This document shows positions 1 through 29,869 of a DNA stretch of 29,869 nt, one piece after another (the stretch's first letter is position 1; every line of letters begins with the position of its first letter). The notes under the pieces were generated by a model. That model saw only the letters and a program-made list of their open reading frames with translations, was not told where the DNA came from and ran no database searches. Position numbers and translations under genes: made by a program. The stretch covers positions 1 through 29,869 of IMG/VR virus record IMGVR_UViG_3300020183_000334. One strand, given 5' to 3'. Origin of the DNA: a virus.

Positions 1-123
1 AACTAAATCTGGATGCATACCATTGACCATCTTTGGGGGTTCATCCATAGGAAAACCTAGTGGAGATGGTTTTCCATCATAATACCCAATTTTTGATAGA
101 AATTGTTTGAATGTTGGTTTCAT
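1..123 (-). CDS. Conserved cyanophage-type protein, C-terminus cut by window edge
   Basis: The ATG is at 121-123 and the frame stays open for 41 codons to the window edge, so only the N-terminus is visible. It reads MKPTFKQFLSKIGYYDGKPS and goes on with a Pro-rich stretch (LGFPMDEPPKMVNG). A purine-rich GGAAAAAG lies just upstream of the ATG. It sits 44 bases downstream of the 690-residue gene on the same strand and may share its late transcript. I do not recognise a domain. That it belongs with virion or late genes is inferred from position only. Confidence 0.65.
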   Translation of the reverse strand, partial: MKPTFKQFLSKIGYYDGKPSPLGFPMDEPPKMVNGMHPDLV

Positions 124-167
124 TTTTCTTTTTCCGTGATTAATTTTTCTTCTGGTTTATAAGAGTT

Positions 168-2240
168 TTATTGATATTGGTTTGGAGACCATCTATCACC
201 CATTCCTCTTCCTTTTGAATTTTGTCCCATAGATCTTGCTGCAAGTTGCCTTGCTGCCTTTGCGGCATCAGCAGATTTCTTCAATGCATTCAATGCAGAT
301 GCAACTCTTGCAGATGCAGTCGGAACAGCAACAGATGTTGATCCTACCAATGCTCCAATACCAACAATTGCACCTAATGCAAATCCACCTCCAATAGCAG
401 CTGCTTTCCACTCATTATTCTTAGCATCAATCATATTTTGTTTTGCCTGAGCCTTCAAGTCTGATATTTGATTATCAATATCAGATAGTTGTTTCTGCAA
501 TTGTTGTGGATCTGGACCAGGCATTTCAGTAGATCCATACTTATCGGCAAAATCTTTTTCCGCAGAAGCCAATTGAACCTTAAGTTTATCAAGTGCTCTT
601 TGCATAGAAGGAGATGAATAATATTTTTGAGCATCTCCTGTGGTTTGTAATTTAGTACGAGTTTCAATCTCTTTCTTAAGAATATCTATTGTTTTTTGAT
701 CTCTGGATTGTGAGAGTGAAGTTGATGTAGTTGAAGGACTTAATTTACTAGCAGAACTTAATTCTTTCTTTAAATCATCAAATGCACTTCCAAGATCATT
801 GACAGAATTTTGATAGTCTGTTGCAGTTTTTTGAATCTCTGCCTGAGACTCTTGTGATGGTGGTTGATAATCAGTTACTTCAACACCGGGAGTATCACCA
901 CTTTCTCCAGGAGGAACTGCACCAGATCCAGGGAATGCTTCTCCAAATATTTTTTCAACATACTCATCAGATGCTTTTAACATCTCTTTGAGTTTCTGTT
1001 TCTTTTCTGCCTCGGACAATCCAGCAAAACCAGGATCTGTTCTTATAAAAGAAGTTGCTTCTGGACTATCTAATGGAACAAATACATTCATTGGAGTTTT
1101 TCTTTGGAAACTTATGTTTGAAATGCCATAAGTAGAAGCACCAGAAAACTGTAGATAAATTGATTGTCCGATGTAAATATAATCTGCGGATGTCATATAT
1201 CCCAATCCTGCAGGGGGATCCTCATCCAAACTCCAATACTTAGTTCCCCCAGAAATAGGTCCAGGAGGTCCTTCAACTTCACTTCCAGGACCCCATCCAA
1301 TAGTGTCATTCAAAATATTATCCCAAAAAAATCTACCCATGCTATACCAAGATGGTTGTTGTGCACTAGGATCTTTATCAATCATTTGATCAAATGGAAC
1401 ATTGATAAAGAAATCAAGGAGATTTGTATATGATGACGTTAGTGGAAAATTGTTTATTCCAGATACTGCCAGTTGTTTCCCGATAAACTGTTTTCCATCT
1501 AATCCTTGACCTTCACTTGTTGCATCATATAAGTAGAATTGAACATTTTTACCCTGAGCTTCTTTAGGTAAATTAAATGTTTGCTTAGTTAAAGAAGTTG
1601 GACCAGAAGGAGTCATCACTGTAATGTCTCCAAATTCGCCAGTATCATTATTATAATAAGCCAAAACTAAGTTAGATACTGGAGTCACTCCTCCATTAGA
1701 GTCTGTTCCTCTCAAACCAGTTATTGAGATAGTATCAACGATAGAAGTATCTACAGGATTTAAAGTTACCGTCCTGAAAGTTTGACTATCTTTTCCATTA
1801 AAAGATAGATAACTATCCCCAACATCAAATCCACCATTAATACCACTTCCAGATCCACTGTTTGCAATGCGAGTACTAGGAAGAGATCCATAATTTCCAA
1901 AAGAGTCTCCCTGACCCAAACTTGAGTAAACACTAGAGTCTCCACCAGGAAGAGAAGTCAAGTCAACATCACCAGTTGCAGGCAATGTTGTCAGGAACAT
2001 CCCATCAGATGTCATACCCTCTGATATTTCAAATCTCCAATTCGAAAATAATGGACTATTTTTATATTTTAATTCTTCAATAATTTTTTTATTTTTCTCT
2101 TCTAGAATTCTTTTTTGTACTAGTTTATCGTGATGTTTCTGTTTAACATCATTCATATCAATGTGTCTAAGAGCTCTTGAATAAACATTCATGGGAAGAA
2201 AGGATATGAATAATACGGATAACAATGATTTCACACGCAT
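168..2240 (-). CDS. Large secreted or virion-associated protein, function unknown
   Basis: This 690-residue protein starts with a signal-peptide-like segment (MRVKSLLSVLFISFLPMNVYS) and a charged helix at about 25-60. A Gly/Ser/Thr-rich beta-type region follows at about 75-290, containing SFNGKDSQTFRTVTLNPVD and looking like a carbohydrate-binding or adhesion-type beta domain. Residues about 450-610 are Gln/Ser/Lys-rich and coiled-coil prone. A Gly/Ala hydrophobic segment at about 617-640 could be a membrane or fusion helix, and the tail is basic. An AATAAATA late promoter lies 24 bases upstream, so it is probably made late. A structural or exported adhesin-like role is inference; I recognise no named family. 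Confidence 0.85.
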   Translation of the reverse strand: MRVKSLLSVLFISFLPMNVYSRALRHIDMNDVKQKHHDKLVQKRILEEKNKKIIEELKYKNSPLFSNWRFEISEGMTSDGMFLTTLPATGDVDLTSLPGGDSSVYSSLGQGDSFGNYGSLPSTRIANSGSGSGINGGFDVGDSYLSFNGKDSQTFRTVTLNPVDTSIVDTISITGLRGTDSNGGVTPVSNLVLAYYNNDTGEFGDITVMTPSGPTSLTKQTFNLPKEAQGKNVQFYLYDATSEGQGLDGKQFIGKQLAVSGINNFPLTSSYTNLLDFFINVPFDQMIDKDPSAQQPSWYSMGRFFWDNILNDTIGWGPGSEVEGPPGPISGGTKYWSLDEDPPAGLGYMTSADYIYIGQSIYLQFSGASTYGISNISFQRKTPMNVFVPLDSPEATSFIRTDPGFAGLSEAEKKQKLKEMLKASDEYVEKIFGEAFPGSGAVPPGESGDTPGVEVTDYQPPSQESQAEIQKTATDYQNSVNDLGSAFDDLKKELSSASKLSPSTTSTSLSQSRDQKTIDILKKEIETRTKLQTTGDAQKYYSSPSMQRALDKLKVQLASAEKDFADKYGSTEMPGPDPQQLQKQLSDIDNQISDLKAQAKQNMIDAKNNEWKAAAIGGGFALGAIVGIGALVGSTSVAVPTASARVASALNALKKSADAAKAARQLAARSMGQNSKGRGMGDRWSPNQYQ

Positions 2241-2263
2241 GGTTCTTGCAAAACCGTTTTACC

Positions 2264-2271
2264 TATTTATT
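2264..2271 (-). promoter_or_regulatory. T4-type late promoter (AATAAATA)
   Basis: Read on the minus strand this is AATAAATA, one mismatch from the T4 late box TATAAATA. It lies 24 bases before the ATG of the 690-residue gene. Confidence 0.55.
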
Positions 2272-2311
2272 ATAACAAATAATCTAAATATTTAAAACTG
2301 CTTTCCCATCA

Positions 2312-2503
2312 ATGCCAAGGGAATGGAATACTCCTGTCAGGGAACCTTGGAACGCACCTATACATAATATACTCAAAGCAATAGATAATCACACCCAAGA
2401 ATACTTCAAGAGTGGTGATAAATGGCATTTAGAAAAAGCAGATATGTTAAGAAACTATCTGACAGAATTAAAAACTTGGATTCATAATCAAGAAGGAAGA
2501 TGA
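2312..2503 (+). CDS. Small conserved cyanophage-type protein
   Basis: A 63-residue soluble protein starting MPREWNTPVREPWNAPIHNI, then an Asp/Glu/Lys-rich helix ending LKTWIHNQEGR. It is one of the few + strand genes and is transcribed divergently from the 690-residue gene. A TCTAAATA box about 30 bases upstream resembles a late promoter. No clear ribosome-binding site precedes the ATG. The Trp/Pro-rich N-terminus resembles small conserved cyanophage proteins, but I know of no function. Confidence 0.7.
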   Translation: MPREWNTPVREPWNAPIHNILKAIDNHTQEYFKSGDKWHLEKADMLRNYLTELKTWIHNQEGR

Positions 2504-2670
2504 GATCTACACTTCTCCTTGGACTATTAGTAATGAGACTAATCACCAACGAAGGAGTATTCAATGAAGGAAGAAGATCGCAACCAAAAAGACAACCAGC
2601 AGAAGTCATTAGATTCATCAAAAGACCAGCAAAACGTGGTAGGAAAAAAGCATGGTTCTATTCTGAATAA
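2500..2670 (+). CDS. Possible 56-residue overlapping ORF, hydrophobic N-terminus
   Basis: An ATG at 2500 overlaps the stop of the 63-residue gene (ATGA), and the upstream AGAAGGAAG could act as a ribosome-binding site. The product has a hydrophobic start (MRSTLLLGLLVMRLI) and a very basic C-terminal half (RGRKKAWFYSE). It overlaps the first 107 bases of the 108-residue gene in another frame. It could be a real nested gene or just the leader region of that gene. There is no lipobox Cys, so it is not an obvious Rz1-type spanin. Confidence 0.3.
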   Translation: MRSTLLLGLLVMRLITNEGVFNEGRRSQPKRQPAEVIRFIKRPAKRGRKKAWFYSE

Positions 2671-2890
2671 ACTTATCTTTATTATTTGCGCTTCTATAAT
2701 TGGATTCGTAGGATTAAACTTTGTTGCATGTAATTTTATGATTCCGGGAACAACAAATCATGCAAACCTTCTAGGTGGACTAAAAAATCCTCCACCAACA
2801 GATTGCAAAGAATCTGAAAGAAGAGGATTTGAAACTTTATTGACTATTTTAACTACGGTAATTGCACTAAGAACAAGGGTAGAAGATTAA
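2564..2890 (+). CDS. Small membrane protein, holin or spanin-like candidate
   Basis: A 108-residue protein. A strong ribosome-binding site (GAAGGAG) 8 bases before the ATG fixes the start. Residues 1-32 are charged, about 34-58 form a transmembrane helix (LIFIICASIIGFVGLNFVA), then comes a Pro/Gly-rich linker (LLGGLKNPPPTDCKESERRG) and a second hydrophobic stretch (LLTILTTVIALRT). It converges with the lysozyme gene, sharing stop-codon bases at 2887-2890. Two hydrophobic segments beside an endolysin suggest a lysis role, but this is inference from position. Confidence 0.75.
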   Translation: MKEEDRNQKDNQQKSLDSSKDQQNVVGKKHGSILNKLIFIICASIIGFVGLNFVACNFMIPGTTNHANLLGGLKNPPPTDCKESERRGFETLLTILTTVIALRTRVED

Positions 2891-3372
2891 GAACTCCAAA
2901 GTTTACCTTCGGCACCTCTTCTTCTTAACAATCCAACTTCAACATCAGTACCAGGATTACGGTACATCTTTAGAGTGTTGGGAACATTACTCCATTCTTT
3001 ATTTCTAAGAACTCTGCTTATAGTATTAAAACCGGAAGACCCGTAGAAACGAGCACCAAGATTATAAGCAAAAGAAAGAAGAGCTCCTTTTTGATTATCA
3101 TTCATCTCATTCCAGTATGGGATCTTTTGTAGGTGTGGTAGAAATCTTTGTTCAATATCAAACATTAACAAATCATCTGCTTCCACTTGACTAATTGTTT
3201 CTTTTAGATGAAATGGTTGTCCATTTCTCTTACGAGTAGAACCCCAACCAATAGTGATTGGAAGTCTTCCTGTAAGAGGATCTGGATATGCCTCTAAGTG
3301 ACAACCCTCAAACTCTTTGATTAAATCGACACCACACTGAGGAACTTGCGATGTCGATTCTACTTTTTTGCT
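2887..3372 (-). CDS. GH24 lysozyme module, reached by -1 frameshift from the C39 gene
   Basis: This frame encodes a complete GH24 (T4/P22-type) lysozyme that cleaves the peptidoglycan glycan backbone. The catalytic Glu lies in VDLIKEFEGCHLEAYPD, the Asp in YPD, and TIGWGST follows. The C-terminal half has the family pattern NDNQKGALLSFAYNLG and GLLRRRGAEGKLW. The frame is closed upstream by TGA at 3373-3375. Between that stop and the catalytic Glu there is no ATG, GTG or TTG, so it cannot start by itself with its active site. It overlaps the end of the C39-peptidase frame at an A AAA AAG site, so the likely product is a fusion of about 390 residues. A one-base homopolymer sequencing error, or a rare start codon such as ATC or ATT, are the alternatives. 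Confidence 0.85.
   Translation of the reverse strand, partial: SKKVESTSQVPQCGVDLIKEFEGCHLEAYPDPLTGRLPITIGWGSTRKRNGQPFHLKETISQVEADDLLMFDIEQRFLPHLQKIPYWNEMNDNQKGALLSFAYNLGARFYGSSGFNTISRVLRNKEWSNVPNTLKMYRNPGTDVEVGLLRRRGAEGKLWSS
3324..3369 (-). promoter_or_regulatory. Programmed -1 ribosomal frameshift signal (slippery site + hairpin)
   Basis: Minus-strand A AAA AAG (3369-3363) lies in the exact X XXY YYZ phase of the C39 frame (GCA AAA AAG TAG). Shifting back one base gives AAA AAA GTA GAA and enters the lysozyme frame. Three bases after the heptamer starts a 13-bp stem, AATCGACATCGCA paired with TGTGGTGTCGATT (3359-3347 with 3336-3324, two G-U pairs), around a 10-base loop. A GGGGAAG about 12 bases upstream could act as a dnaX-like internal Shine-Dalgarno. 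All three parts of the E. coli dnaX signal are therefore present. That it is used is inference. Confidence 0.8.
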
Positions 3373-4058
3373 TCAAATATTCTTCCCCACCCAGATTTAG
3401 GATCATCTGGAGTCCATCTCTTTTCAAGATCAGATCTCTTATAAACTGCACCTTTGCCATTAGTAACTGCACTAGTATATCCATCATTTAGGGAACCATA
3501 GGGATCATTCACAACATAATCATCACCTTTCTTACCAATCACAACTACCATGTGTCCACCCGTGGGGCGAGAAAGAGTCCCCCTATGAAGAATACCAATA
3601 ACAACAGGTCTTCCAGCGGCAAGCTCACGATCAAGATCAGCAAAAGAAAGATTGTAACTGAAGTGTGATTTGATACCGTAAGAGTCCAGAACTTTTGTCT
3701 GAACTGTGTGATCAGTCGTATCACCGACTGAGAATACTTTTCTAACATAGGCATCATCGCCTTTAGGTCCTACTAGAGTGCCAGGTTTGAAATACTCTAA
3801 ACACATAGCACAAGCAGAAGAATTACAGGTTCTTTGAGCATCTCTGTAATTATCTGTCTGTGGATAGAAAGGAACGTTGAGAACTCCTGGAATTGTTGGT
3901 TCTGCTTTTGTTCTGTAAATTCTTACCCAGTTTGCCGAGCCATCCATTAACTCTGGGCATTTATCTGCTAAGTCAACCTCAAGTTGCTCTACTGCAGCAA
4001 CATGTTTTGGATTTTTTTCGTCGTAATACTTGAAAAAATTATGGAGATCTATAAGCAT
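3360..4058 (-). CDS. C39-like papain-fold peptidase, N-terminal half of a lysis fusion
   Basis: 232 residues from the ATG at 4056-4058. A GTG at 4079 is also in frame but sits too close to the late promoter box at 4082-4089. It has the C39 (Peptidase_C39_2-like) triad pattern: Gln67 in NVPFYPQTDN, catalytic Cys78 in RTCNSSACAM, His169 in GGHMVVVIG and Asn184/Asp185 in VVNDPYG. The first 45 residues are a short helical region. Such domains cleave Gly-rich or peptidoglycan peptides. The zero-frame product ends FEAKK-stop right after the A AAA AAG site, so ribosomes would make this alone or, after -1 slippage, a C39-lysozyme fusion attacking both peptide and glycan bonds. Late transcribed. The peptide substrate is unknown. 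Confidence 0.85.
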   Translation of the reverse strand: MLIDLHNFFKYYDEKNPKHVAAVEQLEVDLADKCPELMDGSANWVRIYRTKAEPTIPGVLNVPFYPQTDNYRDAQRTCNSSACAMCLEYFKPGTLVGPKGDDAYVRKVFSVGDTTDHTVQTKVLDSYGIKSHFSYNLSFADLDRELAAGRPVVIGILHRGTLSRPTGGHMVVVIGKKGDDYVVNDPYGSLNDGYTSAVTNGKGAVYKRSDLEKRWTPDDPKSGWGRIFEAKK

Positions 4059-4081
4059 TATTGTATCCAAACCCTGCACTA

Positions 4082-4089
4082 TATTTATG
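4082..4089 (-). promoter_or_regulatory. T4-type late promoter (CATAAATA)
   Basis: CATAAATA on the minus strand directly follows the U-tract of the hli operon terminator and precedes the C39-lysozyme gene. It would start RNA near 4075, which favours the ATG at 4058 as the translation start. Confidence 0.6.
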
Positions 4090-4093
4090 AAAA

Positions 4094-4115
4094 AAGGAGG
4101 GTTTTACCCCTCCTT
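4094..4115 (-). terminator. Rho-independent terminator of the hli operon
   Basis: Minus strand: AAGGAGGG stem, 6-base loop, CCCTCCTT, then a run of T. It lies about 25 bases after the second hli stop codon. Confidence 0.85.
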
Positions 4116-4139
4116 CAATCAAACATAGTAATCTCTATT

Positions 4140-4247
4140 TCACCAAATTCCGGGAATGATTTGACCAGTCAGGGCATAAGAACCCATAGCGGCAACGATA
4201 CCAATCATCGCTGCCCAACCATTAATACGTTCTGCGCGTTCGTTCAT
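4140..4247 (-). CDS. hli: High-light-inducible protein (short Hli)
   Basis: A 35-residue Hli/CAB-type single-helix protein. The core AERINGWAAMIGIVAAMGSY is followed by ALTGQIIPG, matching the family pattern AExxNGRxAMxGxxA...TGxxxxG. The Trp in NGW replaces the usual Arg. Hli proteins sit in the thylakoid membrane, bind chlorophyll and carotenoid, and protect photosystem II during infection. The ATG overlaps the stop of the preceding gene (ATGA) and has a good AAGGAG site. At 35 residues it is about half the usual length and lacks the N-terminal extension. It is the last gene of a four-gene coupled operon, followed by a terminator. Confidence 0.9.
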   Translation of the reverse strand: MNERAERINGWAAMIGIVAAMGSYALTGQIIPGIW

Positions 4248-4555
4248 TTGTTTTCTCCTTGATAAGGGTGTTGTTGTTTAAGTTCAGGATTTGGTTGTGA
4301 AGGGACAACGGGGTTCCTTGATTTATTTTTAATTACGATGAAAGCATCGTTCTGATAAGTTACGGTTCCGAATGGTTTTGCCCATTTAGGGTTTGCATTT
4401 GGACTAGTAGAAGTTCCTGTTACTGCTACTCCACCAATCTCTACAGAGAGTTCATCATCAGCACTCCATCCAAGTTTTTGGAGAGCAACAGCAAACTGAC
4501 CTAGCATACCTGGTGTTCCCATAACATTTTCTTCTGGTTCAAGATTTCCAATCAT
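4244..4555 (-). CDS. Hypothetical protein in the hli operon
   Basis: 103 residues from the ATG at 4553-4555, which overlaps the preceding stop by one base (TGATG). A TTG one codon earlier is less likely. The N-terminal half (MLGQFAVALQKLGW, DDELSVEIGGVAVTG) and the middle (GTVTYQNDAFIVIKN) look like a small soluble alpha/beta domain. The C-terminus is Pro/Gln-rich and disordered. I recognise no family. Placement between membrane photoprotection genes and translational coupling suggest co-expression with Hli, not a known function. Confidence 0.75.
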   Translation of the reverse strand: MIGNLEPEENVMGTPGMLGQFAVALQKLGWSADDELSVEIGGVAVTGTSTSPNANPKWAKPFGTVTYQNDAFIVIKNKSRNPVVPSQPNPELKQQHPYQGENK

Positions 4556-4641
4556 CAATATGTTTCAGAAAGTTGATTTACAGCATAACCTAAAATCACA
4601 AAAAAAGCAACTGATGTGACTGTAAAAATTACTTCAGTCAT
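4555..4641 (-). CDS. 28-residue single-helix membrane peptide in the hli operon
   Basis: Too short for normal gene calling. The ATG at 4639-4641 overlaps the stop of the upstream hli gene by one base, and its own stop overlaps the next ATG by one base. The product is one membrane helix (VIFTVTSVAFFVILGYAV) ending NQLSETY. Its size and shape recall the small single-helix subunits of photosystem or cytochrome complexes (Psb/Pet peptides), but the sequence does not match one I can name. Confidence 0.65.
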   Translation of the reverse strand: MTEVIFTVTSVAFFVILGYAVNQLSETY

Positions 4642-4850
4642 CAGAAGACACCGAAGAAGAGTTTACCAGTGAGAGCATAAGAAATAGCCCCAGCAATAAT
4701 ACCGAGCATTGCCCAACGTCCATTCATTTTCTCCGCTTTCTCAGCATAAGGTTCGATACCATAACGCTCAAGATCCTCCTTAGTCATATACATCGAAGGC
4801 TCTTTGGCAAACATATTCATTTGCCCAAACTCGTTTTTAGTTACAGTCAT
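4641..4850 (-). CDS. hli: High-light-inducible protein (Hli)
   Basis: 69 residues from the ATG at 4848-4850. Upstream codons are in frame but contain the promoter. The N-terminal part (GIEPYAEKAEKMNGRWAM) leads into the Hli helix LGIIAGAISYALTGKLFFG, with Asn and Arg of NGRWAM as chlorophyll-ligand positions; the Glu usual before xxTG is replaced (ISYALTG). It acts in the thylakoid to dissipate excess light and keep photosynthesis running in the infected cell. It is the first gene of the operon, under a perfect sigma70-type promoter 28 bases upstream, so early expression is likely. Confidence 0.92.
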   Translation of the reverse strand: MTVTKNEFGQMNMFAKEPSMYMTKEDLERYGIEPYAEKAEKMNGRWAMLGIIAGAISYALTGKLFFGVF

Positions 4851-4877
4851 TTTCGTTTTATTACGAATTGTTACACA

Positions 4878-4906
4878 ATTATATAGCAAAAAGAAAGGGG
4901 TGTCAA
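4878..4906 (-). promoter_or_regulatory. Consensus sigma70 promoter of the hli operon
   Basis: Minus strand TTGACA (4906-4901), 17-base spacer, TATAAT (4883-4878): a 12/12 consensus match. The -35 box lies in the loop and 3' arm of the upstream terminator hairpin. Confidence 0.9.
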
Positions 4907-4915
4907 GCACCCCTT
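4895..4915 (-). terminator. Terminator of the 261-residue gene, overlapping the hli promoter
   Basis: Minus strand AAGGGGTG, loop CTTGA, CACCCCTT, then TCTTTTT. The loop plus the first two bases of the 3' arm read TTGACA, the -35 box of the hli promoter. Confidence 0.85.
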
Positions 4916-4942
4916 AAGATTTTGTTTAGATTCTCTGACTTA

Positions 4943-5728
4943 TCATCCAATAATACTCTGTCTCCACTCTTCACTCATATTTACCATAATTGCTTCTGCT
5001 GCTTCTGGTGTTTCAGCGTATCCTTCATCAAGTAAGTGTGAGAGGATGATGTCGTAGAGGTCATATTCTTCATTTCTTGGATTTGGACCTTTCCACTGAT
5101 CCGTTTTTCCACCTCTAGTTCTCTTATCGTCTTTACGAATTGGAGACTGATAAAGATTTGATTTTTCGTCAGATGCTCCAGGTTTAGGAGTTCCTCTAGT
5201 TCTTCTCAACTGACCAAGTGTTTGCTTTTTACCTTTATCAGTTCTTACTGGTAAATCACGGAACTTGTGAGTGGATTTGTCTTTGCTCTTTGAAGCACTA
5301 GATTGTTCATCGTCAGTAGATTTCATATTACCATATCTAGCATAATCTTTATCTGTTGGAGATTTTGAAAGGTCTTCTACACCAGTTCTTTCTCTCTTTG
5401 CCCTGTTTTTTTCTGCTGGTGTATGCCCACTTTGAAGTGGATTTTTAGGGTCATTCCAAGGAACTTTTCCTTCCTTCATTTCTTCTGCTGCTTTTCTTTC
5501 TGCCTTCTTTTTTGCCAGTTCTGCTCCTCTTTTTCTTTTTTCTATAGTCTTTAGTTGACTGATATCTTTATTAGCAACACCTTTAACAAAAGCACCAACC
5601 AGAGATTTTACATTCTTCTTAGCATACTCGTTTGCTCTTTCAGGAGTATCTAATACTTCATCAAGTTGTTGATTTTTAACAACTTCCATATATGCTTCTT
5701 GAAGACTACGAAAATCTTGTGCGTCCAT
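4943..5728 (-). CDS. Lys/Arg/Glu-rich virion-associated candidate with LLDEGYA module
   Basis: 261 residues, mostly charged and low-complexity (ELAKKKAERKAAEEMKEG, long Lys/Arg/Ser/Asp stretches) and so probably disordered. The last 40 residues form a compact module (LYDIILSHLLDEGYAE...AIMVNMSEEWRQSIIG). The N-terminus MDAQDFRSLQEAYMEVV is a short helix. The 252-residue protein at 22164-22922 shares both the N-terminal helix pattern and the HLLDEGYA...IM..MSE.W.QSI module, so the two are paralogues. A late promoter at 5749-5756 suggests a virion role. No function is known to me. Confidence 0.85.
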   Translation of the reverse strand: MDAQDFRSLQEAYMEVVKNQQLDEVLDTPERANEYAKKNVKSLVGAFVKGVANKDISQLKTIEKRKRGAELAKKKAERKAAEEMKEGKVPWNDPKNPLQSGHTPAEKNRAKRERTGVEDLSKSPTDKDYARYGNMKSTDDEQSSASKSKDKSTHKFRDLPVRTDKGKKQTLGQLRRTRGTPKPGASDEKSNLYQSPIRKDDKRTRGGKTDQWKGPNPRNEEYDLYDIILSHLLDEGYAETPEAAEAIMVNMSEEWRQSIIG

Positions 5729-5748
5729 TTTTGATAATACTTTTTAGT

Positions 5749-5756
5749 TATTTATT
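5749..5756 (-). promoter_or_regulatory. T4-type late promoter (AATAAATA)
   Basis: Minus-strand AATAAATA, 20 bases before the ATG of the 261-residue gene. Confidence 0.55.
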
Positions 5757-5764
5757 AGAGTAAG

Positions 5765-6394
5765 TTATCTACCAAGAACCCAATTTTCACCAGGACAATC
5801 TAGTGATATTGTAGTATTACCTTTACCATCGTTCCACCATTTCTTTCCATAATGAGAATGATTTTCTCCACATTTTCCCTTATGTATTTCACTTAATTTT
5901 CTTTTGGTTTCTGTAGAAAGTGGTTTTCCTTTCTTCTTCATACTAATTTTTTTCTTGGTTTCTTCTGAATGAGATTTACCATAAAAATGATTATTTTCTC
6001 CTCTATTTGCCTCACTATTTTTTCTTCTATGTTCTTCCGATTGTTTTCTACCATAACCAGGATTATTTTTCCCCTTCATTCTTTCACCATGTCTTCTTTT
6101 AAATTCTTCACTTTTCAAAGAACCAGAAGAACCTTCACCACCATTAGTCCTATTTCTCAATATTCCAGTTCCTAAATCTTTTCTACCAAGAACTGAAATC
6201 ATATACTCTTCGTGATTGAATGCTTCCTCTTCTGTCAAATTTTGTTTAAGAAATATAATTTTGGATTTATCTTTTGGTTTTTTTATTTTTCTATTAGAAG
6301 AGTAAATTCTACCTTTAACTCCTTTACCAATATAGTAAGGAGTTTTATCTTCTCGCAAATATGCGTAAGTATAAAACCTATTATGGTCTTTCAT
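5765..6394 (-). CDS. GIY-YIG homing endonuclease with NUMOD3 repeats
   Basis: 209 residues. The N-terminal GIY-YIG nuclease domain shows FYTYAYLREDKTPYYIGKG (the two GIY/YIG-type strands) and a Glu-bearing region ALL-like (LTEEEAFNHEEYMISVLG). Three or four NUMOD3 DNA-binding repeats follow: GKNNPGYGRKQSEEHRRK, GENNHFYGKSHSEETKKK and GENHSHYGKKWW. Free-standing GIY-YIG endonucleases cut a specific site in a related genome and copy themselves in. It has its own exact TATAAATA late promoter 26 bases upstream. It lies between a virion-type gene and the porin; the target site is unknown. Confidence 0.92.
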   Translation of the reverse strand: MKDHNRFYTYAYLREDKTPYYIGKGVKGRIYSSNRKIKKPKDKSKIIFLKQNLTEEEAFNHEEYMISVLGRKDLGTGILRNRTNGGEGSSGSLKSEEFKRRHGERMKGKNNPGYGRKQSEEHRRKNSEANRGENNHFYGKSHSEETKKKISMKKKGKPLSTETKRKLSEIHKGKCGENHSHYGKKWWNDGKGNTTISLDCPGENWVLGR

Positions 6395-6419
6395 CTGCTC
6401 TTAAATTGGTTCGCAATAC

Positions 6420-6427
6420 TATTTATA
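6420..6427 (-). promoter_or_regulatory. T4-type late promoter (exact TATAAATA) for the GIY-YIG gene
   Basis: Minus-strand TATAAATA follows the U-rich tract of the porin terminator and precedes the GIY-YIG ATG by 26 bases. Confidence 0.75.
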
Positions 6428-6435
6428 AAAGAAAA

Positions 6436-6453
6436 GAGGGCATTTCTGCCCTC
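6436..6453 (-). terminator. Rho-independent terminator after the porin
   Basis: Minus strand GAGGGC, loop AGAAAT, GCCCTC, then TTTTCTTTT running into the late promoter box. Confidence 0.8.
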
Positions 6454-6493
6454 CAATCTCTACCTTAAAGATGCGAACCAATTAAGGCATTTA

Positions 6494-6501
6494 TATTTAT
6501 A
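6494..6501 (-). promoter_or_regulatory. Possible late promoter box (TATAAATA) just after the porin stop
   Basis: Exact minus-strand TATAAATA three bases after the porin stop codon and before the terminator. It may be a second late start for the GIY-YIG gene or a chance match. Confidence 0.35.
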
Positions 6502-6503
6502 CC

Positions 6504-7970
6504 TTAGAACTTAAAGGTTGTTTGCAAAATTCCTCCCCAATTGGAAGAGTTACCAACAAGACGTTGGTTGTCACTACCGTAGATGATAGCAGGAGTGACG
6601 CTGATGTTATCAGACACTTGATACTTATAGAAGATCTCAAGCATCGTGGACTTCTCAAGGTTCTCGCCAGTAGGTGCCTGACCGATAGCAACACCAGCAG
6701 AGTTACCGTCAACAAACACATCATCCCAAGTCAGACCAGCAAACCAGGATTGACTGTTGGTGGCATCACTAGGAGTACCACTTACAGTATTCCAACCATA
6801 ACCTGCTGAGATCGAAGGAGCCCAACCAGATTGAGTGGGTTGCCAGTAAGCGTTGATAGCATAACCGTTAGAAGTTTGACCTGGAACCAGAGTGCCAGAA
6901 GCACCATTCAGACCGTTGTATGTGCGAACACGAGTGCCTTCGGTGCCATAACGATAACCAAATGCGATACCGTAGTTGTCACCACGATAACCGATCTGGG
7001 CTAGAGTGTTGAGAGCACCAGAGCGATCAAACTCACCTGTAGAACTATCAGCACCGTTTTGTGCCACATAGTTCACACCAGCAATCAGACCTTTGTTTCC
7101 GTACTGAATACCAAAACCTGAACCAACTGCCTTGTTATACACACCAGGAGCACCAGCTACTTGGAAGAAATCAAGGATCTTGGATTCATATGCTGAAGGA
7201 ATCCAAGCAATCTCAGTGTTACGAACCAGAGCACCAGCAGTAAGAGTGGTGCTACCGTTGAACACAGGGAACTGATAATACAGACGATCGATAACTACGT
7301 TATTACCGTTTTCACCTGTGGTATTGTCTGCTTTATCCAGTTTGAAGATAGACGAACTGGAACCGAAAGGATTGCTACTGAAGTTAGAAGAACGCAAACG
7401 AGTACGGAGCAAATCGGCACCAGTAAAAGAAGTATCCAGATTCAGACGAAGATCATAGTTAAATGCAGTGTGGATAATATCACCTTCTTTAGTTTGATAG
7501 TCATCCACACCACCAATCACAAAGTTTGCTTCACCACGCAGTTTAGTAGTGGTAGAGAACTGTTGTGCTTCGAGAGTAGTAACTTGTGCTTCCAGACCAT
7601 CAACACGACCCTTCAGAACTGCCAGTTCAGCAGCAAACTCTTTAGTAAGACGCTTGAGTTCATCGGTAACTTCAGTCACACGATCCAGACAAGCATTCAG
7701 AAGTGCTGCTGCCTCATAACGAGTCAAAGCACGACCACCACGGAAGGTGCCGTTGGGATAACCAGCAACGCAACCATAACGCTCTACAAGTTGCGAGAGT
7801 GCTTGATATGCCCAGTCAGTAGGTTGGACATCAGAAAATTGAGTGACGCTTGTAACCTGTTCGGAAGAATACTGGTTGACCCCATTCATATTAAGGTCTG
7901 CGGCCATCGCAGCAGGTGCAACCATTCCCAGAGCAACAGGTGCAAGCATCAGTTGTTGAAAGAATTTCAT
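6504..7970 (-). CDS. Cyanobacterial outer-membrane porin (SLH + OprB/SomA type)
   Basis: 488 residues from the ATG at 7968-7970. An upstream in-frame TTG at 8000 is unlikely because it would precede the signal peptide. Order: signal peptide 1-23 (ending APAAMA), SLH domain at about 44-100 (FSDVQPTDWAYQALSQLVER, TRYEAAALLNACLD) that binds the cell wall, a coiled coil at about 96-137, then an OprB-type beta-barrel of about 340 residues ending in Phe (TTFKF), the usual outer-membrane insertion signal. This is the layout of SomA/SomB porins of marine Synechococcus and related cyanobacteria. Base composition looks less AT-rich than the neighbours and a consensus-like promoter precedes it, both consistent with host origin. 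It may alter permeability or phage-receptor display; that is inference. Confidence 0.93.
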   Translation of the reverse strand: MKFFQQLMLAPVALGMVAPAAMAADLNMNGVNQYSSEQVTSVTQFSDVQPTDWAYQALSQLVERYGCVAGYPNGTFRGGRALTRYEAAALLNACLDRVTEVTDELKRLTKEFAAELAVLKGRVDGLEAQVTTLEAQQFSTTTKLRGEANFVIGGVDDYQTKEGDIIHTAFNYDLRLNLDTSFTGADLLRTRLRSSNFSSNPFGSSSSIFKLDKADNTTGENGNNVVIDRLYYQFPVFNGSTTLTAGALVRNTEIAWIPSAYESKILDFFQVAGAPGVYNKAVGSGFGIQYGNKGLIAGVNYVAQNGADSSTGEFDRSGALNTLAQIGYRGDNYGIAFGYRYGTEGTRVRTYNGLNGASGTLVPGQTSNGYAINAYWQPTQSGWAPSISAGYGWNTVSGTPSDATNSQSWFAGLTWDDVFVDGNSAGVAIGQAPTGENLEKSTMLEIFYKYQVSDNISVTPAIIYGSDNQRLVGNSSNWGGILQTTFKF

Positions 7971-8038
7971 AGATTGTTGTTTGTTTGTACTATAGGACAA
8001 AGATTAAGAATTACAACAGAATTCTTAAGTACTTATTT

Positions 8039-8067
8039 AGTATAAGGGATGACTTTAAGAGTGTCAA
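8039..8067 (-). promoter_or_regulatory. Sigma70-type promoter of the porin
   Basis: Minus strand TTGACA (8067-8062), 17-base spacer, TATACT (8044-8039). The TGA inside the -35 box is the stop codon of the preceding glycosyltransferase gene. Confidence 0.88.
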
Positions 8068-8852
8068 GTGTTTACGGTACTTTCTATCACCCTTCCAAGA
8101 TAAGGATCGTAATCCATTAACTCCTCTACAGATAGTTGAGCTCCTTTCTGACTCCAGAAGTTCATTTGACCATCATAGTTACCACGATGGAATGCATCAA
8201 TATGTTCTGGATGAATAGAAGAACCCAACTCAATCCTATAAAGAAGAAGAGGAACACTATAAGTATTACCTGAATTATAAATTAAGTCATCAGCAACAGG
8301 ACGAGGTTTTACACCATTATCGAGTTTATACTTATCTCCTCTTGTATGAAGATTTAAAAGTTTCTGGGCATGATGACGAGTAATAATATAACAAGCAGTT
8401 GAAAATTCATTCACAAATCTCTTGTGAACTTTAATATGAATATCTCCTGTACAAATAATAGCAATCTGAACTACATCCCAATCATAGGGGATCCGACAAT
8501 AAAAATCATCCCAAGTAAAGTTCCAATACTTAACAAGATCTAAGTTACAATCATCTTCCATGATGACAGCATAAGGACTATCAGAAGTTTCGTACCAATG
8601 TTTGATAGCCTTGAGATGAGAAGTAACACATCCAATCTCACCAGAAGACATCATCTCAGGATAACGTCCTTTGATGATGTCGCTCAGATCATCTTCTCTA
8701 CCATCATATGCAGAAATACGAGTATAGTTCTCAATTTCCCAGTACTTAAACTGGTTTTCCATATACTCTCTTCTCTCTGGTTGTCCATCCAGATTGAGAT
8801 AGTAGATTGGTCCAAAGTTCTTAAGTTTAAATACTGACTTATTTTTATCCAT
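8064..8852 (-). CDS. GT25-like glycosyltransferase
   Basis: 262 residues from the ATG at 8850-8852, which overlaps the preceding stop; an in-frame GTG at 8870 is possible. It has the GT25 (LPS galactosyl/glucosyl-transferase, LgtB/Lex2B-like) layout: the nucleotide-sugar strand YYLNLDGQPERREYM, the motif SSGEIGCVTSHLKAI, then the acidic metal site YAVIMEDDCNLD. A later ITRHHAQKLL segment also fits the family. It would transfer a sugar to a glycan acceptor in the cytoplasm. It is the last gene of the glycan operon; its stop is built into the porin promoter. Sugar and acceptor are unknown. Confidence 0.85.
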   Translation of the reverse strand: MDKNKSVFKLKNFGPIYYLNLDGQPERREYMENQFKYWEIENYTRISAYDGREDDLSDIIKGRYPEMMSSGEIGCVTSHLKAIKHWYETSDSPYAVIMEDDCNLDLVKYWNFTWDDFYCRIPYDWDVVQIAIICTGDIHIKVHKRFVNEFSTACYIITRHHAQKLLNLHTRGDKYKLDNGVKPRPVADDLIYNSGNTYSVPLLLYRIELGSSIHPEHIDAFHRGNYDGQMNFWSQKGAQLSVEELMDYDPYLGRVIESTVNT

Positions 8853-9609
8853 GATTGTAGACAAATCCACCCATTTGACTAATATGTTTTTGATTCATCA
8901 ACAGACTAATACCTAAGAACTTAACTGGAGCATCACCCCATCTCTTAGTATAAAAACCACCTGTCTTATCCAGGTAATTATAAAACTCCATGTAACCACT
9001 TGTCAAGAACCATGAAACTTTTCCAAGTTCAAAGTTGGTATAGAACATCAAATTTTCTGGAAGATCATTTGGAATATACTCATTTACAGTCTCCCAAAGA
9101 CCTTCAACTACTTTTGGATTATCCTCTTCAACTTTTATAAATCCATAATAGATATCATTTTGTTTTGCGAGTTCAAAGATATCATATGGTATTCTTGTAG
9201 TAATATAAGAATCGGTATCCAATCTTAAATAGTAATCATAGTTTTTAAGTATATCATATCCATACATGTGTCCAGAAAAGAATCTACACATGTGACGATA
9301 CCCAATAGGAAATCCAGGATGACCCCAACCAATAGGACCATCACCATGAGTTGGATGAGGAAAGAATTCTGGAATTTGATTCAGGATTTCTTGAGGATAG
9401 TCTGGAATATTAAACTCTATAGTTTGGTAATTTAGTGTTAACTTAGTATTAACCTTTGACTTATATTCTTCAAATGATGGTTCACAGAAAACAATAATAT
9501 CAAAATCACTAGTTGTTGGTACTACATTCTCCTCAACCAATGATAATGATCTATTAAAATTTTCAACATCTTCTTCAGAAGATCTAACAAGATAAACTAT
9601 ACAATTCAT
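8845..9609 (-). CDS. GT15-like (KRE2/MNT1-type) glycosyltransferase
   Basis: 254 residues from the ATG at 9607-9609 (ATGA overlap with the upstream gene); a TTG at 9624 is less likely. Motifs match the fungal GT15 alpha-1,2-mannosyltransferase family: GYRHMCRFFSGHMYGYDILK at about 103-122, NYDYYLRLDTDSY (metal/nucleotide site, DTD where fungi have EPD), FYTNFELGKVSWF with the family's catalytic-region Glu, and GGFYTKRWGDAPV at 217-229. Fungal enzymes use GDP-mannose in the Golgi; here no signal or membrane anchor is seen, so it would act in the cytoplasm. GDP-sugar use fits the GDP-mannose epimerase in the same operon. Donor and linkage are inferred. Confidence 0.82.
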   Translation of the reverse strand: MNCIVYLVRSSEEDVENFNRSLSLVEENVVPTTSDFDIIVFCEPSFEEYKSKVNTKLTLNYQTIEFNIPDYPQEILNQIPEFFPHPTHGDGPIGWGHPGFPIGYRHMCRFFSGHMYGYDILKNYDYYLRLDTDSYITTRIPYDIFELAKQNDIYYGFIKVEEDNPKVVEGLWETVNEYIPNDLPENLMFYTNFELGKVSWFLTSGYMEFYNYLDKTGGFYTKRWGDAPVKFLGISLLMNQKHISQMGGFVYNHG

Positions 9610-10310
9610 AAGTATTTTTCCCAATTAATTACAGGAGATTGTAAATGATCACAATGTGTGGCATATCCAGGAATAGATGTGATCAATCTCTTTCCAATAT
9701 TTCCTAGATGTACAAACTTAGCATGATCCATCGATATACCATCAGGTGATGCATCACTATAATGTTTATGAATTGAATAATCTTCTTTTAGAGTTCCAAC
9801 TTTTGCAGCGTATGTGTTACAAGTAGAAGGAGCAGTTCTCCAATGAACCGATTTACTCACCAATATTTTTGATACTAGATTATCATATCCACTATCGATG
9901 TACTTATCTAAGTGATCATATAGAGAGATGTAATGGGTTGGTAAAGTAAATCCTTCCATCAAGATTTCACACCATCCAGGCTGATGTAAATAATCATCTT
10001 CCAAGAAGTAAATGATAGTGTCATCAGAAAAGTTTTTCTCTAAAGCAATATCTACAGTACGAGAAAAACTTCCAGCTTCATATCCGAAGTTTATGATCTC
10101 TACATTTTCCTCATTTTTTAAAAACGTATCAGAGATTGAACCAAACTTTTCATCATATACTATCGTATAATCAGCAAGTTCTGGATTAATAGTTCTCTTA
10201 AAGTTTTCAAAGAGTTTGATCTTATCAAACCACTCGGGTCTATGTCTGTTAGGGAGAGCACTGTTTGGAGAATAATAACAGTGCCTCATGAATACTTGAA
10301 TGGGTTTCAT
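9606..10310 (-). CDS. GT-A-type glycosyltransferase, family uncertain
   Basis: 234 residues from the ATG at 10308-10310, with an ATGA overlap with the epimerase stop. The core reads DTIIYFLEDDYLHQPGWCEI, an acidic EDD metal-binding motif like that of GT2/GT-A enzymes, preceded by GYEAGSFSRTVDIAL. The C-terminal half has TAPSTCNTYAAKVGTL and SMDHAKFVHLG. The start codon choice rests on the coupling overlap. It lies between an epimerase and the GT15-like gene in the same operon. I cannot assign a CAZy family, donor or acceptor. Confidence 0.75.
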   Translation of the reverse strand: MKPIQVFMRHCYYSPNSALPNRHRPEWFDKIKLFENFKRTINPELADYTIVYDEKFGSISDTFLKNEENVEIINFGYEAGSFSRTVDIALEKNFSDDTIIYFLEDDYLHQPGWCEILMEGFTLPTHYISLYDHLDKYIDSGYDNLVSKILVSKSVHWRTAPSTCNTYAAKVGTLKEDYSIHKHYSDASPDGISMDHAKFVHLGNIGKRLITSIPGYATHCDHLQSPVINWEKYL

Positions 10311-11296
10311 TTCCAATAATCGTAAATGTCTTTAGTTACTTCATATTCCATATCTTTCACTTTCCTATTCGGTTGTTTCATTGCCCACTCAAACATACTA
10401 TCAATTAGAGGTTCTAGTTCTGTTTGATCAGAAAAATTCAACAAACTCTTTGCCTTAGTATGATCGCAGTAAGCATGTTTTACTTCGTGTCTTGATTCAC
10501 CATGTTCAATGGTTGCATTGTATCCATACTTAGATGCAACTCTTACTACTGTTTCTGCTGCTTCGTTAATGGTAAAGTATTTGTCTGCGCCAATATTAAA
10601 TATTTCTCCATCATAATCTGTAAGAAGTTTATCAAATGGTTCCATGTAATATTTGATGTCCGAAAAAGCACGAGTCTGTTCACCATCTCCATATACTAGA
10701 AGAGGTTGACCAGTAATTGCCTTACGAATAAAAATACCGATTACATTACGATATCTATCCCAAATGTTTTGATATTTGCCAAGAACATTATGAGGTCTGA
10801 CAATATTATACTTTAGTCCAAACTGATCTCCAGCAAGTTTCAAATCTACTTCCACAGAGTACTTTGCCACCCCATAAGGATCTACAGGTTGTGGTCTTAA
10901 CTCTTCTGTAAACGGTGGTTGCTGTTCACCATATACAGCCATACTTGAAGTAAAGACTAGTTTGGAATCATGATTAATACATTCATTAATGATATTGGCA
11001 GAACAAATTACATTGTTCCTGTAATTATAATTACGAATAAATGGAGAAAGTCCTTCAGCAGCATATGCAGCAAAGTGATACACTACGTCAGGATTTTCTT
11101 CTTCAAATATTTCTTTTACCTTTTTCCTATTCTCAAGATTAACTTTATAGAATTTTAGATTATCATTCTTTGGAAGAAATGCTTTATATCCACCAGAAAA
11201 ATTATCAATACCTATGACAGTATGACCGTTCTCCAAAAGATATCTTGAATAGTTTGCTCCGAGAAGACCTGCAGTTCCAGTTACTAATACTTTCAT
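10307..11296 (-). CDS. NAD-dependent nucleotide-sugar epimerase (extended SDR)
   Basis: 329 residues with an extended short-chain dehydrogenase fold. The NAD-binding Gly motif is TGTAGLLGANYSRYLLENG at 7-25, followed by GIDNFSGG, the HFAAYAA segment, the catalytic SSMAVYG Ser, and Tyr/Lys in PYGVAKYSVE. VYGDGEQTRAFSDIKYY is the substrate-side motif usual in UDP-glucose 4-epimerase-like enzymes. It probably interconverts an NDP-hexose, most simply UDP-Glc to UDP-Gal, supplying a donor to the operon's transferases. The substrate cannot be fixed from sequence alone. The ATG at 11294-11296 is two bases from the upstream stop. Confidence 0.85.
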   Translation of the reverse strand: MKVLVTGTAGLLGANYSRYLLENGHTVIGIDNFSGGYKAFLPKNDNLKFYKVNLENRKKVKEIFEEENPDVVYHFAAYAAEGLSPFIRNYNYRNNVICSANIINECINHDSKLVFTSSMAVYGEQQPPFTEELRPQPVDPYGVAKYSVEVDLKLAGDQFGLKYNIVRPHNVLGKYQNIWDRYRNVIGIFIRKAITGQPLLVYGDGEQTRAFSDIKYYMEPFDKLLTDYDGEIFNIGADKYFTINEAAETVVRVASKYGYNATIEHGESRHEVKHAYCDHTKAKSLLNFSDQTELEPLIDSMFEWAMKQPNRKVKDMEYEVTKDIYDYWK

Positions 11297-11297
11297 A

Positions 11298-12005
11298 TCA
11301 AGTATATTTTAATGACATTAATTCTTGAGTGTTTAAAAAGTTTTTACCATGCCAACCAAAGTGTTTTGTTTTGTCAAAATACTCTCGTTCATTCCAAGAC
11401 TTACCAAATTCGATACATGGATTCTCATAAGCAAATTTTACAGCAAGTTCAAAAGGTGCAAACTTAATTCCATATTCAATTGCTTCATAATACTTTCTTG
11501 TGCAAAGAAAACTATCTTCACCCAATCCATTACAAGAATCGAATTGAGAAGAGAACTCAAGAAACTTTCTACTTCTCAAACAAAACCCACCATTTCCAAC
11601 TCTATTCTTAGGAAAAACTTCTCTCATCAATGACTGTTGATCTTCATGTTGGAGAGAAACCCAGCTCTCTTCCGATGGCCAAGGAGCTCCAATATAATCA
11701 TAATTTAAAAACTCATCATCCCAAAGATCTGGATTGACAATATGACCATCATCTTGAATTAAAAGAACATAATCATTGTCAGTATGATCGATTAGGCTCA
11801 ACACATAATCATTATATTGATACCAATCAAGTTTGTCAATCAAATGTAGTTCTATATTATCAACATCTACATCTTGATGAGTAATTAAAATACTTTTACC
11901 AAAATTAAAATACTTTTGACAGTAATTTATAGCAACTGCTGATTGATAGGGATCTACACAGTTGATAGAAATTAAATCAACGTTTGGAAGTTCTCTTTTT
12001 TTCAT
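11298..12005 (-). CDS. DUF5672-like glycosyltransferase
   Basis: 235 residues. It contains NDYVLLIQDDGHIVNPDLWD (acidic DD metal site), then NYDYIGAPWP and RVGNGGFCLRSRKFLEF, the hallmark pair of the DUF5672 family of predicted glycosyltransferases. GLGEDSFLCT supplies a further acidic site. It overlaps the methyltransferase gene by 29 bases, so translation is probably coupled. Role: predicted cytoplasmic sugar transfer in surface-glycan assembly; donor and acceptor unknown. Confidence 0.8.
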   Translation of the reverse strand: MKKRELPNVDLISINCVDPYQSAVAINYCQKYFNFGKSILITHQDVDVDNIELHLIDKLDWYQYNDYVLSLIDHTDNDYVLLIQDDGHIVNPDLWDDEFLNYDYIGAPWPSEESWVSLQHEDQQSLMREVFPKNRVGNGGFCLRSRKFLEFSSQFDSCNGLGEDSFLCTRKYYEAIEYGIKFAPFELAVKFAYENPCIEFGKSWNEREYFDKTKHFGWHGKNFLNTQELMSLKYT

Positions 12006-12597
12006 CTTTAGTCCACGTCAAATAAGCACAACTAGCACCATGAAATCCAGAAATAGATCCACCAGGATAAATCTTTACTTCCGATTCTGGGAACTGTTCA
12101 CGGAAAAAATCTGCACTAAAACTATGAGGATGTTCGTTGTTTGTTGCAGTATCAATAGGTTCAAAAACTCTAATAGTTTTTGCAATCTTTTTAGCATTTG
12201 AGATCTGAAGTTGAGGATCTCTCACATGTTGAAGAACATTAAAGAACCAAACTTCATCAAATTTTGTCCTTCCCTTATAGTCTTCAAATCCAATAGAAGT
12301 ACACTCTACATTTGCATTCTTAAAATTTTCTTTTACATTTTCGGGGAAGTTATCAAAGTTTGGTTCAACTGAAACAGCTTTAGATAGTCCCGTCACATGA
12401 AAGACTGAAGGATAAGCACCACCACCAACTTCCAATACCTTTTTACCTACCAAATCATTTTCAAGATCAAGATTAAAATGATCTCGAAGAATAATCATGG
12501 ATGTTCTTTTATAGTTTTCATCATTTCCATAATCATAATGATTAAGTTCTCCTGATTTAGCTTGTTCCCATCTTTCTTGACTAATTGGTTCAACCAT
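11977..12597 (-). CDS. Class I SAM-dependent methyltransferase
   Basis: 206 residues. Motif I is VGKKVLEVGGGAYPSVF at about 52-68, motif II the acidic VSVEPNF, and the later WFFNVLQHVRDP matches the post-II region of small-molecule methyltransferases (Methyltransf_11/23-like). LVGKKVLEVGGGA replaces the usual D-x-G-x-G with EVGGG. It sits in the glycan operon between a DUF5672-like and a GT2 gene, so an O-methylation or capping of a sugar is the simplest guess. Overlaps with both neighbours suggest coupled translation. The substrate is not determinable here. Confidence 0.82.
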   Translation of the reverse strand: MVEPISQERWEQAKSGELNHYDYGNDENYKRTSMIILRDHFNLDLENDLVGKKVLEVGGGAYPSVFHVTGLSKAVSVEPNFDNFPENVKENFKNANVECTSIGFEDYKGRTKFDEVWFFNVLQHVRDPQLQISNAKKIAKTIRVFEPIDTATNNEHPHSFSADFFREQFPESEVKIYPGGSISGFHGASCAYLTWTKDEKKRTSKR

Positions 12598-13405
12598 CTG
12601 GTAATCTCCTATCTTCTTTTTGGCATGACATATTTAATAAGTCTTTGTGTCTTTCATAAAATATTTTCATATTTTTATGATTTGCTTTCAGTAACCAAGG
12701 AGCTGGGGATCCAGAAACTCTGGTTCCACCCCATTCATCCTTAGACTCAAAATCAATCCAATAACATCCACAAACTTTATCAAGTTCTTTATGCATTCTA
12801 TACATTAGATCATGATCATCCATATCTTGAGGTGAAAATTCTTCATCAAGATAATTCAGTTTTTTCAAATCCTCATGATTAATCATTAATGGACCACGAT
12901 TTACTGAAGAACGAACTGCAAATATATCCCTTGAAATATTCGATCTATCTGCATGATTAGTATGTATACAGATATCGCACCAACAATCATCAAGATCTTC
13001 TTTCATACCCAAATGTTTTGTATCTGGATTGAATTCCCAATCATGAGCAGTTCTTGAGGTTACGGCAAATACATCATCAAAGGCATCAAATGGTGTTTGC
13101 ATTCTGAGATTCCAACCATCTTCTTTGATAATCATATCATCTTGAACAATGATTACATACTCTCCAGATGCACTTTTCAATCCAACATTGTTTGCTTTAG
13201 TTTCATATACATCTGGAGTGGTTGCTATGGTAACATCATGACTTTTTCCGTAAAAGTAATCTTCTACGATATCAAAAGACTTATCAGTACAACCATCAAG
13301 AACTACGATCAGTTCATACTTACCCCTGGTGTTTTTTGTAATTCCATCAAGGACTTGTTGAACCAACCACTCTTTATTATGAATCGTTAAGATAATACTA
13401 TGCAT
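12590..13405 (-). CDS. GT2-family glycosyltransferase
   Basis: 271 residues with a GT-A fold of the GT2 type: the opening strand MHSIILTIHNKEWLVQQVLD, ELIVVLDGCTDKSFD for nucleotide binding, NNVGLKSASGEYVIIVQDDM with the QDD metal motif, and an acceptor-side QDMDDHDLMYRMHK segment. It would transfer one sugar to a growing glycan in the cytoplasm or at the inner membrane; no transmembrane segment is present. It overlaps the upstream gene by 8 bases and the methyltransferase by 8. Donor and linkage unknown. Confidence 0.88.
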   Translation of the reverse strand: MHSIILTIHNKEWLVQQVLDGITKNTRGKYELIVVLDGCTDKSFDIVEDYFYGKSHDVTIATTPDVYETKANNVGLKSASGEYVIIVQDDMIIKEDGWNLRMQTPFDAFDDVFAVTSRTAHDWEFNPDTKHLGMKEDLDDCWCDICIHTNHADRSNISRDIFAVRSSVNRGPLMINHEDLKKLNYLDEEFSPQDMDDHDLMYRMHKELDKVCGCYWIDFESKDEWGGTRVSGSPAPWLLKANHKNMKIFYERHKDLLNMSCQKEDRRLPDG

Positions 13406-14135
13406 CTCGTATCTCTACTAAAAACTTATCGATGTCCCTACCTAAATTGGAACTAGGATATCTATCGTACCAATAATCATAGTCACATTCAATAAAGTTT
13501 CGAAACTCATTATCACTTACACTTAATCCTTCTCGAATAGCAATATTTGTAAGAATACTTTGATCATTACGATGTTCCTTAAATGTAGCAAGTTCTTCAC
13601 CCAAAGTACTTGGATCATTTTTAATGATCCTAGAATCTAAGCAAAATTTCATCCAATCGGAAATGATATTGATTGATTGTTCTGTTGCTTTCCAAACTTG
13701 AACACCAGCTTCTAATTGGTTTGAGTTCCAATAATCATCCTCATCACAACCCATTAGAATAAAACAATCTCTCTTAGTATAGTCTTTATTTTTATTATTT
13801 CCTAAAAGAAGAAGACAAAACTCATCATCACTGAGAGTATTCTCAACATATGTTTTTACGTTTGGGGAAATCATATCTCCACAGTCACAGTAGATTACAT
13901 AATCATTTTCTTCAACCTTAGAGAGTGCATGAAGAATCACATATGGTTTCCATGCCCACCAACCACCTCCACACTCTTCATCCAAAAGACTCTGATTGTC
14001 TTTATAAAAATCCGTGGAAACTAACCATTCTCTATCATAAGAAATAATATTAAAATTTTCAGAATGAACTTTTTCTAAAAATTTCTGTTGATCTTCAAAC
14101 TTATCATCAGCATAATTTACCAAATGCCAGGTCAT
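13398..14135 (-). CDS. Predicted glycosyltransferase (GT-A-like, CDCGD motif)
   Basis: 245 residues. It has GGGWWAWKPYVILHALSKV followed by NDYVIYCDCGDMI, where CDCGD occupies the place of the GT-A DxD metal motif. A later QVWKATEQSINIISDWMKFC and a C-terminal HRNDQSILTNIA (Asp/Gln) are typical of capsule and LPS transferases of this kind. The WWAWKPY plus CDxGD pair is seen in predicted polysaccharide transferases. I cannot give a CAZy number with confidence. It overlaps both neighbouring genes (8 and 4 bases) inside the operon. Confidence 0.75.
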   Translation of the reverse strand: MTWHLVNYADDKFEDQQKFLEKVHSENFNIISYDREWLVSTDFYKDNQSLLDEECGGGWWAWKPYVILHALSKVEENDYVIYCDCGDMISPNVKTYVENTLSDDEFCLLLLGNNKNKDYTKRDCFILMGCDEDDYWNSNQLEAGVQVWKATEQSINIISDWMKFCLDSRIIKNDPSTLGEELATFKEHRNDQSILTNIAIREGLSVSDNEFRNFIECDYDYWYDRYPSSNLGRDIDKFLVEIRDA

Positions 14136-15004
14136 TTTAATTTCTCCTTCACATACTCTTGATTCTCATAATACTCTATAACTTCTTCTTTTGAAAGACT
14201 CTTTAAGTATTCCCACAACTCATTATTTTTTTGCATAAAAGGATTATTAAACCAAGAGTTTTCAGTTCTCTTATGCTCTAAGTGATATGCATGACTATCT
14301 ACTCTACCAACATTATATCCCAAAAGTTTCCATCTATGATGTCTTTCTACATCTTCTGGAGCATATGCAATAAAGTTTTCATTCTCTAAGTATCCCTTCT
14401 TATAAACTTCCGTTTTAAAGAACTGAACCATTCCATACTCAGCCCAACCTATTCCATTTACATTCTGAGCATATCCATAATACTCATCAAGAACTTTTGG
14501 ATCAAATTGATCAATAAACTTCTTGACAAAAGGATCTCTGAAAAAATTATTCAAATCATCTTCATCTTCAACCTTCGTTTTAGGAAATACTTTTCTTTCA
14601 CTATACTCACCAAACTTATAAGGATATACTACATCATACTCTCCAGAATCAATCATCTCCTTTGCTTTGACATATGAACTGATCGGTAAAACGATATCAG
14701 TATCATAGTTTACTACAATATCGGTTTCTGACATCAAGACCATTTCATTGAGAAGTCTTGTTCTATGAAAATGATCATCGTGATTTTCTTCAAAGATATA
14801 CTTTAGATTCCTAGTATCACAGATAGAGTTAATCTTTGGAAATGCCCAAGCATTAAACTTAGACATTTCATCAGATTCTTTGATGATAATTTTGCAATTG
14901 AATTTATTCAGAAGAAAAGAAGTGACCAGAATAATATTTCTAAGTCTATCATCAGTATCAATCCTCAAAGGAATGATAAAGGTTACATTACTAAGATCAA
15001 TCAT
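14132..15004 (-). CDS. Glycosyltransferase with galactosyltransferase-like C-terminal part
   Basis: 290 residues. The N-terminal half opens VTFIIPLRIDTDDRLRNI as in GT2-like enzymes and carries the metal motif NYDTDIVLP at about 99-107. The C-terminal half has NVNGIGWAEYGMVQFF and YAPEDVERHHRWKLLGYNV, the E-D-x-E...R pattern of the glycosyltransferase C-terminal (GT7/GT27-like) domain, then YHLEHKR. It would be cytoplasmic. It overlaps the fucosyltransferase-like gene and the next gene by 4 bases each. Sugar and acceptor are unknown. Confidence 0.82.
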   Translation of the reverse strand: MIDLSNVTFIIPLRIDTDDRLRNIILVTSFLLNKFNCKIIIKESDEMSKFNAWAFPKINSICDTRNLKYIFEENHDDHFHRTRLLNEMVLMSETDIVVNYDTDIVLPISSYVKAKEMIDSGEYDVVYPYKFGEYSERKVFPKTKVEDEDDLNNFFRDPFVKKFIDQFDPKVLDEYYGYAQNVNGIGWAEYGMVQFFKTEVYKKGYLENENFIAYAPEDVERHHRWKLLGYNVGRVDSHAYHLEHKRTENSWFNNPFMQKNNELWEYLKSLSKEEVIEYYENQEYVKEKLK

Positions 15005-15798
15005 ATCTTAATCCACCTCTCAGGAACTAAATCTTTTACATCATTCTGTTCACTCAGTGGAGGACCAAACCATCTATTTGGAGCAATAACTTTTTTACTA
15101 TCAGATAACCAAGCTCCCCACCAACTAAAAGAACTATTTGCAATAATGTGATAATCACAAAGAGTCATTAAGCACATATCAAATAGATTACTATTACCTT
15201 GAGAAACATAGAATCTATCGGATGAAAAAATATTCTGACTAAGAGCCCACTTAGGATCATCTGTAAAGATGATCACTGGAATATTAGAATCGACCATAGA
15301 CAGTGCTTGTTGATAATACTCCAGAGGACAACAACCGTGCCAAGGTTGATTTACATAATCACCTCTTCTTACATGAAGAGAGATAACCTTCTCACTATCA
15401 ATTGAGTTTCGATACTCTTTTGCTACAGAAAGAATATTATCTTTGAAGGTAAAATCTTTTTTTACCTCATCAGAAATATCTTGAAAATATTTCTCTGTTT
15501 GAAAGTATCCAAATAGATCTACATCATCTGGACACTTTTCATAAAGTTCCTGGTTAAAGTGGAAGTGACCTTCCTCTACTCTTTTATCTGTTTGATTGAC
15601 TCGAATATTTTCTTTTGGAAGACTAGAAAGTTCAAATCCTTCAAAGAGTTGATGATCGTGCCATGGATCATTAAAATCACTCGGAGGAATAGTAAACTCA
15701 TATCCATGTTTGGTTGATATGGATTTTAATGTTGCGTACTGGAACATCTGGTTTCCAAGTCTTCCATGATGTCCTAGAAGATTAAAACTAATAGTCAT
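15001..15798 (-). CDS. GT11 alpha-1,2-fucosyltransferase-like enzyme
   Basis: 265 residues with the GT11 signature set: LLGHHGRLGNQMFQYATLKS at 7-26, SLHVRRGDYV (the H-x-R-R-x-D donor motif), FTDDPKWAL, and ANSSFSWWGAWLSDSKKVIAPNRWF near the C-terminus. GT11 enzymes move L-fucose from GDP-L-fucose to a galactose. The window has no recognisable GDP-fucose synthase, but the gene directly upstream, overlapping by 4 bases, is a GDP-mannose 3,5-epimerase making GDP-L-galactose, a close structural analogue. L-galactose transfer is therefore a good alternative; that is inference. Confidence 0.9.
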   Translation of the reverse strand: MTISFNLLGHHGRLGNQMFQYATLKSISTKHGYEFTIPPSDFNDPWHDHQLFEGFELSSLPKENIRVNQTDKRVEEGHFHFNQELYEKCPDDVDLFGYFQTEKYFQDISDEVKKDFTFKDNILSVAKEYRNSIDSEKVISLHVRRGDYVNQPWHGCCPLEYYQQALSMVDSNIPVIIFTDDPKWALSQNIFSSDRFYVSQGNSNLFDMCLMTLCDYHIIANSSFSWWGAWLSDSKKVIAPNRWFGPPLSEQNDVKDLVPERWIKI

Positions 15799-16841
15799 TT
15801 TTGAAGTTGTTCCTTAATCCAGAAATAAGTTTTACGAATACCTTCTTCGAGGGTCTGTTCATAATCCCAACCCAACTTCTCACGAATCAGATCATTATTG
15901 GAGTTACGACCACGAACACCAAGAGGTGCATCAAGTTTATGTTGACGTTTAACAGGAACTCCAGCAACCTTAGAAACAGTATCGACAAGTTGATTGATAG
16001 TTACCATTTCCTCAGATCCAATATTGACTGGACCGATGAAGTTAGAATCCATCATACGACGAGTTGCTTCAATACATTCATCAATGAAGAGGAAGGAACG
16101 TGTCTGTTCACCATCACCCCATACTTCGATTGTTCCACCAACCTCAGGAAGTTCTGCTACTTTCCTACAAATAGCCGCAGGTGCTTTTTCCCTACCACCA
16201 GTCCAAGTTCCTTCTGGTCCGAAAATATTGTGGTATCGAGCAACACGTACAGGAATACCATAGTTGCGATGATAAGCAAAATACAGACGTTCTGAAAAGA
16301 GTTTTTCCCAACCATATTCGGAATCTGGGTTAGCAGGATATGCGGACTCTTCACGACAATCGGGATTGTCTGGATCAAGTTGATTGTGCTTTGGATACAT
16401 GCAAGCAGATCCAGAATAGAAGATCTTGGTTACATTCTTACCAAGAAAATCATTAAACTTTCTTACAGACTCAAGAACATTCAGGTTAATTGACACTGAG
16501 TTGTGCATAATATCTGCATCATTTTCTCCAGTAAATACGAAACCTGCTCCACCCATATCAGCAGCAAACTGATATACTTCATCAAATGCCTGAAGATATC
16601 GTGATGGAACAAAGTTATAGAAGTTACCACGATCACCTTTGTATTGAATGACTCTTTCTACAAAGGCAACATCTCTCAGGTCTCCAATAATAAACTCATT
16701 TGCTTCAGTCTTTGAGAACTCAGGATACTTGAGATCCACACCGCGAACCCAATAACCTTCTGCTCGCAGTCTTTTGACCATGTGACTTCCAATAAAACCA
16801 CCAGCACCAAGCACAAGTGCTTTCTTTACATATTGACTCAT
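15795..16841 (-). CDS. GDP-mannose 3,5-epimerase-like (extended SDR)
   Basis: 348 residues. NAD motif LGAGGFIGSHMVKRLRAEGY at 11-30. Motifs follow the plant GDP-mannose 3,5-epimerase (GME) closely: FAADMGGAGFV at 92-102, SGSACMYPK with the acid/base Cys147, YGWEK (Tyr176, Lys180), RYHNIFGPEGTW, GGREKAPAAICRK with Lys219, VWGDGEQTRSFLFIDECIEA, VNIGSEEM and GVRGRNSNN. GME converts GDP-D-mannose to GDP-L-galactose or GDP-L-gulose in the cytoplasm. All catalytic residues I know of are kept. It is the first gene of the eleven-gene glycan operon, 28 bases after the promoter's -10 box, and overlaps the GT11 gene by 4 bases. Confidence 0.9.
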   Translation of the reverse strand: MSQYVKKALVLGAGGFIGSHMVKRLRAEGYWVRGVDLKYPEFSKTEANEFIIGDLRDVAFVERVIQYKGDRGNFYNFVPSRYLQAFDEVYQFAADMGGAGFVFTGENDADIMHNSVSINLNVLESVRKFNDFLGKNVTKIFYSGSACMYPKHNQLDPDNPDCREESAYPANPDSEYGWEKLFSERLYFAYHRNYGIPVRVARYHNIFGPEGTWTGGREKAPAAICRKVAELPEVGGTIEVWGDGEQTRSFLFIDECIEATRRMMDSNFIGPVNIGSEEMVTINQLVDTVSKVAGVPVKRQHKLDAPLGVRGRNSNNDLIREKLGWDYEQTLEEGIRKTYFWIKEQLQK

Positions 16842-16868
16842 AAAGAACTAATAATCTCTGTACTATCT

Positions 16869-16897
16869 ATTATACAAAAAAAGAGGGGTCATGTAAA
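16869..16897 (-). promoter_or_regulatory. Sigma70-type promoter of the glycan operon
   Basis: Minus strand TTTACA (16897-16892), 17-base spacer, TATAAT (16874-16869). The -35 box lies in the loop of the terminator at 16882-16904. Confidence 0.85.
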
Positions 16898-16904
16898 CCC
16901 CTCT
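16882..16904 (-). terminator. Terminator before the glycan operon, loop carries the -35 box
   Basis: Minus strand AGAGGGGT, loop TTACATG, ACCCCTCT, then seven T. It ends transcripts from the 17.0-17.3 kb genes while its loop and T-tract form the -35 box and spacer of the next promoter. Confidence 0.85.
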
Positions 16905-17018
16905 CTATAAACTCAGGCTCGCCACCAATTCTTTGACTGGAAATTGGAAACCAGGCGGGAGTAAGATCCCATCCGCACCACTTGCTCTTGAGAGAAGCAA
17001 GAAACTCATAGGGGTCAT
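16905..17018 (-). CDS. Possible 37-residue small protein
   Basis: ATG at 17016-17018 with a GGTGGAG ribosome-binding site 6 bases upstream, and a stop immediately before the terminator hairpin. The product has a hydrophobic start (MTPMSFLLLSRASG) and Pro/Gly-rich middle (ILLPPGFQF). Position between gene and terminator supports it. Another frame over the same bases, without a start codon, gives a Trp/Cys-rich sequence (SKWCGWDLTPAWFPI) that also looks protein-like, so the true coding frame is uncertain. Confidence 0.4.
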   Translation of the reverse strand: MTPMSFLLLSRASGADGILLPPGFQFPVKELVASLSL

Positions 17019-17032
17019 ATTGACTCCACCAC

Positions 17033-17266
17033 TTAGTTTTGAGAAACTAAGAAAAGTTGTATAAGTTTTGGGATTTCAATTGCGGCGTAAAAACCACAGA
17101 GTATTAAGATGTCCCAAAATTTATACTTAAGTGCAAAAGGAATAACAAATGCATTTCCTATACACTTAACTAACAACCCAGATTTTGGATCTCCCCACAA
17201 CAAGAAAAAGTATCCTGATAGAAGAAGAATGTTTCCAATGTATCTGAGAATATCAGATTTTGACAT
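17033..17266 (-). CDS. Small membrane protein, two to three helices
   Basis: 77 residues with hydrophobic segments at about 7-24 (LRYIGNILLLSGYFFLLW), 31-45 (GLLVKCIGNAFVIPFAL) and 50-72 (WDILILCGFYAAIEIPKLI). A short charged turn (GDPKSG) separates the first two. It is an integral inner- or thylakoid-membrane protein. No family recognised. It lacks a clear ribosome-binding site before the ATG at 17264-17266. It precedes the terminator at 16882-16904. Confidence 0.75.
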   Translation of the reverse strand: MSKSDILRYIGNILLLSGYFFLLWGDPKSGLLVKCIGNAFVIPFALKYKFWDILILCGFYAAIEIPKLIQLFLVSQN

Positions 17267-17371
17267 AAAGGGGTTTTGCTCCCGACCAGGGTTTTTAAAG
17301 ACTTTCCATGTCTTATATATGAGTATTATGGTCTGAATACCAATAAAAGCATTTCAGTGTGAATACTAACT

Positions 17372-17617
17372 TTAATCGTCTTTCACATAACAAGGAACTC
17401 GATCTGGATCCAACCAACATGTATAATCATAATCTTCCATAGCAGTCAACAACTGCATTTCATTATCACAAAGATACATGTCTCGATATCGTCCAGTATA
17501 AGAGTCTACCTTTTGAATACGATAATCAGGTTTCCCATTAATTTCCAAGGTGCCAACTTGGACATAACGATAAGGAAACCGTTCCATAAGAACAGTTGGT
17601 TTCCTGATTACTTTCAT
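17372..17617 (-). CDS. Small hypothetical protein
   Basis: 81 residues from the ATG at 17615-17617, which overlaps the upstream stop by one base (TGATG). Soluble, Tyr/Asp-rich (RYVQVGTLEINGKPDYRIQ, TAMEDYDYTCWLDPDRVP), probably a small beta-strand protein. Not recognised. Translationally coupled to the 17617-17832 gene, whose consensus-like promoter indicates early expression of the pair; many such small early phage proteins redirect host functions, but nothing here shows this directly. Confidence 0.75.
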   Translation of the reverse strand: MKVIRKPTVLMERFPYRYVQVGTLEINGKPDYRIQKVDSYTGRYRDMYLCDNEMQLLTAMEDYDYTCWLDPDRVPCYVKDD

Positions 17618-17832
17618 CACGCAACCTCAACAGATTCAAGATCATTATACACATACTCCATAAGCATTTCATAATCATCCAGAGGATCACCAGAGAATAC
17701 TACACCTTCACTTTCATAGTACCGACGAACCTTTTTGTAGAGTTTCGGATTCTTTACATCAAGATAAAAATCGCCGTTTGCTGCACCACGAAGAGTTTGG
17801 ATGTCTTTCTTGAATTTAGAATTAAGAGTCAT
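17617..17832 (-). CDS. Small hypothetical protein, early pair
   Basis: 71 residues from the ATG at 17830-17832; the in-frame extension to 17883 contains the promoter and is rejected. Sequence is mixed charged and aromatic (RGAANGDFYLDVKNPKLYKK, VRRYYESEGVVFSGDPLDDY). The C-terminus is acidic. I recognise no domain. It is 22 bases after the -10 box of a TTGACT/TATAAT promoter, and the next gene starts on its stop codon. Confidence 0.75.
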   Translation of the reverse strand: MTLNSKFKKDIQTLRGAANGDFYLDVKNPKLYKKVRRYYESEGVVFSGDPLDDYEMLMEYVYNDLESVEVA

Positions 17833-17854
17833 TTGTTTGAATGTTGACCTTAGT

Positions 17855-17883
17855 ATTATAAGGGTTTGACTTGGAGAAGTCAA
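17855..17883 (-). promoter_or_regulatory. Sigma70-type promoter of the 17.6-17.8 kb gene pair
   Basis: Minus strand TTGACT (17883-17878), 17-base spacer, TATAAT (17860-17855). Confidence 0.85.
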
Positions 17884-17909
17884 GGTGGACAGAGGTGTTT
17901 CTGTCTTAT

Positions 17910-17981
17910 GCTCGTTGTCAGGATTGAACTGACCTCTGCCGATTTATGAGATCGGTGCTTTCACCAGATAGCTAAACGAGC
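17910..17981 (-). tRNA. tRNA with CAT anticodon (Met or Ile2)
   Basis: A 72-base cloverleaf with acceptor GCTCGTT/AACGAGC, anticodon stem CCGAT/ATCGG, loop CTCATAA and a canonical T-loop (TTCAATC). The CAT anticodon may be elongator Met, or Ile after lysidine modification; the sequence alone does not separate them. Last tRNA of the cluster in transcription order. Confidence 0.92.
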
Positions 17982-17984
17982 AAG

Positions 17985-18056
17985 TGGGGATACTGGGAGT
18001 TGAACCCAGACTAAGCCCTTATAAGGAGCCCGCTCTAACCATTAAGCTATACCCCC
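17985..18056 (-). tRNA. tRNA-Ile (TAT anticodon)
   Basis: Acceptor GGGGGTA/TATCCCC, D-stem GCTT/GAGC, anticodon stem GGCTC/GGGCT with loop CTTATAA, T-stem CTGGG/CCCAG with loop TTCAACT. The anticodon is TAT, which reads AUA, a codon frequent in AT-rich phage genes and rare in the host. It lies 3 bases from the CAT tRNA. Confidence 0.85.
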
Positions 18057-18063
18057 ATGAAAA

Positions 18064-18291
18064 TCACGAACCTTCTTCGTGGTCGGTGTGTATTCGTATT
18101 ATATCCTCACTCACACCACAATCCTCAAAGACCTGTACCACTTCCTTATATGGCACCATAACTGCGTTACCGTGCTCACTGGTTATGATAAATGATTCTC
18201 CTCGTTCTACTCTGTTCATAAGATTGTCAAAGTCAGATTGAAACTCTTCTACAGTGAATGATTGAAGTTCAGAAATTTCTTGCATTTTCAT
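18064..18291 (-). CDS. Phd/YefM-type antitoxin, orphan
   Basis: 75 residues with the Phd/YefM N-terminal DNA-binding fold: SFTVEEFQSDFDNLMNRVER then GESFIITSEHGNAVMVPYKE. The C-terminal tail (VSEDIIRIHTDHEEGS) is where such antitoxins contact their toxin. No toxin gene of the Doc or YoeB type is seen beside it; both flanks are tRNA genes. It could neutralise a host toxin (an anti-abortive-infection role) or act as a repressor in the tRNA cluster. A second ATG two codons in is an alternative start. The role is inference. Confidence 0.82.
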   Translation of the reverse strand: MKMQEISELQSFTVEEFQSDFDNLMNRVERGESFIITSEHGNAVMVPYKEVVQVFEDCGVSEDIIRIHTDHEEGS

Positions 18292-18307
18292 AAGGTGAGT
18301 TTATGAG

Positions 18308-18381
18308 TCGGGGTGACAGGATTCGAACCTACGACTTCTGCTTCCCAAAAGCAGCGCTCTACCAAACTGAGCTACACCCCG
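18308..18381 (-). tRNA. tRNA-Pro (TGG anticodon)
   Basis: Acceptor CGGGGTG/CACCCCG, anticodon stem CTGCT/AGCAG with loop TTTGGGA, T-loop TTCGAAT. It begins one base after the stop codon of the 37-residue membrane ORF and 23 bases after a perfect sigma70 -10 box. Confidence 0.93.
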
Positions 18382-18495
18382 TTATTTGTTTTTGTGTATG
18401 ATCATTATACCTAAGATGGGAACCATTGTCAAGAGATAGCATAAAATGAATAAGAATACTTGATTGTTGAGTAGTACCCCAGCAAGATGTCTCAT
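18382..18495 (-). CDS. Possible 37-residue membrane peptide
   Basis: ATG overlaps the upstream stop (ATGA). One long hydrophobic helix (VFLFILCYLLTMVPILGIMI) and a basic end (HKNK). The tRNA-Pro promoter lies inside the last third of this frame, so it may be a genuine gene with an embedded promoter or a fortuitous frame. Coupling to a clear upstream gene supports it weakly. Confidence 0.5.
   Translation of the reverse strand: MRHLAGVLLNNQVFLFILCYLLTMVPILGIMIIHKNK
18404..18432 (-). promoter_or_regulatory. Perfect sigma70 promoter for tRNA-Pro
   Basis: Minus strand TTGACA (18432-18427), 17-base spacer, TATAAT (18409-18404): a 12/12 match, 23 bases before tRNA-Pro. Confidence 0.9.
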
Positions 18496-18659
18496 CGTAC
18501 TCTATCTATAATGGCAATAACACCATGTGCATAAAAGAAAAGCAGAACCGAACCGATTGCCGATGAGATTATTGTAGCAGTTTTATTGTGCTTGTCAATA
18601 GCCTGGTCAATCATCTCTTGAACTTCCGATCGACTAATGAACTCATCATGAGGTTCCAT
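18492..18659 (-). CDS. 55-residue single-helix membrane protein
   Basis: Charged N-terminus (MEPHDEFISRSEVQEMIDQA) followed by a membrane helix (ATIISSAIGSVLLFFYAHGV) and a basic end. The ATG overlaps the upstream stop by one base and its stop overlaps the next ATG by four. The shape, a helix with a cytoplasmic acidic domain, fits a small phage membrane protein. No family recognised. Part of a three-gene coupled string between tRNA-Ser and tRNA-Pro. Confidence 0.75.
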   Translation of the reverse strand: MEPHDEFISRSEVQEMIDQAIDKHNKTATIISSAIGSVLLFFYAHGVIAIIDRVR

Positions 18660-18808
18660 CACTTTTCATCTCCAAGAAACTTTGCTAGAGGATCTCTTCT
18701 TGTCTTAACTATCTCCACTGCTCTCTTATAAAACATGTTATCTGTATTACCAGATGCTTCAAATGTTTCCTTTATACGGACCCAATTATTATAGGTATGT
18801 TGGTCCAT
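18659..18808 (-). CDS. 49-residue hypothetical protein
   Basis: Reads MDQHTYNNWVRIKETFEASG, then a basic helix (MFYKRAVEIVKTRRDPLAKF). Soluble, probably two helices. The first of three small overlapping genes between tRNA-Ser and tRNA-Pro. An 8-bp inverted repeat lies immediately upstream. Looks like a small conserved cyanophage protein; function unknown. Confidence 0.75.
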   Translation of the reverse strand: MDQHTYNNWVRIKETFEASGNTDNMFYKRAVEIVKTRRDPLAKFLGDEK

Positions 18809-18810
18809 GT

Positions 18811-18845
18811 CTGTGATTCGTATTACTAATATATACTAATCACAG
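18811..18845. repeat. 8-bp inverted repeat, possible operator
   Basis: CTGTGATT (18811-18818) and AATCACAG (18838-18845) flank a TATATT-rich -10-like region just upstream of the 49-residue gene. A TTGACT lies further upstream (minus strand) but at 19-base spacing. A repressor site is possible, not shown. Confidence 0.4.
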
Positions 18846-18940
18846 GTTTTCCAAAGTCAACTAAGTGTCAGGATTCTGTAACACTACGATACAGAAAACG
18901 GAATAAAATCTTAAATCTGTATCTTATGTAACTGTTTAAA

Positions 18941-19027
18941 CGGTAGCGGTTAGATTCGAACTAACGGAGGTGTTACCCTCACTTGTTTTCAAGACAAGCG
19001 CAATAAACCGGACTCTGCCACGCTACC
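18941..19027 (-). tRNA. tRNA-Ser (TGA anticodon)
   Basis: An 87-base class II tRNA: acceptor GGTAGCG/CGCTACC, anticodon stem CTTGT/ACAAG with loop CTTGAAA, a long variable arm (GAGGGTAACACCTC) and T-loop TTCGAAT. Confidence 0.94.
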
Positions 19028-19039
19028 AATATTAGAGGT

Positions 19040-19291
19040 TCAACGAACCTCAAAATCTAAACGACGAACTTTACGTTGTCGTCTTGCCTCCTGAAAAGCA
19101 AGGTCTTGAGAAGAAAGCACATTTGTTTTTTGTGGTTCCTTGATAGAGTTTAACATAACAACACGGGATAAGTCAACAGCAGAAATCTTATCACCACGAA
19201 TCGTTGCCATATTCGGACAACCGCAGGACACTGTTTTGGTAGGATGACCCGTTATTTCTTTATTGCAGTCTTTGCATCGTATTGAAATCAT
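19040..19291 (-). CDS. Small zinc-ribbon-like protein
   Basis: 83 residues. The N-terminal part has two Cys pairs, CKDCNKEITG and VSCGCPNM, suggesting one zinc site. The rest is a helix ending in basic residues (FQEARRQRKVRRLDFEVR), consistent with nucleic-acid or protein binding. The stop codon lies in a perfect 7-bp hairpin (GAGGTTC/GAACCTC, 19035-19051) just before tRNA-Ser, without a T-tract. Known only as a cyanophage-type small protein; role unknown. Confidence 0.78.
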   Translation of the reverse strand: MISIRCKDCNKEITGHPTKTVSCGCPNMATIRGDKISAVDLSRVVMLNSIKEPQKTNVLSSQDLAFQEARRQRKVRRLDFEVR

Positions 19292-19325
19292 TTTTCTTTA
19301 CCATATTCACTTAAAACTTTTTGAA

Positions 19326-19333
19326 TATTTATC
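19326..19333 (-). promoter_or_regulatory. Late-promoter-like box (GATAAATA)
   Basis: Minus-strand GATAAATA, 34 bases before the zinc-ribbon gene and just after the Val-like tRNA. Confidence 0.35.
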
Positions 19334-19339
19334 AAGTAT

Positions 19340-19411
19340 GCCCGATACAGGTAACGCTCCCGTCGATGCCTGAGTGTAAATCAGGTCCCTTCACTTGCTG
19401 GGTCATCGGGC
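19340..19411 (-). tRNA. tRNA-like cloverleaf, TAC anticodon (Val), non-canonical loops
   Basis: Exactly 72 bases: acceptor GCCCGAT/ATCGGGC, D-stem CCC/GGG with loop AGCAAGTGAA, anticodon stem CCTGA/TCAGG with loop TTTACAC, 5-base variable loop, T-stem ACGGG/CCTGT with loop AGCGTTA. All stems pair, but the D-loop has no GG and the T-loop has no TTC. The stop codon of the HNH gene (TGA) is part of the anticodon stem. It may be a functional tRNA-Val with an altered elbow or a decaying one. Confidence 0.7.
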
Positions 19412-19890
19412 AATTGAATAACTCCTGCGTGTATCATTCTATGACAATTAGAGCATAAAAGAACACATTTGTCAAGTTCTTGTTTGAGTTTGTCCCATCC
19501 AATACTGTTACGAGTTAAATTAAATTCTTTAATTGATGGGTCTAAATGATGAAAATCTAATGCAGAATAATGTTTATCGAATCCACAACAAATACATTTT
19601 CCACCTTTGTATTCTAACATTTTATGTTTAGTGATTACAAATTGTTTATTTCTATATTTGTTAAGACAAGACTTACAAGCCCATCTTTTTTTAGAATCAT
19701 AAGTATTTTCTGTAGTAAGTTTTACATTACAAAACTTACAATTATCCACATATTTTGGTGGTTTATAAGTTGTAAGATTATATTTTCTTAACCAGTGTCT
19801 TACGGCACCATTACTTTTATTGACAATTTTAGAAATTTGCCTAATGCTTTTTCCGTCAGCAACCAGTTGAGTTAAATAATCTTTTTCCAC
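19381..19890 (-). CDS. HNH homing endonuclease in the tRNA cluster
   Basis: 169 residues with a GTG start; no ATG is available in frame. A helix-turn-helix-like N-terminus (YLTQLVADGKSIRQISKIVN, GAVRHWLRKYNL) is followed by a Cys4 zinc motif (CKFCNVKL...WACKSCLNKY) and the HNH core: GGKCICCGFDKHYSALDFHH, then CVLLCSNCHRMIHAG. It nicks or cuts a specific DNA site to spread itself. It sits between two unusual tRNA genes and its last 31 bases overlap the Val-like tRNA. An exact TATAAATA box 23 bases upstream implies late expression. Confidence 0.9.
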   Translation of the reverse strand: MEKDYLTQLVADGKSIRQISKIVNKSNGAVRHWLRKYNLTTYKPPKYVDNCKFCNVKLTTENTYDSKKRWACKSCLNKYRNKQFVITKHKMLEYKGGKCICCGFDKHYSALDFHHLDPSIKEFNLTRNSIGWDKLKQELDKCVLLCSNCHRMIHAGVIQLPDDPASEGT

Positions 19891-19912
19891 AATACTAACA
19901 CAGTTCTTATAT

Positions 19913-19920
19913 TATTTATA
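19913..19920 (-). promoter_or_regulatory. T4-type late promoter (exact TATAAATA) of the HNH gene
   Basis: Minus-strand TATAAATA between the Asn-like tRNA and the HNH GTG start. Confidence 0.65.
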
Positions 19921-19938
19921 TTAGAAGTGTGTTAGAAC

Positions 19939-20010
19939 TCCCATCGTAGGTACTGCCCCTACCAATCTCCGATTAACAGTCGGGCCCGTTCGCTTGCTCG
20001 GTCGATGGGA
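19939..20010 (-). tRNA. tRNA-like cloverleaf, GTT anticodon (Asn), non-canonical loops
   Basis: Also exactly 72 bases: acceptor TCCCATC/GATGGGA, D-stem CCG/CGG with loop AGCAAGCGAA, anticodon stem CCCGA/TCGGA (one C-A mismatch) with loop CTGTTAA, 5-base variable loop, T-stem GTAGG/CCTAC with loop GGCAGTA. The anticodon arm is typical of tRNA-Asn. D- and T-loops lack GG and TTC, just as in the Val-like gene, and the D-loop differs from it at one position only. Confidence 0.72.
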
Positions 20011-20066
20011 ATAGATGTAGGTGAACCAACCTACAGTTTAGAGATTGCTCTCAAGGTCTTTTGTGT

Positions 20067-20138
20067 ACCTCTGTCTGGGAATCGAACCCAGTTTCCAACT
20101 CCCTTGTCGGGGTGTCCTTACCAATGGACTACCAGAGG
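20067..20138 (-). tRNA. tRNA with irregular anticodon arm (possibly Val, GAC)
   Basis: Acceptor CCTCTGG/ACAGAGG (one mismatch), D-arm GTCC/GGAC with a normal GG loop, T-stem CTGGG/CCCAG with canonical TTCGATT loop. The anticodon arm does not fit the 5-bp/7-base rule: the best fold is CCC/GGG around a 6-base loop CGACAA, as if the T before GAC were lost. It could be a tRNA-Val(GAC) missing U33, a pseudogene, or a sequencing error. Confidence 0.65.
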
Positions 20139-20140
20139 AG

Positions 20141-20211
20141 AGCGAGTGACGGGGATCGAACCCGTGACAAGAGCTTGGAAGGCTCGCATGTTACCGCTAC
20201 ACCACACTCGC
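20141..20211 (-). tRNA. tRNA-Gly (TCC anticodon)
   Basis: Acceptor GCGAGTG/CACTCGC, anticodon stem CGAGC/GCTCT (one mismatch) with loop CTTCCAA, T-loop TTCGATC. It lies 10 bases downstream of a perfect sigma70 -10 box. Confidence 0.92.
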
Positions 20212-20220
20212 AATAAGACA

Positions 20221-20249
20221 ATTATAGAGTAATTGAGTATAATTGTCAA
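20221..20249 (-). promoter_or_regulatory. Perfect sigma70 promoter between tRNA-Arg and tRNA-Gly
   Basis: Minus strand TTGACA (20249-20244), 17-base spacer, TATAAT (20226-20221). It lies within a 10-bp inverted repeat (GACAATTATA 20217-20226 and TATAATTGTC 20238-20247), so a weaker + strand copy (AAGACA, 17 bases, TATAAT) also exists. Confidence 0.88.
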
Positions 20250-20321
20250 CAGGCTCACCTGGAATCGAACCAGGGACGACCGCTTAGAAGGCGGTAGTTA
20301 TATCCGCTTAACTATGAGCCC
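20250..20321 (-). tRNA. tRNA-Arg (TCT anticodon)
   Basis: Acceptor GGGCTCA/TGAGCCT, anticodon stem ACCGC/GCGGT with loop CTTCTAA, T-stem CTGG/CCAG with loop TTCGATT. Reads AGA, a codon favoured in AT-rich phage genes. First tRNA of the cluster in transcription order. Confidence 0.94.
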
Positions 20322-20340
20322 TTAAGTTGTTTACTTGTTT

Positions 20341-20369
20341 AGTATATCACTCCTCTTTACAGGTGTCAA
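20341..20369 (-). promoter_or_regulatory. Sigma70-type promoter of the tRNA cluster
   Basis: Minus strand TTGACA (20369-20364), 17-base spacer, TATACT (20346-20341). It is embedded in the last codons and stop of the 136-residue gene. Confidence 0.87.
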
Positions 20370-20757
20370 GCCATGGTGAACAGAGTCTCATTTCTCCTCC
20401 AAGTTTTTTACACTCTTTAGAGTAACATAAAGCTTCATCTGGAGCTTTCTCTATGAACCGGGACAAAGGTACTCTAGGTGGTTCTGAGTCTCTTGTCAAC
20501 TCCTCATATTCTCGGATGGCCTTATCTACATCTCTCTTAACTCTACTCTCTACGATTCCTGGATCCTGGAGAAGGATATCGTTGATTATAGTCTGAGGGA
20601 ACAGAGTTCTCTGTGCCTCGTCTAGAAGGTCCCACAGAGTCCTCTCAGACACTCCTGAGCACTGGGAGAGGGTTGCTACGATACCACTGAGTATGAGACT
20701 TATTGTAATTATCTGCTTCTTATCTGGTTTCTTTTTTCCGAAGTTAAAATTAAACAT
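20347..20757 (-). CDS. Membrane-anchored hypothetical protein
   Basis: 136 residues. A basic N-terminus (MFNFNFGKKKPDKKQ) precedes one membrane helix (IITISLILSGIVATLSQC), then a charged helical region (VESRVKRDVDKAIREYEELT) and a Cys-containing tail (ALCYSKECKK, LCSPWLDTCKEE) with four Cys, which suggests disulphides outside the cytoplasm. The ATG directly abuts the T-tract of the preceding terminator and has no ribosome-binding site outside the hairpin. A type-II membrane topology next to an RlpA-like cell-wall protein hints at an envelope or lysis role; inference only. Confidence 0.75.
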   Translation of the reverse strand: MFNFNFGKKKPDKKQIITISLILSGIVATLSQCSGVSERTLWDLLDEAQRTLFPQTIINDILLQDPGIVESRVKRDVDKAIREYEELTRDSEPPRVPLSRFIEKAPDEALCYSKECKKLGGEMRLCSPWLDTCKEE

Positions 20758-20763
20758 AAAAAA

Positions 20764-20786
20764 AGGGGAGTAGCAACCACTCCCCT
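20764..20786 (-). terminator. Terminator after the RlpA-like gene
   Basis: Minus strand AGGGGAGT, loop GGTTGCT, ACTCCCCT, then seven T, followed at once by the ATG of the 136-residue gene. Confidence 0.8.
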
Positions 20787-20787
20787 G

Positions 20788-20795
20788 TATTTATT
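20788..20795 (-). promoter_or_regulatory. T4-type late promoter (AATAAATA)
   Basis: Minus-strand AATAAATA just before the hairpin at 20764-20786; it would place the hairpin in the 5' leader of the 136-residue gene. Confidence 0.45.
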
Positions 20796-20809
20796 CAGTT
20801 TTTAGATCG

Positions 20810-21172
20810 TCAGACCCGTGAGTAACAGATTCTGGCAACTCCTTGACTTGGTGAAGCAATAGAAGAGAATGCGCCATAGGACAAGTCAAGGTCCCTACCA
20901 GCAATGTAAGGTCCACGATCATTAACTCGCACAATCACCGACTTACCATTTGATTGATTCGTCACTCTCAATTTCGTTCCAAATGGTAGCGTTTTATGTG
21001 CTACAGAATTTCCATAAGCATTGTATCTTTCGCCATTAGCAGTTGTCTGCCCGTGATATCCATCACCTACTCCATAATGTGATGCGAGGGAACATCCGCT
21101 CGCTGCCTTTGCCTGAAGGGGTGCCAGTCCTGTAATAGCAATGGCAAGAATTGAAATTGTTTTGAAAAGCAT
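20810..21172 (-). CDS. RlpA-like double-psi beta-barrel protein, secreted
   Basis: 120 residues from the ATG at 21170-21172; the in-frame codons upstream would put a charged tail before the signal peptide. Signal peptide MLFKTISILAIAITGLAPLQ with cleavage after AKA. The mature part is one RlpA-type double-psi barrel: ASHYGVGDGYHGQTTANGER, HKTLPFGTKLRVTN, VRVNDRGPYIAGRDLDLSYG with the conserved D-R-G-P-Y and Asp. Bacterial RlpA is a lytic transglycosylase on denuded glycan strands. The SPOR domain is absent. It may weaken the wall for lysis or act in exit; whether it is catalytic is not shown. Confidence 0.9.
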   Translation of the reverse strand: MLFKTISILAIAITGLAPLQAKAASGCSLASHYGVGDGYHGQTTANGERYNAYGNSVAHKTLPFGTKLRVTNQSNGKSVIVRVNDRGPYIAGRDLDLSYGAFSSIASPSQGVARICYSRV

Positions 21173-21276
21173 TAAAATTAGTTGAACTCTACATCCGTAT
21201 AGAAAGGGGGTCCACCCTTTTCTCAAAGGGCACTTTCCACGGCTCTAAATCGAAATCAAAGTCTCATAACAAAAAA

Positions 21277-21293
21277 CCCTGCTCATAACAGGG
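21277..21293 (-). terminator. Terminator after the 72-residue gene
   Basis: Minus strand CCCTG, loop TTATGAG, CAGGG, then TTTTTTG. Confidence 0.7.
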
Positions 21294-21339
21294 ATTTTTA
21301 CATAATAAGTTAATATTTAGGATTTGTCAAATGTTTGGT

Positions 21340-21558
21340 TTACCAAATATCGATTTCCTGATCACCCCACCCCTCTTCTTCCAAACAAAGATAATCAAGT
21401 TCATGAGTTCCCTCAGGGATATTGATCCACTCATCAAACTCTTCTGCAATCGAAAGAGCATTAAGTTGATCTTCCACACCACCATGATCCGCAAGGTGAT
21501 GAATCCGATCAATACACCACTCCCTCACATAAGGAACTGGTTCAATCTGTGTTTCCAT
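21340..21558 (-). CDS. Small acidic hypothetical protein
   Basis: 72 residues from the ATG at 21556-21558; the longer in-frame reading up to 21735 is the shadow of the GIY-YIG gene. Very acidic, helical (EWCIDRIHHLADHGGVEDQL, ALSIAEEFDEWINIPEGT) and ending EEEGWGDQEIDIW. It overlaps the upstream gene by 17 bases. No family recognised; the strong negative charge would fit a DNA-mimic or a binding partner, but nothing supports that directly. Confidence 0.72.
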   Translation of the reverse strand: METQIEPVPYVREWCIDRIHHLADHGGVEDQLNALSIAEEFDEWINIPEGTHELDYLCLEEEGWGDQEIDIW

Positions 21559-21985
21559 AGTAGTCTTTTCGGAAGTACCTGTTGAGGATGTTGCTATTGT
21601 AGTAGGCTGGGATTCCGTTGTCAAGTGCTTCCGTGAGGACGTTGTGTGCGAAGAGTTGTCTTGTTTCTTCAAAGTTTGTTTTGCCCTTTGTTTTATGTAA
21701 TGATAAAATAGTGCGCGTAAAATTCTCCCTACCATACTTTTTTATGTCCTCCTTGAGTTCTGGGCATGATCCATAGTAGTTCTTCCAGTCAGATTCTGCC
21801 TTAACCTTTCTAGATTTTCCTCTCGGAGTGCGAAAGCTCCAGAAATATTTTCTACCAATATAGTCGCGATTAGTTGTGTTGCAATGAATATGGTATACAA
21901 AACCATAATAATCCAGAATATCACTTGAACCAAATTCTTTTCCATTGTAGGTCCAAGGATTCTCATAGTCAATATCTGTACTCAT
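21542..21985 (-). CDS. GIY-YIG (Seg-like) homing endonuclease
   Basis: 147 residues from the ATG at 21983-21985. The GIY-YIG pair appears as DYYGFVYHIHC...NRDYIGRKYFWSF, with basic residues following (PRGKSRKVKAESDW) and the helix YGSCPELKEDIKKYGRENFT then LSLHKTKGKTNFEETRQLFA carrying the conserved Glu. T4 Seg-type enzymes are free-standing homing nucleases of this form. No DNA-binding repeats such as NUMOD3 are visible. It overlaps the 53-residue gene by 17 bases. Confidence 0.85.
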   Translation of the reverse strand: MSTDIDYENPWTYNGKEFGSSDILDYYGFVYHIHCNTTNRDYIGRKYFWSFRTPRGKSRKVKAESDWKNYYGSCPELKEDIKKYGRENFTRTILSLHKTKGKTNFEETRQLFAHNVLTEALDNGIPAYYNSNILNRYFRKDYYGNTD

Positions 21986-22130
21986 CAATTATGTCAAGGA
22001 CTTCGTTGAGATATTTATGAGCGAGTCCTTTCATATCCATTTCTGGTCTGATGTGATCATTATGAAGATTGTTCTTTAATTTTAAAACACGAACTCTTAA
22101 TTCTTCTTTAGTCAGTAGATTCTTAGGCAT
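21969..22130 (-). CDS. 53-residue hypothetical protein
   Basis: Basic, all-helical: MPKNLLTKEELRVRVLKLKN, then a His/Asp-containing middle and YLNEVLDIIDEYRY. The ATG at 22128-22130 is directly next to the T-tract of the preceding terminator; the only AGGAGG ribosome-binding sequence is inside that hairpin's stem. Overlaps the GIY-YIG gene by 17 bases. Small conserved cyanophage-type protein, function unknown. Confidence 0.72.
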   Translation of the reverse strand: MPKNLLTKEELRVRVLKLKNNLHNDHIRPEMDMKGLAHKYLNEVLDIIDEYRY

Positions 22131-22161
22131 AAAAAAGAGGAGTGTTACCTCCTCTATCTAT
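22129..22161. repeat. 33-base direct repeat, copy 1 (terminator)
   Basis: Identical over 33 bases to 22949-22981, 820 bases away. Each copy contains the AGAGGAG/CTCCTCT hairpin and its T-tract. The two copies bracket the 252-residue gene exactly. Confidence 0.9.
22136..22155 (-). terminator. Terminator after the 252-residue gene
   Basis: Minus strand AGAGGAG, loop GTAACA, CTCCTCT, then six T. Confidence 0.85.
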
Positions 22162-22163
22162 GT

Positions 22164-22922
22164 TTATCCGTTTTTGAATGTTCCTGGTATATCTTTGAAT
22201 GATTTTATTTTATAGTAAGGATCATTTCTTTGTTTATCATAGTATGCATTAAATTTTGCTTCTTGATCTTGAGCGGCTTGTTTTCTCATCAATCCAACAG
22301 GACCTCTTACACCAGCAGCACGTGCTTGATTTACAGTATCACGATACTTTTCTCTAGATGCTAAACGATCTCTAACAGCATCAGATGGAGTAGATCCTGA
22401 TGATTTTCCTGAAGAGGATGATGAAGATGCTGGTTTAGCTGCCACATTCTTCTTTCCGAGTGAGATGACTTGATCTTTAGTCATACCAGTTGCCTTCATC
22501 TTTGCATTACCACCACCAGCTGCAAAATCATCCATCTCAAGGATACTTTGTTTCCAACCCTCACTCATACTTGCCATGATCGCAAAAGCTGATCTTTCAT
22601 CACTAGCATATCCCTCGTCTAGAAGATGATTCTTAACTATTTCAAACGGATCGTAGGAGTTCATTTGTAATTGCCTCTGTTGGGATCTTTGAGTGGCTGC
22701 TTTTAAATCTTGTTGTACTCTCTTTTGTTCAGGAACTTGACCCGAACCATTTCTGTTCGGTGCCATTCTTCCACTATACTTATATCCAGGAGCTTGAGAT
22801 CCAGGTCTATTAAATGAATGTTGGAGATTTTTTTCAGCCGAAGCTGCTGATTTAGCCTCATCATACTCATTTATGATATTTGAATATAATTTCTGCAGTT
22901 CAGAATATTCTCTAGTATTCAT
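22164..22922 (-). CDS. Virion-associated candidate, paralogue of the 4943-5728 gene
   Basis: 252 residues. The N-terminal helix MNTREYSELQKLYSNIINEY is followed by Ala/Ser/Gln-rich disordered sequence, then the module YDPFEIVKNHLLDEGYASDE with AIMASMSEGWKQSI at about 90-131, matching the C-terminus of the 261-residue protein. After it come a Gly/Lys segment, a Ser-rich linker (ASSSSSSGKSSGS) and a basic Gln-rich tail. An exact TATAAATA late promoter lies 22 bases upstream. The shared module and late control suggest capsid assembly or virion packaging; function unknown. Confidence 0.85.
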   Translation of the reverse strand: MNTREYSELQKLYSNIINEYDEAKSAASAEKNLQHSFNRPGSQAPGYKYSGRMAPNRNGSGQVPEQKRVQQDLKAATQRSQQRQLQMNSYDPFEIVKNHLLDEGYASDERSAFAIMASMSEGWKQSILEMDDFAAGGGNAKMKATGMTKDQVISLGKKNVAAKPASSSSSSGKSSGSTPSDAVRDRLASREKYRDTVNQARAAGVRGPVGLMRKQAAQDQEAKFNAYYDKQRNDPYYKIKSFKDIPGTFKNG

Positions 22923-22943
22923 TTAATATACCGAATTTAAAAA

Positions 22944-22951
22944 TATTTATA
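22944..22951 (-). promoter_or_regulatory. T4-type late promoter (exact TATAAATA)
   Basis: Minus-strand TATAAATA formed at the end of the nrdB terminator's T-tract, 22 bases before the 252-residue gene. Confidence 0.75.
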
Positions 22952-22981
22952 AAAAAGAGGAGTGTTACCTCCTCTATCTAT
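22949..22981. repeat. 33-base direct repeat, copy 2 (terminator)
   Basis: Second copy of 22129-22161, immediately after the nrdB stop codon. Confidence 0.9.
22956..22975 (-). terminator. Terminator after nrdB
   Basis: Same hairpin as at 22136-22155; its T-tract runs straight into TATAAATA. Confidence 0.85.
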
Positions 22982-24171
22982 CAAAGTTTAAAACCACTAA
23001 ATGTGTCTTTTTTCACGTCTTGTTTGATTCCACCAACCACATAACTTTCAACTTCCGTTTCCTGGGGTGCCACCTGGAGACCTTTAGATGAGATCCAGTG
23101 CTGAGTCCAAGGAAGTGGATTATTGTTTGCTGAAATATCGTATTGGGGCTTTAACCCAATTGATTTAAGTCTTCTGTTTGCAATCCATTCTACGTATTGT
23201 TGAAGAAGTTTATCATTGAGTCCAATCATGCTGCCATCTTTGAACAGATAATCTGCCCATTTCTTTTCTTCATTTACAGCACGATCGAACATCGCATAGA
23301 CCCACTCTTCCTCTTCCTTTGCGATCTGTTTCATTTCGGGATCATCACCATCACGCCACTTATTCAGGATGTTCTGAGTTATGGCTAGGTGTTGGTTTTC
23401 GTCTCTTGCGATAAGAGAGATAATTTTAGCGGATCCCTCCATAAGCTTAAGTTCACCGAATGCGAAACTACAAGCAAAACTAACGTAGAACCTAATACCT
23501 TCAAGAATGTTAACGTTTGCGACTGCTCTATAGAGTTTTCTTTTAACATCGTTGATTGTTTCTTTTGCGTATGAAACACCTTCAAGATTATGCATCCAAG
23601 TATCGGATACACCATACTGTTGTGCTGACTGAATAAAGTCATCATACGATTCAGTCACACTCTTAGCACGATCAAGAATGCGATTATCAGTTATAATAGT
23701 ATCAAATACCTCAGAAGGATCTGAGTACACATTCTTGATGATGTAAGTATAGGAACGACTATGGATCATCTCCATAAATCCCCAGACTTCCATACATGCT
23801 TCAAGTTCTGGTAAAGAGCAATAAGGAATAAATGCCATTCCAGGTCCACGACCCTGAACAGAATCAAGCATAATCTGATACTTCAGATTAGAAGTATAGA
23901 TATGCTTCTGTTCAGGACGTAGTGTTTGATAATCTCCACGATCCTTCTGGAGAGAAACCTCTTCAGGTCTCCAGAAGTATCCTAACTGTTGAGTAGTCAG
24001 TTTGTCGAAGATTGGATATTTGTATGAATCATATCTCTGGACTCCAAGTGGTTTACCAAAAAACATAGGTTGCTTTTTGGTATCTACTTTTTCTGTATTA
24101 AAAACAGTCATTCCTTTGATACTTGTTTGAGGTTCTTCTGTTGAAGAAATTTTAAACTGCACAGGATTCAC
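22981..24171 (-). CDS. nrdB: Class Ia ribonucleotide reductase, small (beta) subunit
   Basis: 396 residues with a GTG start, fixed by a strong AGGAGG six bases upstream inside the nrdA coding region. Di-iron and radical residues match E. coli NrdB: Asp103 (MLDSVQGR), Glu134 and His137 (GFMEMIHSRSYTYI), radical Tyr141, Glu224 (EGIRFYVSFACSFAF), Glu258 and His261 (ARDENQH). The protein holds the tyrosyl radical and pairs with NrdA to make dNDPs from rNDPs, raising the dNTP supply for phage replication. It overlaps nrdA by 20 bases, so the subunits are probably made in step. Confidence 0.97.
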   Translation of the reverse strand: MNPVQFKISSTEEPQTSIKGMTVFNTEKVDTKKQPMFFGKPLGVQRYDSYKYPIFDKLTTQQLGYFWRPEEVSLQKDRGDYQTLRPEQKHIYTSNLKYQIMLDSVQGRGPGMAFIPYCSLPELEACMEVWGFMEMIHSRSYTYIIKNVYSDPSEVFDTIITDNRILDRAKSVTESYDDFIQSAQQYGVSDTWMHNLEGVSYAKETINDVKRKLYRAVANVNILEGIRFYVSFACSFAFGELKLMEGSAKIISLIARDENQHLAITQNILNKWRDGDDPEMKQIAKEEEEWVYAMFDRAVNEEKKWADYLFKDGSMIGLNDKLLQQYVEWIANRRLKSIGLKPQYDISANNNPLPWTQHWISSKGLQVAPQETEVESYVVGGIKQDVKKDTFSGFKL

Positions 24172-26452
24172 ACTCTCCCTCCTCTACTGAACTTAACTCA
24201 TTAATTAGATTTTCCAATTCGGATTTCTTTTCTTCAATCACCTCATCAGTTTTAATATCGTAGGTATTCTGATAGTAAGAAGTTTTCCATCCGTACTTGT
24301 ATGTAGTCAAGAAGTCATTTGCCATAACCGAAACTGGTACTTCATTGTCAGGATAGTTCTCTGGATTGTAACTCCAGTTACCAGAAATAGCTTGATCAAA
24401 GAACTTCTGCATCATAGCAACGATTTTGATATAACCTTCATTACTCTTCATGTCCCACAACAAAGTATAGTTGTTCTTCAGTGTAGCATACTGTGGAACA
24501 ATTTGCTTAAGAGGACCTTTCTTGGACTTCTTAATGGACAAGAATCCACGAGGAGGCTCAATTCCATTTGTTGCGTTTGACACAACGGAACTGCTCTCCG
24601 ATGGCATCTGTGCGGACAGTGTTGAGTGCCTGAGACCATGTTCCAGGATAGATGCCCTAAGAGTTTCCCAATCATGCTGGTATGGAATAGAAGAAATTTC
24701 GTCTACATCTTTTTTGTAAGTATCAATAGGAAGAATTCCATCAGCATATTTGGTGCGACCAAAGTTCTCACAGTATCCTTTTTCTTTAGCGAGTTCATTA
24801 GATGCCTTCAGAAGATAATATTGGAAAGATTCTGAGAGACCATGAACCGCATCCCATGCTTCCTGAGAGTCATAAGAATATCCCAGTTTAGCAAGATAAT
24901 GAGCCAGACCAATATAACCGATTCCAAGGGACCTACGTGCCTTTGTACCAAGTTCTGCAGCACGTACAGGGTACTTCTGATAGTCAATCAGTTCATCCAG
25001 TCCACGAACTGAAAGGTCACAAAGTTCTTCAAGTTCTTCATCAGACTTTACTTTACCGACATTAATGGCAGAAAGAATGCAAAGAGCAATCTCACCATTA
25101 TCATCATCAATATGTTGAATAGGATAGGTTGGAAGAGTAATTTCTTGACACAGATTGCTCATCTCAATCTTATCCTTGAAGGATGAGTGAGAGTTGCAGT
25201 GATCAAGATTCATAATGTAGATCCGACCCGTTTCCGCACGTTCCTTAAGAAGGTTAAGGATGAGTTCTTGCGCCTTAATAGTTTTTTTCTTAATGGTCGG
25301 ATCGTTCTCATATTGAACGTAGAGATCGTCAAACTCAGGGAGTCCAAAGCTATTATAAAGTCCAGGGACATCGTGCGGAGAGAAAAGCGTGATCTTACCG
25401 TCTTGAATAAATCTTTCATAGAACAACTTGCTAATTTGAATTGAATAGTCAAGTTTGCGGACACGATTATCTTCCGTTCCCTTGTTATTCTTAAGAACCA
25501 GAATATCTTCTATTTCTTGGTGCCAGATGGGGAAGTGGACGGTGGCGGATCCACCGCGTATGCCATTTTGAGTACAGCATCGGACAGTCGCTTCAAACTT
25601 TTTGAGGAACGGTACAACACCCGTGTGCTGAACCTCGCCACCTCGTATTTTGCTGTTGATGCCACGGATTCTACCAGCGTTGATGCCGATTCCCGCCCTC
25701 TGCGCAACGTATCGACCAATAGCCATGTCAGAGCTAAAGATAGAATCGAGGGTGTCATCAACATCAACAAGAACACAACTAGCAAATTGTCTAAGTGGCG
25801 TTCGCACTCCTGCCATGATGGGTGTGGGGATGTTGATTTTGTGTTTGGAGATTGCGTCATAATACCTCTTGACATATGACATTCTGGTTTCTTTGGGATA
25901 CTCTGCAAAGATAGTCAAAGCAATCATCATATACATGAACTGGGGAGTTTCATACACTCCACCGCCACTACGATCCTGTACGAGATACTTATCTACTACC
26001 TGGCGAAGTCCTGCATATGTAAACAAGAAATCACGATCGTGGTCAATGAATGAATCTGCCTTAGCAATTTCTTCCTGAGAATACTTATTGTAGATATCTG
26101 AATCATAAACTTCAGAACATACACAATCAATAATGTGTTGTTCCAGAGTAGGAAGTTCTTTCATCTTCCCATAAAGTTGTTTACGAACCGAAAACAAAAG
26201 AAGACGAGCAGCAACAAACTGATAATTTGGATGATCAAGATCAATTAGATCACTAGCACTACGAATTAGAATCTCTTGAATCTCTGCGGTAGTAATTCCA
26301 TCATAAAACTGAATACCAGACTTCATCTCAACTTGACTTGCAGAGACCCCTGCAAGACCTCTACAAGCCTCTTCAACCATCACATGCATCTTATCGAGGT
26401 CAATATTCTCAATAGATCCATTTCTCTTTTGAACCTTTAAACCGTTGCTCAT
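24152..26452 (-). CDS. nrdA: Class Ia ribonucleotide reductase, large (alpha) subunit
   Basis: 766 residues, the normal length for the family. Order: N-terminal ATP-cone (GLKVQKRNGSIENIDLDKMH), then the ten-stranded barrel with the redox Cys in FASCVLVDVDDTLDSIF, the AGIGINAGRIRGINSKIRGG loop, the active-site SNLCQEITLP (Asn, radical Cys, Glu), NGEIALCILSA with the second redox Cys, PSESSSVVSNATNGIEPPRG, and the radical-path Tyr pair in TSYYQNTYD. The C-terminal CESCAV supplies the thioredoxin/glutaredoxin-reducible Cys pair. It forms a coupled operon with primase (4-base overlap) and nrdB. Confidence 0.98.
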   Translation of the reverse strand: MSNGLKVQKRNGSIENIDLDKMHVMVEEACRGLAGVSASQVEMKSGIQFYDGITTAEIQEILIRSASDLIDLDHPNYQFVAARLLLFSVRKQLYGKMKELPTLEQHIIDCVCSEVYDSDIYNKYSQEEIAKADSFIDHDRDFLFTYAGLRQVVDKYLVQDRSGGGVYETPQFMYMMIALTIFAEYPKETRMSYVKRYYDAISKHKINIPTPIMAGVRTPLRQFASCVLVDVDDTLDSIFSSDMAIGRYVAQRAGIGINAGRIRGINSKIRGGEVQHTGVVPFLKKFEATVRCCTQNGIRGGSATVHFPIWHQEIEDILVLKNNKGTEDNRVRKLDYSIQISKLFYERFIQDGKITLFSPHDVPGLYNSFGLPEFDDLYVQYENDPTIKKKTIKAQELILNLLKERAETGRIYIMNLDHCNSHSSFKDKIEMSNLCQEITLPTYPIQHIDDDNGEIALCILSAINVGKVKSDEELEELCDLSVRGLDELIDYQKYPVRAAELGTKARRSLGIGYIGLAHYLAKLGYSYDSQEAWDAVHGLSESFQYYLLKASNELAKEKGYCENFGRTKYADGILPIDTYKKDVDEISSIPYQHDWETLRASILEHGLRHSTLSAQMPSESSSVVSNATNGIEPPRGFLSIKKSKKGPLKQIVPQYATLKNNYTLLWDMKSNEGYIKIVAMMQKFFDQAISGNWSYNPENYPDNEVPVSVMANDFLTTYKYGWKTSYYQNTYDIKTDEVIEEKKSELENLINELSSVEEGECESCAV

Positions 26453-27417
26453 ATTTTCTTCCAGGTGGTAAATTTGAGTTTTGCTTCTAAACCAGAGTAA
26501 GTGTTTGATTCTACCATGGATTGAACATCAAGTCCAGATAGAACCATATCATTAATGTCTTTTTCAATCACTGAGTTTGGATAAATGACGACGGACTCTC
26601 CACTCTCAATTTTAGATTGGATTCGTCTGACGATCTCTGGATTACGTGGTTCGTTATCGTATATCCAAACCCGATTGCGAATACCCCACTTAGCAATATC
26701 ACCGTCAGCTCCACATAGAGCAATAGAGTTGCGAATGAAAGTTGAATCAAAGGGTCCTTCGGTGATGTAGACAGTTTCAGTTTTTTGTACTTCATCAAGA
26801 CCATAGATTTTTGGTGCGTCATCAGTAAGCATCACAGTAATGTATTTAATCTTATTGGGACCAAGTGCTCTACCCTGAAATCCGACTAGTGTATCTTGAT
26901 AAAACAGAGGGATAATAATCCTCGGTTCATCTTTAATGGTGGAGTCAAATGTAGGTTTTAAAGAGTTGGTCCACTCCTTGAATTTTTCAGTGTAATAGAA
27001 TTTATGTGGGTTTAGTTTTCTCTTTTCTAGATATGATTTTGCATCAGGATTTTCTGATGCCTTTGGCAAATCTAACTTCGGTTTAAACTTTGGAGTTTCA
27101 AACTTAAACTCTGGTTCATCAACAACAAAGTTTCTACCAGTAGTTCCCTCTTTAAATTTTTCAAAAGTATATTGTTTATGTATATTGATATCTACTTGTT
27201 TTAGAAAATTATTAAAAGATATATTTAATCCGCAGTTGTGACATTTAAAGTTTGTATTGTTCTTTACTTGATATAGATATCCCCTTGCCTTGGTTTTATT
27301 CTTTTGAGAATCTCCACAGATGATGCACCTAAAATTGTAAAGGTTTGGCTTAATTTTTTTAAACTTTTGAAGCCTAGATGAAATCATCATAATATATTTT
27401 TGATCAATGTAATCCAT
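26449..27417 (-). CDS. 61: T4 gp61-type DNA primase
   Basis: 322 residues. N-terminal zinc ribbon with Cys31/Cys34 (RCIICGDSQ) and Cys59/Cys62 (FKCHNCGLN), a variable Lys/Pro linker, then a TOPRIM-like catalytic part: EPRIIIPLFYQDTLVGFQGR, ETVYITEGPFDSTFI (TOPRIM Glu), ALCGADGD and VWIYDNEPRN, then EKDINDMVLSG. In T4, gp61 makes the pentamer RNA primers in complex with the gp41 helicase. It lies upstream of nrdA with an ATGA overlap, linking primer synthesis and dNTP supply in one operon. Confidence 0.93.
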   Translation of the reverse strand: MDYIDQKYIMMISSRLQKFKKIKPNLYNFRCIICGDSQKNKTKARGYLYQVKNNTNFKCHNCGLNISFNNFLKQVDINIHKQYTFEKFKEGTTGRNFVVDEPEFKFETPKFKPKLDLPKASENPDAKSYLEKRKLNPHKFYYTEKFKEWTNSLKPTFDSTIKDEPRIIIPLFYQDTLVGFQGRALGPNKIKYITVMLTDDAPKIYGLDEVQKTETVYITEGPFDSTFIRNSIALCGADGDIAKWGIRNRVWIYDNEPRNPEIVRRIQSKIESGESVVIYPNSVIEKDINDMVLSGLDVQSMVESNTYSGLEAKLKFTTWKKI

Positions 27418-27586
27418 TAATTCTCCTTTCTACAATTTTCATCGTGCCACCTGGAATAATTACCAGGACTAGACACTTTACCACATTTTTCACACATTTT
27501 TGAAGTAGAATTTATATGATTAAATCCACACTACATCCAACATAAATTGGTTCATAATTTCTATAGTAGCAATATACACCTACCAT
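27417..27586 (-). pseudogene. Decayed GIY-YIG homing endonuclease
   Basis: Two remnants. From the ATG at 27584-27586 the frame reads MVGVYCYYRNYEPIYVGCSV, a GIY-YIG start (GVY ... YVG), and stops after about 24 codons. In another frame, running to the TAA at 27417-27419, is NSTSKMCEKCGKVSSPGNYS then RWHDENCRKEN, a Cys/His zinc-finger tail typical of phage homing endonucleases. The middle is deleted and the frame shifted. The last remnant's stop overlaps the primase ATG (TAATG), so the tail may still be translated as a short coupling peptide (27417-27497). Confidence 0.75.
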
Positions 27587-27588
27587 AA

Positions 27589-27972
27589 TCAAACCTTAAA
27601 GTTCCTGTGCTCCATTATAGAACTTTGATCGGTGGGTGTCAAGATTTCTATAACCCGAGTGTTATTCATAATAAATGTAATGCAAGCAATTGCACCAATG
27701 GCCATCCAGACCCTTTTTTCTATCGTTTGTACTCGTGACACAAGTGCGTCATAATCGCGGTCAACTTTATCACGGAGTTTGTCAATTTTAGCAAAGAGTA
27801 TAAAGTCGGCCTCCTCTTGCTTCGAGATCCTTTCTTCATGGACCGCAAGCATCTTAGTTACATTACTATTTACTTCACTTAATTTTTCAATAGCGTTATC
27901 AATTTTTACAATAATATCCTTAACATCTTCAACTTTCTGTTCTAATACAGCTACTTTAAGATCTTCTGTCAT
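27589..27972 (-). CDS. Coiled-coil protein with one membrane helix
   Basis: 127 residues. About 85 residues of heptad-rich coiled coil (VAVLEQKVEDVKDIIVKIDN, IDKLRDKVDRDYDALVSRVQ) lead to a membrane helix (RVWMAIGAIACITFIMNN) and a short polar tail. Orientation suggests a cytoplasmic coil anchored at the inner membrane, and it resembles holin-associated or hemolysin XhlA-like phage proteins in layout. I do not recognise it exactly. It overlaps the next upstream gene by 17 bases. Confidence 0.78.
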   Translation of the reverse strand: MTEDLKVAVLEQKVEDVKDIIVKIDNAIEKLSEVNSNVTKMLAVHEERISKQEEADFILFAKIDKLRDKVDRDYDALVSRVQTIEKRVWMAIGAIACITFIMNNTRVIEILTPTDQSSIMEHRNFKV

Positions 27973-28171
27973 TGGAGGATTTGAGGTAATCTAACCAGAC
28001 TTTTCTTCCCGGACCTTTCATATACTTTCTACCTTTCTTCATCATCTTAGTATCATAACCAGCAACAGGACCCTTAGGATCCGCGGAAGAACTAAATCCT
28101 CCAGAAGCTCCAGGAGCATTCGCAACCATCTGTTCACGAATCATTTGAATAATTCTATCAAGTTTGTTCAT
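27956..28171 (-). CDS. Small basic cyanophage-type protein
   Basis: 71 residues. The N-terminal helix MNKLDRIIQMIREQMVANAP leads to a Gly/Ser segment with SADPKGPVAGYD, a motif I associate with conserved small proteins of T4-like cyanophages, and a basic C-terminus (MMKKGRKYMKGPGRKVW). It overlaps both neighbours (14 and 17 bases). Probably structural or DNA-associated; no function is known to me. Confidence 0.75.
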   Translation of the reverse strand: MNKLDRIIQMIREQMVANAPGASGGFSSSADPKGPVAGYDTKMMKKGRKYMKGPGRKVWLDYLKSSNDRRS

Positions 28172-28550
28172 TTTGCTTAAAGATTTTCTGGAGTTCTTTT
28201 AAACAGTTCAAATCAACCGGAATATCATGAATATAACCTTTTGGATATTCTGGCAATTTGTTCAAAAATAAAATAAAAGTTTTCATAACACACCAGTAGT
28301 CTTTTTCTATCTTGAAAAATAACATTGGTGTTGCTGCTTCGCCAAAAATATTGTATAGAACAATAAAGTGATTGATCAAAAGGGGAACCTTAAGTTCCCC
28401 CGTATTCTTATATCGTTTCAAAAGTCTTTTGATATATTTGAAATGATTTAAGTCTTTATCAAAATCTTCTTTGGTAACTGCCTGAGGATTCTCATAATTC
28501 TTAATAGCAAAAAGGAGGAAGTTATCCTCATTCAGTTCATTAAAGATCAT
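28158..28550 (-). CDS. Conserved phage protein, function unknown
   Basis: 130 residues, alpha-helical, starting MIFNELNEDNFLLFAIKNYE, then KYIKRLLKRYKNTGELKVPL, LLINHFIVLYNIFGEAATPM and a C-terminal LNCLKELQKIFKQ. The layout suggests a compact helical protein of a type conserved next to other small cyanophage genes. The start is fixed by AAGGAGG-poor context only, so an internal Met is possible. It is 6 bases after the stop of the 173-residue gene. Confidence 0.78.
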   Translation of the reverse strand: MIFNELNEDNFLLFAIKNYENPQAVTKEDFDKDLNHFKYIKRLLKRYKNTGELKVPLLINHFIVLYNIFGEAATPMLFFKIEKDYWCVMKTFILFLNKLPEYPKGYIHDIPVDLNCLKELQKIFKQNEQT

Positions 28551-28556
28551 ATGTTA

Positions 28557-29078
28557 TCATGCAGGTGGGAAGACAGGTGCATTACCTGTAGTAATTCCGG
28601 ACATTGCAACAAGAACTTCATGCTTAACTCTTAATGATCCATTGGCATCGGTATAAGTTGTAACACCAACCCAACCTTCATGAGTGAGAGCGTAGGAAGT
28701 TCCAGTTGCTGCTGTCATTCCACCTTCGGCAACACCATAAACATATGAATCATCAGTTCCCCAAGATGCTTCACTGTATTTGGAATCAAGAACAGTGTAC
28801 TTAGGAAGTTGAGATACTGTAAATGAAGTTGAAGCAATAGCGGATCCACTTAATCCTGCAGTTGATCCGATTGTAAGTTGGGTTGTGCTAGCAATGCCAA
28901 CAATTACAGCATCACCAAAGTAAGTACCGGAACGACTACCAAATCTGATAATATCACCCGTTGCAGCAGCTCCAACTTGACCAAAAGTAGTCCCAGTTCC
29001 AGTTACAACACCGGTGGAATAATTCAATGATACTGAACCACCCGCACCTACTGCATCGTTATTTCCCCAGAGTGCCAT
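28557..29078 (-). CDS. Probable virion structural protein
   Basis: 173 residues, Gly/Thr/Ser-rich and beta-type throughout: MALWGNNDAVGAGGSVSLNY, GVVTGTGTTFGQVG, GDIIRFGSRSGTYFGDAVIV and a Pro-rich end (NAPVFPPA). The composition is typical of phage tail or capsid decoration proteins, and MALWGNNDA is a start I associate with a conserved cyanophage structural protein. A TATAAATA late promoter lies 35 bases upstream. The exact location in the virion is unknown. Confidence 0.82.
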   Translation of the reverse strand: MALWGNNDAVGAGGSVSLNYSTGVVTGTGTTFGQVGAAATGDIIRFGSRSGTYFGDAVIVGIASTTQLTIGSTAGLSGSAIASTSFTVSQLPKYTVLDSKYSEASWGTDDSYVYGVAEGGMTAATGTSYALTHEGWVGVTTYTDANGSLRVKHEVLVAMSGITTGNAPVFPPA

Positions 29079-29112
29079 GTCTTTCTTCCGTAAAAAAATT
29101 ATTTGCTAAAAA

Positions 29113-29120
29113 TATTTATA
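29113..29120 (-). promoter_or_regulatory. T4-type late promoter (exact TATAAATA)
   Basis: Minus-strand TATAAATA, formed at the end of a terminator T-tract, 35 bases before the 173-residue gene. Confidence 0.75.
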
Positions 29121-29126
29121 AAAAAA

Positions 29127-29142
29127 GGAGAGTCGCCTCTCC
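29127..29142 (-). terminator. Terminator after the 56-residue gene
   Basis: Minus strand GGAGAG, loop GCGA, CTCTCC, then seven T merging with TATAAATA. Confidence 0.82.
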
Positions 29143-29168
29143 AGTAAATTTTAATATTGAAAGTGAAT

Positions 29169-29339
29169 TCAGCAGTTCTTAAGAAGTGCCGTTCTTACAG
29201 TTCCTGCGATTAGATCATCAATATCGTTATCGGTGGTCTTTACATAACGCTCAAGTAAATCTACTACAAGACGCTTAGTATGGCAAGAATTCAATGCTGC
29301 AAGAAGAAGTGGTTTTACAACCTCTACTAATACACCCAT
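29169..29339 (-). CDS. 56-residue hypothetical protein
   Basis: ATG at 29337-29339 with a strong GGAGGA ribosome-binding site. Reads MGVLVEVVKPLLLAALNSCH, then TKRLVVDLLERYVKTTDNDI and a hydrophobic end. Probably two amphipathic helices. It is followed by the terminator at 29127-29142. A small conserved cyanophage-type protein; function unknown. Confidence 0.78.
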   Translation of the reverse strand: MGVLVEVVKPLLLAALNSCHTKRLVVDLLERYVKTTDNDIDDLIAGTVRTALLKNC

Positions 29340-29402
29340 AATGTCCTCCGTATAAGTGGATTCAAAAGTATTTAGAAAAAATCACTTATTAAGAGAAGAT
29401 TA

Positions 29403-29869
29403 TCAGGTTCCTTTTGTATCTTGTTGCCACTCTTGAGATCTTTGTTGTTGCGCTTTGCGAAGTTTAACTTTCTGAGATGGTGATTGAGGAGCTCCATACT
29501 CTCCTGCCTTAGGTGGCTTTTTTCCAGGAACTTTTTTACGTTGACCAGCTGGTTTTCCAGTCTGTTGACGAATCATTCCCTTAACGACTTCAAGAGCTCT
29601 ATCTCTTTTTGGTCTTGGAGTTCCCTTATCCTCTCTTCTTCTCTCATCAATAACTTCCAATTCTTCCTTTACCTTATCAGGTAAACCTTCATGTTTAGTT
29701 TTTGCAAACTTCTTAGCCTCTCCTTTAGAGATTGACTTAGCAGCTTTAGCTACTTCTGGAGAAGCTGGAGTTTCTCCTTTCTTAGCTGCATAAACCATAC
29801 CCATAAAACGTTGTTGAGATTTACTTACTGCCTTTTCATCAATAACTTCACCTTCTGGTTCATAAGAAT
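29403..29869 (-). CDS. DUF3008-like protein, N-terminus cut by window edge
   Basis: The frame is open to the window end, so the start is outside. The visible part contains SKSQQRFMGMVYAAKKGE, PEVAKAAKSISKGEAKKFAK and TKHEGLPDKV, matching the DUF3008 family pattern common in phages. The rest is Lys/Arg/Pro/Gln-rich and probably disordered, and it ends QQDTKGT. An internal ATG at 29804 is not the true start because the conserved motif begins before it. Function unknown. Confidence 0.85.
   Translation of the reverse strand, partial: SYEPEGEVIDEKAVSKSQQRFMGMVYAAKKGETPASPEVAKAAKSISKGEAKKFAKTKHEGLPDKVKEELEVIDERRREDKGTPRPKRDRALEVVKGMIRQQTGKPAGQRKKVPGKKPPKAGEYGAPQSPSQKVKLRKAQQQRSQEWQQDTKGT

Follow-up and report, generated by a model that had tools for sequence, protein, structure and literature searches.

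A conserved A AAA AAG cassette between C39 peptidase and GH24 lysozyme frames of cyanophages, a very probable programmed -1 ribosomal frameshift

We analysed a stretch of viral DNA of 29,869 nucleotides (hereafter the window), in which a peptidase gene and a lysozyme frame meet on the minus strand. The locus contains the following features.

3360-4058, minus strand: 0-frame open reading frame of a C39-type (papain-like) cysteine peptidase, 232 aa, with ATG at 4058 and stop TAG at 3362-3360
3382-3388, minus strand: Shine-Dalgarno (SD)-like GGGGAAG, 12 nt 5′ of the heptamer, probably incidental
3373-3375, minus strand: TGA closing the -1 frame 5′ of the heptamer, derived from TTT GAA (Phe-Glu)
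3363-3369, minus strand: slippery heptamer AAAAAAG in the phase A AAA AAG, in the context GCA AAA AAG TAG that ends the C39 frame
3323-3360, minus strand: hairpin GAATCGACATCGCA-(10 nt)-TGTGGTGTCGATTT, 13-14 bp stem and 10-nt loop, a candidate stimulator
2887-3363, minus strand: -1 frame with the GH24 lysozyme domain, 158 aa after the predicted slip, stop TAA at 2889-2887

The peptidase frame has an alternative in-frame start, a GTG at 4079, and most homologues align from the ATG at 4058. The -1 frame is open from the TGA at 3375-3373 to the TAA at 2889-2887 and contains zero ATG, GTG or TTG codons before the catalytic Glu of the lysozyme, the first such codon being a GTG at 3186, past the catalytic region. 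Coordinates and frame reading agree on this point with an initial annotation of the window, which had described a lysozyme frame closed by the TGA and devoid of a start before that residue. The heptamer, of the type X XXY YYZ, sits in the 0 frame within the overlap of the two frames, a phasing that the same annotation had claimed and that we confirm. The 13-bp stem with a 10-base loop that it had placed just past the heptamer is also found; it has 13 pairs and an additional G-U, folds at -17.0 kcal/mol and begins 2-3 nt after the heptamer. Translation of the predicted slip product gives 390 aa, with a junction that reads ...FEAKK/VESTSQ...

Both proposed domains were recovered with Pfam, with Peptidase_C39_2 (PF13529) in the first half (E=2.7e-13) and Phage_lysozyme (PF00959) in the second half (E=1.3e-20; 74.4 bits against a cut-off of 22.3). 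The GH24 part is homologous to solved GH24 enzymes (9kbq, 8b2s and others). For the peptidase we found both a profile match and papain-like catalytic residues, the Q, C, H and D of the papain-like site being invariant in 118 of 118 C39 relatives. A PDB sequence search with the C39 domain returned nothing meaningful, but a fold search with its AlphaFold model (pLDDT 78.9) did find matches, namely the C39-like peptidase 3erv (probability 1.0, TM 0.49-0.56) and, in the PCAT1 transporter, the peptidase domain. The fusion with a lysozyme suggests that the C39 domain would cut peptidoglycan peptides. Furthermore, a match to phrog_3617 (E=3.7e-99) covers both halves, indicating that in-frame fusions of C39 and GH24 exist elsewhere.

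Codon choice at the end of the peptidase gene was followed in IMG/VR with a codon-blind search, in which the amino acids W-G-R-(I/L)-F-(D/E)-(A/V)-K-K-stop were fixed and all synonymous codons were permitted. We found G(C/T)A AAA AAG in 88 of 88 distinct gene ends, a count that is inflated by shared ancestry since the relatives are non-independent. Within 300 nt upstream, the same genes use 252 AAA and 278 AAG codons for lysine (about 50:50), and the background use of GCA for alanine and GTA for valine is 19% and 27%, respectively. These 88 sequences have diverged in their stems, linkers and upstream codons. These comparisons indicate a heptamer conserved beyond coding need.

In a first locus set, 105 of the 127 distinct junctions classified have the lysozyme in the -1 phase together with the AAAAAAG heptamer (A6G). 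A larger locus set, dereplicated at 95% protein identity before classification, comprises 83 A6G junctions, 12 in-frame fusions, 9 start-overlap junctions, 6 A6G junctions with an overlapping start, and two each of T8 junctions, in-frame fusions with A6G, in-frame fusions with A7 and separate genes. As in the window, 38 of 76 representatives lack any ATG, GTG or TTG before the catalytic Glu. The cultured phage S-PM2 (NC_006820) reads GCA AAA AAG TAA; it too has a hairpin and encodes its lysozyme in the -1 frame. The comparison of the A6 tract and stop across homologues, which the initial annotation had put forward as a check, thus returned a conserved heptamer, a usable lysozyme start that is mostly absent and the same arrangement in S-PM2.

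A strong hairpin was observed in nearly all of 104 distinct A6G junctions, mostly beginning 0-8 nt past the heptamer, with stems that are unrelated between lineages (CGACATC/GGTGTCG, GCCAACTAA/TTAGTTGGC, CTCTACT/AGTAGAG and GTTCTATTC/GAATAGAAC). The hairpin adjoining the heptamer reaches -9 kcal/mol or better in 80 of the 83 dereplicated loci (median -14.8), and its stability exceeds that of recodings synonymous in the lysozyme frame (mean z -1.54, negative in 72 of 76 representatives). The mean folding energy of 45-nt segments is -11.0 at the junction versus -3.1 to -9.3 at positions sampled within about 300 nt on either side, and the same scan gave no energy dip at the junction of in-frame fusions. 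Across 16 sequences closely related to the window, the 13 pairs of the stem are 90.9% paired, compared with 27-53% for slid partners, and 14 double-change cells were counted versus 4.4 in shuffles. Collectively, these results point to a downstream RNA structure a few nt past the heptamer that is conserved with covariation. Because all 88 gene ends keep the heptamer and hairpins of differing sequence recur, the window cassette is, judged from sequence, far beyond chance.

The initial annotation had also proposed GGGGAAG, about 12 bases upstream, as a Shine-Dalgarno stimulator. The motif is present at 3388-3382, but across 76 relatives it shows no excess strength over synonymous recodings (-6.32 versus -6.13), and its Gly codon has no bias to GGA or GGG. 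It was rejected as a selected stimulator on this synonymous null; being no stronger than recodings, it is probably a side effect of the W-G-R codons being conserved. Accordingly, the analogy with E. coli dnaX drawn earlier holds for the heptamer and the downstream hairpin and is not supported for the upstream Shine-Dalgarno.

The frameshift reading of the initial annotation is supported, and we consider it very probable that the C39-GH24 cassette constitutes an A AAA AAG -1 programmed ribosomal frameshift of canonical type, making a C39-GH24 fusion as well as a stand-alone peptidase. Ribosomes would translate the C39 peptidase and some would terminate at the stop after A AAA AAG, releasing the stand-alone peptidase. 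In a fraction slowed by the hairpin, tRNA-Lys would slip from AAA/AAG to AAA/AAA and reading would resume at GTA in the -1 frame, yielding the 390-aa fusion, an endolysin predicted to cut both peptide and glycan. Slippage and its efficiency, the production of both proteins, at the set ratio that the initial annotation proposed for infected cells, and a role of the fusion in lysis are what we infer from these sequences. The lysozyme of this large Synechococcus-virus group is apparently made only by -1 slippage at AAAAAAG with its hairpin.

Phage_lysozyme (GH24) has one match in the complete genome of S-PM2 and one in that of S-CAM7, in each case behind the junction, so lysis may depend on ribosomal slippage in these phages. 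Among the 43 tRNAs of Synechococcus WH7803, the host of S-PM2, there is one tRNA-Lys gene, and its anticodon is UUU. In E. coli, a single tRNA-Lys(UUU) underlies the slipperiness of A AAA AAG. In database records the cassette is listed as two unrelated or truncated genes. The annotated “putative lysin” of S-PM2 (S-PM2p157, L081 2476-2694) is 72 aa long, starts 93 codons past the slip site and is without the catalytic region (Glu, Asp and Thr are missing), and the database lysin gene of S-CAM7 (L083 2253-2525) is likewise truncated. Both genes are apparently truncated since annotators began at an internal codon after the frameshift was missed.

Other genes of the window, all on the minus strand unless stated, were noted alongside. 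A full-length cyanobacterial-type SLH/OprB porin gene of 498 aa (6504-8000; PF04966 and PF00395) has about 60% identity to Cyanobium porins and 67% to the annotated porin of phage S-SRM01, the only phage with a full-length porin among the phage records searched. At 20810-21226 lies the gene of a small RlpA-like (DPBB_1) protein that probably carries a signal peptide, and in both S-PM2 and S-SZBM1 the vicinity of the C39 gene includes genes annotated “lipoprotein precursor” or “rare lipoprotein A”; the RlpA-like protein is a possible further lysis or cell-wall factor. Two proteins, at 4943-5728 and at 22164-22922 (minus strand), share a similar segment, LLDEGYA...A..IM..MSE.W.QSI, near low-complexity sequence, and neither has a PHROG or Pfam match. 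At 8064-16841, about 12 ORFs resemble by eye glycosyltransferases, sugar epimerases and methyltransferases, suggestive of a surface-glycan module.

We regard as improbable that the fusion arises instead by transcriptional slippage, in which RNA polymerase would add one A to the A6 run, the A7 mRNA then encoding a plain in-frame fusion. Natural A7 DNA variants give exactly such a fusion and persist: they are rare (L250, and the group L257/258/260/261 assembled in four metagenomes), their lysozyme is read straight through, and these two lineages indicate that a plain fusion is tolerated. The alternative of five or seven A raised by the initial annotation is therefore found in relatives as A7, in the form of rare in-frame fusions. 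A polymerase slip site would, however, favour longer runs and would need neither the codon phase nor a hairpin 2-8 nt downstream, whereas the run of the frameshift class is fixed at six A in the strict A AAA AAG phase, ends in AAG and is almost never longer.

Separate production of the lysozyme, by termination-reinitiation after the C39 stop from a non-standard start codon, is more improbable still. Several relatives do use an ATG or GTG that overlaps the C39 stop (L004-L008, L032, L062 and L082), so coupling is workable in this C39-GH24 family. Against it stand the missing start codons before the catalytic Glu, in the window and in those 38 representatives, and the loss of the hairpin wherever a start overlaps the C39 stop. 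Indeed, hairpin energies reach only -2.9 to -8.9 kcal/mol in the 6 dereplicated A6G loci that gained such an ATG or GTG (including S-SRM01), an association in the expected direction that comprises only 2 independent contrasts on the C39 tree. As the hairpin is lost where an overlapping start appears, frameshift and start-overlap look like alternative states. In the start-overlap class (L004, L019, L029 and relatives) the C39 stop overlaps the ATG as TCATGA or AAATGA, and the lysozyme has roughly 40-50 additional N-terminal residues.

A sequencing error at the junction homopolymer or a decaying gene has a negligible probability, because cultured S-PM2 likewise has six A, as do dozens of contigs from independent metagenome assemblies, which rules out such an error for the family, and because the lysozyme frame stays open and conserved.

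With programmed frameshifting as the preferred reading, the junction takes further forms. S-CAM7 and two relatives read GTT TTT TTT CCA CAG TAG. Their T8 run contains a correctly phased T heptamer, the -1 frame encodes the lysozyme, and a hairpin of 13 bp (-16.7 kcal/mol) lies 5 nt downstream; on the C39 tree this lineage falls among in-frame fusions, apart from the A6G clade. ACG-2014f (and others) carries the same two domains as an in-frame fusion, which retains GCA AAA AAG TCT GA and a GGAGGG/CCCTCC hairpin in 10 of 10 sequences read. A -1 slip at this site would truncate the fusion to the peptidase, and conservation of the heptamer/hairpin block is no higher than in the rest of the gene. 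S-CREM1 (L085, 1495-2676) has both domains in one frame in reversed order, lysozyme first and C39 second. We hypothesize, as a rather unlikely possibility, that frameshift efficiency is an adjustable lysis control: peptidase and fusion would be needed in a set ratio, so that the junction re-evolves recoding (A6G, T8), with the polarity reversed in ACG-2014f as in dnaX.

Taken together, the cassette appears to be a recoding site that is widely conserved among cyanophages of marine and fresh waters and has gone unannotated. Where it is missed, current records are wrong, as for the 72-aa “putative lysin” of S-PM2. One gene pair is joined in several ways, by frameshift with two slippery sites, in-frame fusion, start-stop overlap, as separate genes or in reversed order, and this variety offers a good natural experiment for asking why recoding persists.

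Among known systems, the -1 frameshift of E. coli dnaX uses A AAA AAG with a hairpin 6 nt downstream and an SD-like element 10 nt upstream (PMC11162774, in which Tsuchihashi and Brown 1992 is the work cited for the slipperiness of A AAA AAG in E. coli). The cyanophage cassette shares with it the identical heptamer and phase, a downstream hairpin at similar distance and a host with a single tRNA-Lys(UUU). Unlike the dnaX shift, which truncates the protein, the cyanophage shift would extend it, has no selected upstream SD and concerns another gene in another host group.

To our knowledge, a frameshifted phage lysin has one precedent, that of a Lactococcus phage, cited 1994. PMC10885494 includes it in a list of genes with a known frameshift. 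By this description it resembles the cyanophage case as a phage lysin reported as encoded by two overlapping frames; phage and host are unrelated. No report of a cyanophage lysin frameshift was found in the open-access literature, a scope in which absence carries little weight. Several of the tail assembly chaperone frameshifts (lambda G/GT type) of tailed phages use AAAAAAG (PMC3483164). These are likewise phage -1 shifts that append a domain to a fraction of the products, and some share the heptamer, whereas the cyanophage product is a lysis enzyme. The fusions of phrog_3617 and ACG-2014f share both domains and their order with the cassette and are homologous over the whole length, but they have one open frame and need no -1 shift. 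Compared with these systems, the cassette itself is a textbook -1 frameshift signal, its gene setting is new and its conservation is unusually broad.

Follow-up and report, generated by a model that had tools for sequence, protein, structure and literature searches.

Two overlooked phage tRNA genes with a probable alternative elbow pair, A18-G55

How might a tRNA elbow form when the D-loop and the T-loop each lack one of the bases that usually meet there, and are the elements that raise this question tRNA genes at all? The canonical elbow comprises G18-Psi55, G19-C56, U54-A58, and R15-Y48, as set out in sections of PMC4810234 and PMC7912444, where G18-Psi55 is treated as universal. The DNA analyzed here (the window) is a 29,869-base IMG/VR virus record of the cyanophage type, with Synechococcus phage matches for its ribonucleotide reductase subunits and primase. 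ARAGORN found seven ordinary tRNAs in it, all on the minus strand, as are two further cloverleaves, Val(TAC) and Asn(GTT). Neither of these was reported by ARAGORN, and neither was matched by the Rfam tRNA model at E ≤ 1. In transcription order along the minus strand, the locus reads tRNA-Ser, Asn(GTT) at 20010-19939, an HNH gene at 19890-19381, Val(TAC) at 19411-19340, and the next ARAGORN tRNA. The relevant features are as follows.

17908..17982, minus strand: ordinary tRNA-Met(CAT), from ARAGORN and the covariance model
19340..19411, minus strand: tRNA-Val(TAC) with putative rewired elbow, 83.7 bits with covariance model R1
19352..19358, minus strand: Val T-loop AGCGTTA, read as A54 G55 C56 G57 T58 T59 A60
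19376..19378, minus strand: Val anticodon TAC
19381..19890, minus strand: predicted HNH endonuclease ORF, 169 aa, GTG start, PHROGs phrog_2255 HNH, E 1.7e-31
19390..19399, minus strand: Val D-loop AGCAAGTGAA, which holds A18 G19
19939..20010, minus strand: tRNA-Asn(GTT) with putative rewired elbow, 88.3 bits with covariance model R1
19951..19957, minus strand: Asn T-loop GGCAGTA, read as G54 G55 C56 A57 G58 T59 A60
19975..19977, minus strand: Asn anticodon GTT
19989..19998, minus strand: Asn D-loop AGCAAGCGAA, read as A13 G14 C15 A16 A18 G19 C20 G A A22

Each of the two genes is exactly 72 nt long, and their segment lengths are identical: an acceptor stem of 7 bp, the linker GA, a 3-bp D-stem with a 10-nt D-loop, and 1 nt, followed by a 5-bp anticodon stem with a 7-nt loop, a 5-nt variable loop, and a 5-bp T-stem with a 7-nt T-loop. 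The acceptor strands are TCCCATC/GATGGGA for Asn and GCCCGAT/ATCGGGC for Val, the discriminators are G at 19938 and A at 19339, respectively, and CCA is unencoded in both. Both anticodon loops (Val TTTACAC, Asn CTGTTAA) have 7 nt with Y32, U33, and a purine at 37. The flaws in the stems are a C.A at 27-43 in Asn and a G-T in the T-stem of Val. An earlier sequence-only reading had described two 72-base cloverleaves with these segment lengths, near-perfect stems, standard anticodon loops, and the D- and T-loops given above, with the strand unstated; folding bore out all of these points on the minus strand. Hairpins form on the plus strand as well, but only the minus strand yields a standard anticodon loop, and the plus-strand reading was rejected. 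The D-loop numbering was assigned by comparison with canonical tRNAs and is supported by covariation in relatives. With this numbering, the elbow of both genes holds A18-G55 rather than G18-U55, and G19-C56 is present.

The D-arm pattern occurs in the window as two exact matches and one with mismatches, against 0.33 expected at ≤2 mismatches. A chance cloverleaf was rejected on the basis of a scan of 137 kb of shuffled sequence, which gave no cloverleaf matches, and of covariation in relatives. BLAST found the Val element, unannotated and at 86% identity, in six Synechococcus phage records, and Val relatives are carried by S-N03 and MA10. An Asn element lies within a tRNA cluster of Microcystis phage Mwe-JY26, where it is unannotated, and another in phage B23 is labeled pseudo (tRNA-Pseudo-GTT). 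Scanning IMG/VR with a sub-family pattern that fixed A18, G55, and C56 returned at least 119 stretches. Of 129 pattern rows, 3 were truncated at a contig end and the stem filter removed 4, of which three (in L017, L090, and L123) score with the model as true members of 73 nt. In 122 of the 126 full-length matches listed, which include the window genes and two phage loci, both the acceptor stem and the T stem are present, and these 122 include 50 distinct sequences. By anticodon, these 122 were Asn (71), Val (42), Cys (8), and CAT (1), among the matches listed; one His member was found later, bringing the distinct sequences to 51. In IMG/VR, the exact scaffold with NWR anticodons occurred in one contig, the His one, and with anticodons having C or G at 35 and a base other than A at 36 it occurred in none. 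The Pro form of the exact scaffold was seen only in cellular genomes.

In these 51 distinct relatives, 96.8% of cells were paired, and 20 of the 23 listed pairs (tertiary pairs included) had changed on both sides, among the matches listed. The covariation score of the cloverleaf was 0.729, compared with at most 0.103 for slid structures and at most 0.173 for shuffles (51 sequences, matches listed). T33 and A37 were invariant in all 51, both being fixed by the search pattern. Loss of the cloverleaf in relatives had been named beforehand as grounds for refuting the tRNA reading; we looked for it and found the pairing kept in the 51 relatives. A covariance search had also been suggested; under the resulting model, members score 66 to 90 bits (truncated copies counted) and ordinary tRNAs at most 51 bits, and a tRNA-Met in L057 falls between them at 57.9 bits. 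ARAGORN reported 0 of 20 members in 14 loci and 1 of 13 in species-genome loci. Because the cloverleaf is kept by compensatory change in 51 relatives and the discriminators are those expected, the Val and Asn cloverleaves are, on comparative sequence evidence, real tRNA genes overlooked by ARAGORN and Rfam.

Two details of the sub-family may be added. The 27-43 pair is nonstandard in 31 of the 51 members (matches listed); no other pair in the stems is broken often. At 7316-7383, L017 carries a CAT tRNA whose D-arm (GATCAAGTGATC) is very short yet retains AAGTGA; its T-loop is AGCGTTA and its CCA is encoded.

Several scans bear on the elbow itself. With the scaffold fixed and positions 18 and 55 left free, the 80 IMG/VR loci listed of about 120 contained 32 distinct cloverleaves, of which 28 were A-G, 4 were G-U, and none was mixed; the 26 non-cloverleaf matches from the same 80 loci were scattered at 18 and 55. 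Over all loci collected, the split was 51 A-G and 6 G-U with none mixed among 57, a count that includes loci drawn with A18 and G55 fixed (43 of 171 matches failed the cloverleaf filter). For otherwise canonical tRNAs (U8, A14, a 7-nt D-loop, U54, and A58), fixing G55 and freeing 18 gave A18 in 106 of 106 cloverleaves among the matches listed (L126-L245, all 120 loci). Conversely, fixing A18 and freeing 55 gave G55 in 68 of 69 among the 80 loci listed of about 120, and in 106 of 108 over all loci collected. Cloverleaf filtering removed 15 of 121 and 20 of 128 matches from these two sets, which overlap heavily and consist mostly of CAT tRNAs, with ten other anticodons occurring. We prefer the figures from the loci listed for each scan, since the all-loci counts draw partly on scans in which 18, 55, or both were preset. 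Related sequences are included in all of these counts and inflate them.

The same alternation appears across whole loci. Among 1377 distinct cloverleaves from the 334 loci listed, with D-loops classed by a simple string rule, 966 of 976 with U55C56 carried GG and 352 of 367 with G55C56 carried AG or AGG. For the 1236 bystander tRNAs matched by no pattern, classed by the same rule on the loci listed, the figures were 965 of 973 and 215 of 229; the other 14 of these 229 were without AG by this rule. Exceptions with G55 carried U18 or C18 and, once, apparently G18. G55C56 was found with 42 anticodons covering all 20 amino acids, on the loci listed. G19-C56 was present in 51 of 51 sub-family members, where the pattern fixed both bases. 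The window tRNA-Met(CAT) has a scaffold similar to that of the rewired pair (10-nt D-loop ATCTGGTGAA, C15, and G48) but keeps canonical G18G19 and T55C56, and its relative in L057 shows the A18/G55 switch. Because both pairs occur when the positions are left free and mixtures are nearly absent, we regard it as almost certain, insofar as sequence comparison can tell, that position 18-55 alternates between G-U and A-G while G19-C56 is kept. The D-/T-loop covariation in relatives that had been proposed as a check is thus found at 18-55.

The literature that we searched held no description of A18-G55 tRNAs, and artificial ones may be in print. The engineering papers of Zagryadskaya, Steinberg, and colleagues are reportedly the likeliest to have met such pairs. 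Rewired tRNAs, having neither U55 nor G18, could carry neither Psi55 nor Gm18, modifications described in part of PMC7912444. According to a section of PMC4810234, RNase P, the L1 stalk, L5, and T-boxes make use of the face that G19-C56 exposes.

Other elbow changes were seen in passing. T-loops with U55U56 accompany a D-loop GA (G18 A19) in 11 of 13 distinct tRNAs, found in L028, L039, L051, L048, L123, and others, so that G19-C56 can become A19-U56. The array Arg(TCG) tRNAs of L262 and L265 (T-loop CGAAAGT, D-loop AATGTATA) may show U19-A56.

Signs of charging were sought in the discriminator base. Among the matches listed, it was G in 71 of 71 Asn members, A in 42 of 42 Val members, and T in 8 of 8 Cys members. 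A73 is the discriminator for Val. Bacterial Asn requires G73 and Cys requires U73, according to part of PMC9976931. Over all amino acids, 313 of 367 rewired tRNAs on the loci listed had the majority canonical discriminator of their amino acid. CCA was encoded in 24 of the 122 members among the matches listed.

We also asked what accompanies rewired genes in phage tRNA sets, taking the first-scan IMG/VR loci with at least six canonical tRNAs; these loci are fragments and are partly related. Canonical Asn(GTT) stood beside rewired Asn in 2 of 40 loci, compared with 18 of 31 loci without the rewired gene (Fisher 1.4e-6), and canonical Val stood beside rewired Val in 0 of 12 loci, compared with 37 of 62 (Fisher 1.7e-4). 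Both comparisons are for the matches listed, and their Fisher values are only indicative, as kinship among sequences overstates independence. The scarcity of loci with both forms shows statistically that the rewired gene takes the slot of the ordinary isoacceptor in phages. It is very probable, on the genomic evidence, that rewired tRNAs are translating tRNAs, and we hold the alternative elbow and the translating role, taken together, with similarly high confidence.

The tight sub-family pattern was also found at 15 loci of species genomes, 2 of which (L260 and L269) are chance matches. The other 13 comprise one Microbacteriaceae MAG (L274), one Myxococcales MAG, and eleven labeled Verrucomicrobiota. 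L274, with 24 ARAGORN tRNAs, resembles in our reading a phage tRNA cluster. Several arrays are rewired almost throughout: 19 of 20 tRNAs in L290, 15 of 17 in L289 (one of the two others being a lone match on the other strand, probably by chance), 9 of 9 in L288, 14 of 16 in L292, 12 of 13 in L291, 8 of 9 in L293, and 22 of 23 in L301. Other arrays hold few rewired tRNAs (2 of 5 in L261, 2 of 7 in L267, and 2 of 5 in L271). In two of the array genomes (Verrucomicrobiota G003 and G005), the housekeeping tRNAs were canonical in 32 of 32 distinct sequences from 30 loci sampled, so the rewired array is supernumerary, beside a canonical housekeeping set. Rewired arrays are sporadic, as the model matched 6 of 240 sampled Verrucomicrobiota (E ≤ 1e-12, strict filters).

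Some of these arrays adjoin RNA-repair genes. In L289 (Prosthecobacter), the array is directly followed by TROVE, RlaP, and RtcB, and in L290 (UBA2429), RlaP and RtcB come after the array. RtcB or RlaP lay within 10 kb of the array in 7 of 17 genomes (G002, G005, G012, G111, G202, G211, and G243), and neither was found within that distance in the other 10. No repair gene was present among the 10 neighboring ORFs of L291, L292, and L293, and no RtcB was found in 18 phage records. Phage contigs of IMG/VR can be nearly or wholly rewired locally (18 of 18 in L186, 15 of 15 in L231, and 10 of 11 in L131), and at most phage loci only a small share of the tRNAs is rewired. Mycobacterial, Curtobacterium, and Ruminococcus plasmid tRNA arrays had the canonical elbow, which indicates that A18-G55 is not general to tRNA arrays; 2 of 13 tRNAs were rewired in a cyanobacterial (Calothrix) plasmid array. 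In the plasmid-array controls, 83 of 86 pattern-free cloverleaves had a canonical T-loop.

What could have favored such an elbow? We propose that the phage Asn and Val tRNAs would fold into the usual L with A18-G55 as the inner pair and G19-C56 kept as the outer pair. Linked substitutions would complete the core (A-U or G-G at 54-58, a covarying 16-59, C15-G48, and G8/G14), and the rewired genes stand in the phage set where ordinary tRNAs for Asn and Val would be. Most likely, an enzyme that recognizes or attacks a G18-U55 elbow would pass over tRNAs with the altered one, and translation could continue on them while host tRNAs are inactivated. The elbow itself is probably under selection, because many tRNA lineages per array share the two-site change and housekeeping tRNAs do not; the RNA-repair genes that adjoin some arrays also speak for an adaptive reading. 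RtcB operons respond to damaged tRNAs (in part of PMC7790460), and a role for phage tRNAs as replacements of host tRNAs under attack has been proposed (in parts of PMC10264068 and PMC7824862). Escape from nucleases or modification, which the sequence-only reading had suggested, is made more plausible, though not proven, by the RNA-repair neighborhood of the related bacterial arrays. As the reason for the altered elbow, we put forward evasion or stress back-up tentatively, as somewhat short of an even bet.

A broader account may be offered with a little more reserve still. It would see a second natural class of bacterial-type tRNA with an A18-G55 elbow for all 20 amino acids, kept by bacteria as back-up sets often beside RNA-repair genes and carried by phages singly or as whole sets. 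This class would have evolved because a widespread tRNA-inactivating effector reads or attacks G18-U55, with the rewired tRNAs sustaining translation. Neutral compensatory drift is a fair rival that we consider possible to much the same degree: it shares the structure and differs in the reason, A18-G55 being equally good and fixed by chance in mobile tRNAs free of selection for host modification. The pair is clearly interchangeable, mixed arrays exist, and most phage loci have a small rewired share, all of which suits drift. It is harder to reconcile with the near-total switch in L290, L288, L292, and the phage loci L186 and L231, and with the need for two linked changes per tRNA when none of the 32 housekeeping tRNAs sampled from two of the array genomes has switched.

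We think it improbable that these are uncharged tRNA mimics, serving as decoys or sponges to tie up a nuclease or sensor that targets tRNA. The genes are phage-borne, and their unusual elbow bases could favor or block particular binders; yet their anticodon loops and discriminators obey the rules of each amino acid, and a decoy would have no need to replace the ordinary isoacceptor in phage sets.

Beyond 18-55, the core contacts show further substitutions. On the loci listed, position 54-58 of the rewired class is T-A in 200, G-G in 75, A-T in 56, C-A in 15, and other combinations in 21 (n = 367). In the window's sub-family, 54-58 is A-U or G-G, and the positions of 54-58 and 16-59 covary; among the matches listed, 16-59 is A-T in 46, T-A in 13, C-C in 4, and T-T in 1 (n = 64). 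G8 and G48 are each present in 65 of 65 sub-family matches listed, and G14 and C15 are invariant, being fixed by the definition used. The sub-family thus lacks both U8-A14 and R15-Y48, the latter being kept in 89 of 90 of the wider rewired class on the loci listed. We infer that C15-G48 (a reversed Levitt pair) would replace G15-C48 and that G8-G14 would replace U8-A14, a pairing that can only be inferred because these positions do not vary in the sub-family.

The sequence-only reading had placed the altered contact elsewhere, with the GC of the D-loop pairing with the GC of the T-loop as a two-base-pair kissing contact in place of 18-55 and 19-56. Inter-loop helices have occasionally been met in selected suppressor tRNAs, and GC is present in both loops of every one of the 51 sub-family members among the matches listed. 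We nevertheless judge this contact very improbable. Conservation of G14 and C15 goes along with that of G8 and G48, in keeping with C15-G48 and G8-G14 contacts, and G14C15 follows the scaffold rather than the T-loop, since G18-U55 members of the same scaffold keep G14C15 though their T-loop has ATC. In other scaffolds with G55C56, GC stands 5' of A18 in only 49 of 303 tRNAs (245 are without it and 9 are without AG), and A18G19 is nearly universal, on the loci listed. The sub-family of phage tRNAs with an altered D-/T-loop contact is real, as had been supposed, and the contact is in all likelihood A18-G55 rather than GC:GC. Decayed tRNA pseudogenes, an idea that rejection by standard finders and the pseudo label of the phage B23 relative might prompt, are refuted by the stem covariation and discriminator conservation over many contigs, leaving this reading a negligible chance.

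Compared with canonical tRNA, the rewired genes share the cloverleaf, the 7-nt T-loop, G53-C61, G19-C56, purine 57, and a covarying 54-58. They differ in A18-G55, in having no U55 for pseudouridylation and no G18 for methylation, and, in the window's sub-family, in G8, C15-G48, A-U or G-G at 54-58, and a covarying 16-59. As in tRNA-Pyl and the other unusual natural tRNAs covered in part of PMC7609411, the G18G19/T-Psi-C signature is missing; by the same source, the tRNA-Pyl of Desulfitobacterium (D. hafniense) likewise has G8, and positions 16 and 59 are in contact in tRNA-Sec too (C16:C59 in E. coli). Unlike these tRNAs, the rewired ones have normal arms except for a 3-bp D-stem with a 10-nt loop, and they have ordinary sense anticodons and G19-C56; across the wider class, they cover all 20 amino acids. 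Where tRNA-Pyl is described there with a 5-nt D-loop, an elongated anticodon stem, and a small variable arm, the window genes have a 10-nt D-loop, a 5-bp anticodon stem, and a 5-nt variable loop.

The bacterial rewired arrays resemble the Anabaena trn operon in being supernumerary beside a housekeeping set. According to part of PMC10272220, that silent tRNA operon and rtcB share the repressor TrcR; control of rtcB by TrcR may be set beside the adjacency of rtcB or rlaP to 7 of the 17 rewired arrays. Unlike such stress-induced arrays, the window is a phage with seven plus two tRNAs. A further likeness is to the phage tRNAs that escape anticodon nucleases through anticodon-loop changes, proposed in part of PMC10264068 to stand in for attacked host tRNAs, their own altered sequences sparing them; here the change lies in the elbow, not in the anticodon loop.

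If the proposed reading is right, a compensated elbow across 20 amino acids and in nearly complete second sets would represent another stable solution of the tRNA fold, and it would point to a selective agent acting on the elbow. It would also explain part of the phage tRNA complement missed by annotation, provide natural parts for tRNA engineering, and make testable why phages carry tRNAs, by way of the question whether these tRNAs outlast the destruction of host tRNAs.

Homing endonucleases are found within phage tRNA clusters, T4 SegB being an example. The gene between the two cloverleaves was correctly named HNH by the sequence-only reading, given its PHROGs match (phrog_2255), and a Pfam search of the ORF at 19381..19890 gave no HNH match. 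The ORF runs into the Val tRNA gene at its 3' end, with 31 bases in common. The Val tRNA of MA10 is directly followed by an HNH gene, and HNH genes also occur in plasmid tRNA arrays and after RtcB in L289. Like SegB, the endonuclease gene lies between or beside tRNA genes with variable synteny; unlike SegB, it is a putative homing gene of HNH type. It is probably a free-standing homing-type gene, apart from tRNA function, and we read it as a mobile gene that favors tRNA clusters and has no part in the elbow story.

Other elements of the window's minus strand may be mentioned. At 20067-20138, ARAGORN reports a tRNA whose anticodon has only two bases (ca), meaning that its anticodon loop is short. 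A small Phd-like antitoxin gene (18064-18291; PHROG 375, E 1.9e-13) sits within the tRNA cluster next to tRNA-Ile. A strong wcaG RNA element (16911-17009; Rfam RF01761, 101 bits) lies just upstream of an epimerase-like ORF (15795-16841), assigned as such by its sequence.
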